NCBI GenBank assembly: GCA_002721545.1
Contig: PBKR01000028.1
Coordinates: forward strand, 1-64,000
Length of the DNA: 64,000 bases
DNA from: Nitrosomonadaceae bacterium
GTDB taxonomy: Bacteria; Pseudomonadota; Gammaproteobacteria; Burkholderiales; Nitrosomonadaceae
Reading direction: 5' to 3'
A program made the position numbers and the translations under genes. This document shows, in pieces, positions 1-64,000 of the stretch. The notes under the pieces were generated by a model. The model saw nothing but the letters and a program-made list of their open reading frames with translations. It was not told the origin of the DNA and searched no databases. Positions within the stretch are counted from its first letter, which is position 1, and every line of letters begins with the position of its first letter.

Positions 1-45
1 TGGCACATGATGCTCGTATGAATCTGAAAACTGAAATTTATATTC

Positions 46-465
46 TTAATTTTTAAAGCATAAACTTTTATTGGGTAATACAGTGCAAGCATAACGCATT
101 TGTTGAATACCACCTTCTCGATTAAATGTATATTCGGCTCGTAGAGCTTTATATTGGTTTTTAGTAAAAGATAATGAATTGGGGATGTAGCGTTCTTCAT
201 TCCAAAATCTTATCCTACAGAATTCACTCTCATTTCTGCAAATTTTAATACGTGCCGCTCCATATACAGCTATATCAGTATCTCGATTTAGATCTACTAA
301 TACCATATGAACATATTTTCCTGTTTTTCCCAATTCAACAGATCGGACCACGCGCCAACCTTCTCCACTGTGTAATTTTTGTGCAGATTGTATTGCTGGC
401 TCAGCGATAATTATATTTGAAAATAACAAGAGAAATATAATAAATATAATTTTATTAAACATCAT
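46..465 (-). CDS. Small exported protein of unknown function (139 aa)
   Basis: I do not recognise this family. Residues 5-21 are a continuous hydrophobic run after a single lysine and end at IIIAEP, which reads as a Sec signal peptide, so the mature chain of about 118 residues should be periplasmic. Four cysteines lie in two groups (C76/C83 and C127/C136), which would suit two disulfide bonds in the periplasm. No membrane segment follows the signal and no known motif is visible. It stands alone, with tRNA-Ser upstream on the same strand, so there is no operon context. The 45 bases before its stop codon at the window edge show nothing I can call. That it is a real gene rests on the signal peptide and a clean reading frame. 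Confidence 0.65.
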   Translation of the reverse strand: MMFNKIIFIIFLLLFSNIIIAEPAIQSAQKLHSGEGWRVVRSVELGKTGKYVHMVLVDLNRDTDIAVYGAARIKICRNESEFCRIRFWNEERYIPNSLSFTKNQYKALRAEYTFNREGGIQQMRYACTVLPNKSLCFKN

Positions 466-699
466 TTATGCAAATTTATTAAAAAATAAATAGTATTATA
501 AGTTACCATGCAAGTTTCGTAAAAATGGATCATAGGCCAATTATTAATACCCTAAGAATATTTTATACTTTATAAGGAGGGTAGTGTAGAAATTAATATA
601 TTATTTATTCTAGCTTAATTGTTCATACAAAGCTGATGATAAGATTCATTAATTAGTAGTCATATAAAATTATTAATTAAAAATTATCTTTATACATTG

Positions 700-792
700 T
701 GGCGGAGAAGGTGGGATTCGAACCCACGTGCCAGGTTTCCCTAGCCATCTGATTTCGAGTCAGCGCCGTTATGACCACTTCGGTACCCCTCC
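700..792 (-). tRNA. tRNA-Ser (anticodon CGA)
   Basis: Read on the minus strand this is a 93-nt class II tRNA. It has a 5' acceptor GGAGGGG pairing with CTTCTCC through two G-U pairs, discriminator G and an encoded CCA end. The anticodon stem-loop contains the loop CTCGAAA, which gives anticodon CGA, with U33 present. A long variable arm (GATGGCTAGGGAAACCTGGC region) is typical of serine tRNAs, and the T arm carries GGTTCGAATCC. It would read UCG serine codons. Confidence 0.96.
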
Positions 793-884
793 ATACATAC
801 CAGAATAAATTTTATATTAGTTAGTTTCTGCAGGGCCTACGATATAAAACAATAGAATAACTGAATATCTTAAATATTTCACTA

Positions 885-2294
885 ATGCGTACTTTCTGTT
901 CATGCCTTTCATTTATAGCCTTGATTCTCTTAATATCAGCCTGTGATGTTTTTGAGTTCTCTGTTCCATCATTAGATAATAGTATTAGTGGGCCTATCCC
1001 ACTAATTGATAAGAGCCATGAGTTAGTAGTTATTATTAAGAATGATCGTTATAAATATAAGAAAAGTTATGATGGTGAATATATGGGGTTTGAGCGTGAT
1101 GTTGCCACAGAATTTGCTAAAGAATTAGGTAAAAAAATTAGATTTGTTATGGCACGAAGCTCCTCTGAATCATTATTACTTTTAGAGAACAATCAAGCTC
1201 ATCTAGCTACTGGTATTAATGTGAGTACCAGTAACAAGCTGCAAATTCGTTTTGGTCCAGTCTATCAGCATACATACCAACAAGTTGCATACAATACTAA
1301 TTATTTAGAGCATAAGAATTTTTATGAAATGATTGGGAAAAATATTGTAATTGAAAAAGAAGGGATGTATGGCGAAATATTAAACAATACTCGATTAAAA
1401 TTTCCACAATTAAATTGGGTTGAAAGAGATGAATCAATAGAAGATTTGTTATCAAAGGTAGCGGCAGGAAAGATTGACTATGTATTGTCCGATTCAACCC
1501 AAATAAATATTGCTAGAAATTTTTATGCTAATTTAGGTGTAGCAATGACTATTAAAAATAAAATTGGTAAGGCATGGGCTTTTTCTTCTCTTGCAGAATT
1601 AGAATTACAAGAGAAAGCGCAGAAATTTTTCAAGAGAATTAAAAAAGATGGAACGTTAAATCGTTTAATCGATAAATATTATGGTCATATTAAGCGGTTG
1701 GGGCAAGAGAATGTAAGTAAATTTCTAGAAAAAAGGAAAGTTTCCCTACCAAGTTTGCGTAAATATTTCTATCAAGCTGAGGAGATTACAAAAATTGATT
1801 GGAGGCTAATTGCTGCTTTATCGTATCAGGAATCTCATTGGGACAGAAAGGCAACTTCGTTTACAAATGTAAGAGGCATCATGATGCTGACACAAGAAAC
1901 TGCCGAACGGATGAAAGTTAAAGATCGCCTTAATGCACAACAAAATATAATTGCTGGTGCACGTTATTTATTAATTCTAAAAAATACGCTACCGGCACGT
2001 ATTATGGAACCTGATCGTACTTGGATTGCCTTAGCTTCATATAATCAGGGCTATGGGCATATTGAAGATGCGCGGATTTTAGCACAACGCTTGGGATTGA
2101 GTCCCGATATATGGATAGATTTAAAAAAATCGTTACCGTTATTAAGTAAAAAGAAGCATTTTAGGAGATTAAAGTATGGTTATGCGAGAGGAGGTGAGGC
2201 TGTATATCTTACAGAGTCTGTCCGAGCTTATTATGACATTTTGATGGAATATGAATCTCCTTATAAAAATACCCCTTATCATAAAGAAAATTGA
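885..2294 (+). CDS. mltF: Membrane-bound lytic murein transglycosylase F
   Basis: It cleaves peptidoglycan glycan strands, leaving 1,6-anhydro-MurNAc ends, at the periplasmic face of the outer membrane. The 469-residue chain starts with a signal sequence whose lipobox LISAC puts the lipidated cysteine at residue 20. Residues ~45-270 form a solute-binding (SBP_bac_3-like) domain, and ~295-440 form the SLT catalytic domain. The catalytic glutamate is in ALSYQESHW (about E316), followed by the RGIMMLT and ASYNQGYGH signatures. Length and domain order match MltF. It faces yajQ convergently. Its anhydro-muropeptide products would feed the AmgK/MurU salvage route encoded further along. Confidence 0.93.
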   Translation: MRTFCSCLSFIALILLISACDVFEFSVPSLDNSISGPIPLIDKSHELVVIIKNDRYKYKKSYDGEYMGFERDVATEFAKELGKKIRFVMARSSSESLLLLENNQAHLATGINVSTSNKLQIRFGPVYQHTYQQVAYNTNYLEHKNFYEMIGKNIVIEKEGMYGEILNNTRLKFPQLNWVERDESIEDLLSKVAAGKIDYVLSDSTQINIARNFYANLGVAMTIKNKIGKAWAFSSLAELELQEKAQKFFKRIKKDGTLNRLIDKYYGHIKRLGQENVSKFLEKRKVSLPSLRKYFYQAEEITKIDWRLIAALSYQESHWDRKATSFTNVRGIMMLTQETAERMKVKDRLNAQQNIIAGARYLLILKNTLPARIMEPDRTWIALASYNQGYGHIEDARILAQRLGLSPDIWIDLKKSLPLLSKKKHFRRLKYGYARGGEAVYLTESVRAYYDILMEYESPYKNTPYHKEN

Positions 2295-2398
2295 TTTCGA
2301 CGTAATTAAAAGATGGCTTGTTTTCTAGAACCAGCTAGTTTTATAGTTGTTAAGTATTTTTAAAAATTGCTATTAATGAGCAGATATACTAAAGAAAA

Positions 2399-2884
2399 TT
2401 AATCTCTAAAATTTTGAAATTGAATGGGAAATTCCGTAATAGATTTTTTAAGAAGTGCTATCGCCTCTTGTAGCACATCTCTTTTTTTACCCGAAACACG
2501 TATAGTTTCTCCTTGGATATTAGCTTGGGCCTTAAGTTTACTATCTTTTATATTTTTTACAATTTTCTTTGCAAGGTCCATGTCCACTCCAGTTTTTACT
2601 ATGACCACCTGCTTCATTTTACTGCCTGTGGTCTTTTCTGCTTCGTTTTTATTCATGCAGCGAACATCTACACCACGTTTGGTAGCTTTATTCATTAGAA
2701 CATCTAGTATTTGGCCAATTTTAAATAAGTCATCTGCATAAATAGTAAGCTTGTAATCTTCTTGATCGATTCGTGCATCAGACCCCTTAAAATCAAAACG
2801 AGTACCTATTTCTTTATTTACCTGGTCTACTGCATTTTTTAGCTCTTGCTTATCTACTTCTGAAACTATATCAAATGAAGGCAT
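2399..2884 (-). CDS. yajQ: YajQ-family nucleotide-binding protein
   Basis: This 161-residue protein begins [11 protein letters not shown] and contains [10 protein letters not shown] and the [14 protein letters not shown] segment typical of the YajQ (DUF520) family, which has two ferredoxin-like folds. Family members bind nucleotides, and in Xanthomonas a homologue is a cyclic-di-GMP-responsive transcription co-regulator. Whether this one binds c-di-GMP cannot be read from sequence. It is cytosolic, lies downstream of argG on the same strand with a 95-nt gap, and has the usual family length. Confidence 0.93.
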
Positions 2885-2979
2885 CTTGCTTTCCTTGTGA
2901 GATCAAATAGCTAAAAAGTTAATGAGTTATTAGCTATATTAAATTTAATTGTAGTTATCGCAAGTGAGAATCCTTAAAA

Positions 2980-4206
2980 TTAACTTTTCTCTTCTAACTT
3001 TGATGCTATTCGCATTCGCATAGCATTCAATCTAATAAATCCATCAGCATCCGATTGATTATAAGCGCCTTGATCTTCTTCAAAAGTTGCAATATTAGAA
3101 TCAAATAATGAATTTGTTTTAGAGTCTCTTCCAACTACTATGATATTACCTTTATATAGCTTTACTCTAACCCAACCATTTACGTGTGTCTGAGATGAGT
3201 CAATCATGGTTTGTAGTAATTTTCGTTCTGGACTCCACCAATAACCATTGTAAATTAATGTTGCATAACGAGGCATTAATTCATCTTTTAGGTGTGCAAC
3301 TTCTCTATCTAAAGTGATAGATTCCAATGCACGGTGTGCTCGTAACATAATTGATCCGCCAGGTGTTTCATAGCAGCCTCTTGATTTCATCCCTACATAG
3401 CGATTTTCTACTAAGTCCAGTCTCCCAATGCCATGTTTGCCTCCTATCATATTAAGCTTAGTCAATATTTCTGCTGGCGAGTATTTTTCCCCATTCAATG
3501 CAATAATGTCGCCTCGGTTAAATTCAATATCAATATATTCTGCTTCGTTAGGGGCATTCTCAGGTGATACACTCCAGCGCCACATGGCCTCATCTGGCTC
3601 GATAGAAGGGTCTTCTAGTATGCGGCCCTCATAGGATATATGTAATAGATTTGCATCCATGCTATATGGAGAGCCATTTTTCTTTTTCATTTCAATTGGG
3701 ATGTTATTTTCTTTTGCATATTGTAAAAGTTTCTCACGTGATGTGAGATCCCATTCGCGCCATGGTGCTATTACATGTATGTCAGGTTGTAGAGCATAAT
3801 AGCCAAGTTCAAAACGAACCTGATCGTTACCTTTTCCAGTTGATCCATGAGAGACCGCATCAGATTTTGTTAACTTAGCAATTTCTATTTGTCTTTTTGC
3901 TATTAATGGTCTTGCGATACTGGTGCCAAGTAAATATTCTCCCTCATAAATTGTATTAGCTCTAAACATTGGGAAAACAAAATCACGTACAAATTCTTCA
4001 CGTAAATCCTCAATGAATATCTCTTTTATTCCTAGCTTCTCAGCTTTAGTGCGTGCAGGCTCTATTTCTTCACCCTGTCCAATATCTGCAGTAAAAGTAA
4101 CGATTTCACACTGGTAAGAATCCTGCAGCCACTTAAGAATTACTGATGTATCCAGCCCACCAGAGAAAGCTAGGACTACCTTATTAATTTTGTTCATATT
4201 CTTCAT
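2980..4206 (-). CDS. argG: Argininosuccinate synthase
   Basis: It joins citrulline and aspartate with ATP to form argininosuccinate, the seventh step of arginine synthesis, and acts in the cytosol as a tetramer. The 408-residue chain has the N-terminal PP-loop ATP-binding motif AFSGGLDTS (residues ~13-21), [15 protein letters not shown] in the middle and [13 protein letters not shown] later, all family hallmarks. The first ATG is preferred because AGG precedes it by six bases; a second ATG lies three codons in. It is the last of a minus-strand argD-argF-argG block with only 27 nt to argF, which suggests co-transcription. argH is not in the window. Confidence 0.97.
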
Positions 4207-4233
4207 GTTTAACCTACAAGCATTAATTTATTT

Positions 4234-5166
4234 TTATATAGAAGATTCTGGATTTATTTCTCCTAGTAGCATATATTCCATCAGAGCTTTTTGTGTATGT
4301 AGCCTATTTTCTGCTTCATCCCAAACAACGGATTGAGGTCCTTCAATAACTTCTGAAGATACTTCTTCACCTCTATGAGCAGGAAGGCAATGCATAAAGA
4401 GAGCTTCTTTTTTTGCATACGACATCATTCTTTTATCCACAAGAAAATTAGCAAAGTCTTTTTTTCTTCTTTCAGTTTCAGCTTCAAATCCCATGCTTGT
4501 CCAGACGTCAGTTGTTACAAGATCAACATTTTTTATTGCATCATTCGGGTCTGAAAATTCTTCATAATGATTTGTACCATTAAGTCCTGCCAGCTCAGGT
4601 TTTATCTCATAACCTGGAGGGGTAGAAACATGCACATTGAAATTAAGAATTTCTGCTGCTTGGAGCCACGTGTTGCATACATTATTTGAATCTCCTATCC
4701 AGGCTACTGTTTTGCCAGAAATACTACCACGTTGCTCGATGAAGGTAAAAATGTCACCAACTATTTGGCAGGGATGATACTCATCTGTGAGGCCGTTAAT
4801 TACAGGCACTCTTGAGTGTGCTGTAAACCTCTTAATTATTTCATGTTCATGAGTGCGGATCATTACTATATCAACCATACGAGAGATTACTCGTGCAGCA
4901 TCTTCTACTGATTCTCCTCGTCCGAGCTGTGTATCTTTTGTTGAAAGATAGATTGCATCTCCACCCATTTGGTGCATGCCAGCCTCAAATGATAGTCTTG
5001 TGCGTGTTGAACTTTTATCAAAGATCATTGCAAGAGTGCGATCTTTTAATGGCCAATAACGCTGGTATTGTTTAAATTTTTTTTTAATCCAATGGGTACG
5101 CTCGAATAGGTAATCAAACTCGTCACGGGATAAATCATTGAATTGTAGAAAATGTTTAAGTTGCAT
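4234..5166 (-). CDS. argF: Ornithine carbamoyltransferase
   Basis: It transfers the carbamoyl group to ornithine, producing citrulline for ArgG. The 310-residue protein carries the carbamoyl-phosphate motif SSTRTRLSFE (residues ~52-61), HPCQIVGDIFT, the ornithine-side DVWTSMG and the HCLPAHRGEEV loop with its reactive cysteine, all intact. Length matches the anabolic bacterial enzyme. It sits between argD (55 nt upstream) and argG (27 nt downstream) on the minus strand, so the three steps are probably made from one message. The carbamoyl-phosphate synthase genes are elsewhere. Confidence 0.97.
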   Translation of the reverse strand: MQLKHFLQFNDLSRDEFDYLFERTHWIKKKFKQYQRYWPLKDRTLAMIFDKSSTRTRLSFEAGMHQMGGDAIYLSTKDTQLGRGESVEDAARVISRMVDIVMIRTHEHEIIKRFTAHSRVPVINGLTDEYHPCQIVGDIFTFIEQRGSISGKTVAWIGDSNNVCNTWLQAAEILNFNVHVSTPPGYEIKPELAGLNGTNHYEEFSDPNDAIKNVDLVTTDVWTSMGFEAETERRKKDFANFLVDKRMMSYAKKEALFMHCLPAHRGEEVSSEVIEGPQSVVWDEAENRLHTQKALMEYMLLGEINPESSI

Positions 5167-5221
5167 GATATTTTTAAGTTATTAATAATTGGTTATTTCA
5201 TCTTTCATGTCTTGTAATGCT

Positions 5222-6385
5222 TTAAAATTTTTCTATTAAAGTAGATACGATATCCACTATTTTTTTGGCTTCATTCTTGGTTATTATTAGTGGTGGTAAT
5301 AGACGCACTACTTTGTCTGAAGTAACATTTAGCAGCAGGCCATGTTTTAGAGCATCTTTTACAAGTGTACCGCAGGGTTCTGTAAGTTCTATACCAATCA
5401 TTAACCCCTGTCCACGTATTTGAGCAACATGGCTTATTCCATTTAATCGATCTTGGAAGCTTTTCCGTATAAAGTTACCTTGTTTTAATGCATTTGATAT
5501 TAAATCTTCTTCTTCAATAATATCTAAAGTGGTGATTGCTGCAGCACAAGCTAGCGGGTTGCCACCAAAAGTAGATGCATGATTCCCTGGTTTGAATACT
5601 TTTCCAGCAGTGTTACCTGCAACACATGCGCCAATCGGGATACCTGAGCCAAGACCTTTGGCTAGAGTGATTACATCTGGGATTATTTCGCTACTTTGGA
5701 AAGAAAATAATTTTCCGTTTCTACCAATGCCACATTGCACCTCATCTAGCATGAGTAGCCAGTTATTTTTATCGCATAATTTGCGTAGTCCTTTTAAATA
5801 ATCTGCTTGTGGGACATTGACACCACCTTCTCCTTGATATGGCTCAACTAGGACGGCTACTATATTTTTATTATGAATTGATACTTGGTTTATTGCTTCA
5901 AGATCATTAAACGGTACACGAGAGAAGCCTGTTAGTAGGGGTTCAAATCCAGCCTGAACCTTGCGACTTCCACTTGCCGTCAGGGTGGCCATAGTACGAC
6001 CATGAAATGAGTTCTCCATTACTATTATAGTAGGCAAGTCAATTCCTTTGTTGTGGCCGTATAATCGAGCTAATTTAATAGCAGTCTCATTTGCTTCTGC
6101 GCCAGAATTACAAAAAAATGATTTATTTAATCCAGATAAAGAAGCTAATTTCTTAGCTAATTTTTCTTGCTTATCTATATGATATAAATTTGAGGTATGA
6201 ATTAATGTTCCAGCTTGCTCTGAGATTGTTTTTACTAGTTTAGGGTGACAATGACCTATGCTACATACAGCGATACCTGCAAGGGCATCAAGGTATTTAT
6301 TTCCTTTATCATCCCATAGCCATACCCCCTCTCCTTTTATAAAGGTAATTGGCAATGGGGAATAGGTGTTCATCAAGTTTTTCAT
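5222..6385 (-). CDS. argD: Acetylornithine aminotransferase
   Basis: This PLP enzyme converts N-acetylglutamate semialdehyde to N-acetylornithine, and may double as succinyl-diaminopimelate aminotransferase in lysine synthesis, as in other bacteria. The 387-residue class III aminotransferase has NSGAEANETAIKLAR for cofactor phosphate binding, MLDEVQCGIGR with the ring-nitrogen aspartate, and the Schiff-base lysine in TLAKGLGSGIP. It heads the argD-argF-argG group. A GC-rich hairpin lies 30 nt upstream of its start in otherwise AT-rich DNA. Confidence 0.96.
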   Translation of the reverse strand: MKNLMNTYSPLPITFIKGEGVWLWDDKGNKYLDALAGIAVCSIGHCHPKLVKTISEQAGTLIHTSNLYHIDKQEKLAKKLASLSGLNKSFFCNSGAEANETAIKLARLYGHNKGIDLPTIIVMENSFHGRTMATLTASGSRKVQAGFEPLLTGFSRVPFNDLEAINQVSIHNKNIVAVLVEPYQGEGGVNVPQADYLKGLRKLCDKNNWLLMLDEVQCGIGRNGKLFSFQSSEIIPDVITLAKGLGSGIPIGACVAGNTAGKVFKPGNHASTFGGNPLACAAAITTLDIIEEEDLISNALKQGNFIRKSFQDRLNGISHVAQIRGQGLMIGIELTEPCGTLVKDALKHGLLLNVTSDKVVRLLPPLIITKNEAKKIVDIVSTLIEKF

Positions 6386-6414
6386 AGATATTAAGATTCT
6401 TAGTATTAGTATGT

Positions 6415-6440
6415 AATACGGCGACAGAAGCCGCCGTATT
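6415..6440 (-). promoter_or_regulatory. GC-rich hairpin upstream of argD
   Basis: A perfect 9-bp inverted repeat, AATACGGCG / CGCCGTATT, with an 8-base loop stands out in AT-rich spacer DNA between rpsT and argD. No T-run follows on either strand, so it is not a classical terminator. It could end the rpsT message in a Rho-dependent or processed way, or lie in the argD leader. The sequence does not decide between these. Confidence 0.4.
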
Positions 6441-6725
6441 GTATAAATTCAATTATATTGCTAATAAATATCATTACCTATTTGATTAAATTTTTCAATA
6501 TTTTTTCGATAGTACTGGTAAGAGATTAAAAATATAAAATTACTTAATATTAGATAGCTATGTTTATTTTTGGGTCAGTATAATTGACTTTATTTAGCTA
6601 GAAGCTATTGAGTAAAGCATAGTAACCTTATTTCTGTATAGTGGAGTGATATAAACGAGATGGGTTATAATAAATAGAATAGCTACAAAAAACTTTAATT
6701 AAACAGTTTTTTTATAAATTTAATT
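6441..6725. other. Gene-free spacer between argD hairpin and rpsT
   Basis: Together with the hairpin this forms a 340-nt gap between argD and rpsT. I see no reading frame with a start and ribosome binding site on either strand, no tRNA-like fold and no convincing promoter pair, only AT-rich sequence. Confidence 0.5.
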
Positions 6726-6989
6726 TTAGTTCATTGCTTTAATAGCTGCAGATAGGCGGCTTTTATGCCTAGCAGCCTTGTTTTTGTGAATTATTTTTTT
6801 ATCCGCAATTGAATCTACTGTGGCACAAGACACTCTGAATATAGCCTGAGCGGATTGTTTATCACCAGATTTAATAGCCTTAGTTACAAGTTTGATAGCA
6901 GTACGTAATTTGGCTCGTAGGCTATGGTTATGAATATTTTGTTTTATATTTTGTCTTGCTCGTTTTCTGGTTTGTGCGGTATTAGCCAT
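6726..6989 (-). CDS. rpsT: 30S ribosomal protein S20
   Basis: This small basic protein of the 30S subunit binds 16S rRNA. The 87-residue chain starts [14 protein letters not shown] and contains [11 protein letters not shown] and the C-terminal [20 protein letters not shown], all S20 signatures. I chose the ATG at 6989 rather than the frame-extending codon 15 nt upstream: GGAAA lies about nine bases before it and S20 proteins begin MANT/MANI. It is transcribed divergently from murJ, as in many betaproteobacteria. Confidence 0.97.
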
Positions 6990-7231
6990 TAGATAGATTT
7001 CCAATCCTGCATTTGAATATAATCTGATATTTTAAAACCATTTATGTAATATTACAAGAAGTTATAGGAACATTTCTATTTGCCTATAATGTCAGTGAAT
7101 AATGCTTTTGAAATTGATAATGTTTGAGCATTATTATTAAATGATTATCTACTCATAGGTATATTATATCTTTAGTAGGAATATCATAACTGATAGAAAG
7201 TAATTATGAAACCAAGCTTATATATGTTCTC

Positions 7232-8776
7232 ATGAATTTGTTTAAATCTTTTGCTGCAGTAAGTAGCATGACTCTAGTATCCCGTATTTTAGGATTCATA
7301 AGAGATATGTTAATTGCTCGAATTTTTGGTGCAGGTATGGCAACAGATGCTTTTTTTGTTGCATTTCGTGTTCCTAATCTTTTGCGACGCTTATTTGCGG
7401 AAGGTGCATTTTCATCAGCATTTGTTCCCATTCTTACAGAATACAAAAATACTCGCTCGCTTGATGAAACACAAGATTTAATCAATCATGTTACAACATT
7501 AATGGGGATTGTATTATTTATTGTGACACTTGTTGGTGTAGTTGCATCACCATACATAATCTATATAAGTGCTCCTGGGTTTTCAGATAATCCACAAAAA
7601 TTTTTATTAACAGTTGAGCTTTTAAAAATTACATTTCCTTATATATTATTTATTTCTTTAGTTTCTATTGCTGGAGGAATTCTTAATACATTTGGGAAGT
7701 TTTCTGTCCCTGCATTTACTCCTGCGCTTTTAAATTTATCTTTTATTGGCTGTGCATTGTGGCTTTCGCCGCTCCTTAATCCGCCTATATTAGCTTTAGC
7801 ATGGGCAGTATTTATTGGGGGAGTTTTGCAGCTTGCCTTTCAGCTGCCGTTTTTAATGCGGATGAGATTATTGCCATGCCCTCATTTTATTCCAAATGAT
7901 TCAGGGGCTTGGCGTGTTGTAAAGAAAATGGGGCCAGCAGTGTTTGGCGCATCTGCCGGCCAAATTAGTTTATTAATAAGTACTATTTTTGCCTCCTTTC
8001 TTATCACTGGTAGTGTTTCATGGTTATATTATGCTGACCGCCTGATGGAGTTTCCTGCTGGCTTGTTAGGTGTTGCATTAGGGACAGTATTGCTTCCATC
8101 TCTTTCCCGTCATCATACAAGTAATAATAAAATAGAATATTCTCAATTACTTGATTGGGGTTTAAGGTTTGCAGTGATTTTGTCTTTGCCTGCTGCAATG
8201 GCGCTAGCATTACTTGCAATCCCATTAATTACCACATTGTTTCACTATGGAGAGTTTTCTGCTAATGATGTTTTTATGACACGTGATGCGTTAGTTGCCT
8301 ATAGTGTAGGATTATTGAGTTTAATTTTGATTAAAGTATTGGCGCCAGCATTTTATGCGCGTCAAAATATTAAAACCCCAGTAAAAATTGCTGCTGCAAC
8401 AATTGTTATTACACAATTATTAAATTTTATTCTTATTGACCCACTCCAGCACGTTGGATTAGCGTTGTCAATCAGTTTGGGCGCATGTTTCAATGCAGGT
8501 TTTCTTTATTATAAATTAGTAAGCCACGAAATTTATCAACCACAAGCAGGGTGGTTGGTCTTTTTTGTTAAGGTATTAATATCATTATTTATGATGTCAG
8601 TAATGCTCTGGTTTACTATGGGAGAGACTACATTGTGGCTTGAGTATACGATAAAAGAGCGAATAATGAGATTAATAGGGGTTGTGGTATTGGGGGGTGC
8701 AAGCTATTTCTTATCTTTATGGATTTTAGGTATCCGCCTAAAAGATTTTTCTAAACGTAAAGTGGATGAAATTTAG
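7232..8776 (+). CDS. murJ: Lipid II flippase MurJ
   Basis: It moves lipid-linked peptidoglycan precursor across the inner membrane. The 514-residue protein starts MNLFKSFAAVSSMTLVSRILGF, has GMATDAFFVAFRVPNLLRRLFAEGAFSSAF split over the first two membrane helices (the conserved MviN region), and about 14 predicted membrane segments, as expected of the MOP superfamily. Its presence shows that a peptidoglycan wall is still built. The start has no obvious Shine-Dalgarno; a nine-codon ORF starting at 7206 ends with a TGA that overlaps this ATG. Confidence 0.96.
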   Translation: MNLFKSFAAVSSMTLVSRILGFIRDMLIARIFGAGMATDAFFVAFRVPNLLRRLFAEGAFSSAFVPILTEYKNTRSLDETQDLINHVTTLMGIVLFIVTLVGVVASPYIIYISAPGFSDNPQKFLLTVELLKITFPYILFISLVSIAGGILNTFGKFSVPAFTPALLNLSFIGCALWLSPLLNPPILALAWAVFIGGVLQLAFQLPFLMRMRLLPCPHFIPNDSGAWRVVKKMGPAVFGASAGQISLLISTIFASFLITGSVSWLYYADRLMEFPAGLLGVALGTVLLPSLSRHHTSNNKIEYSQLLDWGLRFAVILSLPAAMALALLAIPLITTLFHYGEFSANDVFMTRDALVAYSVGLLSLILIKVLAPAFYARQNIKTPVKIAAATIVITQLLNFILIDPLQHVGLALSISLGACFNAGFLYYKLVSHEIYQPQAGWLVFFVKVLISLFMMSVMLWFTMGETTLWLEYTIKERIMRLIGVVVLGGASYFLSLWILGIRLKDFSKRKVDEI

Positions 8777-8936
8777 TTAAATATTAATAATTTATAGAGA
8801 GTAATAAACTTATTTCTATGAAAAATTAAATAAATAAGGCTTCAAAAGAGATTTAAAATGTATTAGATTCCCATAAACACATTGAATCAGATATATATTT
8901 ATGGCAGACTCCATCAGTCTAATGAAAGGGAGCATT

Positions 8937-9764
8937 ATGAAAACAACACATTTTAGAGTACCTAAATTTTCAATTCTGTTATTATCTGGGCTCTTATTTT
9001 CAGGATGTGCCACCACTGAAAATCAGCATGATCCATATGAATCCATAAATCGTTCTATCTTTTCTTTTAATGAGCAAGCAGATAAATATGTATTTAAGCC
9101 TGTAGCTGAAAGTTATAAGTTCATTGCGCCAGAGCCTGTGCAAGTAGGGGCAGGAAATTTCTTTTCTAATTTAGACGATTTTGTAGTGGTCGTTAACGAT
9201 ATTCTTCAACTAAAATTTAGTGAGGCAAGATCAGATGGGTCTCGCCTATTAATTAATACATTTCTGGGGATTGGTGGCTTAGTAGATTTCGGAAGTGATT
9301 ATGGATTTCCTAAGCGTCATGAAGATTTTGGTCAAACTTTAGCTCACTATGGGGTATCCAGTGGGCCATACATAGTTGTTCCATTTTTTGGTGGTTATAC
9401 GGTACGAGATGGAATTGGAGGTATCGTTGATATAGCTACTAATCCAGTTTTTTACGCAGCACCTTTTATGGCTCCCTTTGTTTCACCAACAATAGGGGCT
9501 GGCAAGTTTGTTGATGAACGTAAACAAGTGTTAGATAAAGAAGAAATTGTAAATGAGGCAGCATTAGATAAATATGAGTTTTTACGTGATGCATATTTAC
9601 AGCATCGAAAGAATTTAATATTTGATGGTTCTCCTCCAAATTCTGTAGATGATGAAAAGGAAGCAACTGTTGAGGAGTCCTCTCCTGAGGAAAAGAAGCG
9701 TGATGTTATAATAGAGTATATTGATCCAGAGCCATGGCAACCAATACATGATTCTGAGCATTAA
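8937..9764 (+). CDS. mlaA: Outer-membrane lipoprotein MlaA (VacJ)
   Basis: In the family MlaA forms a ring in the outer membrane that takes mislocalised phospholipids from the outer leaflet and passes them to MlaC. The 275-residue protein has a signal peptide with lipobox LFSGC (cysteine ~22), then the conserved DPYESINRSIFSFNE motif and RHEDFGQTLAHYGV. I use the ATG at 8937, preceded by AAAGGGAG, not the frame start 36 nt earlier. The acidic C-terminal tail (DDEKEATVEESSPEE) is a family-variable extension. Retention is striking because nearby loci have lost LPS genes. mlaBCDEF are not in the window. Confidence 0.93.
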   Translation: MKTTHFRVPKFSILLLSGLLFSGCATTENQHDPYESINRSIFSFNEQADKYVFKPVAESYKFIAPEPVQVGAGNFFSNLDDFVVVVNDILQLKFSEARSDGSRLLINTFLGIGGLVDFGSDYGFPKRHEDFGQTLAHYGVSSGPYIVVPFFGGYTVRDGIGGIVDIATNPVFYAAPFMAPFVSPTIGAGKFVDERKQVLDKEEIVNEAALDKYEFLRDAYLQHRKNLIFDGSPPNSVDDEKEATVEESSPEEKKRDVIIEYIDPEPWQPIHDSEH

Positions 9765-9875
9765 AAAGGGTTAGCTCAAGAAGAGATAGTATGATAATTA
9801 CTAATAATAAAATTTGATTATTATGGCTTGAAGTTTAGTGCTTAATTAAGGTTCTTATATTGACACTAACTTTTT

Positions 9876-10403
9876 TTAATTATTGTTAGCGAATAAAATA
9901 TACACTGAAAAAATACTAAAAACTAGAAAAAAGATAGCTGACCAATTAGGTATAGTTAAGAATATGAATTCCCATTCTATATCTGCACAATCCCCATTAG
10001 CCTCAAACATAATGGGCCACCATTTGGCTATTAATATGTTGTTTATGAATTCTTCTTCCGCACTAATCCCACACTCAAAATTTTCTGAGTATGCGATTAG
10101 CCAGGAATGATGTAATGCCAGTAGTAATCCAAGTAGTGAGAAAATCACCATAAAAATAGAGTATATTTTTTGGCATAGATTTTGAGGATAGTGGATAAAA
10201 TAGAAAAGGGCTGTTAATCCAATGAGCCAATATGCAATGCGTTGTGCTATACAAAGTGGGCATGGTAGAAGGTTGATTACTAATTGAAGGTATAACGCAT
10301 ATCCAATTACATTTGCGCATATAATAAATATTAACAATAAAGCTAATCTTTTACCTAATATCATATACAGTTTAAGGAGGCTACTTGATGTTTCTTGCGC
10401 CAT
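9876..10403 (-). CDS. dsbB: Disulfide bond formation protein DsbB
   Basis: This inner-membrane protein re-oxidises DsbA and passes electrons to ubiquinone. The 175-residue chain has four membrane helices and both redox pairs: C48/C51 in LLPCPLC, and C111 with C139 in the second periplasmic loop. The frame overlaps the upstream DUF423 gene by 23 nt; an alternative ATG at residue 14 (MILGKRLALL) would remove the overlap and put the cysteines close to E. coli numbering. Neither start has a clear ribosome site. It supports an oxidising periplasm and respiratory quinone. Confidence 0.92.
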   Translation of the reverse strand: MAQETSSSLLKLYMILGKRLALLLIFIICANVIGYALYLQLVINLLPCPLCIAQRIAYWLIGLTALFYFIHYPQNLCQKIYSIFMVIFSLLGLLLALHHSWLIAYSENFECGISAEEEFINNILIAKWWPIMFEANGDCADIEWEFIFLTIPNWSAIFFLVFSIFSVYILFANNN

Positions 10404-10755
10404 ATGCGAGCAATAACCATGCGCTTAGAAATGCTACGCCACCAATTGGGGTGATTGCTCCCAGAATACGGATTCCTGTAATACTTAATGCGTAGAGACT
10501 GATAGAGAATAATATAATTCCTCCAAGCATTAGCCAGCCCGATAATAGTATAGATTTAGATTTAGGGGCATGTGACAACACTAGACCAATAATAATTAGG
10601 CCTAGAGAATGGTAGAAATGATATTGCACTCCTGTTTGATACACCGCAATCATCTCTGTAGATAATAGCTGTTTTAAGCTATGCGCACCAAAAGCGCCAA
10701 AGCCAACACAAAGAAATGCATTGATAGCACCAAGCATTAGAAAGATTCTTGGCAT
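10381..10755 (-). CDS. DUF423 membrane protein (YgdD-like)
   Basis: This 124-residue protein has four hydrophobic segments and the DUF423 signatures FGAFGAHSLK near residue 20, YHFYHSLGLI in the middle and APIGG-type LGAITPIGGVAFLSAW near the end. The family is widespread in bacteria and its function is not established; it is predicted to sit in the inner membrane. The 3' end overlaps dsbB by 23 nt on the same strand, so the two are probably co-transcribed. Confidence 0.9.
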   Translation of the reverse strand: MPRIFLMLGAINAFLCVGFGAFGAHSLKQLLSTEMIAVYQTGVQYHFYHSLGLIIIGLVLSHAPKSKSILLSGWLMLGGIILFSISLYALSITGIRILGAITPIGGVAFLSAWLLLAYGARNIK

Positions 10756-11024
10756 TTGGTATTATTCATTTATTTAAAGAGTTGTAGCTTCTATTAGATA
10801 GCTTTTAAGCTATGTAATATTGTTTAATTGCTAAAATTAAGCCATCAATTGTATCGCATTTTAGCATATTGGATTTGGGCTACAAACATGTTTGATTAGA
10901 TATTATATAAGATATGGCTAAATATAATAAAATACTATTTCATAACTGGCATATTTGGAAAAAAATTAGATAATCTCTGGTGGTCATCTCATAATTAATT
11001 TTATTATTCCCCAGAATACCAGAA

Positions 11025-12377
11025 TTAGTTCTTTCTTTTTCCTTTCTCTAATATTTTAGCTTTACTCCACCCTTTGGCAAAGGTGACTTGGATAGTATCT
11101 CCAACATTGATCTGATCATTTTTCCGTAGTATTTGGTTATCTTTGTCGTAAATAATACTGTAGCCTCGCCCTAGAATAGATTCTGGGTTAAGAAGATTAA
11201 GCTGTGCTTGTTGTCGTTCCAGTGGCACCATTAATGTATCGAAATAATGAATTATTGCTCTGTATAGCCGTTGATCTAATTCTCTCAGCTTTGTAGTTAG
11301 AGGGCTGATATCTGGCTTTGTTAATTTAATGCGCTGGTTTAGTTCACGTAATGACCAAAGTCGGTTTTCAAAATACCTCATCCAAGTATTTGTAAATTTA
11401 TCACTAAGTTGTTGGAGTTGTATAAATTGTAAATGAATTTGCTTGTTTGGGTGTATGAGGAGATGTGCAAGCATATCAATATGTTGCATGTGGATATCAA
11501 GGAGGTTCTGCATTGTTTTTAGGATATCCTCATTTATAGATCTTATTCTTTGTAATAGCTCTTTTTTATCAGGAGAAATAAGATGTGCTGCACCAGTTGG
11601 AGTTGGTGCTCGGACATCTGAAACAAAATCTGCAATAGTAAAATCAGTTTCATGCCCTATTCCACAAATAATGGGGATAGGGCATGAAGCTATTGTTCTA
11701 GCTACGATTTCTTCATTAAATGACCATAGATCTTCAATAGAGCCGCCACCTCGACATAGCATTAGTACATCACATTCATTTCGGCTTTCTGCAGTTTGAA
11801 TAGATTCTACAATTTTTTCTGCGGCGCACTCACCCTGTACCTGCGTAGGATAAATCATTATAGGTATTGAAGGCATTCGGTGCATTAGTGTAGATAGAAT
11901 GTCAAGAAGGGCTGCACCTGATGGGGAGGTTATGATTCCTATTTGCTTTGGAAAGGTTGGTAAGGGTTTTTTGCGAATGGGCTCAAATAGTCCTTCTTTT
12001 TCTAGCTTAATTTTTAGAAGTTCAAATGCCTTAAATAAATTTCCTTTTCCTGCTAAACGAATTGTATCTACATTTAATTGAAAATTGCCGCGTAGCTTGA
12101 AAAGTGTCACTAATGCTTGTACTTCTACTTTCATGCCATCTTCAGGCTGCCATTCTAGCAGCCTATTTTTGTTATGGAAGAATACGCACCCTACTTGTGC
12201 ATTATCATCCTTTAAAGAGAAATACCAATGCCCAGAAACATGTTGCTTAAGGTTAGATATCTCGCCGCTAACCCATAGAGAGGAGAGTGTATTCTCAAGA
12301 AGGTCTTTAGCTGCATGGTTTAATTCACTTACAGTTAATATTGTATGGTTATTTCTTGTCTTTAAAGGGGATTTCAT
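11025..12377 (-). CDS. xseA: Exodeoxyribonuclease VII large subunit
   Basis: This is the catalytic subunit of exonuclease VII, which degrades single-stranded DNA to oligonucleotides. The 450-residue chain has an N-terminal OB fold (ISNLKQHVSGHWYFSLKD, residues ~40-57), then the nuclease core with GIITSPSGAALLD, LCRGGGSIEDLWSFNEE and GIGHETDFTIADFVSDVRAPTP (given here in parts), and a long helical C-terminus. Length fits the family. The small subunit xseB is not adjacent. It stands alone, with 269 nt of AT-rich spacer on its 3' side holding nothing I can support. Confidence 0.95.
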   Translation of the reverse strand: MKSPLKTRNNHTILTVSELNHAAKDLLENTLSSLWVSGEISNLKQHVSGHWYFSLKDDNAQVGCVFFHNKNRLLEWQPEDGMKVEVQALVTLFKLRGNFQLNVDTIRLAGKGNLFKAFELLKIKLEKEGLFEPIRKKPLPTFPKQIGIITSPSGAALLDILSTLMHRMPSIPIMIYPTQVQGECAAEKIVESIQTAESRNECDVLMLCRGGGSIEDLWSFNEEIVARTIASCPIPIICGIGHETDFTIADFVSDVRAPTPTGAAHLISPDKKELLQRIRSINEDILKTMQNLLDIHMQHIDMLAHLLIHPNKQIHLQFIQLQQLSDKFTNTWMRYFENRLWSLRELNQRIKLTKPDISPLTTKLRELDQRLYRAIIHYFDTLMVPLERQQAQLNLLNPESILGRGYSIIYDKDNQILRKNDQINVGDTIQVTFAKGWSKAKILEKGKRKN

Positions 12378-12668
12378 TTTGAAGTCCTACATTAATCTAT
12401 ATATAAAATGAAATTGGATATTTTGAACGAGACAATATAAATTTTGTTAAAATTTGCAGATAATTTTCTTTAATATGATTATAAAAGATTAATCATGCTG
12501 GTGAATAGTGTTAGTGTAATAGACTAAATTATTTCTATATACAGTTTAGGGTAACCAAATTTATAAATATTTATACAAAAAAATAGTATATTTTTACCTT
12601 GTTGAGTATATATAAGCAAGATACATTACAATATCAATTTTCATCTAGCTTTTTTAGGAGGATATTAC

Positions 12669-13283
12669 TTGTATTCACTGATTCAAGCTGCTGGTTGGCC
12701 AATCTGGTTGATTATTATAGCTTCTGTTACCGCTGTTGGTATTATTGGCGAACGAATTCTTGCTTTACGGATTAATATTGTTGCTCCCAAAGGACTATTA
12801 ACAAGAGTAGTTAGGGAGTACCAAGAACATGGTGTAAATTCAGATATGCTTATGCGTTTACACTCACATTCACCGTTAGGTAAAATATTTGCAGCTGGCT
12901 TAAAAAACATTAAAAGTACACGTGAGGTTATGAAAGAATCTATAGAGGAGGCTGGCCGAGCTGTTTCACATGATCTTGATCGATATTTAACTACTCTTGG
13001 TACTATTGCTTCAATGAGCCCATTGCTGGGATTATTTGGTACTGTAGTCGGTATGATTGAAATTTTTGGCTCAAATTCTCCTACTACAGGTGACAGTAAT
13101 CCTGCCCAACTTGCGCATGGTATCTCTGTGGCACTTTACAATACGGCATTTGGTATTTTAGTAGCCATACCAAGTATGATTTTTTATCGTTATTTTCGTG
13201 CTAAGGTTGACTCAATGGTTGTAGGGATGGAATTACAAGCATTAAAGCTAGTGGAAACTATCTATGGTGAGCGTAAAGACTAA
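12669..13283 (+). CDS. exbB: ExbB/TolQ-family proton channel protein
   Basis: This inner-membrane protein forms with ExbD a proton-driven motor that usually powers TonB-dependent uptake. The 204-residue chain has three membrane helices and the MotA/TolQ/ExbB signature around LTTLGTIASMSPLLGLFGTV (residues ~113-132) and ALYNTAFGILVAIPSMI. The start is TTG, supported by a perfect AGGAGG at 12656-12661 seven bases upstream and by the family N-terminus. exbD follows after 48 nt. No tonB gene is adjacent. In many betaproteobacteria this pair is followed by lpxK, which is missing here. Confidence 0.93.
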   Translation: MYSLIQAAGWPIWLIIIASVTAVGIIGERILALRINIVAPKGLLTRVVREYQEHGVNSDMLMRLHSHSPLGKIFAAGLKNIKSTREVMKESIEEAGRAVSHDLDRYLTTLGTIASMSPLLGLFGTVVGMIEIFGSNSPTTGDSNPAQLAHGISVALYNTAFGILVAIPSMIFYRYFRAKVDSMVVGMELQALKLVETIYGERKD

Positions 13284-13331
13284 ATTAGAGGTTCTCCATA
13301 CCATTCTTTTAGTAAATAATTAAATTATTAA

Positions 13332-13748
13332 ATGAATTTTCAACGAGGAAGAGATAAAGAAGAACCGGAGATTAATTTAATCCCAATGATTGATGTGCTG
13401 TTAGTAATTTTAATCTTTTTGATGATTACTACTACATATTCAAAATTTTCTGAAATGGAGATTACTTTACCTCAAGCTATATCGGAAGAACCATCTAACC
13501 ACCCTGGTGTTATTAATATATCTGTAAATGCAGTCGGTGATTATGTAATTAATCGTGTGCCTGTAAGATATAGTAGTATGGAAGGGTTTAGTGATGAGCT
13601 AAGAGTCGCTGCAGGTAAGAAAAAAGATCCGGTCATTGTCATAAATGCTGATGCTAATGCGACACATCAATCTGTTATTTCTGTAATGGAGGCGGCTCAT
13701 CATGCAGGGTACTATCATATAACTTTTATGACTGAGAAAAGAAAATAA
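13332..13748 (+). CDS. exbD: ExbD/TolR-family proton channel protein
   Basis: Partner of ExbB. The 138-residue protein has a short cytoplasmic N-terminus ending EPEINLIPMIDVLLVILIF, which includes the essential proton-carrying aspartate in PMIDV, one membrane helix, and a periplasmic domain ending in the VISVMEAAHHAGYYHITFMTEK pattern of the family. It lies 48 nt after exbB. The 115-nt gap to the next gene is where lpxK stands in related genomes; I found no recognisable remnant in it. Confidence 0.94.
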   Translation: MNFQRGRDKEEPEINLIPMIDVLLVILIFLMITTTYSKFSEMEITLPQAISEEPSNHPGVINISVNAVGDYVINRVPVRYSSMEGFSDELRVAAGKKKDPVIVINADANATHQSVISVMEAAHHAGYYHITFMTEKRK

Positions 13749-13863
13749 GGACTGATACATCTCCCTAAAGTAAATTTATGATATTTGATTCTATTCAAGA
13801 AAGAGAGGGAATATTTGTATATTTGCTTAATAATTAGTATTAAAAATATTGAGGATATAATTT

Positions 13864-14043
13864 ATGGATACAAAATTATTAGACATCCTAGTGTGTCCAT
13901 TGTGTAAAGGGCCACTATTATATAGAAAACCTGATAGCGAATTGATTTGTAAGATAGATAGGATAGCTTTTAATATAAAAGATGATATTCCCATCATGCT
14001 AGAAGATGAGGCTCGTAAATTGCCTGCTGATGAAGAAATTTAG
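13864..14043 (+). CDS. Trm112/UPF0434 (YcaR-like) small zinc-type protein
   Basis: A 59-residue protein missed by length-limited gene calls. It begins [20 protein letters not shown], carrying the CPLC pair at residues 11-14 and a third cysteine at 29 (LICK), and ends with the [14 protein letters not shown] segment, the invariant DGIPvML-type box of UPF0434. Trm112-like proteins act as stabilising partners of methyltransferases in eukaryotes and archaea; the bacterial role is less clear. GAGGA lies about ten bases before the ATG. In relatives it sits between lpxK and kdsB; both neighbours are gone here. Confidence 0.92.
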
Positions 14044-14061
14044 TAAAGTAAGAAATAGTGT

Positions 14062-15012
14062 ATGAACTCAAAAATTGCTGCCATACTTGGTGCGCTTATA
14101 GCTGATTCTGCTACGCTTGGATTGCATTGGATTTATGATCCAAACCGTATTGCAGAAATTGAGAAATTAAAAGGGCTTGTATTTTTGCAGCCTGATGCTA
14201 GTCACTATGAAGGCGTAAAAGGTTATTTTGCGCATAGCGCAAAGAATTCTGGAGAGTCAACAGGTTATGGTGAGGTATGTCTGTTGATGTTACAGCATTT
14301 GGTAAAATATGGTGAGTTCAGGCGTACCGAATATCAAACAGATTTCCGTGAGCATTTTGGTTTGGGTGGTACATATGTAGGGTATGTAGATTCACCTACT
14401 CGCATGACTCTGCAAACACTATTGCCGCTTGAACCAAAGCGCTTTCCAAAAGAATCAGGTGCTGATGACGACCAATTTTTATCATTAGCAGGACTGCCTT
14501 CGGTAGTTGCAGCCAATACAGATAATCTTGAAGTATTGATGAGTAAGATTGATGAAATAGTACGTGTGACAAATAATAATGATTTAGCAGTTGCAGCCGC
14601 AAGATGTTCAGGAGCAGTATTATTTAGAATACTGAATGGTAGCTCAATGGAGGCGGCATTAAATGGATCCTTAGAATTTGCTGGTAATAAATTAAGACCA
14701 TTACTTGAACAAGTTTTAGCTATACAGACACTAGATAATATTAAAATTGCAGAGAAATTTGGTTCTGCTTGCCATGTGGCTGAAGGGTTACCTGTAATTT
14801 TCCATATTGCTAAATGTATTCCAGATTATCAAACAGCAATAGAGGTTAATATTCGTACTGGAGGGGACAATTGTGGTCGTGCAATTATACTGGGTTCTAT
14901 TCTTGCCGCACATATGGTGCAGCAGAAGAGATCTATTTTCCCTATTCCACTTGAGTGGATGATTCGATATAAGAGAATTCTTGACGCTAGTGATGCGTGC
15001 TTGAAGCTTTAA
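14062..15012 (+). CDS. ADP-ribosylglycohydrolase-fold protein, J1-crystallin type
   Basis: The 316-residue protein has the ADP-ribosylglycohydrolase fold pattern: ILGALIADSATLGLHWIYDP at the N-terminus and GGDNCGRAIILGSILAAHM near residue 270. The classical enzymes have GGDTDT there for binuclear metal binding; this one has GGDNCGR, like the J1-crystallin branch, whose members often carry GGDSAAR. Hydrolase activity is therefore uncertain. It begins 18 nt after the Trm112 gene, exactly where kdsB lies in related genomes, and precedes gmk. No ADP-ribosyltransferase is visible in the window. Function: possibly removal of ADP-ribose from an unknown target. Confidence 0.8.
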   Translation: MNSKIAAILGALIADSATLGLHWIYDPNRIAEIEKLKGLVFLQPDASHYEGVKGYFAHSAKNSGESTGYGEVCLLMLQHLVKYGEFRRTEYQTDFREHFGLGGTYVGYVDSPTRMTLQTLLPLEPKRFPKESGADDDQFLSLAGLPSVVAANTDNLEVLMSKIDEIVRVTNNNDLAVAAARCSGAVLFRILNGSSMEAALNGSLEFAGNKLRPLLEQVLAIQTLDNIKIAEKFGSACHVAEGLPVIFHIAKCIPDYQTAIEVNIRTGGDNCGRAIILGSILAAHMVQQKRSIFPIPLEWMIRYKRILDASDACLKL

Positions 15013-15161
15013 ATATTTAATGCTTATTTATTTTTGGTTCAAGGTAAGTATTTCTTTTATTATAAGATTTAAATTAATAGACCACTTGTATCTTACTGTA
15101 TGGTAATTACAGATGTTCTATCAGATAGAAATCGAGAATATTCAAAATCAGAGGATCTAAT

Positions 15162-15779
15162 ATGGAGAGAGTATTAGGTAATTTATTTATTCTTAGCGCG
15201 CCCTCTGGAACTGGAAAAACTAGCTTGACTAAGTCACTGCTTCAGAGGAATATAAATTTATGCTTATCAATTTCATATACTTCAAGATTAAAACGCTCTA
15301 ATGAAGTAGAAGGTCAAGATTATCATTTTGTAGAGCGTAAAACTTTTGAAAAAATGCTAGAAAATGGAGAATTTTTAGAAAGTGCTGAGATTTATGGCAA
15401 TTTATATGGTAGCTCTCAAAAGTGGATAAATGAGACAATAAATTCTGGAAAAGACGTTTTATTAGAAATTGATGGACAAGGGGCACAACAAGTGCGTAAA
15501 ATTTTCCCTAATGTGGTGAGTATTTTTATATTGCCACCTTCATTGGAAGTATTGGAAGGGCGCTTAAAAAATCGTAATCAGGATAGTAAAGATGTAATTG
15601 CTAAGAGAATGGATGCGGCAAAAAATGAAATCAGCCATATTAGTGAATATGACTATGTTATTATCAATGACAATATAGACATAGCCTTAAGAGAATTAGT
15701 CTCTATTGTGCAGTCTGAACGGCTAAGAATGCTAGTACAGATTGCTCGTTATAAAGATTTGGTAGCACAGTTTTTATAA
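15162..15779 (+). CDS. gmk: Guanylate kinase
   Basis: It phosphorylates GMP to GDP with ATP. The 205-residue protein has the P-loop SAPSGTGKTSLTKSL (residues ~10-24), SYTSRLKRSNEVEGQDYHF, the GMP-binding ESAEIYGNLYG and LLEIDGQGAQQVR, all in family order. It heads the conserved gmk-rpoZ-spoT set: rpoZ begins 36 nt downstream. Guanylate supply and (p)ppGpp metabolism are thus encoded together. Confidence 0.97.
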   Translation: MERVLGNLFILSAPSGTGKTSLTKSLLQRNINLCLSISYTSRLKRSNEVEGQDYHFVERKTFEKMLENGEFLESAEIYGNLYGSSQKWINETINSGKDVLLEIDGQGAQQVRKIFPNVVSIFILPPSLEVLEGRLKNRNQDSKDVIAKRMDAAKNEISHISEYDYVIINDNIDIALRELVSIVQSERLRMLVQIARYKDLVAQFL

Positions 15780-15815
15780 ATATGATTTTAATATCGTTTT
15801 ATTAGGAGGATTGGT

Positions 15816-16022
15816 GTGGCACGGATTACAGTAGAAGATTGTTTAATAAGAATACATAACCGATTTGATATGACTTTAGCTGCTACAATCAGGGCAAGGC
15901 AAATTTCAATTGGTAGTCCCCCTATGGTAGAGGTAAATAGAGATAAACCAACAGTTATCGCATTACGTGAATTGGCTCAAGGGGAAATAGGAGAAGAAAT
16001 CATAAAATTGGATCCTGCTTGA
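15816..16022 (+). CDS. rpoZ: RNA polymerase omega subunit
   Basis: Omega helps fold and assemble the beta-prime subunit and, in proteobacteria, forms part of a ppGpp-binding site. The 68-residue protein starts (M)ARITVEDCL and contains the [16 protein letters not shown] core and [10 protein letters not shown]. The start is GTG at 15816, set by AGGAGGA at 15804-15810 and by the conserved N-terminus. The placement between gmk and spoT is the standard proteobacterial arrangement. Confidence 0.96.
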
Positions 16023-16140
16023 AGTTGCATTATACAGTTACTTATAAAATTATTTCCCCCTGTTATTTAATTGGGTACAAATATTTTATTTAAGATTATA
16101 GAGAAGTTTAAAAAATTTCCCTGTCTCGTTAGACTATACT

Positions 16141-18336
16141 ATGAGTCAATTAGAGCGACAGAAAAATAAGGAGAGTACTTTATTAGCAGAAGTCCTGCCT
16201 AATGCATCTTCTTATATTTCTGGAGAAGATGTATTATTTCATGAATTAGCTGGCTATTTAAAACCGAAAGATGTTTCTCAGCTTAGAAGTGCTTATCTTT
16301 TTAGTCAAAATGCCCATTCTGGTCAATATCGTGAATCTGGCGAACCTTATATTTCTCACCCTTTAGCGGTAGCTAGCATACTTAGTAAGATGCATCTAGA
16401 TACTCAGACGTTAACTGCAGCGTTTCTTCATGATGTGATGGAAGATACTCATGTTTCTAAACCAGAGATTAGAAAGCAGTTTGGGAAAGAAGTTGCTGAA
16501 CTAGTAGATGGTGTATCTAAGTTAGATAAAATCGAGTTTCAAACACATGCAGATGCTCAGGCAGAAAATTTTCGTAAGATGTTACTAGCAATGGCACGTG
16601 ATGTACGTATCATTCTTATAAAGCTAGCAGATCGACTTCATAATATGCGTACACTTGAGGCGAGGAGGCCTGAAAAAAGACGCCGTACTGCACGTGAAAC
16701 AATGGAGATTTATGCACCTATTGCTAATCGGTTAGGTCTTAATAATATCTATCAGGAATTACAGGAACTTAGTTTTCGTTATCTCTTTCCAACGCGCTAT
16801 AAAGTTTTGACTAAAGCAACGAAAGCGATTAGAGGTAACCGGAGAGAAGTGCTAAAGAAAATTCTTGATGCGATTAGGAAGTGCTTGCAAGATGCAGGTC
16901 TCAATACAAAGGTAAATGGGCGAGAGAAACAACTGTATAGTATTTATAAAAAGATGGTGGAGAAACACCTTACATTTTCTGAAATATTTGATATCTATGG
17001 ATTCCGTATTGTCGTAAAAGACATACCTTCATGCTATGTTGCACTGGGAGCGCTGCATGGCTTATACAACCCTGTTCCTGGAAAATTTAAGGATTATATT
17101 GCTATACCAAAGGAGAATGGCTATCAGTCATTGCATAGTACTTTATTAGGTCCATATGGTACGCCAATTGAAATGCAGATTCGAACAGATGAAATGCACA
17201 AGATTGCAGAATCTGGGGTTGCTTCACACTGGTTATACAAGAGCTCTGATTCTGATTTGAACTCTGGTCTAAATGATATGCACCTTAGGACGCATCAGTG
17301 GCTACAAAGTTTATTAGAAACTCTGAGTGATTCTGATGATTCTTTAGAATTTCTAGAGCACCTTAGAGTTGATTTGTTTCCAGGTGAAATTTATGTATGC
17401 ACCCCTCAGGGGAAAGTTCTAGCATTACCAAAAGATTCAACAGCTGTTGATTTTGCATATGCGGTTCATACAGATATTGGTAATAGCTGCGTAGCAGTGA
17501 AAATTAATGGAGAGAACGCTTCTTTGCGAACAAAATTAAGGAGTGGAGACCGTGTAGAGATCATGACATCAGTCCATGCTGAGCCTAATCCTGCTTGGCT
17601 TACTTATGTGTCTACTGGCAAGGCAAGATCTCATATTCGTCATTTTTTAAAAGCTATGCAGGCTGAAGAATCAGCTGAATTTGGGAAACGTTTATTAAAT
17701 CAGGCTTTATTATCTTTTAATGTTAATCCAAAAAAAATAAATGCTGCTCAATGGCAGAAACTTGCGCGTGAAAGTGGTGCTAAATCAAAGAAAGAGTTAT
17801 TAACCGACATGGGTCTAGGCAAACATTTGCCAGCTGTTGTAGCAAAGCGATTTGCGAAACCTGGAGAGGCTGCTGTTTGGCAAAGTACGAAAAATGATGC
17901 TATTGCTATTCTTGGGACAGAGGGCATGGTAGTTCAGTTTGCAAAATGCTGTCGCCCCATTCCAGGAGATCATATAGTTGGTTTTATAAAGAAAAATCAA
18001 GGGCTTGTAATCCATATACATGACTGTCCATTAATTGCTAAGAATAGAAATAATAAAAATAGCTGGTTAGATGTAACATGGAGTCAAGATATAGCTAGGC
18101 TTTTTGAAGCTAATATCAATATGGTAGTTGCAAATCAACGCGGTGTATTAGCTAGGGTGGCTGAAAGTATTGCTGAGGCTGACTCTAATATTGATAATAT
18201 TTCTATGGAGGGTGATGGTGCTCATTCAAATATAAAATTTACTCTGCAGGTTAGTAATCGCAAGCATCTTGCTCAGTTAATGCGTGGGCTCAGGCATATT
18301 CGTGAAGTTACTAGAATCTACAGGGTGAAAGGGTAA
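16141..18336 (+). CDS. spoT: Bifunctional (p)ppGpp synthetase/hydrolase SpoT
   Basis: It makes and degrades the alarmone (p)ppGpp. The 731-residue chain has the HD hydrolase domain with intact HDVMEDT (residues ~98-104) and KLADRLHNMRTL, the synthetase domain with YGFRIVVKD, GYQSLHSTL and EMQIRTDEMH, then TGS (LPKDSTAVDFAYAVHTDIG), a zinc-finger/helical region with CCRPIPGD, and a C-terminal ACT domain. Intact HD residues separate it from RelA. No Shine-Dalgarno is evident; a TATACT hexamer abuts the ATG, probably by chance. It converges on metH. Confidence 0.96.
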   Translation: MSQLERQKNKESTLLAEVLPNASSYISGEDVLFHELAGYLKPKDVSQLRSAYLFSQNAHSGQYRESGEPYISHPLAVASILSKMHLDTQTLTAAFLHDVMEDTHVSKPEIRKQFGKEVAELVDGVSKLDKIEFQTHADAQAENFRKMLLAMARDVRIILIKLADRLHNMRTLEARRPEKRRRTARETMEIYAPIANRLGLNNIYQELQELSFRYLFPTRYKVLTKATKAIRGNRREVLKKILDAIRKCLQDAGLNTKVNGREKQLYSIYKKMVEKHLTFSEIFDIYGFRIVVKDIPSCYVALGALHGLYNPVPGKFKDYIAIPKENGYQSLHSTLLGPYGTPIEMQIRTDEMHKIAESGVASHWLYKSSDSDLNSGLNDMHLRTHQWLQSLLETLSDSDDSLEFLEHLRVDLFPGEIYVCTPQGKVLALPKDSTAVDFAYAVHTDIGNSCVAVKINGENASLRTKLRSGDRVEIMTSVHAEPNPAWLTYVSTGKARSHIRHFLKAMQAEESAEFGKRLLNQALLSFNVNPKKINAAQWQKLARESGAKSKKELLTDMGLGKHLPAVVAKRFAKPGEAAVWQSTKNDAIAILGTEGMVVQFAKCCRPIPGDHIVGFIKKNQGLVIHIHDCPLIAKNRNNKNSWLDVTWSQDIARLFEANINMVVANQRGVLARVAESIAEADSNIDNISMEGDGAHSNIKFTLQVSNRKHLAQLMRGLRHIREVTRIYRVKG

Positions 18337-18360
18337 TTTGATATAGAGAGTTTATTAAAA

Positions 18361-21300
18361 TTATTTCTCATAGGCTAAGATTGGAGCAAGCCATTGTTCA
18401 GCCTGTTTTAGGGTCCATTTTTTTCTCTTTGCATAGTCCTTTACTTGGTCTTTATCTATTTTACCAACAGCAAAATATTTAGCATTAGGGTGAGAAAAAT
18501 AGAATCCAGATACTGCGGCCGTTGGGACCATAGCATAAGATTCTGTAATGGAGATGCCTGCATTATTTTGAGCTTTTAACAATTCAAACAATGGCCCTTT
18601 CTCTGTATGATCAGGACACGCTGGGTATCCAGGTGCTGGGCGAATACCGCGATATTTTTCAGAAATAAGCTCTTCATTATCTAGAGCTTCATCTTTAGCA
18701 TAGCCCCAGAATTCACATCTTATTCTAGAATGTAAATGTTCTGCAAAGGCCTCAGCTAAACGATCAGCAAGCGCTTTTAGTATAATTCCATTATAGTCAT
18801 CATGTGCATCTTCATAATCTTTTACTCTGGCATCGATGCCGAAACCTGTAGATAATGCAAAAGTTCCAATATAATCATTGATGCCAGATTCTTTTGGGGC
18901 AATAAAATCAGCAAGTGATAAATTAGGTCGTTCTGATGGCTTTTTGGTCTGTTGTCGAAGCGTATGGTACTTCATAGCAACTTTAGTTTTTGTTTCATCT
19001 GTATATATCTCAATGTCATCATTATTTACGGAATTGGCAGGGAATAATCCATATACAGCATTGGCAGATAGCCATTTCTGGTTGATAATTTTCTTTAGCA
19101 TTATTTGTGCATCACTGAATAAATTTCTAGCAGTTTCACCTACTACGCTATCATTGAGAATAGCAGGGTACCGTCCGGCTAGCTCCCAAGCTTGAAAAAA
19201 TGGAGTCCAGTCAATATAGGGTATAATTCTTTCAATAGGGTAGTTTTTTAAAGTGCGAACCCCAATGAAATTTGGTGAGAAAGAGGAGTAGTTTTTCCAG
19301 TCAGTTTTAAGCGCGTTGCTTCTGGCCTCCTCTATTGGTAGCATCTTGCCTTGGCCTTTTTTATTTTTGTGTCGAACTCTGACTTTTTCATACTCGGATC
19401 TGACTTCATGAATATAATTTTCTTTTAAATTCTTTGATAGTAATTTACTACATACTCCAACCGCCCTGCTAGCATCTGGCACCCATACAGTCACTCCATC
19501 ATAATAAGGAGCTATTTTTACTGCCGTATGTACACGAGAAGTAGTTGCCCCACCAATTAATAAAGGAATAGTAAAGCCTTCGCGTTGCATCTCTTTAGCT
19601 ACATATGACATTTCTTCTAATGAGGGAGTTATTAATCCTGATAAGCCAATCATATCAGCCTGCTCGCGTCTCGCAGTCTCTAAAATTTGCGCACAAGGAA
19701 CCATCACGCCCATATTTATTACTTCATAGTTATTACATTGCAGTACTACTGTAACAATATTTTTACCAATATCATGTACATCACCTTTAACTGTAGCAAT
19801 AATAATTTTCCCCTTTGTTTCTGAATCACCAGATTCTTTTTTTTCTTTCTCAATAAAAGGTAAGAGATAGGCGACAGCTTGCTTCATTACTCGTGCTGAT
19901 TTTACTACCTGCGGCAGGAACATTTTTCCTGACCCAAATAAATCACCAACCACATTCATTCCATTCATTAATGGCCCTTCAATAACTTGAATTGGTTTTC
20001 CTCCTTGGTCATTTATTTCAGTTCTTGCTGCCTCCGTGTCTTCTATTATGTAGGTATTAATACCTTTAACTAAGGCATGTGTAAGCCTTTGTTGAACTGG
20101 TTCATGTCGCCAGGTTAAATCTTCAATATTTTCTTTCTTTTGTCCCCTAAAATTTTCAGCAAAATTAACTAGTCTTTCAGTTGCATCTGTTCTCCGATTA
20201 AATAGTACATCTTCCACATACTCTAATAAATCATTTGGTATGTCAGAATAAACACCCAATTGTCCTGCATTAACAATGCCCATTGTCATTCCTGAGCGGA
20301 CAGCATGATATAAAAAAGCTGTATGAATTGCTTCACGGATTGCGTCTTGACCACGAAATGAAAATGAAATGTTAGATACGCCACCACTTATTTTGGCATA
20401 TGGTAAAGATTTTTTAATGGCTCGTGTGGCTTCAATAAAATCTATGCCATAATTATTATGCTCCTCAATACCTGTAGCTACTGCGAAAATATTTGGGTCA
20501 AATATGATATCTTCTGGGGGAAAAGCTATTTGATTGACCAAGATTTGGTAACAGCGAGAGCATATTTCTATTTTTCGCTCCTGCGAGTCTGCTTGCCCCA
20601 ATTCATCAAAAGCCATTACTATTACAGCTGCTCCATATCGACGTGCAAGTTTAGCGTGTCTTATAAACTCTGCCTCGCCTTCCTTCATGCTAATTGAATT
20701 GATTATAGCTTTTCCTTGTACTCTTTTTAAACCAGATTCAATCACAGACCATTTACTTGAATCAATCATAATTGGAACACGGCTAATATCTGGTTCAGAC
20801 GCAATTAAGTTAAGGAATGTCACCATAGCTTTTTCTGAATCAAGCATGGCTTCATCCATATTAATATCAATAATTTGCGCACCATTTTCTACCTGGGCAC
20901 GTGCAATATTTAGTGCTTCCGTATAGTCATTATTTAATATTAAACGTGAGAATGCTTTTGATCCTGTGACATTCGTACGTTCACCTACATTTACAAATAA
21001 TGAATTTTCACTAATGTTTAAGGGTTCAAGACCAGAAAGCCTTAATTCCTTTTTTATATTAGGGATTGTACGTGGAGTAACTCCATTTATTGCTTTTGAG
21101 ATAGCTTTGATATGCGCGGGTGTCGTACCACAGCATCCCCCCACAATATTAACAAAACCAGACTGCGCAAAATCCTTAATTAGTTTTGCTGTATATTCAG
21201 GTGATTCATCATAGCCTGTGTCTGCAAGTGGATTTGGTAAACCAGCATTAGGATGGGCACTGATATATACGCCAGAGACGTTGGAAAGCTCCTCTATATA

Positions 21301-22074
21301 AGGCCTCATTAATTCAGCACCAAGTGCGCAGTTAAACCCTACTGACAATGGCTGTATATGACTTACTGAATTCCAGAATGCCTCTGGTGTTTGTCCGGAA
21401 AGTGTTCGGCCAGAGGCATCTGTTATGGTTGCTGATACCATAACAGGAACACTAGTATTAGAAGTTTCAAAGTACTCATTTATTGCGAATAGAGCTGCTT
21501 TTGCATTAAGCGTATCAAAGATAGTTTCCACTAACAGAATATTTACGCCACCGTCTATCAAACCTCGAATTGATTCTAAGTAATTACTTACTAATTCATC
21601 AAAAGTGATGTTACGAAATCCAGGGTCACTTACATCTGGTGAAATAGAGCTGGTTTTAGTTGTTGGGCCTAATATGCCAGCAATAAAGCGTGGCCTGTTT
21701 GGGATTTTTTCTTCTATTTTTTTTACTGCCTCATGTGCTAATTTTGCACTTGAAAAATTTAATTCATATATCAGGTCCTGCATATGATAATCTGCCATTG
21801 AGGGAGCATTAGAATTAAAAGTATTAGTTTCAATAATGTCAGCTCCAGCTTCTAAATAACTAGTATGAATTGCATGGATGATTTGTGGTTGAGTAAGTGT
21901 TAAAAGATCATTGTTTCCCTTGAGATCATAAGGGTAATCTTTGAAACGTGTACCACGGTAATCTTCTTCATTAAGCTTATAGCTCTGAATCATGGTTCCC
22001 ATAGCACCATCCAGTAACAAGATTCTTTGAGCAAGAAATTTATGTAATAGCTTGGTACGTTGTTGGTTATTCAT
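18361..22074 (-). CDS. metH: Cobalamin-dependent methionine synthase
   Basis: It transfers the methyl group from methyltetrahydrofolate to homocysteine through cobalamin. The 1237-residue chain has all four modules: homocysteine domain ([10 protein letters not shown] at the start, [11 protein letters not shown] zinc cysteines near 310), pterin domain ([16 protein letters not shown]), B12-binding domain with [10 protein letters not shown] (the cobalt-ligating histidine) and [14 protein letters not shown], and the activation domain with [15 protein letters not shown]. Length is normal. The cell must make or import B12. No cobalamin or SAM/SAH riboswitch is recognisable upstream. Confidence 0.97.
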
Positions 22075-22491
22075 GTTTGAGTTGCATTTATGGATTCAGA
22101 GATATATAGAATTTTATCATGTCCCATAAATTAAGCTGATACTGGGGTTTATTATGAAAATAATTATTAGTTTAGGTTATCATCCCCATACAGATCATAG
22201 TCTATCCCTATAATATTATATTTGTGAATTTAAGTTAAAAATGATGTATCTAATTTAATTAACTGGAGCGGAATTTCCTAGGAAAGAGAATGGGATGTTA
22301 TATGGAAGCAGTACTGTAATTTACTAAATTAATCTTTGATGGTAAAAAAGTTTAATCCGATAATTAAAGTCAATGGATCGGTTTCTTATATTCCAAAAAC
22401 ATAGAGTAATCATTTGTTATGATGACATAATTCCGCACTCATTTAGAGTAAGGAATTAGCATAGAAAATATTACTACTATTTTTTAAAAGA
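22075..22491. other. 417-nt gene-free spacer upstream of metH
   Basis: Nothing I can support lies here: no ORF with a ribosome site, no tRNA and no riboswitch signature such as a B12 box. The stretch is AT-rich with scattered short repeats. The metH promoter probably lies in it, but I cannot point to a good hexamer pair. Confidence 0.5.
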
Positions 22492-22758
22492 TTAGGTTTT
22501 TTTGGGATTTCTTGTTTTACTTGTCTTTAATTTTTTCTCTAGCTCATTAACTCTTTCTTCCAATTTATTTAACTGCTCACGTGCACGCATTAACATCTCT
22601 TGTTGCACGTCAAATTCATCTCGTGTTACCAGATCTAATTTAGAAAATACCCCGGATAACAAAACACGCATATTTTGCTCTACATCCTTTACGGGGCTCT
22701 GTGCTACTAAATCATTTACTTTTGTACTTATTTCATCCAGTATTTTTTGGTTTAACAT
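22492..22758 (-). CDS. ubiK: Ubiquinone biosynthesis accessory factor UbiK (YqiC/BMFP)
   Basis: The 88-residue protein starts MLNQKILDEISTKVNDL and ends in a long heptad-patterned coiled coil (REQLNKLEERVNELEKKLK) followed by a basic tail, the architecture of the BMFP/YqiC family. UbiK acts with UbiJ to promote aerobic ubiquinone synthesis, probably by binding membrane lipid. This fits the UbiH-type hydroxylase and quinone-dependent DsbB in the window. AGGAG precedes the start (TCTCCTTT on the plus strand). It is divergent from amgK, in the place where lptD usually stands in betaproteobacteria. Confidence 0.9.
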   Translation of the reverse strand: MLNQKILDEISTKVNDLVAQSPVKDVEQNMRVLLSGVFSKLDLVTRDEFDVQQEMLMRAREQLNKLEERVNELEKKLKTSKTRNPKKT

Positions 22759-22856
22759 AATTTCTCCTTTACTTTATAGCACCAATTCGGATTATGACTG
22801 AGATTCGCATGATAAAATCTCATATTTTTAAGAAATAGGCAATCAATAGATAGATC

Positions 22857-23870
22857 ATGGACCAAATGAAACGCTATCAGCTTCTAGAAAATTGGGTAAA
22901 AAATAAATTCCCAACAAGATCGTTTTCTCTATTGCCGATTTCTGTTGATGCAAGCTTCCGCAGATATTTCCGAATAAAATTTAGTGATAAATTTGCCCCA
23001 AAGACTATAATTTTAATGGATGCTCCACCACAGTATGAGGACTGTGTTTCATTTCTGAATGTTGCTGATATTTTTTCTGCAGCAAATGTACATGTGCCAG
23101 AAATCCTGGGGCGAGATTTAAGGCAAGGATTTCTGCTGCTTTCAGATTTTGGAGATACTACATATATGGAAGCACTACGAGGAGAGCCTTCGGCTTCAGA
23201 TGATTTATATCATGATGCTATAGATACGCTAATTAGGATTCAATTAGCTAGTTGTGCTGGAAAATTGCCAAATTATGACGAAACACTTCTTTTTAATGAA
23301 TTAAGCCTATTTCCAAAATGGTATTTGACTAAGCACTTAAATATAGAACTAGATGCAAATCAGAAAAATAATCTTAGTGCTTGTTTTACAGAGATTTTAA
23401 AAAATAACCTTATTCAGCCCAAGGTATATGTTCACCGTGACTTTCATTCACGAAACCTAATGGTAACCAGTCCTAATCCCGGTATTATTGATTTTCAAGA
23501 TGCTGTGTATGGGCCCATTACATATGATTTGGTATCTCTCTTTAAGGATGCATATGTTTACTGGGATGAAGAAAGAATACTTGATTGGGTAATACGATAT
23601 TGGGAGAAGGCGAGGAAAATAGGACTCCCTGTAGCAGAAGATTTTTCGGATTTCTATCGTGATTTTGAGTGGATGGGAGTACAACGACATATTAAGATAT
23701 TAGGTATATTTGCGCGTTTATATCATCGAGATGGAAAAAATAGTTATCTTAGAAATATACCTGTAGTAGTTAGCTATTTAAGAAAGACCTGTGATCGTTA
23801 CCGTGAGCTAAATTTTTTATTTGAGTTATTTGATGAATTAGATAGTAAGAAACAAAAAACAAGAAATTGA
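22857..23870 (+). CDS. amgK: N-acetylmuramate/N-acetylglucosamine kinase AmgK
   Basis: In the AmgK-MurU pathway this sugar kinase phosphorylates MurNAc at the anomeric carbon so that cell-wall sugars can be reused without de novo MurA/MurB steps. The 337-residue protein belongs to the aminoglycoside-phosphotransferase fold, with catalytic VHRDFHSRNLM (residues ~197-207) and the metal-binding GIIDFQDAVYGP. murU follows with only two bases between stop and start, so the pair is translationally coupled. In relatives lptD lies divergently upstream; here it is replaced by ubiK. Confidence 0.9.
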   Translation: MDQMKRYQLLENWVKNKFPTRSFSLLPISVDASFRRYFRIKFSDKFAPKTIILMDAPPQYEDCVSFLNVADIFSAANVHVPEILGRDLRQGFLLLSDFGDTTYMEALRGEPSASDDLYHDAIDTLIRIQLASCAGKLPNYDETLLFNELSLFPKWYLTKHLNIELDANQKNNLSACFTEILKNNLIQPKVYVHRDFHSRNLMVTSPNPGIIDFQDAVYGPITYDLVSLFKDAYVYWDEERILDWVIRYWEKARKIGLPVAEDFSDFYRDFEWMGVQRHIKILGIFARLYHRDGKNSYLRNIPVVVSYLRKTCDRYRELNFLFELFDELDSKKQKTRN

Positions 23871-23872
23871 TC

Positions 23873-24601
23873 ATGGAATATAAAGCAGGACAATATAGAG
23901 CGATGATTTTGGCTGCTGGACGTGGAATACGTATGCGCCATATGACTGATAATGTGCCAAAGCCATTACTTTGTGTGGGAGATAAAACGTTAATTGAATA
24001 TCATATTGAAAATCTTGCGCGTGCTGGTTTCTTAGAAATTGTTATTAATCATGCTTATTTGGGGAAAATGATTGAGGAAGCTTTAGGGAATGGAAGTCGC
24101 TATGGGGTTAAAATTTATTATTCTCCTGAAGTAATAGCGTTAGAAACAGCAGGTGGTATTGTAAGAGCACTGCCTTTGCTAGATAGAAAGAATGGGAATC
24201 AGTGTAAAGAACAACCATTTCTTGTAGTTAATGCAGATATATATTGTGAATATAATTTTACAAAATTGTTGCCAATGTTAAGGCAAATGAGAATGTGCAA
24301 AGATACAGCACATCTGGTCATGGTAAATAATCAGGCGCACCACCCAGATGGGGATTTTTTTCTTGATTCTGGTAGATTATTGCTAACTGGTAGCAAGAGG
24401 CTTACTTTTAGTGGAATTAGTGTATATAAGCCATCTTTTTTTAATAGTATTGGGCCAGGAGTAGTAACGAAGCTAGCACCAAAATTATATCAGGCAATTA
24501 CAGAAGGAAATGTCAGTGGCGAGTATTATGACGGTGTCTGGGTAGATGTAGGGACACCAGAGCGGTTATATAGACTTGATGCTAAACTTAGAAGTAAATA
24601 A
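23873..24601 (+). CDS. murU: N-acetylmuramate-1-phosphate uridylyltransferase MurU
   Basis: It converts MurNAc-1-phosphate and UTP to UDP-MurNAc, completing the salvage route begun by AmgK. The 242-residue nucleotidyltransferase has the family motif AMILAAGRGIRMR near residues 11-23, VPKPLL with the sugar-nucleotide lysine, and NADIYCEY for metal binding. The ATG at 23873 is preferred over the TTG six bases earlier, which would overlap the amgK stop. It confers natural fosfomycin tolerance in organisms that have it (established for Pseudomonas). Confidence 0.9.
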   Translation: MEYKAGQYRAMILAAGRGIRMRHMTDNVPKPLLCVGDKTLIEYHIENLARAGFLEIVINHAYLGKMIEEALGNGSRYGVKIYYSPEVIALETAGGIVRALPLLDRKNGNQCKEQPFLVVNADIYCEYNFTKLLPMLRQMRMCKDTAHLVMVNNQAHHPDGDFFLDSGRLLLTGSKRLTFSGISVYKPSFFNSIGPGVVTKLAPKLYQAITEGNVSGEYYDGVWVDVGTPERLYRLDAKLRSK

Positions 24602-24655
24602 GGAAAACTCTAACTTGTTTTGCTTTATTATATAAATCCTGCAATAGTATTATTT

Positions 24656-25963
24656 ATGATTCCGAATAAATCTTATATTAAACGTCGTCAGCAATTAGCA
24701 TTAAATATGAAAAAAGGGATAGCAATTATTCCTACTTCACCAGAGAGGGTGAGGAATCGTGATTGTAATTATCCTTATCGTTTTGATAGTTATTTTTATT
24801 ATTTGACAGGTTTTAATGAACCGGATGCTGTATTTGTCATGATGGTCGGGGATAATATACATGCAACAAAGACAATACTATTTTGTCAAGATAAGGATAT
24901 AGAGCAGGAGATCTGGAAAGGGTTTAGATATGGTCCTGAGTCTGCAAAAGAAGTGTTTAGTATTGATGAAGCATATCCCATATCAATCTTGGATGAGGTT
25001 TTACCTAAATTATTGGCGGGCCAATCTAGAATATATTATTCATTAGGGCATGATGCTACATGGGATTTACGTTTAACAGGCTGGCTCAATCAAGTACGAG
25101 ATCAGTCCCGAAGTGGCATTTCCACTCCACCTGAAATTTATGATTACCGAATGTTAATAGATGAGATGCGTTTGTTAAAAAGCACAGAGGAGATTCAGCT
25201 TATGCGCCATGCTGCTAAAATCTCTAGTCGTGCTCATTGTCGTGCAATGCAGGTAATGCGTCCTGGAATGAAAGAATATGAAATTGAGGCAGAATTTTTG
25301 CACGAATTTCGCAAGCATGGATCTGAAGCACCTGCTTATACCCCAATTGTTGCAGGTGGCGCAAATGCATGCGTGTTACATTATATTAATAATAATATGG
25401 AATTAAAATCGGGTGATTTAGTATTAATTGATGCTGGTTGTGAATTAAATGGGTACGCTGCAGATATTACTCGAACATTTCCTATCAATGGTAAATTTAG
25501 TCCGGTGCAAAAAGATGTATACCAATTGGTTCTATCTGCGCAGTCTGCAGCTATCAGTAATGTAAAACCAGGTAACTCTTGGGATATGCCACATACTGCT
25601 GCGCTTCAGGTGCTGGTACAGGGGTTTATTGATATGGGGCTATGTCAAGGAAATGTAGACTCTGTTATTGAGTCAGAAGGCTATAAGCAATTTTATATGC
25701 ACCGAACTGGTCATTGGCTGGGGTTAGATGTTCATGATGCTGGTGAATATAAGCAAAATGGGAAATGGCGTTTATTTGATCTGGGGATGGCGCTAACGGT
25801 AGAACCTGGATGTTATATACGTCCAGCAGAGAATGTGCCCGAACATTTCTGGAATATTGGTATTCGTATTGAAGATGATGTAATTGTAACTACTAATGGC
25901 TGTGAGGTATTGACAGCATCAGCACCAAGGTCTGTTAATGAAATTGAAGAATTAATGCAATGA
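24656..25963 (+). CDS. pepP: Xaa-Pro aminopeptidase
   Basis: This metallopeptidase removes the N-terminal residue before proline. The 435-residue protein, counted from the ATG at 24656, has an N-terminal creatinase-like domain (RNRDCNYPYRFDSYFYYLTGF) and a pita-bread catalytic domain with the dinuclear metal ligands in LIDAGCELNGYAADITRTF, HRTGHWLGLDVHD, EPGCYI and IRIEDDV. A frame extension to a TTG 36 nt earlier lacks family similarity. The next gene overlaps its stop by four bases (ATGA). Confidence 0.95.
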   Translation: MIPNKSYIKRRQQLALNMKKGIAIIPTSPERVRNRDCNYPYRFDSYFYYLTGFNEPDAVFVMMVGDNIHATKTILFCQDKDIEQEIWKGFRYGPESAKEVFSIDEAYPISILDEVLPKLLAGQSRIYYSLGHDATWDLRLTGWLNQVRDQSRSGISTPPEIYDYRMLIDEMRLLKSTEEIQLMRHAAKISSRAHCRAMQVMRPGMKEYEIEAEFLHEFRKHGSEAPAYTPIVAGGANACVLHYINNNMELKSGDLVLIDAGCELNGYAADITRTFPINGKFSPVQKDVYQLVLSAQSAAISNVKPGNSWDMPHTAALQVLVQGFIDMGLCQGNVDSVIESEGYKQFYMHRTGHWLGLDVHDAGEYKQNGKWRLFDLGMALTVEPGCYIRPAENVPEHFWNIGIRIEDDVIVTTNGCEVLTASAPRSVNEIEELMQ

Positions 25964-26328
25964 ATGAGATTTGGAAAATAATAGTCAAGAAAGCTTCTGA
26001 GTTTCAGGGCATGCACAAACAGGGCCGGGGTAATACTTCGCTGATAACTAAACGTTGGGCAACGTATTTAATATTGATTCCAATATTAATTTTATTGTCA
26101 CTTTTTGGAGTTTTCTTTTTTGCAGCATTTTTGGCATTATTTGCTATCACTGCTGTTGGTTTTAGTATACGGTTTTGGTGGTTAAAACGTAATATAAATA
26201 AATCGGAAAACTTGGTTAACTCATTAAATAAAGAAGGGAAAGAGACTGTAGAAGGTGAATATACTGTGGTTGATGAGGATGATCAGGTTGTTAAAGAAAG
26301 AGCTAGAAGAAGCGGTGCGAACAATTAA
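25960..26328 (+). CDS. Small membrane protein of unknown function (122 aa)
   Basis: I do not recognise this protein. A polar N-terminal region of about 30 residues is followed by a long hydrophobic stretch (~residues 34-66, room for two helices) ending at FWWLKR, then a charged acidic tail with VEGEYTVVDEDDQVV. Its ATG overlaps the pepP stop (ATGA), indicating translational coupling, and the UbiH-type gene begins 24 nt later. The place in a pepP-ubiH operon is the only clue to its role. Confidence 0.7.
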   Translation: MNEIWKIIVKKASEFQGMHKQGRGNTSLITKRWATYLILIPILILLSLFGVFFFAAFLALFAITAVGFSIRFWWLKRNINKSENLVNSLNKEGKETVEGEYTVVDEDDQVVKERARRSGANN

Positions 26329-26352
26329 ACCAAGCAACAAACCTAATTAAAA

Positions 26353-27525
26353 ATGGATACTATGGTAGCTGATCAGTATGACCTCATTATTATTGGTGGT
26401 GGTCCAATAGGAATGTCTTTATCTATTGCGTTACGTGGTAGTGGTTTGTCGGTTCTTTTATTGGAAGCGCGTGAATCAATAGATAAAAACGAGGATCCGC
26501 GTCCATTAGCATTTTCTCATGGTAGTCGCCTGATTCTGCACCGTTTAGGCATATGGGAATCTTTGTCAGAGGTTACTCCTATTAAGACAATACATATTTC
26601 TAATCGTGGGGGTTTTGGGCGTACTTTGTTAACTGCGGAGGAAATTGATGTGCCAGCCTTAGGCTATGTAATACTTCATCAGGATATCTTTCGAGTAATG
26701 CATAAGAAATTACATGAATACAGAATTAATTATTTAACTGGAGCTCAAGTAACACAATTAAAATCTGATTTGTCAGAGGGAAGAGTTGAGTTTAAGCATA
26801 ATGGAGAATTAAAACAGGTAAAAGCAAGTTTATTGGTACTAGCAGATGGCGGTCGACTTACTGCACAGGTAGATGGGGTCACTCAGCATGTAAAGGATTA
26901 TGAACAGAAGGCAGTTGTTTCTAGAATTGAGACTTCATTTCCCCAATGTGGAGTAGCTTATGAGAGATTTACTTCAGATGGACCAGTTGCTTTTTTACCT
27001 TTTGGCCAGAATTTTTCGTTAGTATGGACTGCTCCGCCATCAACTGTAGAAGAGGTTCTTGATTTGGATGATGATGCATTTTTGGCACGGCTGCAGAGTC
27101 ATTTTGGTTATCGAGTTGGGAAGCTTATCAGTGCGAGTAAGCGTTCTAGTTTTCCTCTTGCGCTTAAATATGCAACACCTGTATCAGGAAACCGAGTTGT
27201 ATTGATTGGGAATGCAGCTCAAACTCTACATCCTGTGGCTGGGCAAGGGTTTAATTTAGGATTACGTGATGCATGGGAATTATCAAGAGAAATTATTACA
27301 ATGCCTGTAGATATTGGATCTTCAGCTATGCTTTCAAAATATCGTGCTATGCGTAAGACTGATAGTGGAGGAGGGAGAATTTTTACTGACACACTGGTTA
27401 AATTATTTTCTAATGACGATATTTTATTGCATGGAGTGCGTGGAATTGGATTAAGTGCTCTTGATTGTTTCCCACCAGCTAAGCGTTTTGTAGCTAAACG
27501 TATGATGTTTGGCTCAAGAGGGTAA
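26353..27525 (+). CDS. ubiH: FAD-dependent hydroxylase, UbiH/VisC family
   Basis: It probably hydroxylates the ubiquinone ring using O2 and NAD(P)H. The 390-residue flavoprotein has the N-terminal dinucleotide fold LIIIGGGPIGMSLSIAL (residues ~11-27), the DPRPLAFSHGS segment typical of UbiH, and the second FAD motif VLIGNAAQTLHPVAGQGFNLGLRD (read in parts) near residue 285. UbiF or UbiI cannot be excluded from sequence alone. It sits in the conserved pepP-ubiH-dusB-fis run, and UbiK is encoded nearby. Confidence 0.88.
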   Translation: MDTMVADQYDLIIIGGGPIGMSLSIALRGSGLSVLLLEARESIDKNEDPRPLAFSHGSRLILHRLGIWESLSEVTPIKTIHISNRGGFGRTLLTAEEIDVPALGYVILHQDIFRVMHKKLHEYRINYLTGAQVTQLKSDLSEGRVEFKHNGELKQVKASLLVLADGGRLTAQVDGVTQHVKDYEQKAVVSRIETSFPQCGVAYERFTSDGPVAFLPFGQNFSLVWTAPPSTVEEVLDLDDDAFLARLQSHFGYRVGKLISASKRSSFPLALKYATPVSGNRVVLIGNAAQTLHPVAGQGFNLGLRDAWELSREIITMPVDIGSSAMLSKYRAMRKTDSGGGRIFTDTLVKLFSNDDILLHGVRGIGLSALDCFPPAKRFVAKRMMFGSRG

Positions 27526-27643
27526 CTGGAAAATCTGTGTTATTTTTAATTATTATTAATAATTTCTTTCCCTAGAATTGCCTTGGGTTTAGAATTCATA
27601 ATTTGTGTAAAAATTTTTTATCTTTTGGTATTTATTAAATGTT

Positions 27644-28657
27644 ATGCAGATTGGTTCTTTTATTCTTAAAAATAACTTGATAGTTGCTCCTATGGCAGGT
27701 GTTACTGACCGTCCGTTTCGGCAATTATGTAAGAAAATGGGTGCGGGTATGGCTGTATCTGAAATGATATCTTGTAATTCACTATTATGGGGTTCTGAGA
27801 AAACTAAACGTCGTGCTAATCATGAAGGAGAAGTAGATCCAATCTCAGTACAGATTGCCGGGGCTGACCCAATGATGATGGCGCAGGCTGCCCTTTACAA
27901 TGTAGAACAGGGAGCACAAATTATAGATATTAATATGGGCTGCCCAGCTAAAAAGATCTGTAATACGATGGCAGGCTCTGCATTGTTACGAGATGAGAAA
28001 TTGGTAGGGAGAATACTTGATACTGTTGTTAGTGCTGTAGATGTACCTGTTACTTTGAAAATTCGCACCGGCTGGGATAAAGATAACAAGAATGCGTTAA
28101 TTATTGCACGCATAGCGGAAAATTCTGGGGTGCAGGCACTTGCTATTCATGGTAGGACTAGAGCATGTGCTTTTAATGGGAAAGCTGAGTATGACACAAT
28201 TACTGCTGTAAAGAATCATGTGAAAATACCTATTATTGCTAATGGTGATATTAATACACCAGAGGAAGCTAAGAAAGTATTAGAATATACTAGAGCAGAT
28301 GCTGTAATGATTGGGAGAGCTGCTCAAGGGAGACCCTGGATATTTAGAGAAATTAGTCATTATTTGTCTACAGGTAGTCATCTTCCATTACCCGAAGTTA
28401 ATGAAATTCAGGATGTGCTTACGAATCATTTGTATGATCTTTATGATTTTTATGGGGAATATTCTGGGGTACGTATTGCACGTAAACATATCTCTTGGTA
28501 TACAAAGGGTCTGGTTGGTTCGGCATCTTTTCGTCATGCTATGAATCAGTTAAAAAATTCTGATGAACAGTTATTTGCTGTTAATGAATTCTTTAGAAAT
28601 TTATCTTGTCATGGAGAAAGATTAACTTATATTGAACGTGAGGGTTTAGCTGCATGA
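27644..28657 (+). CDS. dusB: tRNA-dihydrouridine synthase B
   Basis: This FMN enzyme reduces specific uridines in the tRNA D loop (U17 in E. coli). The 337-residue chain has NLIVAPMAGVTDRPFRQLC at the start, the catalytic cysteine in DINMGCPAKKICN, VTLKIRTGWD, AIHGRTRACAF and ANGDINTPEEA, all family motifs in order. Its stop overlaps the fis start by four bases (ATGA), the dusB-fis arrangement of proteobacteria. No clear ribosome site precedes the ATG. Confidence 0.96.
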   Translation: MQIGSFILKNNLIVAPMAGVTDRPFRQLCKKMGAGMAVSEMISCNSLLWGSEKTKRRANHEGEVDPISVQIAGADPMMMAQAALYNVEQGAQIIDINMGCPAKKICNTMAGSALLRDEKLVGRILDTVVSAVDVPVTLKIRTGWDKDNKNALIIARIAENSGVQALAIHGRTRACAFNGKAEYDTITAVKNHVKIPIIANGDINTPEEAKKVLEYTRADAVMIGRAAQGRPWIFREISHYLSTGSHLPLPEVNEIQDVLTNHLYDLYDFYGEYSGVRIARKHISWYTKGLVGSASFRHAMNQLKNSDEQLFAVNEFFRNLSCHGERLTYIEREGLAA

Positions 28658-28896
28658 CTATTATAAATGAGAATGAAATAGCACGATGTGTACGCAGGTC
28701 TGTTGAAGGTTATTTGAAGGATCTAGATGGAGAGAAACCTCATCCATTATATGGGATGGTTATACATAGTGTTGAAAAACCTCTTGTTGAATTAGTAATG
28801 AAATATACTGAAGGGAACCAGACTCGTACGGCAGAAATACTTGGAATAAACCGAAATACTCTTCGAAATAAAATAAGGCAATACCGAATTAAATAA
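28654..28896 (+). CDS. fis: DNA-binding protein Fis
   Basis: Fis is a small nucleoid protein and transcription regulator that bends DNA and activates rRNA promoters. The 80-residue chain is of the shorter betaproteobacterial type and ends in the conserved helix-turn-helix TRTAEILGINRNTLRNKIRQY. It is translationally coupled to dusB through a four-base overlap, an old arrangement shared with E. coli. purH begins 76 nt downstream. Confidence 0.96.
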   Translation: MTIINENEIARCVRRSVEGYLKDLDGEKPHPLYGMVIHSVEKPLVELVMKYTEGNQTRTAEILGINRNTLRNKIRQYRIK

Positions 28897-28972
28897 AGGA
28901 TAGCTTGCAGAAGGGTGGGTAGTAATTGCAATTCATAATATTAATTAATGCTACGTTTATGTATAAGAAAAT

Positions 28973-30535
28973 ATGAGAATCAAACAAGCTTTAATTAGTG
29001 TTTCTGATAAAACAGGTATTGCTGACTTCGCACAGGAATTAAGGAAGTATGGTGTGAGTATTCTTTCTACAGGTGGCACCGCTAAAGAATTGCGAAGTGC
29101 TGGTATCGATGTAGTTGAAATAAGTAGTTATACTGGTTTTCCAGAAATACTTGATGGTAGGGTTAAGTCACTTCATCCAAAAATTCATGCTGGTATTCTG
29201 GCTCAAAGAGATTTGCCCTCACATATGGAAATTATGGAGAGTATGTCTTTTTCAACTATTGATCTGGTCGTGGTAAATCTTTATCCGTTTAGCAAAACAA
29301 TTTCTAAGAATAATTGTACTTTGGAAGAGGCAATAGAGAATATTGATATTGGTGGCCCAGCTATGGTACGTGCTGCAGCAAAGAATTATAAGAATGTGGC
29401 AGTAGTTACGGATCCAGAGGACTATAGTGTTGTATTAAATGAAGTAAAATCAAATGATTGTATTGTTTCAAAGGAGTATTGTTTGTACCTTGCTTGTAAG
29501 GCGTTTTCTCATACTGCTGCCTATGATGGTGTTATCAGTAATTATTTAACTGGAGCTCAGCTGAATGAGTGCCAGAATAATTTTCCTGTGAATCTTAGTT
29601 TTAATTATACGATTGCACAGAATCTTCGTTACGGAGAGAATCCGCATCAAGGAGCAGCATTCTACAGGGATGGTTCCTTTGCTGTTTCTGAAGGGATTGC
29701 TAATTATACTCAGATACAGGGGAAGGAGCTCTCTTATAATAATATTGCAGATGCCGATGCAGCCTGGGAGTGTGTAAAAACGTTTGATTCTACTGCTTGT
29801 GTAATCATTAAACATGCTAATCCATGTGGGGTAGGAGTATCTGATAATACTCTTTTGGCATATAACGCTGCATTTTCTACTGATCCATCATCGGCTTTTG
29901 GGGGTATTATTGCTTTTAATCGAGAGTTAGATGGGGCTACTGCTGAATCTATAATGAAGCAATTTGTTGAAGTAATTATTACCCCAGGCTTGTCTGATGA
30001 GGCTAAAGATATTCTTGCCCAGAAAAAAAATATACGTGTGCTTATCCTTAATTTAAAGGGGAAGAATAATAATCTTGATTTCAAGCGCGTAGGTGGTGGT
30101 ATGTTGGTACAAACACCAGATAATAAAAATGTTGAGTCCAGTTGCCTTAAAGTTGTAACTAAGGTGCAGCCAACAGAGCAAGAAATGAAAGATTTGTTAT
30201 TTGCATGGCGTGTAGCAAAATTTGTTAAGTCAAATGCAATAGTTTTTTGTTTGAATGGCAGGACACTTGGTATAGGTGCAGGGCAAATGAGTAGAGTAGA
30301 TAGTGCTCGAATTGCGTCAATTAAAGCGAAAAATTCCGAGCTTACATTGGTTGGTTCTGTCGTAGCTTCAGATGCATTTTTTCCTTTTCGTGATGGGCTT
30401 GATGTAGTGGTGAGTGCTGGAGCAAAAGCAATCATTCAACCTGGTGGTAGCATACGTGATGAGGAAGTGATTGCAGCTGCAGATGAGCATGGAGTAGCAA
30501 TGGTTTTTACGAATACCAGGCATTTTAGGCATTAA
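28973..30535 (+). CDS. purH: Bifunctional AICAR formyltransferase/IMP cyclohydrolase
   Basis: It catalyses the last two steps of IMP synthesis. The 520-residue protein has an N-terminal MGS-like cyclohydrolase domain ([41 protein letters not shown]) and a C-terminal AICARFT domain with [15 protein letters not shown], the catalytic KHANPCGVG and [11 protein letters not shown]. Length is typical. purD lies 79 nt downstream on the same strand, giving a purine pair. The long antisense frame over its 3' half is a shadow. Confidence 0.97.
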
Positions 30536-30614
30536 TTCAATTTATTAGAATTTTGTGTGTAGAATAGCCACGTTGTAATTTTTCGTGACATTGTTTTTTT
30601 CAGTAATCTTGAAT

Positions 30615-31898
30615 ATGAAAATATTGGTTATAGGCGGTGGTGGTAGAGAGCATGCTTTGGCATGGAAATTAAAGCAGTCTCCACGTGTAAGTAAAGTTTT
30701 TGTTGCTCCAGGTAATGCCGGTACGGATCTTGAAGAAGGCATACAAAACATCTCAGTGACTGCTATTCCCGATCTCATTAATTTTGCCAAGAAAGAGCTT
30801 ATTAAATTTACTATAGTAGGGCCTGAAACTCCATTAGCCGAGGGGATAGTGGATGCCTTCCGCTTGGCTAAGTTAAGAATATTTGGGCCTAATCAACAGG
30901 CTACACAATTAGAGGCATCTAAAGATTACTCAAAGGAATTTATGCGGCGACATAGTATTCCTACTGCAGCGTACGCTACATTTTGTGATCCTGTAGAAGC
31001 TCATAAATATTTAGAGAAAATAGGGGCCCCAATTGTTATTAAGGCTGATGGCCTAGCTGCAGGGAAAGGCGTTCAGGTAGCTATGACATTACCTGAAGCA
31101 CATGAAGCAGTAGATTCGATGTTAATTTCTAATACTATGGGCGGTGCAGGTGAGAAGATTTTGATTGAGGAGTTTCTAGAGGGAGAGGAGGTTAGTTTTA
31201 TAGTAATGACAGATGGGCATAATGTACTGCCTCTTGCTACAAGTCAGGATTATAAACAGCTGAAGGATGGTAATCAAGGTCCGAATACTGGTGGTATGGG
31301 TGCTTATTCACCGGCCCCAGTTATTACCTCGGAGTTACATAAAAAAATAATTCAAGAGGCTATTGATCCAGTCATAAAAGGTATGGCAGAAGAAGGACAA
31401 CCGTATACTGGTTTTTTATATGCGGGTTTGATGATTGGGAAAGATGGAGCTGTAAACATATTAGAATATAACTGTCGGATGGGAGACCCAGAAACCCAAT
31501 CAATTATGTTACGACTTAAAAGTGATTTGTCAATTTTAGTAGAAAATGCAATAAATGGGACTCTTAATAAGGTAGATGCAGAGTGGGATTGTCGTGTGGC
31601 ACTAGGCGTTGTTATGGCAGCGTATGGTTACCCTAAGATGCCTCGTAAAGGGGATATAATTCATGGTCTTTTAGAGTTTATGTCGAAAGGAAAATCAGAG
31701 GAAGGCCATCATATATTTCATGCGGGTACTAAGATGGGTGGAAAGGATAATAAAGAAATAGTCACAGCTGGTGGTCGGGTGCTATGCGTGACAGCCTTAG
31801 GAGATAGCATAAAAAATGCTAGGCAACGTGTATATGATATTTCTAAGCATATTTATTTTGATGGCAAATTTATGCGATCTGATATTGGATTGCAATAA
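30615..31898 (+). CDS. purD: Phosphoribosylamine-glycine ligase
   Basis: It forms glycinamide ribonucleotide in purine synthesis. The 427-residue ATP-grasp enzyme starts MKILVIGGGGREHALAWKL, has GPETPLAEGIVD, the ATP-grasp loop IKADGLAAGKGVQVA, and the metal-binding LEYNCRMGDPETQ. The ATG at 30615 is chosen from the family N-terminus; the frame runs 30 nt further upstream. purH precedes and hemF follows, the order I associate with Nitrosomonas-type genomes. Confidence 0.97.
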   Translation: MKILVIGGGGREHALAWKLKQSPRVSKVFVAPGNAGTDLEEGIQNISVTAIPDLINFAKKELIKFTIVGPETPLAEGIVDAFRLAKLRIFGPNQQATQLEASKDYSKEFMRRHSIPTAAYATFCDPVEAHKYLEKIGAPIVIKADGLAAGKGVQVAMTLPEAHEAVDSMLISNTMGGAGEKILIEEFLEGEEVSFIVMTDGHNVLPLATSQDYKQLKDGNQGPNTGGMGAYSPAPVITSELHKKIIQEAIDPVIKGMAEEGQPYTGFLYAGLMIGKDGAVNILEYNCRMGDPETQSIMLRLKSDLSILVENAINGTLNKVDAEWDCRVALGVVMAAYGYPKMPRKGDIIHGLLEFMSKGKSEEGHHIFHAGTKMGGKDNKEIVTAGGRVLCVTALGDSIKNARQRVYDISKHIYFDGKFMRSDIGLQ

Positions 31899-31983
31899 TT
31901 AGAGCTTAGTCGAGAGAAAATAATTATAGATTTGAATTCTATAAATTAGGCTTATTGTAAGATTAATTCTTTATATATTCGGT

Positions 31984-32880
31984 ATGAATACAAATCAAGT
32001 TAAAGAATACCTGTGTACATTACAAGATCAGATTATTGAGCATATAGAGTGTGTAGATGGCAAACACTTTAAACGAGAAGAGTGGGACCGTCCGGAAGGT
32101 GGTGGTGGGCTAAGTTGTGTAATTGAGAGGGGTAATATATTTGAGAGGGGCGGAGTAAATTATTCACATGTATTTGGTTCAGGGTTGCCAGCCTCAGCAA
32201 CCGCTGCAAGGCCTGAGTTATCTGGACGTTCTTTTGAGGCAATGGGAGTGTCAATTGTACTGCATCCATATAATCCTTACGCTCCTACTATTCACTTGAA
32301 TGTTCGATTTCTAGAGGCTCGTAAGGAAGGTGCAGAATCAGTATGGTGGTTTGGGGGGGGTATGGATTTGACACCTTATTATGGTTTTGAGGAAGATGCT
32401 AAATATTTTCATCAGACTTGTAAGGAATCTCTTCAACCTTTTGGTAGTGAATATCATAAAAAATTCAAGAAATGGTGTGATAAATATTTTTATCTAAAAC
32501 ATCGTAATGAGCCACGTGGGATAGGGGGGATTTTCTTTGATGATCTGAGCCAACCAGATTTCGAGACTTGTTTTAGTATAACGAAAAGTGTAGGGAATCA
32601 TTTTTTACCTGCTTATGTGCCTATTCTGGAAAGGCGTATAAATATGTCTTATGGTGAACGTGAACGAGACTTTCAGGCTTATCGTCGTGGCCGGTATGTA
32701 GAATTTAATTTAGTTTGGGATCGTGGAACTTTATTTGGGTTGCAATCTGGTGGCCGTACTGAATCTATACTTATGTCTCTGCCACCTATAGTTAAATGGC
32801 GCTATGATTGGGAGCCGGCAGAAGGCAGCCCGGAATCAGAGCTTTATACTAATTTTCTTATTAGCAAAGATTGGGTGTAA
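31984..32880 (+). CDS. hemF: Oxygen-dependent coproporphyrinogen-III oxidase
   Basis: It oxidatively decarboxylates coproporphyrinogen III to protoporphyrinogen IX using O2, so the organism makes haem under aerobic conditions. The 298-residue protein shows [50 protein letters not shown] and [20 protein letters not shown] (in parts), all family blocks. A run of eight G lies at 32353-32360 inside the GGGMD motif; the frame is intact in this assembly. It follows purD by 85 nt. Confidence 0.96.
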
Positions 32881-33012
32881 TTAAGGCTTTTAATCAATAG
32901 ATAACAAGTGATACAGTATAATATTATTGCTAATAAACTTAATATTACAAGCTGTTATTTTAATAAAGGCTATAGCATCTCTATTGTAAATTAGTTTTTC
33001 ACATATTTACTA

Positions 33013-33041
33013 TTGACATTAAGATACTAGCGCTGGAGAAT
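33013..33041 (+). promoter_or_regulatory. Candidate sigma-70 promoter for the 33122 gene
   Basis: A perfect -35 hexamer TTGACA (33013-33018) is followed after 17 bases by GAGAAT (33036-33041), a weaker -10. Transcription would start near 33048, giving a leader of about 70 nt before the small exported-protein gene. The -35 match is strong and the -10 is only moderate. Confidence 0.4.
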
Positions 33042-33121
33042 AAAATATAAATAGTAGTATTTTATATAAATAGTATTTGAAGCGAATATTTTTTCTAGAT
33101 TTTAATTATAGGGGGCAAGAA

Positions 33122-33493
33122 ATGATGATAGTAAGAGATCTTAAGAATATCTATGCAATAGTTGCTTTATGTATTTTTGTAGCTATGACTGTGCCTGCAG
33201 CACATGCAGAGGATGCTCCTAATGAGTTTGTTGTGGCTATATCTGATACTGGTATGGAAGCTGCTTCAGCCTTGGCAACGATGGTATATTTTCCAGCTAA
33301 AATTGCGGTTACAATGGGCGGGGGAATAGTAGGGTTAGGCGCATATTTGCTCACGGGTGGAGATGATGAAGCTGCTAATGAAATTTGGGCAGTTACTAAT
33401 GGAGGTGATTTTTTGGTAGAGCCTGAACATTTGACCGGAGAAAAGTCTATTAAATTTATGGGTGGAGGTGAAACTGCATCAGCGGGACATTAG
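33122..33493 (+). CDS. Small exported/membrane protein of unknown function (123 aa)
   Basis: The start is the ATG at 33122, after AGGGGGC, rather than a frame extension 45 nt upstream. Residues ~9-29 form a signal peptide ending PAAHAED. A second hydrophobic, glycine-rich segment follows (KIAVTMGGGIVGLGAYLLTGG), and then a polar tail with the pattern WAVTNGGDFLVEPEHLTGEK. I recall similar proteins (glycine-rich helix, then tail ending EHL.GE) in proteobacteria without known function; this is memory, not a search. It stands alone before a 731-nt gene-free region. Confidence 0.7.
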   Translation: MMIVRDLKNIYAIVALCIFVAMTVPAAHAEDAPNEFVVAISDTGMEAASALATMVYFPAKIAVTMGGGIVGLGAYLLTGGDDEAANEIWAVTNGGDFLVEPEHLTGEKSIKFMGGGETASAGH

Positions 33494-33555
33494 TTCTTTC
33501 CTTTGATTTGTGATTTTATTATGTCATGAATTAATTGACATTTTGTAAAAATTTT

Positions 33556-33584
33556 AAATGTGGATTATATAATAATCCACATTT
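33556..33584 (+). terminator. Hairpin, probable terminator of the 33122 gene
   Basis: A perfect 13-bp inverted repeat AAATGTGGATTAT / ATAATCCACATTT with a three-base loop lies 62 nt after the stop. Only a short, broken T tract follows (TTATTAG), so intrinsic termination is likely but not certain. The stem is near-symmetrical and would also work on the other strand. Confidence 0.55.
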
Positions 33585-34139
33585 ATTAGCCTCAGTAAAT
33601 AAATTTGCGATAATTAATTCATTATAGCTTTGATACTATAGTAACTATTTATTTTATAGTAACAAAATTATAAAATAAGGCTTGTGCTTTGTTGAAAAAT
33701 ATCCTTAAATAGTGGTACATATGTAGCTTTAAATGAAAATAGCCCACAAGTTTATCCACAGGACTTATGAATAAATCAGGAATAATAAAATAAAAAATAC
33801 TTTTTTTATTTGCTAGGAAGTCTATCTCTGTATTGAGATTAAGTTAAGTTATGTAGCTGTTAAATTGGATGCCTGAGATGTAGTAGATCATGTTATTTCA
33901 GGTGATGGGTTTTGGGTAAACTTAAAATTGCTTGATTTAGCTGTATTTAATCTGATTGTTGCTATAAATAATGATACGGTTAGAGAAGACTAGCTCTTTT
34001 TTGTTATATTGTATTATTAATAATTCACTTTTAATATGGAATATAGATGCAAAAATAAAAGTATTATGATAAGCATTGAGAATAGTAAGACGGCATAATT
34101 TGAAGTATTAAAAAATTCGAGAATTTAGTTGGTTTGCGT

Positions 34140-34200
34140 TATAATTCATAGGCATTTTCGGAATTGGTTGATTTTATTCCCTGCTATTACAGCGGGGAAT
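34140..34200 (+). promoter_or_regulatory. Candidate adk -10 element and leader hairpin
   Basis: A perfect TATAAT at 34140-34145 lacks a good -35 partner. Transcription from it would give a leader of about 73 nt carrying a hairpin, ATTCCCTGCT (34176-34185) / AGCGGGGAAT (34191-34200), with one G-U pair and loop ATTAC, followed by TTTATTT. The hairpin resembles a weak attenuator and ends 13 nt before the GGAG of adk. Confidence 0.4.
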
Positions 34201-34209
34201 TTTATTTAG

Positions 34210-34878
<669 letters not shown>

Positions 34879-34947
34879 GATTTAAGGGTTAATATTTTTT
34901 TAAGATTTAGATAAATTTATAAAAATTGTAATAATTAGGGGAAAAAT

Positions 34948-36207
34948 ATGGCAGTAAAAAATGCATTTTATGCTCAGTCTGGTGGGGTAACCACTGTTAT
35001 CAATGCATCTGCTGCTGGAGTTATAGAGACCGCACGGAAAAATAAAAAAAAGATAGGGAAAGTTTATGCGGGGAGAAATGGGATTATTGGTGCGTTAACT
35101 GAAGATCTTATTGATACTAGTAAAGAAAGTAATGCTGCTATTAAGGCATTATGCAGTACGCCTTCTGGTGCTTTTGGTTCTTGTAGATATAAATTAAAAA
35201 GCCTTGATCAAAATAGACGTGAATATGAACGTCTAATTGAAGTTTTTAAAGCTCATAATATTGGATTTTTTTTCTACAATGGTGGTGGAGATTCAGCTGA
35301 TACCTGTCTTAAGGTATCGCAGATAGCAAAGAAGCTAGGCTACCCAGTGCAAGCAATTCATGTTCCCAAGACAGTGGATAATGATTTGCCAATTACTGAT
35401 TGTTGCCCTGGCTTTGGTTCAGTAGCTAAATATATAGCTGTATCTACTCGAGAAGCAAGTTTTGATGTATCTAGCATGTCTAAGACTTCAACTAAAGTAT
35501 TTGTGCTAGAAGTAATGGGAAGGCATGCTGGATGGATTGCAGCAGCAGGAGGCCTTGCTTCTGATAAGGATTGTGAGATTCCTATTGTAATTTTGTTTCC
35601 AGAGATTACCTTTAATAAGAAAAGATTCCTTGCTAAAGTAAAAAAATGTGTTCGTGAATTTGGATATTGCACTGTAGTAGTTTCAGAAGGAGTAAAGGAT
35701 ACAAAGGGAAATTTTCTGGCTGATCAAGGGTTACGGGACGCCTTTGGGCATGCACAATTAGGTGGGGTTGCACCAGTGGTTGCAAATATTATTAAAGATG
35801 GTTTGGGGCTTAAATATCATTGGGGTGTCGCAGATTATTTGCAACGCTCTGCTCGTCACATTGCATCAAAAACTGATGTAGATCAAGCATATGCAGTTGG
35901 CAAGGCTGCGGTAGGACTTGCAATTAAGGGACATAATGCAGTAATGCCTACAATAAAACGTTTATCTAACAAACCTTATAAATGGAAGATTGGTATGGCA
36001 AAGCTTTCAAAGGTTGCCAATGTAGAGAAAATGATGCCAGTTAATTTTATTACTAAAGATGGGTTTGGTATAACGGAAAGATGCCGAACATATCTTGTGC
36101 CACTTATTAAGGGTGAAGATTATCCTTCATATAAAGATGGGCTACCAAAATATGTAAGGCTGAAAAATATTGGAGTTAAGAAAAAACTAAGTAATTTTAA
36201 GATCTAA
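34948..36207 (+). CDS. pfp: Pyrophosphate-dependent 6-phosphofructokinase
   Basis: It phosphorylates fructose-6-phosphate reversibly with PPi instead of ATP, serving glycolysis or gluconeogenesis. The 419-residue protein has YNGGGDSADTCLKVS in the phosphate-donor region, PKTVDNDLPITD, where lysine replaces the glycine of ATP enzymes and marks PPi use, and VMGRHAGWIAA for the sugar phosphate. GGGG precedes the ATG. It lies between adk and hppA. With a membrane pyrophosphatase alongside, PPi can be either spent on sugar phosphorylation or turned into a proton gradient. Confidence 0.92.
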   Translation: MAVKNAFYAQSGGVTTVINASAAGVIETARKNKKKIGKVYAGRNGIIGALTEDLIDTSKESNAAIKALCSTPSGAFGSCRYKLKSLDQNRREYERLIEVFKAHNIGFFFYNGGGDSADTCLKVSQIAKKLGYPVQAIHVPKTVDNDLPITDCCPGFGSVAKYIAVSTREASFDVSSMSKTSTKVFVLEVMGRHAGWIAAAGGLASDKDCEIPIVILFPEITFNKKRFLAKVKKCVREFGYCTVVVSEGVKDTKGNFLADQGLRDAFGHAQLGGVAPVVANIIKDGLGLKYHWGVADYLQRSARHIASKTDVDQAYAVGKAAVGLAIKGHNAVMPTIKRLSNKPYKWKIGMAKLSKVANVEKMMPVNFITKDGFGITERCRTYLVPLIKGEDYPSYKDGLPKYVRLKNIGVKKKLSNFKI

Positions 36208-36336
36208 ATTAGATAGCAATTTAGACGGAGTAGAAATTAATTTTTTAGAGCAATGGAAAATTATTCCTAATATGGGGGTATTAGGCCAATATCCTTCATA
36301 TATTTACAGATGGTCTGACTTTAATTGGAGATTCAA

Positions 36337-38373
36337 ATGGTTTTCGGTTTAATCATTGCTATTGCTTGCGCAGTAGCCGCATGTGTATATGGAGCGGTAT
36401 CGATCAAATGGATTTTAGCCTTGCCAAGAGGAAATGAGCGCATGCGTGAAATTGGTACGGCAATTGAACAGGGCGCTTCTGCTTATCTTAATCGGCAATA
36501 TAGAACAATTGGCATTGTAGGTGGAGCTTTGTTAGTAGTTATTTTTGCCACCTTAGGCTGGGAGACTGCTATTGGCTTTGCTATAGGTGCGATATTATCA
36601 GGCTTGGCTGGTTTCATTGGGATGAATGTTTCAGTTAAAGCCAATACAAGAACTGCAGAGGCTGCTAAAGGCGGGATTAGTCCAGCATTAGATGCAGCTT
36701 TTAGAGGAGGGGCAATTACTGGCATGCTGGTTGTTGGTCTAGGTCTTCTTGGGGTAGCAGGATATTTTGCTTTACTTTTAGCTATCGGTGTTTCTATATC
36801 TGATGCAATACATGCACTGGTAGGGTTGGCTTTTGGTAGTTCTTTAATATCTATTTTTGCTCGTCTTGGCGGCGGGATTTTTACAAAAGGTGCTGATGTA
36901 GGTGCTGATTTGGTAGGTAAAGTTGAGGCCGGTATTCCTGAAGATGATCCTAGAAATCCGGCAGTTATTGCTGATAATGTAGGTGACAATGTAGGTGACT
37001 GTGCTGGTATGGCTGCTGATTTATTTGAAACTTACGCAGTCACAATTATTGCAACTATGTTATTAGGTGGGTTGTTAGTTGATAATGCTGGTACGAGTGC
37101 TGTTTTATATCCGCTGGTTCTTGGAGGTTTTTCTATAATTGCTTCAATAGTAGGTTGTTATTTTGTAAAAGCACGCGAAGGCGGAAAGATTATGAATGCG
37201 CTGTATCGTGGATTAGCTGTTGCAGGAGTTTTGGCAGCAGTTGTTTACTTGCCTGTTACAGCTATAATGATGAGCGGTGGGATAGTTATTGGGGGTGAAG
37301 AAACTTCCTGGTTCAATTTATATCTTGCCGGAATAGTCGGTCTTTTACTAACTGGAGCAATATGTTGGATTACTGAATATTATACATCAACAGAATATAA
37401 ACCAGTTCAATATATTGCGAAGGCATCAAGCACCGGTCACGGAACTAATGTTATAGCGGGACTAGGTATATCGATGAGATCAACAGCTTGGCCTGTAATA
37501 GTTGTGTGTATTGCCATCTGGTGTGCTTATGGTCTGGCTGGAGTATATGGTATAGCTGTTGCTGCAACTGCAATGTTGTCCATGGCTGGAATTATAGTAG
37601 CACTTGATGCATATGGGCCGATAACTGATAACGCTGGTGGTGTAGCTGAAATGTCAGGGCTGCCAGAAGAGATTCGTAATATTACTGACCCACTTGATGC
37701 TGTTGGTAATACCACAAAAGCAGTTACAAAAGGTTATGCAATCGGCTCTGCAGGTTTAGCCGCATTAGTTTTATTTGCTGATTATACTAATGCGCTTGCC
37801 GCGGGAGGCCAAGGTTCGTTTACATTTGATCTTTCAAACCATATGGTTATTATTGGTTTATTTCTTGGGGGAATGGTTCCATATTTGTTTGGTGCAATGG
37901 CAATGGAAGCTGTTGGTCGAGCAGCTGGATCAGTTGTTATAGAAGTGCGACGCCAGTTTAAAGAAATACCTGGGATTATGGATGCTACAGCTAAGCCAGA
38001 TTATTCGAAGGCCGTTGATATGTTAACCAGAGCAGCAATAAAAGAAATGGTTGTGCCATCACTTCTACCTATAGCAGTGCCACTTATAGTTGGTCTTTTA
38101 CTTGGTCCAGTAGCTTTAGGTGGTGTGTTAATTGGGGCTATTATTACAGGAATCTTCTTAGCGATTTCGATGACAGCTGGTGGCGGTGCTTGGGATAATG
38201 CTAAGAAGCATATTGAGGATGGCCATTTTGGTGGTAAGGGTTCTGAAGCGCATCACGCTTCTGTTACGGGTGATACTGTTGGTGACCCTTATAAAGATAC
38301 TGCTGGTCCCGCTATTAATCCTTTAATAAAAATTATGAACATTGTTGCGCTTTTAATTGTTCCATTGATTTAA
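36337..38373 (+). CDS. hppA: Membrane-bound proton-pumping pyrophosphatase, K+-independent type
   Basis: It couples PPi hydrolysis to proton transport across the inner membrane. The 678-residue protein has about 16 membrane helices, the catalytic [35 protein letters not shown] region (residues ~185-220, read in parts) and the C-terminal [19 protein letters not shown]. At the subtype site it reads [10 protein letters not shown]; a lysine here is known to mark K+-independent enzymes, where K+-dependent ones have alanine. The ATG at 36337 has GGAG eight bases upstream. A strong terminator follows. Confidence 0.95.
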
Positions 38374-38386
38374 CTGTCTATATAAG

Positions 38387-38426
38387 AAAAAAAAGCACAC
38401 CTAGTAAATTAGGTGTGCTTTTTTTT
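38387..38426 (+). terminator. Strong intrinsic terminator after hppA
   Basis: A perfect 9-bp stem GCACACCTA / TAGGTGTGC with a six-base loop is flanked by eight A on the left and eight T on the right. It lies 13 nt after the hppA stop. The A tract makes it able to act on the minus strand too, closing the facing gene at 38512. Confidence 0.93.
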
Positions 38427-38511
38427 AGATTAAAATTAATAATCTAGTTAATTATTTCATTTAAATTTGTTATTTATTCATGGTGCTAAAGCATAGAATA
38501 TAATTTTATTA

Positions 38512-38910
38512 TTAAATTGGCATAGGGCGCCTTTGATTAAGTGTTAGCCAACCACGAATGATACGGTAGGACACCCATATACCAGTGCAAACCGTAATTA
38601 TATAAGAGAGAAAGATTCCCAGTACGGATATGAACAATATTATAGCAAATACCATCCATAGACATGCAAACCAGAACGTACGTATCTGCCAATTAAAATG
38701 CGAGTCAAGAAAAGTATCTTGTACAGCTTCCCGCTTTGTATAGTTGATGATTATAGCAATAATTGATGGCCAGCCAGTTAAGAAAGATGTAATGATAAAA
38801 GCAGACCCAATTATTCCACTAATGACACTAAGCGCATGGAGCGCATAAATTATATGAGTTATTAGCGATAAATTTATTTGAGAAGAAATTGGTGCAGGCT
38901 GTAGTGACAT
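38512..38910 (-). CDS. Small polytopic membrane protein, DUF4870-like
   Basis: The 132-residue protein has about three to four hydrophobic helices and the pattern NYTKREAVQDTFLDSHFNWQIRTFW (read in parts, residues ~55-80), which I associate with a conserved DUF4870-like family of proteobacterial membrane proteins of unknown function. The C-terminus RIIRGWLTLNQRRPMP also fits. It faces hppA convergently, and the 51-aa basic protein lies upstream on the same strand. Confidence 0.75.
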   Translation of the reverse strand: MSLQPAPISSQINLSLITHIIYALHALSVISGIIGSAFIITSFLTGWPSIIAIIINYTKREAVQDTFLDSHFNWQIRTFWFACLWMVFAIILFISVLGIFLSYIITVCTGIWVSYRIIRGWLTLNQRRPMPI

Positions 38911-39032
38911 TATTAACCTATATTAGCCTAAGAATTATGAAGTTATATTAGAGAAGTATAATATTATTTTATGATACTTTAATTTAGGAAAGAGAAAATA
39001 TGATCATTTTATTATGAATAGATTTTATAAAT

Positions 39033-39188
39033 TTATTCAGCATTATTTTTGTCTTCTAGCGCAGGTGGTAGCTCAGCACTAGCACTAGACTTGGTTTTAT
39101 TCATTTTACGTTGTCTCTTGTCTTCCTGTTTTTTCTTTTTCGCTAATTCTCGTTGACGCTTTTCATATTGAAAATTAGGTCTTGCCAA
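39033..39188 (-). CDS. Conserved 51-aa basic protein with TTG start
   Basis: A short gene below usual length cut-offs. The protein reads (M)ARPNFQYEKRQRELAKK and continues with a run of Lys/Arg/Gln/Glu, then an Ala/Ser/Pro-rich tail. Small proteins starting MARPNFQFEKRQRELAKK are, as I recall, common in beta- and gammaproteobacteria, with no known role. The TTG start at 39188 is set by AAGGAG eight bases upstream (CTCCTT on the plus strand). It is charged and probably helical throughout its first 30 residues. Confidence 0.8.
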   Translation of the reverse strand: MARPNFQYEKRQRELAKKKKQEDKRQRKMNKTKSSASAELPPALEDKNNAE

Positions 39189-39414
39189 TTTTTTACTCCT
39201 TGAAATTATTTATTAGAAAATTAAAAGAGTTCTATTATTTATTATTTTACGTGGAAACATAGGGATTATCTAAACATATAGTGATTTTCTATGAATTCTA
39301 GTAAAACAGCATATTCCAGATCAATATACTTAGGTAAATTGCTGCTATTATTGGAAGTTCGAATTAAATCATAGTAGAAAATAAAGATATAGTTTTTGAA
39401 GAAATATATTTTAA

Positions 39415-40590
39415 TTACTCTTCCTCTGTCATTATTGAGCTTATACGATTTAATTTTTTAACTATGGTGTTTAATGCCACAATGAAATTATTTATTTGCT
39501 CAAAAGTGTTGCTATTACCTAGACTTATACGTACTGCACAACGCGCTAAAGCAGGTTCAACCCCCATGGCATCAAGTACATGGCTCTTACCTGGAGTAGC
39601 ACTTGAGCAAGCAGCACCACTTGCAATTGCAAATCCTGCTTTTTCTAGATTAGTTACTAAGGTTTCACCTTCAATATTTCGTAAGGCAAAATAACATGTA
39701 TTTGGTAAGCGATTCATATGGATGCCAAAAATTATAGCACCCATTTCTATTAGTTTCTTTTCTAGGTGTATACGTAATTTTTTAATTTGTGCAGAGGATT
39801 TATTTATACGTAGTTGGGATAGTTCGCAAGCTTTACCAAAGCCGACTATAGCAGGTACATTTTCAGTACCTGAGCGTAATCCATTTTCATGTCCACCACC
39901 ATAAATCTGCGGCTTAAGTATAAGCTCTTTATCTATAATGAGTGCTGCAGCACCTTTAGGCCCATAGATCTTATGAGATGATAAGGTCATAGCATGTACA
40001 TTCAGGGAGGGAAAATTAACTGGTATCTTTCCAAATGCCTGGATTGCATCAGTATGTACCAATGCATTGAATTTTCTTGATCTTTCTGCAATAGCTGCAA
40101 CCTCCTGAATCACTCCAGTCTCATTATTAGCTAACATAACCGATACAATACCTGGAGGAAATTCTGTTAAGGCTTTATCTACATCATTCATCATTATGTA
40201 TCCGGATTTATCAACCATAAGCTGTCGTAAATCCCATTTATTATTAATATTTTGCATCATTTCTTTAGCCGGACGTAAAATACATGGATGCTCAATTGCA
40301 CTAACAATGATTCGTGTATTTTTAAGGTACCCAGCTGCACCCTGAATAAATAAGTTATTCGCTTCTGATCCCCCACTAGTGAAAATCACTTGTGATGGCA
40401 GTACATTAACTGAATCTGCTACCTGTTTTCGTGCTTGATTAATTGCCTGACGACCTGTTACTCCTAAATTATGCCCACTAGATGGGTTGCCAAAATCACT
40501 TTGAAAATATGGCATCATTGCATCTAATACTTCATCGTCTACTCTAGTGGTAGCATTATGATCAAAATAAATTTTTTTAATATTATTCAT
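39415..40590 (-). CDS. Cysteine desulfurase (NifS/IscS-type aminotransferase class V)
   Basis: It mobilises sulfur from cysteine as an enzyme persulfide for Fe-S clusters or thio-modified tRNA. The 391-residue protein has YFDHNATTRVDDEVL at the start, SGGSEANN, the HTDAIQAFGK aspartate region, the PLP lysine in SSHKIYGPKG, and the active cysteine in ASGAACSSATPGKSHVL. The cysteine loop is group I-like but the N-terminus differs from standard IscS (usually YLDYSATTPVD). No iscR, iscU, iscA or hscBA lies next to it, although trmJ, often beside the isc operon, is immediately upstream. Confidence 0.9.
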   Translation of the reverse strand: MNNIKKIYFDHNATTRVDDEVLDAMMPYFQSDFGNPSSGHNLGVTGRQAINQARKQVADSVNVLPSQVIFTSGGSEANNLFIQGAAGYLKNTRIIVSAIEHPCILRPAKEMMQNINNKWDLRQLMVDKSGYIMMNDVDKALTEFPPGIVSVMLANNETGVIQEVAAIAERSRKFNALVHTDAIQAFGKIPVNFPSLNVHAMTLSSHKIYGPKGAAALIIDKELILKPQIYGGGHENGLRSGTENVPAIVGFGKACELSQLRINKSSAQIKKLRIHLEKKLIEMGAIIFGIHMNRLPNTCYFALRNIEGETLVTNLEKAGFAIASGAACSSATPGKSHVLDAMGVEPALARCAVRISLGNSNTFEQINNFIVALNTIVKKLNRISSIMTEEE

Positions 40591-40729
40591 ATTTTATAGA
40601 GTTTTATATTAGGAATTATTTTACGTCACTTTACTCTGAATTGGGGCATTTCAATTCATATATTTATTTATGAATGCACCTTATATTTATTGCTATTTTC
40701 ATAGTAATTAAATCAAAAATTGAGGGTAC

Positions 40730-41449
40730 TTATTTTTTAAAAGAACTCAGAACACCACGTAATATGCTGATTTCTTTTTTCTCTAAATTAGTACGAGCAT
40801 ACAAACGGCGAATTCTTTGCATTAAAAATTTTGGGTTCTTGGGGTCAAGAAATCCACTATGAATCATAGTGTTTTCAAAGTGTTGGTAAAATAATTCAAT
40901 TTCCTCATGGCTAGCAAGTTCATTTGATTTTGGTGAATGTGCTGCAACGTATGGGAGTCCCATACGTAATTCATAAGTTATTACTTGTACTGCACTAGCC
41001 AAGTTAAGAGAAGAATATTCCGGATTAGCGGGAATATGGATTATTAGTTGGCATTTATTTACTTCTTCTTTAGTAAGTCCCGATATTTCTGTTCCAAAAA
41101 CTATTGCTACTGATGATTTTGTAGCTATATTCAAAATTCTTTTAGCGCCTTTTCTCGGATCAAATACATCAAGTGAAATATTTCTTTTTCTGGCTGTAAT
41201 AGCAGCCGCAAGAGTAGTACCACTTAAGGCTTCATTAAGGTTTGTACAGACTTTTGAATTATTAAGTATATCCCAAGCACCGGCAGACCTGACCTCTGCT
41301 TCTTTATCTGGAAAAGACTTTGGATTAACTAGATAAAGTGACTCCAAACCCATTGTTTTCATTGCTCTTGCTACTGCGCCTATATTCCCAGGGTGGCTTG
41401 GGCAGCTTAAAATCACACGTATGTTTTCAAGCGGATTTATAGGAATCAT
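40730..41449 (-). CDS. trmJ: tRNA (cytidine/uridine-2'-O-)-methyltransferase TrmJ
   Basis: It methylates the ribose at position 32 of the tRNA anticodon loop. The 239-residue SPOUT enzyme has VILSCPSHPGNIGAVARAMKTMG (read in parts) near the start, FGTEISGLTKEEV, and IPANPEYSSLNLASAVQVI, which forms the knotted SAM site, plus a helical C-terminal extension typical of TrmJ. It is divergent from suhB with 49 nt between, the usual proteobacterial arrangement. Confidence 0.94.
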   Translation of the reverse strand: MIPINPLENIRVILSCPSHPGNIGAVARAMKTMGLESLYLVNPKSFPDKEAEVRSAGAWDILNNSKVCTNLNEALSGTTLAAAITARKRNISLDVFDPRKGAKRILNIATKSSVAIVFGTEISGLTKEEVNKCQLIIHIPANPEYSSLNLASAVQVITYELRMGLPYVAAHSPKSNELASHEEIELFYQHFENTMIHSGFLDPKNPKFLMQRIRRLYARTNLEKKEISILRGVLSSFKK

Positions 41450-41498
41450 ATTAGAATGCCATCTTTATAAATAATTCAAACTCGTTTTAGGAACTAAT

Positions 41499-42305
41499 AT
41501 GCACCCAATGCTTAATATCGCAGTTAAGGCGGCACGATGTGCCGGAGGAATCATTAATCATGCAGCACAGAATCTTGATATATTGCATGTTTCACGCAAA
41601 TCGCATAGTGATTTTGTAAGTGAAGTAGATAGTAAAGCAGAAGATGCCATAATTAATATTATTTTAGAAGCCTATCCTAAACATTCTATTCTAGCAGAAG
41701 AAAGTGGTGTTATAGGTAATGAGAAGGAACCTGAGTATCAATGGATTATTGATCCACTTGATGGTACTACTAATTTTCTTCATGGCTTTCCCCAATACTC
41801 TATTTCCATTGCGTTAAAACATAGAGGTATATTAACCCAGGCTGTTATTTATGATTCAATAGGAAATGAATTATTTACAGCAAGTCGTGGAAGAGGCGCT
41901 TACCTAAATGATCATAGATTACGCGTAAGTAAACGTAGCCAGCTTTCTGAATGTTTAATAGGAACAGGTATTCCATTTAGGGATCTTACACATATTGAAT
42001 CCTATCTTTCTATGCTCAAAGATATATTATCTAGGGTTGCAGGTATTCGTCGCCCTGGATCTGCCGCATTAGATTTAGCTTATGTAGCAGCTGGGCGCTA
42101 CGATGGTTTCTGGGAGCTGCAATTGGAGCCTTGGGATATGGCTGCTGGTTGTTTACTTATTACAGAAGCAGGTGGACTTGTAAGTGATTTAGAAGGTAAT
42201 GAGAATTATATGAATAGTGGTCATATCATAGCTGGGAATCCAAAAATATTTGGACAGCTATTAAAAATCATTAGCCCCCATTTAACTAAGAAGTTGATAG
42301 CTTGA
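41499..42305 (+). CDS. suhB: Inositol-1-monophosphatase family protein SuhB
   Basis: A Mg2+-dependent phosphatase that in E. coli also acts as an rRNA antitermination factor. The 268-residue protein carries SDFVSEVDSKAE, LAEESG, the metal-site motif WIIDPLDGTTNFLHGFP (residues ~83-99) and WDMAAGCLLITEAGG. Its start, MHPMLNIAVKAARCAGGII, is typical. It is divergent from trmJ and followed 72 nt later by mutS. Confidence 0.95.
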   Translation: MHPMLNIAVKAARCAGGIINHAAQNLDILHVSRKSHSDFVSEVDSKAEDAIINIILEAYPKHSILAEESGVIGNEKEPEYQWIIDPLDGTTNFLHGFPQYSISIALKHRGILTQAVIYDSIGNELFTASRGRGAYLNDHRLRVSKRSQLSECLIGTGIPFRDLTHIESYLSMLKDILSRVAGIRRPGSAALDLAYVAAGRYDGFWELQLEPWDMAAGCLLITEAGGLVSDLEGNENYMNSGHIIAGNPKIFGQLLKIISPHLTKKLIA

Positions 42306-42377
42306 AAAAAGCAGTATTATGGGACAACTATTGTATAGTTTAGGTGTGGTAAGTATTTCTTAAATATTATTCTAATA

Positions 42378-44945
42378 ATGCTTAACAAACATACTCCAAT
42401 GATGCAGCAGTACCTTCGTCTTAAGGAACAGTATCCAGATACCTTAATGTTTTATCGAATGGGTGATTTTTATGAGCTTTTCTTTGATGATGCAGAAAAG
42501 GCCTCAAAATTATTAAATATTACTTTGACTAGTCGTGGTATTTCAGCTGGAGCCCCTGTAAAAATGGCAGGTGTTCCGTATCATGCTGCTGAACAATATT
42601 TGATGAAGCTTGTGCAACATGGTTTATCAGTTGCCATATGCGAGCAGGTTAGTAATCCTAGGAGCATTAAGAAAGGCCTAATAGAACGTGAAATAGCACG
42701 TATTATCACACCAGGAACGCTGACTGATACAGCATTATTAGAGGAGAAACAAGATTGTATTTTACTTGCATTAGATTTACATGAGGGAATATTAGGATTG
42801 GCATGGCTAAATTTAGCTGCAGGTGATTTTCGTGTAATGGAAATAACGCAACAGAGCTTGGTAAATGAGGTTGAAAGATTGAAACCTGCAGAGATACTTT
42901 TATCTGAATCATTTGACAAATTGCCACTAATTAGTGGAACTAGTGCTTTAAAGTACTTACCTCCATGGAAATTTGATACTAAAACTGCAATTCAGAAGCT
43001 CTGTGCGCAATTTAAAACTCATGACCTTTCGGGCTTTGGTTGCGATAAATTAAATCCTTCATTAAGTGCAGCAGGTGCATTACTTGATTACGTGTGTCTT
43101 ACGCAGCGTGCGAATATTGTTAATGTTAATTCTTTGAAAGTGGAGCAGGGTACTACTTATGTGCAAATGGATGCTGTTACTAGGCGTAATCTTGAGATAT
43201 CAGAAACTATACGAGGAGAGAAAGCACCAACGCTCTTATCATTATTAGATACTTGCTCAACTAGTATGGGTAGTCGTATGTTACGGCATTGGTTACATCA
43301 CCCATTGCATGATCAGAAAGAAATACGCCATCGCTTGGAAGATGTATCTACGCTGATTGGTAAACTAGGAGCAGAACCATATTTGGCAGTAAGAAAATAT
43401 CTAAAAAGAATTATTGATATCGAACGCATATCGGCCCGCATTGCATTTAAATCAGCCAGACCAAGAGATTTGGCCGGATTACGTGATAGTCTTAAGGTGC
43501 TGCCTGACATTACTTCTATTCTATTGGATTGTAATGGAAGTCATATGGCGATATTAGCAAATTCTATAACACCTAAAACCACATTACTTAGATTATTAAA
43601 TAGTGCGATACATGATGAGCCTAATTCAATGCTACGTGATGGTGGAGTAATAGCAGATGGTTATGACAAGGAATTAGATGAATTACGTGCCATACAAGAT
43701 AATTGTGGTGAATTTTTATTACAGCTTGAAAAAAAGGAGAGAGCTCGTACGAACATCTCAACTTTAAGGGTTGAATACAATCGTGTGCATGGGTTTTATA
43801 TAGAAGTAACTAATACACATAGAGAAAAAATTCCAGAAGATTATATTAGACGTCAGACCTTAAAGAATGCTGAGCGTTTTATTACTCCAGAGCTAAAAAC
43901 ATTTGAGGACAAATCACTTTCGGCAAAAGAACGTTCTTTGGCGCGTGAAAAATTATTATTTAATCAGGTATTAGATACCCTTGTATCATATGTCAGCCAT
44001 TTGCAGATAATAGGAAAAAGTGTAGCTGAATTAGATGTTTTATCAACTTTTGCTGAGCGTGCATTGACATGTAACTTTACTATTCCAAGCTTTACTAGTG
44101 AAGCTGTTATAAAGATTGAAGCAGGCCGGCATCCTGTAGTAGAAAACCAAGTAGATAATTTTATTGCGAATGATGCAGAGATAGGTGGAAAGCGACAAAT
44201 GTTAGTTATTACGGGCCCTAATATGGGTGGTAAATCAACATATATGAGACAAGTTGCTTTGATTACTTTACTAGCACATTGTGGTAGTTTTGTTCCTGCT
44301 AAAAGTCTAATTATTGGCCCAATTGATAAGATTTTTACAAGAATTGGTGCGTCTGATGATCTTGCAAGTGGACGGTCTACATTTATGGTAGAAATGACAG
44401 AAGCTGCTAATATTCTGAATAATGCTACTGCACAAAGTTTAGTTCTAATGGATGAAATAGGAAGAGGGACTTCAACTCTTGATGGGCTAGCGTTGGCTTT
44501 CGCAATTGCACAGGGTTTATTGGAGAAAAATAGATGCTACTCTCTTTTTGCAACACACTATTCAGAACTGTCAAAGCTAGTAGAAAAATTTAGCCAGGTA
44601 GCTAATATACATTTTGATGCTGTAAAGCATAACCAACGAATCACTTTTCTTTATAGTGTCAATAAAGGATCAGCTAGTGAAAGTTATGGCCTACAGGTTG
44701 CAGCATTAGCTGGAGTACCAGAAACAACAATTATTGCTGCTAAAAAATATTTAGCTAGATTCAAAAATGAATATTCAAATAGAGGTTTACTTTCCAAAGA
44801 AATGCTTGACTCTATAGAAAGCAATGCAGTGAAAGAACATCCAGCTCTGACAATACTGTCTGAGATAGCGCCAGATGACTTAAGTCCAAAAGAGGCACTA
44901 GAAAAAATTTATATTCTAAGGGAAATGTATAAAGAAAATAAATAG
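42378..44945 (+). CDS. mutS: DNA mismatch repair protein MutS
   Basis: It recognises mismatches and small loops and starts repair with MutL. The 855-residue protein has the mismatch-binding [11 protein letters not shown] (Phe-X-Glu region, residues ~25-35), connector and lever domains, the Walker [14 protein letters not shown] near 615, [14 protein letters not shown] Walker B, and ATHYSEL. All key motifs are intact, so mismatch repair appears functional unless mutL is lost elsewhere. It converges on the slpA-like gene. Confidence 0.97.
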
Positions 44946-45004
44946 TCTAGCCGTAAGTATTTACTTCATATAAAGTTTTTCTGGTAAATATGGAATATTT
45001 AACG

Positions 45005-45466
45005 TTATTCATGGATATGGCCATGAGATATTTCTTCTTTAGTAGCAACTCGTATATCTGTAACAGTACAATCAAAATGCAAAGTCATACCTGCTAGGGG
45101 GTGATTTCCATCAACGACTACCTTATCTTTAGTAATATCAGTTACAGTATATATTAATTTAATTTTAGAATTTACTTCTTCCCCTTCAAATTGCATGCCA
45201 ACTTTAATGTCATCAGGTAATACATTACGAGGTTCTATTCGAACTAAATTACTATCATAGTCCCCAAAATGATCCTCGGGTGACATAAGGACACTACAAG
45301 AGTGACCTATTTCTTTGTCTTGTAGCTCTTTTTCAACTATTGGAAAAATTTCATCAAACCCACCGTGTAAGTAACTGAATGGGGAGTCAGTTTGCTCAAT
45401 AATTTTACCTGTAGAATCTAATAACGCATAAGTAATAGATACAACAGTATTTTTTTTTATTTTCAT
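45005..45466 (-). CDS. FKBP-type peptidyl-prolyl isomerase, SlpA/SlyD-like
   Basis: A cytosolic prolyl isomerase/chaperone. The 153-residue chain has the split FKBP domain of the SlyD/SlpA branch: VVSITYALLDSTGKIIEQTD, then DKEIGHSCSVLMSPEDHFGDYD (read in parts) and an inserted IF domain, then VVDGNHPLAGMTLHFDCTV. The tail HGHIHE is short and less histidine-rich than SlyD. It is the last gene of the minus-strand envelope block, 13 nt after rnhB. Confidence 0.9.
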   Translation of the reverse strand: MKIKKNTVVSITYALLDSTGKIIEQTDSPFSYLHGGFDEIFPIVEKELQDKEIGHSCSVLMSPEDHFGDYDSNLVRIEPRNVLPDDIKVGMQFEGEEVNSKIKLIYTVTDITKDKVVVDGNHPLAGMTLHFDCTVTDIRVATKEEISHGHIHE

Positions 45467-45479
45467 TTTATTAAAATTG

Positions 45480-46091
45480 CTAATTACAAGATATTAATTT
45501 TCGTATAGGCGAAAAGCTGCGCCTATGTGCTGATGATATCCCATGGATTTTTAGTGCTTCTAAATGCTTCTTTGTGGGGTATCCCTTATGTTTATCAAAG
45601 CCATATTTTGGAAGAATTTTGTGTAAATAGTACATCTCAGTATCACGTGCTGTTTTTGCAAGAATTGAAGCTGCAGAAATCTCTGTTATTAAACTGTCAC
45701 CCTTAATGATAGTTTGTACTGGAATCTGCAGTCTGGGGCTGTATATGCCATCCACAAGTACTTTATCAGGTTGGAAAGGTAAATTTTCAACAGCTCGCTT
45801 CATTGCTAGCAAGCTTGCCTGTAGTATATTGATATTATCAATTTCTTCTACAGATGCTGAAGAGATTGCCCATGCTATAGAGTCCCTTTTGATTAAATTT
45901 GCGAGTATATTTCTTTTTTTTTCGCTTAGTTTCTTAGAGTCAATTATCCCCTCTATTTTGTTAACTGGATTGAGTACTACACAAGCCGCGAATACTGGCC
46001 CTGCTAATGGCCCTCTACCCGCTTCATCTACTCCACCGGTCATTTCATTTATTGGGACGGGATTTTTCTGTAATAAGTAGTCTTTCATCAT
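45480..46091 (-). CDS. rnhB: Ribonuclease HII
   Basis: It cleaves RNA in RNA-DNA hybrids and at single ribonucleotides in DNA. The 203-residue protein has [18 protein letters not shown] with the first catalytic Asp-Glu, [18 protein letters not shown] and [11 protein letters not shown] chose the ATG at 46091 (MMKDYLLQK), giving the usual short lead before GVDEAGRG. The frame extends to 46142, which would overlap fabZ by 22 nt. In relatives lpxA and lpxB lie between fabZ and rnhB; here the space is about 29 nt. Confidence 0.94.
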
Positions 46092-46120
46092 TAAATAATA
46101 TTTATTAAATATAAATGAAT

Positions 46121-46555
46121 TTATATATCCTTCATTGTACACATTAATTTAGCTTCAGTTGCTACCTTTCCCTCTACTTCTGCTGTGGCAGAATATTTCA
46201 TGACACCCTTAATTTGCCTTTCTATCCTTACTTTTAGTATTAACTGATCACCTGCATAAACTGGCTTCTTAAAGCGAGCTTGATCTATACCAACAAAATA
46301 ATATACAGAGTCATTATCAATTTTCTGATTTAATGTTTTTAGCGTAAGTAGTGCAGCTGTTTGTGCTAGGGCTTCTATTATTAATACCCCTGGCATAATA
46401 GGGTGGTGAGGAAAATGACCTGAAAAGAATGGCTCGTTAATAGTGACATTTTTAAGTGCAATGATTTCTTTCTCTAGATCACATGATAACACTCGATCCA
46501 CTAGTAAAAATGGATAACGATGCGGCAGATATTTCAATATTTCATGAATGTCCAT
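46121..46555 (-). CDS. fabZ: 3-hydroxyacyl-[ACP] dehydratase FabZ
   Basis: It dehydrates beta-hydroxyacyl-ACP in fatty acid elongation. The 144-residue hot-dog protein has [17 protein letters not shown], the catalytic histidine in [13 protein letters not shown] and the glutamate in [12 protein letters not shown], all intact. It is normally flanked by lpxD and lpxA, with which it shares the hydroxyacyl-ACP substrate. Both are absent, but fabZ is kept because membrane lipid synthesis still needs it (inference). Confidence 0.96.
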
Positions 46556-46621
46556 AATACTCCTTAGTGGTAGATAAGTTTTTTTTATGAGAATTTCATT
46601 TAAATACTATTTGTTTTTAAT

Positions 46622-48997
46622 TTAAAACTGGTTCCCAAACACAAATTGAAATGGTTGTAATCTATCTCCTTCTTTTTTATTAAGTGCTTTTGCCAGGCTA
46701 ACTTTAAGAGGGCCCATTGGCGAAACCCAGGAAACAGAAATTCCAGCAGAGTATCGTAGGCCTTCTGTTTTAGGATATAGTCCATTGGGCCCAAATACAG
46801 TACCCGCATCAATGAACGCACCTAATCGGATAGACCTATCATTTTCCATCCCAGGTAATGGAAATAGAATTTCTGCACTTCCAACTACCAGTTTATTTCC
46901 ACCTAATGCCCTACGGGAGGTGTCACGTGGACCAAGCGAGCTTATTCTATAGCCTCGTACTGATCGATTGCCACCGGCAAAGAAATTTTTAAAGAACGGT
47001 AGCTCTCTTCCATCATAGCCATCTCCATAGCCCAGCTTTCCATCTAGCAGAAATGTGAAATTTTTAGAAATAGGGAAATAGTGCTTAGTGTGATAGTTTA
47101 TTTTAAAATATTTAAGGTCTCCTATTGGTACACTTATTTCCCCAAATATTCTATGTGTTGACCCCTTAGTTGGCCAAATGGCACTATTTCTTTCATCTCT
47201 AACAAACCTCATAGTAAGTGGAAAATTGCTAGTAGGATTCCCAAAAGTTGATACAAAATTTCTGTTACGTAAAGGACTTAAGGGTGATAGTGATAGATCT
47301 GTTACTTCAGCCCCAATCCCGACAAATATCGAGTCAATTTCATTAATTGGGAGGCCGAATCGGAAAGCAGCTCCTGTTGTAGCAGATTTGATATTTGATA
47401 CCGCATTTAGGTTATTAGTATTAAGACTTCTATGGTAAAGATCGATTCCTGCTGTTATTCCATCAATGGTAAAATAGGGATCAGTATATGATACAGAGAA
47501 TAATCTTCTAACTGCACCTGTATTTGCTTTAATAGCTAAAAACTTGCCTGTACCAAATATATTAGCCTGTGAGACGTTTCCACTTAATATTATGCCTTCT
47601 TGCTGAGAAAAGCCTAAGCCAACCATGACATTCCCAGTTGGTCTTTCTTTAACCTGAATATTTACATCAATTTTGTCTGTGGCATTGGCCACTGCAGGGG
47701 TCTCTACATTAACAGATTCAAAGTACTTTAGCTTATCTATACGAACCTTAGACCGATTTATTTTGGAAGTTGAATACCAGCCTCCTTCAAGTTGACGAAT
47801 TTCTCTACGAATAACCTCATCACGGGTACGATCATTACCAGATATAGAGATTCTTCTTACGTATACTCTACGACCTGGATCAATGAAAAAAGTAAAAGCC
47901 ACTTCTCTTTTTTCTTTATCTTGTTCAGGCGCAGCATTGACATTAGCAAATCCATATCCATCATCACCTAACCTATCTGTAATAAGTTTAATTGATTTGG
48001 TTAGTTTTTTACGTGAAAATATATCACCAGTTTTTAGCTTAACAAGTTTAAGTAATTCATCTTCTGGAACCTTCATGTCACCTGCCAATTTAATATTTGA
48101 TATTTTATATTGAGGGCCCTCAATTACATTGACTGTAATATAAATATCTTGCATGTCAGGTGTAACAGAAACTTGAGTAGAATCAATAGTAAATTCTAAA
48201 TAGCCACGATCAAGGTAATAAGAACGTAATTTCTCCAAGTCACCAGATAATTTCTGTTTTGAATATTGGTCATCGCTAGTAATCCAAGTCAGGAGGCCAG
48301 GAGTTCTAAGGCTAAAAAGGCCAACAAGCTCTCTTTCTCTGAATGCTTTGCTTCCAACAATGTTTATTTTTCTTATTTTTGCAACTTCTCCCTCATCAAT
48401 ACTAAAATTTAGGCCGACACGATTACGCTCAAGCGGAGTAATCGTAGTAGTAATCTTTACAGAATATCTTCCCTTGCTGATATAATTTTGCTTTAATGAT
48501 TGCTCTGCCTTATCTAATAAAGCACGATCAAAGATACGCGAGACAGCTAAACCTGATTTTCTGAGCCCAGTTTTAAGTTTATCTGGTTCAAACTCGCTTA
48601 CACCGACAAGAGTGACTTCTGCAATAGCTGGCCGTTCTTGTACTATTACTAATAGAACGCCATTTTCAGACTCTAATCGAACATCTTTAAAGAATCCAGT
48701 TGAATAAAGTGCTTTTATCGCATCTGCTGCTTTTTCTTTAGTTAAGGAATCACCAACCTTTATTGGAAGGTAGCTAAATATGGTTCCTGCTTCTGTACGT
48801 TGTATGCCTTCTACTCTGATATCTTTAACTATTAGAATTTTTTCTTCTGAATCATTGATTATGGGTTGTTTTTTGGTATCACCACCAAATATATCAATTG
48901 GCTTATCATCAGTTAATAAATCAATAGATGTATTTTCTGCTAACAGATATGAGGAGTAAAAGAAAAAAATAAGTACAACAAGGCCCTTAATTTTCAT
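46622..48997 (-). CDS. bamA: Outer membrane protein assembly factor BamA
   Basis: BamA inserts beta-barrel proteins into the outer membrane. The 791-residue protein has a signal peptide ending YLLAEN, five POTRA domains (~residues 50-440, the first beginning VKDIRVEGIQRTEAGTI), and a 16-strand barrel with the conserved loop-6 motif RSVRGYR and a C-terminal phenylalanine (FVFGNQF). It follows rseP by three bases. skp and lpxD, which normally come next, are missing; fabZ starts 66 nt downstream. Its presence means that an outer membrane with barrel proteins exists. Confidence 0.96.
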   Translation of the reverse strand: MKIKGLVVLIFFFYSSYLLAENTSIDLLTDDKPIDIFGGDTKKQPIINDSEEKILIVKDIRVEGIQRTEAGTIFSYLPIKVGDSLTKEKAADAIKALYSTGFFKDVRLESENGVLLVIVQERPAIAEVTLVGVSEFEPDKLKTGLRKSGLAVSRIFDRALLDKAEQSLKQNYISKGRYSVKITTTITPLERNRVGLNFSIDEGEVAKIRKINIVGSKAFRERELVGLFSLRTPGLLTWITSDDQYSKQKLSGDLEKLRSYYLDRGYLEFTIDSTQVSVTPDMQDIYITVNVIEGPQYKISNIKLAGDMKVPEDELLKLVKLKTGDIFSRKKLTKSIKLITDRLGDDGYGFANVNAAPEQDKEKREVAFTFFIDPGRRVYVRRISISGNDRTRDEVIRREIRQLEGGWYSTSKINRSKVRIDKLKYFESVNVETPAVANATDKIDVNIQVKERPTGNVMVGLGFSQQEGIILSGNVSQANIFGTGKFLAIKANTGAVRRLFSVSYTDPYFTIDGITAGIDLYHRSLNTNNLNAVSNIKSATTGAAFRFGLPINEIDSIFVGIGAEVTDLSLSPLSPLRNRNFVSTFGNPTSNFPLTMRFVRDERNSAIWPTKGSTHRIFGEISVPIGDLKYFKINYHTKHYFPISKNFTFLLDGKLGYGDGYDGRELPFFKNFFAGGNRSVRGYRISSLGPRDTSRRALGGNKLVVGSAEILFPLPGMENDRSIRLGAFIDAGTVFGPNGLYPKTEGLRYSAGISVSWVSPMGPLKVSLAKALNKKEGDRLQPFQFVFGNQF

Positions 48998-49000
48998 TTT

Positions 49001-50368
49001 TTAAGTGGAGATTAGCCGATTGATGTCGTTATAGACTGCAAAAATCATTAAAGTAAACAATAACAGTATGCCTATTTGTTGACCAATTGCCATGGCTCTT
49101 TCAGACAAAGGGCTACCTTTAATGATTTCAACGACATAATACATCAAATGTCCGCCATCTAATAATGGGATAGGGAGTAAATTTAATACACCTAAGCTAA
49201 TACTTATAAGTGCGAGGAATCCTAGGTAAGGTGCAACCCCCATTTGTGCAGATTTACCAGCGTAATCAGCAATTGTGATAGGTCCACTTAAATTTTTTAA
49301 TGATACTTCTCCCATCACCATTTTCCATAACATTTGTAATGTAAATATGGATGTGTCCCAAGTTTTATTTATTGCTTTTACTATTGCAATATGTGCTGGG
49401 TAATTAGCTTTAATTAATAAATCCTTGAATTTTGAGTGATCAATTTTTGGACTAACACCAATTTTACCAATTTGCTCTCCATTTTTGGTGGTTGTATCAG
49501 GAGTTATTTTTACATTAACTATGGTATTGCCACGTTGTATTTTAATAATTAATGGGTTCTCTGGGTTGTTCTGTATTTTCTGTACAAAATCAGCCCACTG
49601 AGCTATTTTTTCTTCATTAATAGATAAAATTCTATCATTAAAAAGTAGTCCCGCACGATCACCTGCCCCATTTGGTTCTATTTGGTTGATTATTGGTTCA
49701 ATTTCTGGCTGATACACATTTAATCCTATCTTCATTAAGAAATTGGTATCTAGATCATTCACATCTAGTGTACTTAAATTTAATTTTTTCAAAGTAATTT
49801 GTTTACTCTTATTGATAGTTTCGATAATTAAATTATGTTTCTTTTCTACTGCATTAGAAAGAAGAGCCCATCGAGCATCTTGCCAGGTAGATATAGATTC
49901 CCCTCCAATTTTTACTATAGTTTCGCCAGCTTGAAAATTTGCAGCTGCTGCTGGTGAATTAGGAGTAATTTTCCCAAGGATTGGCTTTATGCCATTTACT
50001 CCATGCAAGAAAAGAAGAAAATAGAGAAAAATAGCGAGAAGAAAATTTGCAAGAGGCCCTGCAGATACGATGGCAAAGCGGCGAGCTACAGTAAGATTAT
50101 TAAATGCACGAGATAGGTCTTCAGGGGACACTTTACCTTCTCGTTCATCTAGCATTTTTACATAACCGCCAAGAGGGATAGCTGCTACTACCCATTCAGT
50201 TTTGTCTTTCCCCAAACATTTTTTTATTAATGGCCGGCCAAATCCTACAGAAAAACGTAATACTTTGACATTGCATAAATGTGCAATTAAATAATGGCCT
50301 AGTTCATGAAAAATTATTAGTAGACCTAATGCAATGATGAAAGAAATTATTGTAAAGAGTAGTGTCAT
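49001..50368 (-). CDS. rseP: Site-2 intramembrane zinc protease RseP
   Basis: It cleaves membrane-spanning substrates such as anti-sigma-E factor RseA and leftover signal peptides. The 455-residue protein has the zinc motif HELGHYLIAH (residues ~21-30), two tandem PDZ domains (~residues 115-300), and the third-ligand motif LLPIPLLDGGHLMYY near 400 in a C-terminal membrane helix. It lies between dxr, at an unusually large 223-nt distance, and bamA at three bases. Confidence 0.95.
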   Translation of the reverse strand: MTLLFTIISFIIALGLLIIFHELGHYLIAHLCNVKVLRFSVGFGRPLIKKCLGKDKTEWVVAAIPLGGYVKMLDEREGKVSPEDLSRAFNNLTVARRFAIVSAGPLANFLLAIFLYFLLFLHGVNGIKPILGKITPNSPAAAANFQAGETIVKIGGESISTWQDARWALLSNAVEKKHNLIIETINKSKQITLKKLNLSTLDVNDLDTNFLMKIGLNVYQPEIEPIINQIEPNGAGDRAGLLFNDRILSINEEKIAQWADFVQKIQNNPENPLIIKIQRGNTIVNVKITPDTTTKNGEQIGKIGVSPKIDHSKFKDLLIKANYPAHIAIVKAINKTWDTSIFTLQMLWKMVMGEVSLKNLSGPITIADYAGKSAQMGVAPYLGFLALISISLGVLNLLPIPLLDGGHLMYYVVEIIKGSPLSERAMAIGQQIGILLLFTLMIFAVYNDINRLIST

Positions 50369-50591
50369 ACTAATTTTTTAATTAAAATTGATCAGAGTGA
50401 TAAAATTGATCAATGTGAATATGTAATTTTACTTATATCATATAGATAGAGAATGAAAAGATAATGACTAAATTAAAACTAGATAGTATCTAGTAGATTG
50501 TAATTCTTAAAATTATAGTAGTTATTCATATGAAGCTAGTATTTATGTATCCTTAAATTTTAAATCAGCGTGATTTCTAGTTAATTTATGA

Positions 50592-51779
50592 TTAATTTTC
50601 TTCTGAGTCTATTAATTTATAAGTAGCATTACGTGCTAAATTATCAATTGCCAGTATATCTTCAAGTGTAAAAATATCTGTAGATTCTATTGACTCCATT
50701 ACTTGCTGAATGATTGACGGAATTGCTGTAAATGGTATTCTGGATTTTAGAAATGCTTCAACCGCCACCTCATTCGCAGCATTAAGCACTGCAGGAGAGC
50801 TACCGCCAGTAGAAAGTGCCTTATATGCAAGATTGAGGCAGGGAAATCTAGAGAAATCTGGTTGTTCAAAATTTAGTGATGCAACCTTAAAGATATCAAG
50901 AGGTGTTACTCCACATTCAATTCGCTCTGGATATGCTAAAGCATGAGCTATTGGAGTTCGCATGTCTGGGTTGCCTAATTGTGCTAATACTGAGCCATCA
51001 ATATACTCAACCATAGAATGAATTATACTTTGTGGATGTATTACTACTTGAATATTTTCGGGCTTCGCATCAAATAACCAATGTGCCTCAATTATCTCTA
51101 GCCCTTTATTCATCATAGTGGCAGAGTCCACAGATATCTTTCTCCCCATATCCCAATTAGGATGATTACAAGCCTGTTCTGGGGTAACATTCTTAATATC
51201 AGATAGTGATGTTTTTCGGAATGGCCCACCTGATGCTGTTAATAAAATTCTACGTACACCAGATTGTTTATGATTCCCAGTAAATCCTTTGGGTAGAGAC
51301 TGAAAAATTGCATTATGCTCACTATCAATCGGTAACAAAGTAGCATGGTTTTTTTTGACTATATCCATAAATATGCGACCTGCCATTACTAGAGTCTCTT
51401 TATTGGCAAGAAGAACATATTTTCCTTTCGAAGCAGCAGCAAAAGTAGGGCGGATTCCAGCAGCGCCAACAATTGCTGCCATAACAATGTCTACTTCAGG
51501 CAATGATGCAACTTTTTCCAGAGATTCAACTCCACATAGGACCTCAGTATCAATCCCTTCTTTAGTGATTTCTGTTTTAAGGTTATCAGCACTGATGGGG
51601 TCAAGCATTACTGCATATTGTGGATGGAAAATACGACATTGATCTAGCATTTTATCACTGCTTTTATTAGCGGTAAGCGCAACTATTTGATATTTATTTG
51701 GGTGGCGAGAGACTACATCAAGTGTACTAATTCCAACACTTCCAGTAGAACCAAGAATAGTGATATTTCGAGCAGCCAT
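50592..51779 (-). CDS. dxr: 1-deoxy-D-xylulose-5-phosphate reductoisomerase
   Basis: It forms 2-C-methyl-D-erythritol-4-phosphate, the first committed step of the MEP isoprenoid route, using NADPH. The 395-residue chain has the NADPH site TILGSTGSVGISTLDVV, LANKETLVMAG, PIDSEHNAIFQSL with metal ligands, and VDSATMMNKGLEIIEAHWLF (in parts). It starts three bases after cdsA. Its product line feeds UppS two genes upstream. Confidence 0.97.
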   Translation of the reverse strand: MAARNITILGSTGSVGISTLDVVSRHPNKYQIVALTANKSSDKMLDQCRIFHPQYAVMLDPISADNLKTEITKEGIDTEVLCGVESLEKVASLPEVDIVMAAIVGAAGIRPTFAAASKGKYVLLANKETLVMAGRIFMDIVKKNHATLLPIDSEHNAIFQSLPKGFTGNHKQSGVRRILLTASGGPFRKTSLSDIKNVTPEQACNHPNWDMGRKISVDSATMMNKGLEIIEAHWLFDAKPENIQVVIHPQSIIHSMVEYIDGSVLAQLGNPDMRTPIAHALAYPERIECGVTPLDIFKVASLNFEQPDFSRFPCLNLAYKALSTGGSSPAVLNAANEVAVEAFLKSRIPFTAIPSIIQQVMESIESTDIFTLEDILAIDNLARNATYKLIDSEEN

Positions 51780-51782
51780 AAT

Positions 51783-52601
51783 TTAAATGGTAAAGAAAAG
51801 AAGAACTACAAAAATAGCTACAGGTAGTGATGAAGTTAGTGAATCAATACGATCAAGTATACCACCATGACCGGGTAGAATATTACCACTATTCTTAACC
51901 TCTGCCTGGCGTTTTATTAATGATTCAAATAAATCTCCTAAAATTCCTAATACAACAAGCGCTAATAACAGAGGAATATATAAGCTAATTTTAATTTTAT
52001 CTATAACTAAATAGTCCCAAATTAATGCGTAGATACAGACTGCAACTAATGCACCAAATACACCTTCCCAAGTCTTACCAGGGCTTGTTTTGGGGGCAAG
52101 TTTGTTTTTTCCATATTTACGTCCAGTAAAGTATGCTGCAGTATCAGAGATCCAAATAGCTGCTATAAATCCTAATAAAAGCATAGGATCTATGGCACGA
52201 AGCTGGAACAAGGCAAGGCATGTCGGTAATAGCAGCATCCATCCTATTAGTGCAAATAATATCGGGTTTCTTACTGATACATTAAACTTTAAAAAACAAG
52301 GCACACAAAATAACCAGAAACATAGGGCTACAGCATAAAGCCATATGAATTGACTAGTATAAGGGTCAATTATAGTGACTCTGCTTAAAATAAATAGTAA
52401 TTCTCCTCCAATGAATACTGTAAAGATAAGATAAAGAATGGAGCCAGGTAAGGAGAACTTTGATAATTGACTCCATTCCCATGAGCCAATTACAGCGATA
52501 GCAAGAAGAAAAATCATCCAAAATATTGGTGAAAAATAGAATAGCCCTAGCATAAAAACTATTAAGAAACATAGGGCTGTGTAAATACGGGTGCTTAGCA
52601 T
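51783..52601 (-). CDS. cdsA: Phosphatidate cytidylyltransferase
   Basis: This integral membrane enzyme makes CDP-diacylglycerol from phosphatidate and CTP, the entry to phospholipid synthesis. The 272-residue protein has about eight helices and the C-terminal signature SPGKTWEGVFGALV ... GDLFESLIKRQAEVKNSG ... LPGHGGILDRIDS with the metal aspartates. It lies between uppS (99 nt) and dxr (3 nt). With LPS apparently lost, phospholipids would supply both outer-membrane leaflets. Confidence 0.96.
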   Translation of the reverse strand: MLSTRIYTALCFLIVFMLGLFYFSPIFWMIFLLAIAVIGSWEWSQLSKFSLPGSILYLIFTVFIGGELLFILSRVTIIDPYTSQFIWLYAVALCFWLFCVPCFLKFNVSVRNPILFALIGWMLLLPTCLALFQLRAIDPMLLLGFIAAIWISDTAAYFTGRKYGKNKLAPKTSPGKTWEGVFGALVAVCIYALIWDYLVIDKIKISLYIPLLLALVVLGILGDLFESLIKRQAEVKNSGNILPGHGGILDRIDSLTSSLPVAIFVVLLFFTI

Positions 52602-52700
52602 AAGAGTTAGGTGGTAAGTGCAAGACTATCAAATTGAATGAGTATTTTTAAATTATTGTTGAGGCAAAATTTTATACTATTTTATAGTAGTTCTTAGTTC

Positions 52701-53447
52701 TTAGAGTTGCTCACTTATTCTGCCAAAACGTCTTTCTCTTTGCTGATATGACTTGATAGCAAGATCAAGTGAGTCCGCATTAAAATCTGGCCATAAGGTA
52801 TCAGTAAAATAAAGTTCTGTATAAGAAAGCTGCCATAATAGAAAATTACTAATACGTTGTTCACCGCCTGTCCGTATAAATAAATCTGGTTCAGGTGCGT
52901 AGCTCATTGCAAGATATTGAGATAAATCATTTTCTACAAAATTATTAATTAGCCCCGGATTTTTTGTATGCATCCTCTGTATGGCCTGCATAATATCCCA
53001 ACGTCCACCATAATTTGCTGCAATAGTAAGTGTTAACCGTGTATTTGAAGCAGTCATTTCTTCACCGTTACGAATAAATTCTATTGTTTTTTGATCAAAT
53101 TTTGTTAAGTCTCCTATTACTTTGAAGCGGATGCCATTTTCATGTAATTTAATTACCTCTTGATCAAGAACTAAAGTAAATAGCTGCATTAGAAATGAAA
53201 TTTCCTCAATTGGTCTGCGCCAATTTTCACTGCTAAAAGCATATAGTGTCAGATAGTTAACTTTACGCTTAATACAAGATTTTACAGCGGTGCGTACGGA
53301 TTCTACTCCACGCTTATGACCAGCCATTCGTGGTAATGAATGTGTTCTTGCCCAACGACCATTGCCGTCCATAATAATGGCGACATGTTGGGGAATCATA
53401 TCTATTTTTGGAGTTGTTTTATTTGAGCTGGAACTGGTTACATGCAT
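52701..53447 (-). CDS. uppS: Undecaprenyl diphosphate synthase
   Basis: This cis-prenyltransferase builds the C55 carrier used for peptidoglycan. The 248-residue protein has HVAIIMDGNGRWARTH with the catalytic aspartate (about residue 26), GHKRGVESVR, YAFSSENWRRP and IRTGGEQRISNFLLWQ. I use the ATG at 53447; a TTG lies six bases earlier. It follows frr in the usual translation/isoprenoid order. Confidence 0.96.
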   Translation of the reverse strand: MHVTSSSSNKTTPKIDMIPQHVAIIMDGNGRWARTHSLPRMAGHKRGVESVRTAVKSCIKRKVNYLTLYAFSSENWRRPIEEISFLMQLFTLVLDQEVIKLHENGIRFKVIGDLTKFDQKTIEFIRNGEEMTASNTRLTLTIAANYGGRWDIMQAIQRMHTKNPGLINNFVENDLSQYLAMSYAPEPDLFIRTGGEQRISNFLLWQLSYTELYFTDTLWPDFNADSLDLAIKSYQQRERRFGRISEQL

Positions 53448-53474
53448 GAGCAAGGTTATACATTGGTTAGTTCC

Positions 53475-54032
53475 CTAAACAGCCATTAATTCGACCTCTT
53501 TAGCCTGCAAGAGCTTATCTATTTCAGAAATATGATGATTAGTAAGCTTTTGTATTTCATCCTGGCCACGTCGTTCTTCATCTTCAGCAATTTTCTTGTC
53601 TTTTAGAATATTTTTCAGATTAGTATTGGCATCACGTCGGATATTTCTCATGGATACTCGTGCATTTTCAGCTTCTTGTTTTACAATTTTAGTAAGATCT
53701 CGGCGGCGATCTTCTGTTAGAATCGGCATAGGGACACGTATTATTTCACCAACAGTCACAGGGTTTAAGCCTAAATCTGAATCTCGAATTGTTTTTTCAA
53801 TCTGACCGAGCATATTCTTTTCCCATGGCGTAACATTAATTGTACGGGCATCAGCTAAAGTTATATTTGCAACTTGGGTAATTGGTACAGGCGAACCATA
53901 ATAATCTACTGTAACATGGTCTAGAATACCTGTATGAGCACGTCCAGTTCGTATTTTACCAAAACTAATTATTAGTGCCTCAAAACTTTTCTGCATTTTT
54001 TGTTCAGCAGATTTTTTTATATTGGTGATCAT
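53475..54032 (-). CDS. frr: Ribosome recycling factor
   Basis: With EF-G it splits post-termination ribosomes. The 185-residue chain has the family segments [15 protein letters not shown] near residue 26, [25 protein letters not shown] and REVEE-type [27 protein letters not shown] (in parts). Length equals that of E. coli Frr. It lies between pyrH and uppS on the minus strand. Confidence 0.97.
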
Positions 54033-54096
54033 AGAGAATGATTTAGAGTTAAATAATACTATCTGCTATATTTAATAGCAAAAATACTATGCTAGT

Positions 54097-54807
54097 TTAT
54101 ATCTGGATTAACGTACCCTCATTAGCTCCTTCTATTACACGTTTTAGTGCTCCAGTTTTAAAGATACTAAAAACGTTAAGAGGTAGTTTCTGATCACGGC
54201 AGAGGGTTAAAGCCGTGGCATCCATTACCATTAAATTCTTGTTAATAGCTTCATCAAATGACAAATTTTTGTATCGCTTGGCATCAGTATCTATTTTTGG
54301 GTCACTAGAATATACCCCATCAACTTTAGTTCCTTTGAGAACTATATCTACATTCATTTCTAAGCCACGTAATGCAGCAGCAGTATCTGTAGTAAAAAAA
54401 GGATTTCCAGTACCGGCTGCAAAGATAACAATTTTGCCCTCTTCTAGATAGCGTATTGCTTTTTCTCGTATATAAGATTCTACGACCTGATCAATACGTA
54501 ATGCAGATTGTACCTTTGCTTTTAATCCTTTGCACTTCATTGCATCTTGTAAAGCCAGGGCATTCATAATAGTTGCTAACATCCCCATATAATCAGCAGT
54601 TGCGCGATCTATCTGATTATTTTTTGAAGTTGTCATTCCACGAAATATATTTCCCCCGCCAATTACAATTGCTACCTCAACATTATTTTTTATAGCCTCA
54701 GAAATTTCTGAGACTACATGTTCCATCACAGCATGGTTAATGCCGTAACTATTTTCCCCCATCAGCGCTTCCCCTGAAAGTTTTAACAGGATACGTTTAT
54801 AGGTCAT
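54097..54807 (-). CDS. pyrH: Uridylate kinase
   Basis: It phosphorylates UMP to UDP and belongs to the amino-acid-kinase fold. The 236-residue protein has [13 protein letters not shown] at the start, [31 protein letters not shown] and [19 protein letters not shown], all typical. It occupies the conserved tsf-pyrH-frr position. Confidence 0.97.
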
Positions 54808-54848
54808 AGTTATTATGAATAATTATAATAAGTTAACTATATCGTTAG

Positions 54849-55742
54849 TTAAGTATTTTCTTTTGCTTGATTAATTTGTGACATTACTTCATTTGCAAAA
54901 TCACAGGATTTTTTTTCTAAGCCTTCACCTACTGTATACATTGTAAATCCATTCACTATAGTAGATTTAGTGTTGAGTAATTTCTCGATAGTTTGATTAG
55001 GATCTTTGACAAAAGGTTGTCCTAATAATGTTATCTCACTAAGATATTTTGCTATACGACCATCAACCATTTTATTAATTATTTCCTTAGGCTTTCCACT
55101 TTCTGTTGCTTGTGCCATATAAATCTGACGTTCTCGCTCTAATAATTCCTCCGATACTTGCTCCTTTGATATGCATATTGGTTTACTTGCTGCAATATGC
55201 ATAGCTAAATCTTTACCTAATACTTCATCATTACCAGCGTAGTCAACAATGACGCCTATTTTACCGCCATGAAGATATGAAGAAAGGTAACCTTTGGTAG
55301 TATGTAGCATACAACGTCTAATACTAATTTTTTCACCAAGTTTCATAATTAATTCCATACGGAATTCTTCTACATTCTTTCCATTCTGCATATTAGATTT
55401 TGAAAGAGATTCCACATTGGTTAAATTTTCAGTAGCAATTAGTTGAGCTAAATCTCTTGAAAATTTAATGAAATCTTCGTTTTTTGCTACAAAATCAGTT
55501 TCACAGTTAATTTCAACCAAAGCCCCATTTTTTTTGTTAGGGGATATTTCTATACCTATAACTCCCTCTGTCGCAATACGATTTGCAGTTCTGTTTGCTT
55601 TCGATCCGCTTTTTATACGTAATAAATCTTCGGCTTTTTTAATATTGCCGCTGGTTTCTACTAAGGCTTTCTTGCATTCCATCATGCCAAGCCCAGTAAT
55701 GTCGCGTAATTCTTTTACTATATTTGCGGTTATGTCCGCCAT
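54849..55742 (-). CDS. tsf: Elongation factor Ts
   Basis: It exchanges GDP for GTP on EF-Tu. The 297-residue protein begins [27 protein letters not shown], a UBA-like domain, and has the [12 protein letters not shown] motif that contacts EF-Tu. I use the ATG at 55742; the frame extends four codons to a TTG. It follows rpsB by 100 nt, the universal rpsB-tsf pair. Confidence 0.96.
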
Positions 55743-55842
55743 ACTTTTATCCAAATATAAATTAATAATTACCGTGCATTAATTCTTGCAAAATTTTATC
55801 AAAAATAAGCTAAATGAAGAAATAGTTTATTGGTTTCTTAAT

Positions 55843-56595
55843 TTAAGCGGTTTCCTTTTCTGCCATCATTGTTTCATTCATTTCCACAAATTCATTTTGG
55901 TCTGTTTCGTGCACAATTTTACTTTTTCCTTCAAGGACTGCATCAGCCACACCACGTGCATAGAGGCGTATTGCCTGGCTAGAATCATCATTACCTGGGA
56001 TTACATAATCAACTTTTTCAGGGTTATGATTTGTATCCACGACGCCAATTATTGGGATACCTAGTTTATTAGCTTCTGTTAATGCACCTTTTTGATAGCC
56101 AATATCAACGACAAACATAGCATCTGGTATTTGGCTCATATTTTTAATTCCACCTAGGCTTTGATTTAATTTATCTAACTCTCTTTGAATATCAAGTGCT
56201 TGTTTTTTATTAAGCTTCTCAAATGTTCCATCCTGAGCCATGGTTTCCATATCTTTAAGGCGTTTAATAGATTGCTTAATTGTCTTAAAATTTGTTAGCA
56301 TCCCTCCTAGCCAACGTTGATCTACATAAGGAGACCCACATCGTATTGCCTCTTCACGAATAATATTTTTTGCTTGGCGCTTAGTGCCAACAAATAGAAT
56401 GACACCTTTATTAGTAGAAAGTTGGCGTGCATATTTCATTGCATCTTGGTACATGATAATGGTTTTTTCAAGATTAATGATGTGGATTTTGTTTCGGTGG
56501 CCAAATATATATGGGGCCATCTTTGGGTTCCAGAATCGAGTTTGGTGTCCAAAATGAACTCCGGCCTCTAGCATTTTGCGCATAGTTACAGCCAT
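55843..56595 (-). CDS. rpsB: 30S ribosomal protein S2
   Basis: This 30S protein is near the subunit head and is needed for S1 binding. The 250-residue chain has [55 protein letters not shown] and [20 protein letters not shown] (in parts). AGGAGA lies six bases before the ATG. A long leader with a palindrome suggests autogenous control by S2, as known in E. coli. Confidence 0.97.
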
Positions 56596-56600
56596 AAATT

Positions 56601-56626
56601 TCTCCTGTAGGGTTGAGCCTCAACCC
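56601..56626 (-). promoter_or_regulatory. rpsB leader: ribosome site and palindrome
   Basis: On the minus strand the leader carries GGGTTGAGGCTCAACCC (56610-56626), a near-perfect palindrome that folds as a 6-bp stem with a 5-base loop, just before the Shine-Dalgarno AGGAGA (56601-56606). In E. coli the rpsB leader is the S2 repression site; a similar role is inferred from position and fold. Confidence 0.5.
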
Positions 56627-56718
56627 GCCTAGTCACTCTTTAATGAGCACCCTTGGATTGGCGAGCATGTGAATTTAATTTGGTGAAAATATTATTTTCA
56701 GAGCCAAATTATTTTATC

Positions 56719-56748
56719 AGTATAACATTTTTACTTGATCTGGCTCAA
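56719..56748 (-). promoter_or_regulatory. Candidate rpsB-tsf promoter
   Basis: On the minus strand TTGAGC (56743-56748), an 18-base spacer and TATACT (56719-56724) with an extended TG two bases upstream make a good sigma-70 promoter. The leader to the rpsB start would be about 117 nt. This is the best hexamer pair seen in the window. Confidence 0.6.
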
Positions 56749-56891
56749 GATTAGAAGTGCTGTCATTATATTATTAAAATGACTACATTAATATTATTGC
56801 AAGTGAAAAGATATACGCTTTTTGTATTTCTAAATCCTCTCTAAAGGCAATTAATTTAAAATTATTTTTTAATTGCTAATTATTTATAGCC

Positions 56892-57272
56892 TTAAAACAC
56901 AAGGGTAGGGTTTTTAGTAAGAGCAACTAGTACTATATAGAAAAATACAATTTGGGCTAAGATCCATGAGATAGTTTTTGTTTTTTTTGTCTTTCCTAAT
57001 CTTAAAGCTACCATTCCTAATAGTATATAGAGGAATAGCCCCCCAATTTTTGCACTAAGCCATATATTGAACCCTGGGTATTTCTGGATCATAGATACTA
57101 GTAATATTGCACTTGTTAGGAGTATGGTGTCAATGATGTGCGGAAGGAATTTTATCCATCTCATTGTTAACAATGGTGATCCTTGTATCATCCATATTCC
57201 ACGTAAACTAAATAAGATATAGCTTAATATTATGCTAGTTATATGAATTAATTTTATTGCAGCAAAGCTCAT
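56892..57272 (-). CDS. SirB-family membrane protein
   Basis: The 126-residue protein starts MSFAAIKLIHITSIILSYILF and has four membrane helices with FSLRGIWMI and LPHIIDTILLTSAI, the pattern of the SirB family (invasion regulator SirB2), whose biochemical role is not established. I chose the ATG at 57272, with AAGG seven bases upstream; the frame extends nine codons. It lies between rpsB and the serine acetyltransferase gene. The 296-nt gap to rpsB is occupied by the rpsB leader and promoter. Confidence 0.85.
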   Translation of the reverse strand: MSFAAIKLIHITSIILSYILFSLRGIWMIQGSPLLTMRWIKFLPHIIDTILLTSAILLVSMIQKYPGFNIWLSAKIGGLFLYILLGMVALRLGKTKKTKTISWILAQIVFFYIVLVALTKNPTLVF

Positions 57273-57365
57273 TTTTAAACCTTGAATAAAATCTAGCAAT
57301 GCATTGTGACACCATCTTTATTAGGAGGGATTATTTAATCAATAAATTTCAAATTGTTTGAGAAA

Positions 57366-58316
57366 TTAATTTTTGATATCATTATCAAGTGCTTTATTTT
57401 GCATTTGTGCTTGAGAAATCATGCTTCCAGGTGGGACGCTATATGTTAGCCAAACGTTCCCGCCAATAGTTGATCCTTTTCCTATTGTAATTCGACCTAA
57501 TATTGTAGCATTTGCATAAATAATGACATCATCTTCAACTATAGGGTGGCGTAAAATATTTTTTACCAAGGCCCCATTTTCATCTATTGGGAAGCTCTTC
57601 GCGCCTAAAGTTACAGCTTGATATAACCTCACATTTTTACCTATGATAGTTGTTTCTCCTATAACCACGCCTGTTCCATGATCTATAAAGAAGCTGGCCC
57701 CAATTTTTGCGCCTGGATGGATTTCAATACCTGTAATTGAATGAGAGATTTCAGAAATCATACGAGCAATTAACGGTGTGCCTAGGGAGTGTAATTCATG
57801 AGCTATTCTGTAGTACATGATGGCAGCGACTCCTGGGTAGCATACAAGTACCTCATCTACGTTTTGTGCAGCGGGGTCACCTTCATAAGCAGCGCAAATA
57901 TCTTTGTCTAGAAGTGTTCTAATACCAGAAAGTTTCTTTGCAAAAGAATGAGTAATCATAGTTGCTTTATTCATTATTATGTCGCTACTTGGTTCATGCT
58001 TAGAGGTATAATTTAGTTCACGAATTATTTGAGTCAGTAAATTTTGTAACGCTTCTTCTAGAGTTTGCTTGACATATTGATCTATATCCTTGTCAGTAAA
58101 TTTTGTATTACCTAGTCGGTTAGGAAATAAAACAGCAGCTAGTTGATCAATGATAGTAGCAAGCATTTTACTAGAAGGCATCTTGGGAGGGTGCTTGATC
58201 CTTTTTCTATTATTTAGTGATTTCATACGTAAGGTACGTAAATCAGTAACAATATCTTCAACTGAGAAATATTCTTTTTTTTGAGAATGCGGAGTCTTCT
58301 TTTTTTGTTTTGGCAT
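57366..58316 (-). CDS. cysE: Serine O-acetyltransferase, EpsC/CysE type
   Basis: It makes O-acetylserine from serine and acetyl-CoA, feeding cysteine synthesis. The 316-residue protein has a lysine-rich N-terminus, a helical N-terminal domain, and a C-terminal left-handed beta-helix with hexapeptide repeats containing IEIHPGAKIGASFFIDHGTGVVIGET (in parts), the catalytic His-Asp region, and LGAKSFP, then RHPIVEDDVIIYANATILGRI. The longer EpsC-like form fits better than the ~270-residue enteric CysE. It stands alone between the sirB-like gene and a 340-nt spacer. Confidence 0.9.
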   Translation of the reverse strand: MPKQKKKTPHSQKKEYFSVEDIVTDLRTLRMKSLNNRKRIKHPPKMPSSKMLATIIDQLAAVLFPNRLGNTKFTDKDIDQYVKQTLEEALQNLLTQIIRELNYTSKHEPSSDIIMNKATMITHSFAKKLSGIRTLLDKDICAAYEGDPAAQNVDEVLVCYPGVAAIMYYRIAHELHSLGTPLIARMISEISHSITGIEIHPGAKIGASFFIDHGTGVVIGETTIIGKNVRLYQAVTLGAKSFPIDENGALVKNILRHPIVEDDVIIYANATILGRITIGKGSTIGGNVWLTYSVPPGSMISQAQMQNKALDNDIKN

Positions 58317-58656
58317 TATGCTATGAGTTCCTGAGTGATAAACCTTCAGAAAAAATAAAATTAAGCAATGTGCGTGTGAAAATTAAAAACTTAAACTTTA
58401 TATTTTTTCATGAATGCTTTAAAACACAAAGCTAGACGGAATTATTCTACTGAGCAGATATACTATACTGACTTGTATTAACTAGCCTATATTAGGCCCC
58501 ATTAATTCTTAGAGATCAAGACGGGGCTAAAAAGGTTGGTTATAATATATAGCTTTTATCATATTCCGCCATTAGTCTAATTATATAACGATAAGATTAT
58601 GATGTTAAAGGCTAGAATAAGAAATAATCAATTTAATTATGAAGGAAATTTATAAA
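58317..58656. other. Spacer upstream of the lipoprotein gene
   Basis: This 340-nt divergent spacer has a TATAAT at 58541-58546 without a good -35, and an imperfect GC-rich repeat AGGCCCC / GGGGCTA (around 58494-58529) with a 20-base loop and no T tract. I see no gene in it. It must hold promoters for both flanking genes. Confidence 0.45.
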
Positions 58657-60036
58657 ATGAAATTTAGCCAGAGAAATAACATGGCATGGCGAGCAAGATT
58701 AATGTTGATAGCGTTTGTAATATTTCTTGTTGCATGTGAAGGTAGAGATGATAATGGCTCTTCAAGTGTCAGAAATTCTGGCATCCAGTTAGCGGGAGCC
58801 ACAACAGGAAAATTGATGGATGCAGCAGTTAGTGGTGTGAATTATTCTACCTCATCAAAAATGACAGGAATTACAGATGAGCATGGCACTTACAAATATA
58901 ATCATGGTGATACAGTCGAATTTAAACTTGGTAGTTTGGTTCTTGGGGAAACTAAGGCATCAGCAATTGTGACGCCAATAAATTTAGCTGGGGGCCATAT
59001 CCCACGGCTACAAAATTTACTTGTTTTGTTACAAGCATTAGATTCTGATAGTGAGCCTGGAAATGGTATTTCTATCTCGGAAGTCGCAGCTGCTGCAGTA
59101 GGTGCTGATATTAATCTAGATGATGATCCAAAAAAATTTGCAGCGTCTTCAGCATTAAAGAATATAAGAGAGAAGGCTGAGATTAAAGGAAAAATTAGGA
59201 GTTTAGCAGAAATTAATTCTCATTTTCTTTCACAAGGAATCGTTTTGCTAAGTAATAATGTATGGGTAAAGTATGATGAAACGACCGCTACTTTAATTCG
59301 AATGTCAAATGTTAATGATGGAGAATATTTATTTGGCGAGGCTATAGTAGATGATCCTTGTGATGCAGATAATGTATGCGGTAATAAGACTGTTAGTAGG
59401 GCTGGTGTTGAGTATGGGTCAGCAGCTTTATCTACATTTGGTTTTAGAGGATTTAAAATTATTGGAGAGCCAGAATTAGATACTAATCTGCAGGCAGGTT
59501 TATCACATTTGAGGCCAAGTTGGCGAATTTATACAGATGGCCATGAATTAATCACAACAGATATGGTAACAGAGCAGAGAAAAGTAGAAAAGAAAGGTAT
59601 TTTTTCTGAGTTATTCCATATAGCAAAGCCACTTAAATTAAGTTCGTCTAAAGAGAAAAATAAAATGATTGTTAAAGAGGTGCGTTTTTCCAAGATGGAG
59701 AGTATTACTAATGGAATTATTGGAGCATGGGTATTTGATAATACTAAAATTAATACTCAGACTCTTTTATTTTTCCCTAATGGAATTTATTTTATGGTTG
59801 ATCCTGTAGGAGATGCTGGGCGTGATTGCGCAGAGCCGGGTGTTGAATTTTCATCTTATGCTTATGATAAAGCTACAGGAAAATTAGACCTTAAGGGATT
59901 TACATATAATACTAATGGTTGCGCGGGATTTTCTGATAATGAGCCAGCTACATTTAGTATTGATACAGATGGCGATATGGCTACCTTAAAAACAAAAGAT
60001 AATTCTTCTTATGTTTTACACCGTGTATCAAGATAG
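58657..60036 (+). CDS. Large lipoprotein of unknown function
   Basis: The 459-residue protein, from the ATG at 58657 with GAAGGA ten bases upstream, has a signal peptide and lipobox LVAC with the lipidated cysteine at residue 27. Residues ~45-115 resemble a carboxypeptidase-regulatory-like beta-sandwich (GKLMDAAVSGVNYST, GTYKYNHGDTVEF, LGSLVLG), a repeat unit of many betaproteobacterial surface proteins. Next comes a helical LQNLLVLLQALDSD segment. The C-terminal ~110 residues (IGAWVFDNTKINTQTLLFFP onward) look like a separate beta domain. Exact function is unknown; surface or periplasmic anchoring is inferred. Confidence 0.8.
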   Translation: MKFSQRNNMAWRARLMLIAFVIFLVACEGRDDNGSSSVRNSGIQLAGATTGKLMDAAVSGVNYSTSSKMTGITDEHGTYKYNHGDTVEFKLGSLVLGETKASAIVTPINLAGGHIPRLQNLLVLLQALDSDSEPGNGISISEVAAAAVGADINLDDDPKKFAASSALKNIREKAEIKGKIRSLAEINSHFLSQGIVLLSNNVWVKYDETTATLIRMSNVNDGEYLFGEAIVDDPCDADNVCGNKTVSRAGVEYGSAALSTFGFRGFKIIGEPELDTNLQAGLSHLRPSWRIYTDGHELITTDMVTEQRKVEKKGIFSELFHIAKPLKLSSSKEKNKMIVKEVRFSKMESITNGIIGAWVFDNTKINTQTLLFFPNGIYFMVDPVGDAGRDCAEPGVEFSSYAYDKATGKLDLKGFTYNTNGCAGFSDNEPATFSIDTDGDMATLKTKDNSSYVLHRVSR

Positions 60037-60075
60037 TTTCTGATAATTACCCCTATATTGAATCTCAACATAATT

Positions 60076-60112
60076 AGGAGATTTGTTTATGAGTATCAGC
60101 CCTAAGGCATAA
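60076..60112 (+). promoter_or_regulatory. Seven-codon leader ORF with strong ribosome site before aroA
   Basis: AGGAG (60076-60080) stands eight bases before ATG (60089), which opens a seven-residue [10 protein letters not shown], ending TAA at 60110-60112, one base before the GTG start of aroA. The AAGG inside it (60104-60107) is the aroA ribosome site. This suggests translational coupling, or a remnant of a lost upstream gene start. Confidence 0.45.
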
Positions 60113-60113
60113 C

Positions 60114-61406
60114 GTGGAATTTCTTGATCTTCATGCTGCTAAGGGAGTGCGGGGTGAGGTTAGATTACCTGGCTCTAAGAGTATATCAAATCGTGTTTTA
60201 CTTCTAGCAGCTTTAGCAAGTGGTGAAACACATGTGCGTGATTTGCTTACAGCTGATGATACGTTATGTATGCTCAATGCACTTAAAGCTCTTGGTGTAT
60301 CTATCAGCCAAACTGATGAGAATGATTATTCTGTAAAGGGTGTAGGTGGGCGATTCCCTGTACGTAAAGCAGATTTATTTTTAGGCAATGCTGGGACAGC
60401 ATACCGCCCACTAACAGCTGTACTTTCATTAATGCAGGGCAATTATCGTTTATATGGCGTCCCACGAATGTATGAGCGTCCTATCAAAGATCTAGTTGAT
60501 GCACTTAGGCAGCTTGGGTCAGATATTACTTATCTGGGGAATGATGGGTTTCCTCCGATAGCAATAAAGAATTCTGAGACTTGGTCAGATGCGTTGGTAA
60601 TTAGAGGTGAAGTCTCAAGTCAATATTTGACTAGTTTACTTATTGCTTCACCATTAATTAATAAAATGTTGAGTATTGAAGTTGTAGGGAAAATAATTTC
60701 ACAACCGTATATAAACTTAACATTAGCATTAATGTTGCGCTTTGGTGTAGAAATAGAGCAGGAGGGGTTGCGGCATTTTGTACTACATGATGGGCTTAAA
60801 TATGAGAGTCCAGGTGAGATTTTTGTGGAAGGGGATGCATCATCAGCATCTTATTTTCTTGCCGCTGGAGTTATTGGAGGAGGACCAGTCCGAATTGAAG
60901 GTGTAGGTCGTAATAGTCTTCAAGGAGATATACTATTTATTAAAGCATTGGAGAAAATGGGAGCTGGTGTTAGACAAGGGGATAATTGGATTGAAGCACA
61001 GGCACCACAGTCAGGATCTCTTAGAGCGATTAATATTGATTGTAATCATATTCCCGATGCTGCTATGACGCTTGCAGTAGTTGCTTTATTTGCTGATGGT
61101 GTAACTACTCTTACTAATATAGCAAGCTGGAGGGTAAAAGAGACTGATCGTATTTCAGCAATGGCAATAGAGTTACGTAAATTGGGTGCCACAGTGGATG
61201 AAGGGTTAGATTTTCTAAAAATTACACCATCAATTAATAAAAAAATAACCCCACATGTACATATTAATACTTACGATGATCATCGGATGGCCATGTGTTT
61301 CTCACTAGTGTCGATAGGAGTTCCAGTACGGATAAATAACCCTGCGTGTGTGTCTAAGACCTTCCCTAACTATTTTGAGAAATTTGCAGAAATCGCTATA
61401 TATTAA
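60114..61406 (+). CDS. aroA: 3-phosphoshikimate 1-carboxyvinyltransferase (EPSP synthase)
   Basis: It adds enolpyruvate to shikimate-3-phosphate in aromatic amino acid synthesis. The 430-residue protein has [21 protein letters not shown] at the start, [29 protein letters not shown] and the C-terminal [20 protein letters not shown] is the class I type (glyphosate-sensitive in known enzymes). The start is GTG at 60114, fixed by AAGG six bases upstream and by the family N-terminus MEFLDL. cmk follows after 44 nt. Confidence 0.96.
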
Positions 61407-61450
61407 ATTTATGTGCTTTCTTAATAAATTAAAAATATACTAAATTATTC

Positions 61451-62128
61451 ATGACTATTAATAATATACCGGTAATTGCAATTGATGGTCCATCTGCTTC
61501 TGGTAAAGGCACAGTTGCTAGACTTGTATCTGAGGCACTTGGATTTTATTATTTAGATAGTGGTGTACTTTATAGGCTGATAGCTTTAGAGGCAATACAA
61601 GCAAAGATTGATCTCAATGATGAAGAATCTTTAGAAAATATTGCGATACATCTCGATACTAAATTTTCTAAAAGAGGGGTTACACTTAGGAACAAAGATG
61701 TTACTGGCATAGTTCGTCATGAAACATATGGAAATGCTGCTTCTAAAGTAGCTCAGCATTCACGTCTAAGGGAGGCTCTAATAAATCGTCAGCGCGCATT
61801 TCGAAAAAGCCCTGGATTAGTAGCAGATGGCCGTGATATGTGCTCAGTAGTATTCCCTGATGCTACACTTAAGATTTTTCTTACCGCAAGCGTTGAAATT
61901 CGTGCGAAACGACGTTATAAACAGTTGATGGAAAAAGGTGAGGATGTTAATATCACTATGATCTTGAAAGATATTAAGGATCGTGACACACGGGATAGTG
62001 TTCGTAGTGTTGCACCTTTAAAGCAGGATAGAGGCTCAAATTTAATTGATACAACTTTTATGGATGTTACTGAAGTTGTAAATAAGATATTAGATCATTA
62101 TTCTGAAATTAGCGTAAAAAGTATTTGA
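61451..62128 (+). CDS. cmk: Cytidylate kinase
   Basis: It phosphorylates CMP and dCMP. The 225-residue protein has the P-loop IDGPSASGKGTVARLV (residues ~10-25), FYYLDSGVLYRLIAL, VADGRDMCSVVFPDA and the lid RDTRDSVRSVAPLK. It lies between aroA and rpsA, a proteobacterial constant. A typical enzyme has GR-D-(I/M)-(A/G)-T at the VADGRDM site; here CS replaces GT, which is a minor variation. Confidence 0.96.
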   Translation: MTINNIPVIAIDGPSASGKGTVARLVSEALGFYYLDSGVLYRLIALEAIQAKIDLNDEESLENIAIHLDTKFSKRGVTLRNKDVTGIVRHETYGNAASKVAQHSRLREALINRQRAFRKSPGLVADGRDMCSVVFPDATLKIFLTASVEIRAKRRYKQLMEKGEDVNITMILKDIKDRDTRDSVRSVAPLKQDRGSNLIDTTFMDVTEVVNKILDHYSEISVKSI

Positions 62129-62275
62129 TATGGTTTTATTAATATCATGACCATGAAAATTTGAGAGGCTAGCTTTTGCGTTCGGGTATTTGGTTTAAAT
62201 TTAACTAAATAATTTTATTAACTAACTAAAAACTGCAGATATTTATTTGCATGTGATTAAAAACAGGTTTTGACA

Positions 62276-64000
62276 ATGACTGTAGTTTCTCCTGTAACAG
62301 AGACCCCCCCCACAAGTGATAACGCTCCTGTAGCTGATTCTTCAGAAAGTTTTGCAGTATTATTTGAGGAAAGCCTTGCGCGACAGGAGATGCGAATAGG
62401 CGAGCTCATTACTGCTGAGGTTGTACGAGTTGACTTTAATATTGTTGTAGTAAATGCAGGATTAAAATCTGAAAGTTTTATACCTGTCGAAGAATTTAAG
62501 AATGATAGGGGAGAGGTAGAAGTCAAGCCTGGTGATTTTATAAGTGTTGCTATTGAGGCTCTTGAAGATGGTCATGGTGAAACAAGATTATCACGAGATA
62601 AAGCGAAGAGGCTAACAGCATGGCATGATTTAGAAGCGGCTATGGAAAGTGGCACTATTGTATGTGGAATGGTAAGTGGCAAGGTTAAAGGTGGCCTTAC
62701 TGCAATGATAAATGGTATTCGAGCTTTTTTGCCTGGTTCGTTGGTGGATCTAAGACCAGTGAAAGATACTACACCTTATGAAAATAAGGAAATGGAATTT
62801 AAGGTAATTAAGCTTGATCGAAAACGTAATAATGTAGTTGTTTCCCGTCGTGCTGTTTTAGAGGAAAGTCAGGGTGCTGACAGGCAAACATTATTGGAGA
62901 ACTTACAAGAAGGTGCAGTAGTTAAAGGGATTGTGAAGAATATTACTGATTATGGTGCTTTTGTAGATTTGGGTGGGATAGACGGCCTGTTACATATCAC
63001 TGATTTAGCATGGAGAAGAGTAAAACATCCTTCTGAGATGATAAATGTAGGCGAAGAAGTAGAGGCTAAAATTCTCAAATATGATCAAGAAAAGAATCGA
63101 GTTTCTTTAGGAATGAAGCAATTAAATGAGGATCCATGGGTAGGGCTTTCTAGGAGATATCCACAAAATACTCGCTTGTTTGGGAAGGTGAGTAATTTAA
63201 CTGATTATGGTGCATTTGTTGAGATTGAACAGGGGATTGAGGGATTAGTGCATGTGTCAGAAATGGATTGGACTAATAAGAATGTATATCCTTCAAAGAT
63301 GGTGCAATTGGGCGATGAAGTAGAAATAATGATTCTTGAGATTGATGAAGCGCGTCGTCGTATTTCGCTGGGCATGAAACAGTGTAAGTCTAATCCTTGG
63401 GATGATTTTGCGGTGGATCATAAAAAAAATGATAAGGTGAGTGGACAAATTAAATCTATAACAGATTTTGGTGTATTTATTGGGTTACAAGGCGGCATTG
63501 ACGGATTGGTTCATTTATCAGATCTTTCTTGGAGTGAGCCAGGTGAGGATGCGGTACGTAATTATAAGAAAGGTGATGAGGTAGAGGCAGTGGTGCTGTC
63601 TATTGATGTCGAGCGTGAGCGTATTTCACTTGGTATCAAGCAAATGGAAAGCGATCCATTCAATAGCTTTATATCTGAACATGATAAAAATAGTATCGTA
63701 AAAGGTACAGTTAAATCGATTGATGCTAGAGGCTCGATAATTACATTAGATGATGCTGTAGAAGGTTATTTGAGGTCCTCAGAGATAGCTAGGGACCGGG
63801 TGGAAGATATTCGTGATCATATTAAAGAAGGTGATGTTGTAGAAGTGATGATTATAAATATAGATCGTAAAAATCGCGGTATAAATCTTTCTATAAAAGC
63901 TAAAGACTTGGCGGAAGAGTCTGATGCAATACAGAAAGTGGCAACAGAGGAGCCTGATAATGCAGGGACAACAAGTTTGGGCGCTTTACTTAAGGCTAAA
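62276..64000 (+). CDS. rpsA: 30S ribosomal protein S1 (3' end beyond window)
   Basis: S1 brings mRNA to the 30S subunit through tandem S1/OB repeats. The visible 575 codons start [18 protein letters not shown], a longer Pro/Thr/Ser-rich lead than usual, followed by [20 protein letters not shown] and repeated modules such as [29 protein letters not shown] (in parts), [18 protein letters not shown] and [23 protein letters not shown]. The last codons, [11 protein letters not shown], are near the expected C-terminus, so only a few residues are missing. The frame runs open to the edge. A run of eight C lies at 62304-62311. The ribosome site is weak (CAGG). Confidence 0.96.

Follow-up and report, generated by a model that had tools for sequence, protein, structure and literature searches.

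The stretch of DNA analysed here (the window) comprises 64,000 nt of a Nitrosomonadaceae bacterium (GCA_002721545.1, contig PBKR01000028.1, positions 1 to 64,000, forward strand). On its minus strand bamA, fabZ and rnhB stand side by side, and in the intact betaproteobacterial relative L125 the gene order is bamA-skp-lpxD-fabZ-lpxA-lpxB-rnhB. This locus raises the question of whether lipid A synthesis has really been lost in this organism and, if so, whether the loss is plain decay or the replacement of lipid A by another lipid.

The bamA-fabZ-rnhB locus in the window and its relatives

Direct reading of the coordinates confirmed the arrangement initially described, with gaps of exactly 66 and 29 nt on either side of fabZ (Table 1). 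The likely start of rnhB is the inner ATG (Met) at 46091, the longer GTG ORF overlapping fabZ. The bamA product contains Omp85 plus five POTRA stretches as defined by Pfam and is 81-82% identical to BamA of three genomes of the same genus (G001, G004 and G005). The ORF found 3' of rnhB encodes what we take to be an FKBP-type peptidyl-prolyl isomerase-like protein. When Skp, LpxD, LpxA and LpxB of L125 were used as tblastn queries against the window, no match was obtained at E 1e-5, in agreement with the claimed absence of lpxD, lpxA and lpxB from this cluster.

Table 1. Position of the features identified in the window.
Feature	Position	Strand	Evidence
mlaA, outer-membrane lipid-asymmetry lipoprotein, retained	8901..9764	+	Pfam MlaA 1.4e-69
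ORF 3' of rnhB	45005..45466	-	matched in 57/78 family loci; without Pfam family
rnhB, ribonuclease HII, GTG ORF	45480..46142	-	Pfam RNase_HII 4.9e-42
29-nt junction; lpxA and lpxB occupy the site in L125	46092..46120		direct reading
fabZ, 3-hydroxyacyl-ACP dehydratase, 144 aa	46121..46555	-	Pfam FabA-like 7.7e-35
66-nt junction; skp and lpxD occupy the site in L125	46556..46621		direct reading
bamA, outer-membrane protein assembly factor, 791 aa	46622..48997	-	Pfam Omp85 3e-73, POTRA 7.4e-70
rseP, site-2 protease, upstream neighbour of bamA, retained	49001..50368	-	Pfam Peptidase_M50 3.3e-68

Among 80 named bamA loci, lpxD was present in just two (L084 and L125), and no match to lpxD, lpxA or lpxB was found in the remaining 78, which are the family loci and of which 74 are long enough to include fabZ. 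In a BamA tree of 28 rows, the window and the 17 lpx-less loci taken from those 78 (18 lpx-less rows) formed one clade with support of 100/100. L084 was the nearest outside neighbour of this clade (81/85) and L125 was also outside; therefore, the idea that both had been set apart from the family merely for carrying lpxD was rejected. Misassembly or contamination as the cause of the gap was likewise rejected, because the lpxD-less junction recurs in the 74 named loci containing fabZ and because both the bamA contig and the lptFG contig have their best matches in the same genus (BamA 82%, LptF 90%); the contamination of the window's own assembly is 7.5%.

A match to skp was obtained in 72/76 loci extending past bamA. 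In the window's genus, the gene is missing beside bamA in all six genomes where the locus could be read (its own, G001, G003, G004, G005 and G006), and no trace of skp was detected on searching the wider bamA-fabZ gap of G003. As the bamA loci compared limit the skp loss to one genus and extend the lpx loss to the whole family, the two losses are separate, and skp and lpxD did not disappear together as had been proposed.

Lipid A genes across the genomes

LpxC was found in none of the 37 Nitrosomonadaceae genomes and in all 24 genomes from other families. The same figures were obtained over the cut-off for LpxB and for WaaA (each 0/37 versus 24/24), an LpxB trace in G016 reaching 20.4 bits, under the cut-off of 22.6. 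In the whole order, 377 of the 399 genomes drawn have LpxC. When the window's own genome was searched in full, LpxA did not exceed the cut-off, and LpxC, LpxK, LpxB and WaaA were not found. Seven weak matches to the LpxA model, all of them under the cut-off, fell in six ORFs corresponding to sugar acetyltransferases, a fused oxidoreductase-acetyltransferase and GlmU (three identified by Pfam and three by reading frames); this model also responds in 14/14 control genomes, in four of them over the cut-off. Relocation of the lpx genes was consequently rejected, as none of these five was found elsewhere in the genome, and the original prediction of lipid A synthesis lost with fatty acid synthesis kept was supported.

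An LpxK-like protein is kept in all ten Nitrosomonas-type genomes, and LpxK had no match in the other 27 family genomes. The P-loop and DDGLQH motifs are found in none of these ten proteins versus 10/10 outgroup rows (from 11 loci entered of 12 such loci in all). This lack of catalytic-loop motifs may be compared with the lpxK reported by Opiyo (2010; PMC3087551), according to whom Nitrosomonas europaea and Nitrosospira multiformis have lost their Kdo2-lipid A genes, with lpxK alone left in one species and an lpxA alone in the other. The LpxK-like protein, together with the retention of LptD described below, could be taken to indicate that a non-homologous pathway still yields a lipid A-like glucosamine lipid exported by Lpt. 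However, we consider this extremely unlikely given the missing motifs, the 27 family genomes with no LpxK match and the absence of WaaA in 37/37.

Ceramide genes and the Lpt exporter

Serine palmitoyltransferase (Spt) is the first enzyme of ceramide synthesis. It was detected over the curated cut-off in 35 of the 37 family genomes versus none of the 24 others, the two exceptions being G007 (79% complete) and G023 (89% complete). In the sample of 399 genomes from the order, Spt occurs in 16, of which 13 belong to the family. In the window's own genome Spt scored 604 bits (cut-off 500). Its gene is grouped in a single run with those of a fatty acyl-AMP ligase and an epimerase-type CerR and with an ORF that looks ACP-like by eye, which would constitute a rhodobacterial-type ceramide set, that is, Spt preceded by AcpR and accompanied by AasR and CerR. 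A CerS-type N-acyltransferase (L215:13597-14751) shares 45-47% identity with two yghO-annotated plasmid genes, and PMC9386255 lists YghO as the counterpart of CC_1154. The same genome also has a DAGK-type kinase, a MobA-type nucleotidyltransferase and a CDP-alcohol transferase, candidates for the ceramide kinase and further CPG enzymes encoded in Caulobacter by CC_1160, CC_1161, CC_1159, CC_1153 and CC_1152; the CDP-alcohol transferase was seen in only 22 of the 35 ceramide-lipid blocks. Outside the family, G134, G173 and G350 carry Spt and keep LpxC, and no LptF/LptG match appeared in the stretches read around their spt genes. Spt alone therefore does not displace lipid A, and the idea that it directly caused every loss of lipid A was rejected.

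LptD was matched without internal stops in 37/37 family genomes, the match being partial in G004. The ksgA-pdxA-surA-lptD context was present in all the loci read (7/7 of the family and 2/2 of the outgroup), indicating the ancestral site, and the family LptD proteins read (11/11) have one Cys in the N-terminal half plus an adjacent C-terminal Cys pair. LptD identity was 38.9% between family and outgroups and 42.3% among outgroups, BamA giving 55.8 and 56.8%, respectively, for 19 genomes entered, one of which (G049) yielded no LptD and is absent from the pair counts. Since, set against BamA, LptD differs just slightly more between family and outgroups than it does among outgroups, its divergence was not counted as a sign of adaptation.

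The LptF/LptG pair was found in 35 of the 37 family genomes, missing in G001 (72% complete) and G023. It adjoins the CerS-type acyltransferase and the nucleotidyltransferase in 35/35 of these genomes versus 0/11 outgroup loci read, and a sphingolipid cluster carried by a Pseudomonas plasmid has the same gene order. Trees containing long branches, built with 14 of 36 family LptF rows and 13 of 35 family LptG rows, united the family permeases with those of plasmid-borne sphingolipid clusters (LptF 100/99, LptG 100/100). Holding the family together with the other betaproteobacteria, represented by 9 (LptF) and 10 (LptG) of 11 loci, the remainder having been missed by ORF picking, was rejected (p-AU of 0.0012 for LptF and 1.2e-5 for LptG). 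Judged by these trees, LptF and LptG of the family are of the sphingolipid type and not eroded betaproteobacterial copies.

A different cargo for Lpt was also considered. In the window's own genome, a KdsB-like cytidylyltransferase (PRK13368, above the cut-off) is encoded about 7 kb from lptG, and two ORFs between both genes look glycosyltransferase-like by eye, the one scanned giving no Pfam match. Although WaaA is absent, this neighbourhood would fit a cell that has lost lipid A and makes ceramides but uses Lpt for something else, such as a polysaccharide-lipid with a keto-sugar, its ceramides reaching the outer membrane otherwise. Nevertheless, a KdsB match lies within 14 of the 35 lptF/lptG stretches read, whereas the link with the CerS-type gene holds in all 35, and the permeases cluster with those of sphingolipid clusters; we thus regard this alternative as unlikely.

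Plain genome reduction is the reading given in Opiyo (2010; PMC3087551) to the same loss in N. europaea, in a main text that mentions neither sphingolipid nor Lpt. Applied to the family, it would leave streamlined ammonia oxidizers with a phospholipid-bilayer outer membrane, LptD and the ceramide genes persisting as remnants or serving an unrelated purpose. The Nitrosomonas-type LpxK devoid of its motifs fits such erosion. So do two incomplete genomes outside the family, G345 and G359, in which LptD is present without LpxC. Against reduction, the LptD match is free of stops throughout the family, the permeases are of sphingolipid type, MlaA is retained in the window and LpxC is likewise absent from G010, a family genome of 3.7 Mb. 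All in all, this explanation seems very unlikely.

Proposed replacement of lipid A by a ceramide lipid

Lipid A is the lipid normally found at the outer surface of Gram-negative cells, where its product is delivered by the LPS exporter. The loss of lipid A genes, the presence of ceramide genes and the conservation of this exporter in the same family suggest that the exporter changed its cargo. We consider it likely that lipid A was replaced in the ancestor of the Nitrosomonadaceae by a ceramide-phosphate-type lipid exported via Lpt. This lipid would probably resemble the one found in Caulobacter, being either a ceramide phosphate or a ceramide phosphoglycerate. According to the gene content, AasR and AcpR would load the fatty acid, which Spt would join to serine, and CerR and the CerS/YghO-type N-acyltransferase would complete the dihydroceramide; the phosphate head group could then be added by the lipid kinase and the nucleotidyl- and CDP-alcohol transferases. 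The sphingolipid-type LptF/LptG, the sole pair found in family genomes, would extract the lipid from the inner membrane, and the cell's own old LptD would place it in the outer leaflet. With somewhat less confidence, we favour the view that this family of free-living ammonia oxidizers swapped its inner-membrane permeases for sphingolipid-specific ones and that native LptD now inserts the ceramide lipid, so that an exporter of LPS became one dedicated to sphingolipids. As a control in support of replacement, LptD is missing along with LpxC and Spt from two genomes of one genus of family f40, which are 98-99% complete. Among five further genomes without LpxC and Spt (66-87% complete), LptD is absent in three and present in G345 and G359, although in these five LpxC may be missing from the assembly only. 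Since the lpx-less family forms one clade, the mirror pattern of both gene sets represents one or few events and not many independent ones. The loss looks like replacement rather than decay, and the initial view of it as selection-free does not fit because of the accompanying ceramide genes, the LptD kept in all family genomes searched and the sphingolipid-type LptF/LptG.

LPS-lacking sphingomonads are Gram-negative cells that rely on sphingolipids. Like them, the Nitrosomonadaceae would lack LPS and have sphingolipids, as predicted from their genes; sphingomonads belong to another class, the Alphaproteobacteria. Sphingomonas koreensis is mentioned as lacking LPS in a paper on Caulobacter crescentus (PMC11324152), whose phosphosphingolipid (CPG2) region, CC_1168-CC_1152, includes LptC2/LptF2/LptG2 and, according to that paper, has good orthologues in Nitrosomonas eutropha for at least 13 of its 17 genes. 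Spt, AcpR, CerR, AasR, CerS, a putative ceramide kinase and linked LptF/LptG are common to this region and the family. Nevertheless, Caulobacter also makes LPS and its LptF2/LptG2 are second versions, whereas only the sphingolipid-type pair was detected in the family, which has lost its lipid A genes. The same five genes of ceramide synthesis have been listed for N. eutropha C91 in two separate places (Neut_0458-0461 and Neut_1100; PMC9386255), the available text drawing no link to lipid A loss. Thus, the loss in N. europaea and the ceramide genes of N. eutropha were already published, and what is available of PMC3087551 and PMC9386255 does not join the two.

The 2024 paper on Caulobacter (PMC11324152) described the route of bacterial sphingolipids to the outer membrane as unknown. 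As lipid A synthesis is gone in the family and one LptF/LptG pair is found, an experiment on LptD, LptF or LptG would report on the sphingolipid route alone. Where a bacterium produces LPS as well as sphingolipids, its two export systems overlap and are difficult to disentangle. If the proposed replacement is true, the family would be a natural experiment in which LptD works independently of lipid A and Lpt provides the outer-membrane route so far missing for sphingolipids. The expected surface of cultured ammonia oxidizers would also change, so that a negative endotoxin test and insensitivity to LpxC inhibitors are to be expected.

Lipid A genes at the bamA locus and genome-wide

On its minus strand the window carries rseP, bamA, fabZ and rnhB, in that order; bamA and fabZ are 66 nt apart, and 29 nt separate fabZ from the likely rnhB start. 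In an intact betaproteobacterial relative (locus L125) the order is bamA-skp-lpxD-fabZ-lpxA-lpxB-rnhB. Both gaps were read directly, and the original prediction that skp-lpxD and lpxA-lpxB are missing beside fabZ was correct to the base. Among the best 80 of 536 relatives in a BamA scan of named genomes, those closest to the window were uncultured Nitrosomonadaceae bacteria (80–82% identity), followed mostly by Nitrosospira, Nitrosovibrio and Nitrosomonas. lpxD is present in two of these 80 loci (L084 and L125); no match to lpxD, lpxA or lpxB was found in the remaining 78, of which 74 carry fabZ and 72 both fabZ and rnhB. A BamA tree was built with 18 lpx-less rows; these group in a single clade (support 100/100), whose nearest neighbour, L084, keeps lpxD (81/85). 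The lpx loss is therefore placed on the stem of the family and is ancestral to Nitrosomonadaceae.

The gene skp was matched in 72 of the 76 named loci running past bamA. It is absent beside bamA in 6/6 readable members of the window's genus and kept in the remaining readable loci of the family. Since skp is missing at this position only in that genus and the lpx genes are missing family-wide, these are two separate losses, that of skp being the later; contrary to what had been proposed, it is not part of the lipid A gene loss.

The rest of the pathway was surveyed by profile search in 61 genomes: that of the window, 36 more of the family and one from each of 24 other families of the order. Each of these 24 outgroup genomes has LpxC, WaaA and LpxB, and none of the three is over cut-off in any of the 37 family genomes, which supports at genome scale the claim that lipid A synthesis was lost. 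LpxK was matched in 22 of the 24 outgroup genomes, in all 10 Nitrosomonas-type genomes and in none of the 27 other family members. The motifs GG[T/A/S]GKT and DDGLQH are both present in 10/10 outgroup LpxK rows and both absent from the 10 Nitrosomonas-type proteins, three of which end in a CPxC tail that we take to resemble Trm112/YcaR. For N. europaea, a 2010 report gives lpxK as the sole lipid A gene (PMC3087551), which would fit a relic, the motifs having been read in the 10 Nitrosomonas-type proteins above. Seven weak LpxA-model hits in the window's genome fall in six ORFs, none of which is LpxA or LpxD, as judged from Pfam matches for three and from the sequence itself for the other three.

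Features and loci referred to in the text
Feature	Location	Remark
Own assembly	window = contig C28	2.01 Mb; 99% complete; 7.5% contamination
skp-less sites beside bamA	window 46556-46621; L046-L049, L299, L300	
MlaA	window 8901-9764	belongs to the lipid-asymmetry system of the outer membrane; retained although this genome has no lipid A genes
fabZ-rnhB gap, a Nitrosomonas	L106, between 13305 and 14720	1.4 kb; no lpxA/lpxB match
LpxK-like proteins	L153, L154, L155, L292-L298	all 10 Nitrosomonas-type (g4) genomes searched
KdsB-like cytidylyltransferase	L215:2850-3599	near ceramide-lptFG block although WaaA absent
Third, lone LptF-like gene	L268 (G033:C1:201000-220000), ORF 9192-10274	stretch also matches CDP-alcohol transferase
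Pseudomonas/Rahnella plasmids	L286, L287, L288	ceramide synthesis blocks with own LptF/LptG

Ceramide synthesis genes and the LPS exporter

Serine palmitoyltransferase (Spt, NF047599), the first ceramide enzyme, was over cut-off in 35 of the 37 family genomes versus 0 of the 24 others; the two family genomes lacking it are 79% and 89% complete. In the window's genome spt is preceded by an ACP-like ORF, an epimerase-type reductase and a fatty acyl-AMP ligase, the same set as the AasR-CerR-AcpR-Spt described for Rhodobacteria including N. eutropha (PMC9386255).

An LptD match without internal stops was found in 37/37 family genomes (partial in G004). All loci read, seven of the family and two of outgroups, have the order ksgA-pdxA-surA-lptD, a shared context indicating that LptD is the native copy. 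LptF/LptG were found in 35/37 family genomes, with two matches each in 34 and three in G033. Upstream of the pair, a CerS/YghO-type acyltransferase (an N-acyltransferase) and a nucleotidyltransferase are present in all 35. Nearby, a lipid kinase is matched in 34 (weakly and on the opposite strand in G006; missing in G026, where the contig end cuts the stretch) and a CDP-alcohol transferase in 22. None of these four genes was found beside LptF/LptG in the 11 outgroup loci read, whose permeases are only 25–32% identical to those of the window's genome.

The same CerS-nucleotidyltransferase-lptF-lptG-kinase order, adjoining spt, occurs on the conjugative Pseudomonas plasmid pBYT5-2, and related, non-identical ceramide blocks on P. 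veronii and Rahnella plasmids. In maximum-likelihood trees the permeases of the family group with those of the plasmids (support 100/99 in the LptF tree and 100/100 in the LptG tree), and a tree forcing the family with other betaproteobacteria was rejected (p-AU 0.0012 and 1.2e-5, respectively). Some branches in these trees are long, and the common gene order gives independent support. Such plasmids are a likely means of transfer for the ceramide-LptF/LptG module.

LpxC-less genomes outside the family

The order was sampled more widely with 399 genomes, of which 377 have LpxC and 16 have Spt. The 13 family members listed have Spt and no LpxC; the other three Spt carriers (G134, G173, G350) retain LpxC and have LptD. 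Nine further genomes without LpxC comprise two of another family (f40; 98–99% complete), five at 66–87% completeness and two not listed. The five incomplete genomes also lack Spt, with LptD present in G345 and G359 and absent in G226, G243 and G377; their LpxC is presumably missing from the assembly only, because other members of their families have it. In the two f40 genomes (G075 and G119, both of genus g43) LpxC, Spt and LptD are all absent. Lipid A loss took another form in this family: without ceramide synthesis, it went with loss of the exporter, whereas in Nitrosomonadaceae, with ceramide synthesis, the exporter was retained. Drawn from two genomes of one genus, this contrast hints at a ceramide cargo for the retained exporter but does not prove it.

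Gene loss and a probable exchange of the outer-membrane lipid

A 2010 paper described the loss of lipid A genes for N. europaea and N. multiformis and attributed it to genome reduction (PMC3087551); the words sphingolipid and Lpt are absent from that paper's main text. For N. eutropha, papers from 2022 and 2024 report ceramide and CPG2-type genes (PMC9386255, PMC11324152), the latter suggesting Lpt-like transport and stating the route as not known. In the open full-text literature, a scope excluding most subscription papers and all preprints and consulted in part, no paper was found joining the loss, the ceramide genes and Lpt transport for the family.

By their genes, the Nitrosomonadaceae have no lipid A pathway and possess one for ceramide, along with a phosphate-adding set, a single sphingolipid-type LptF/LptG pair and a native LptD. 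The product would be ceramide phosphate or phosphoglycerate, which Lpt may carry and which would fill the outer leaflet; MlaA in the window is consistent with an outer membrane that is still asymmetric. The original observation holds, and its interpretation is half right: loss of lipid A synthesis is supported, and a selection-free loss does not fit. Most likely the apparent deletion is half of an exchange.
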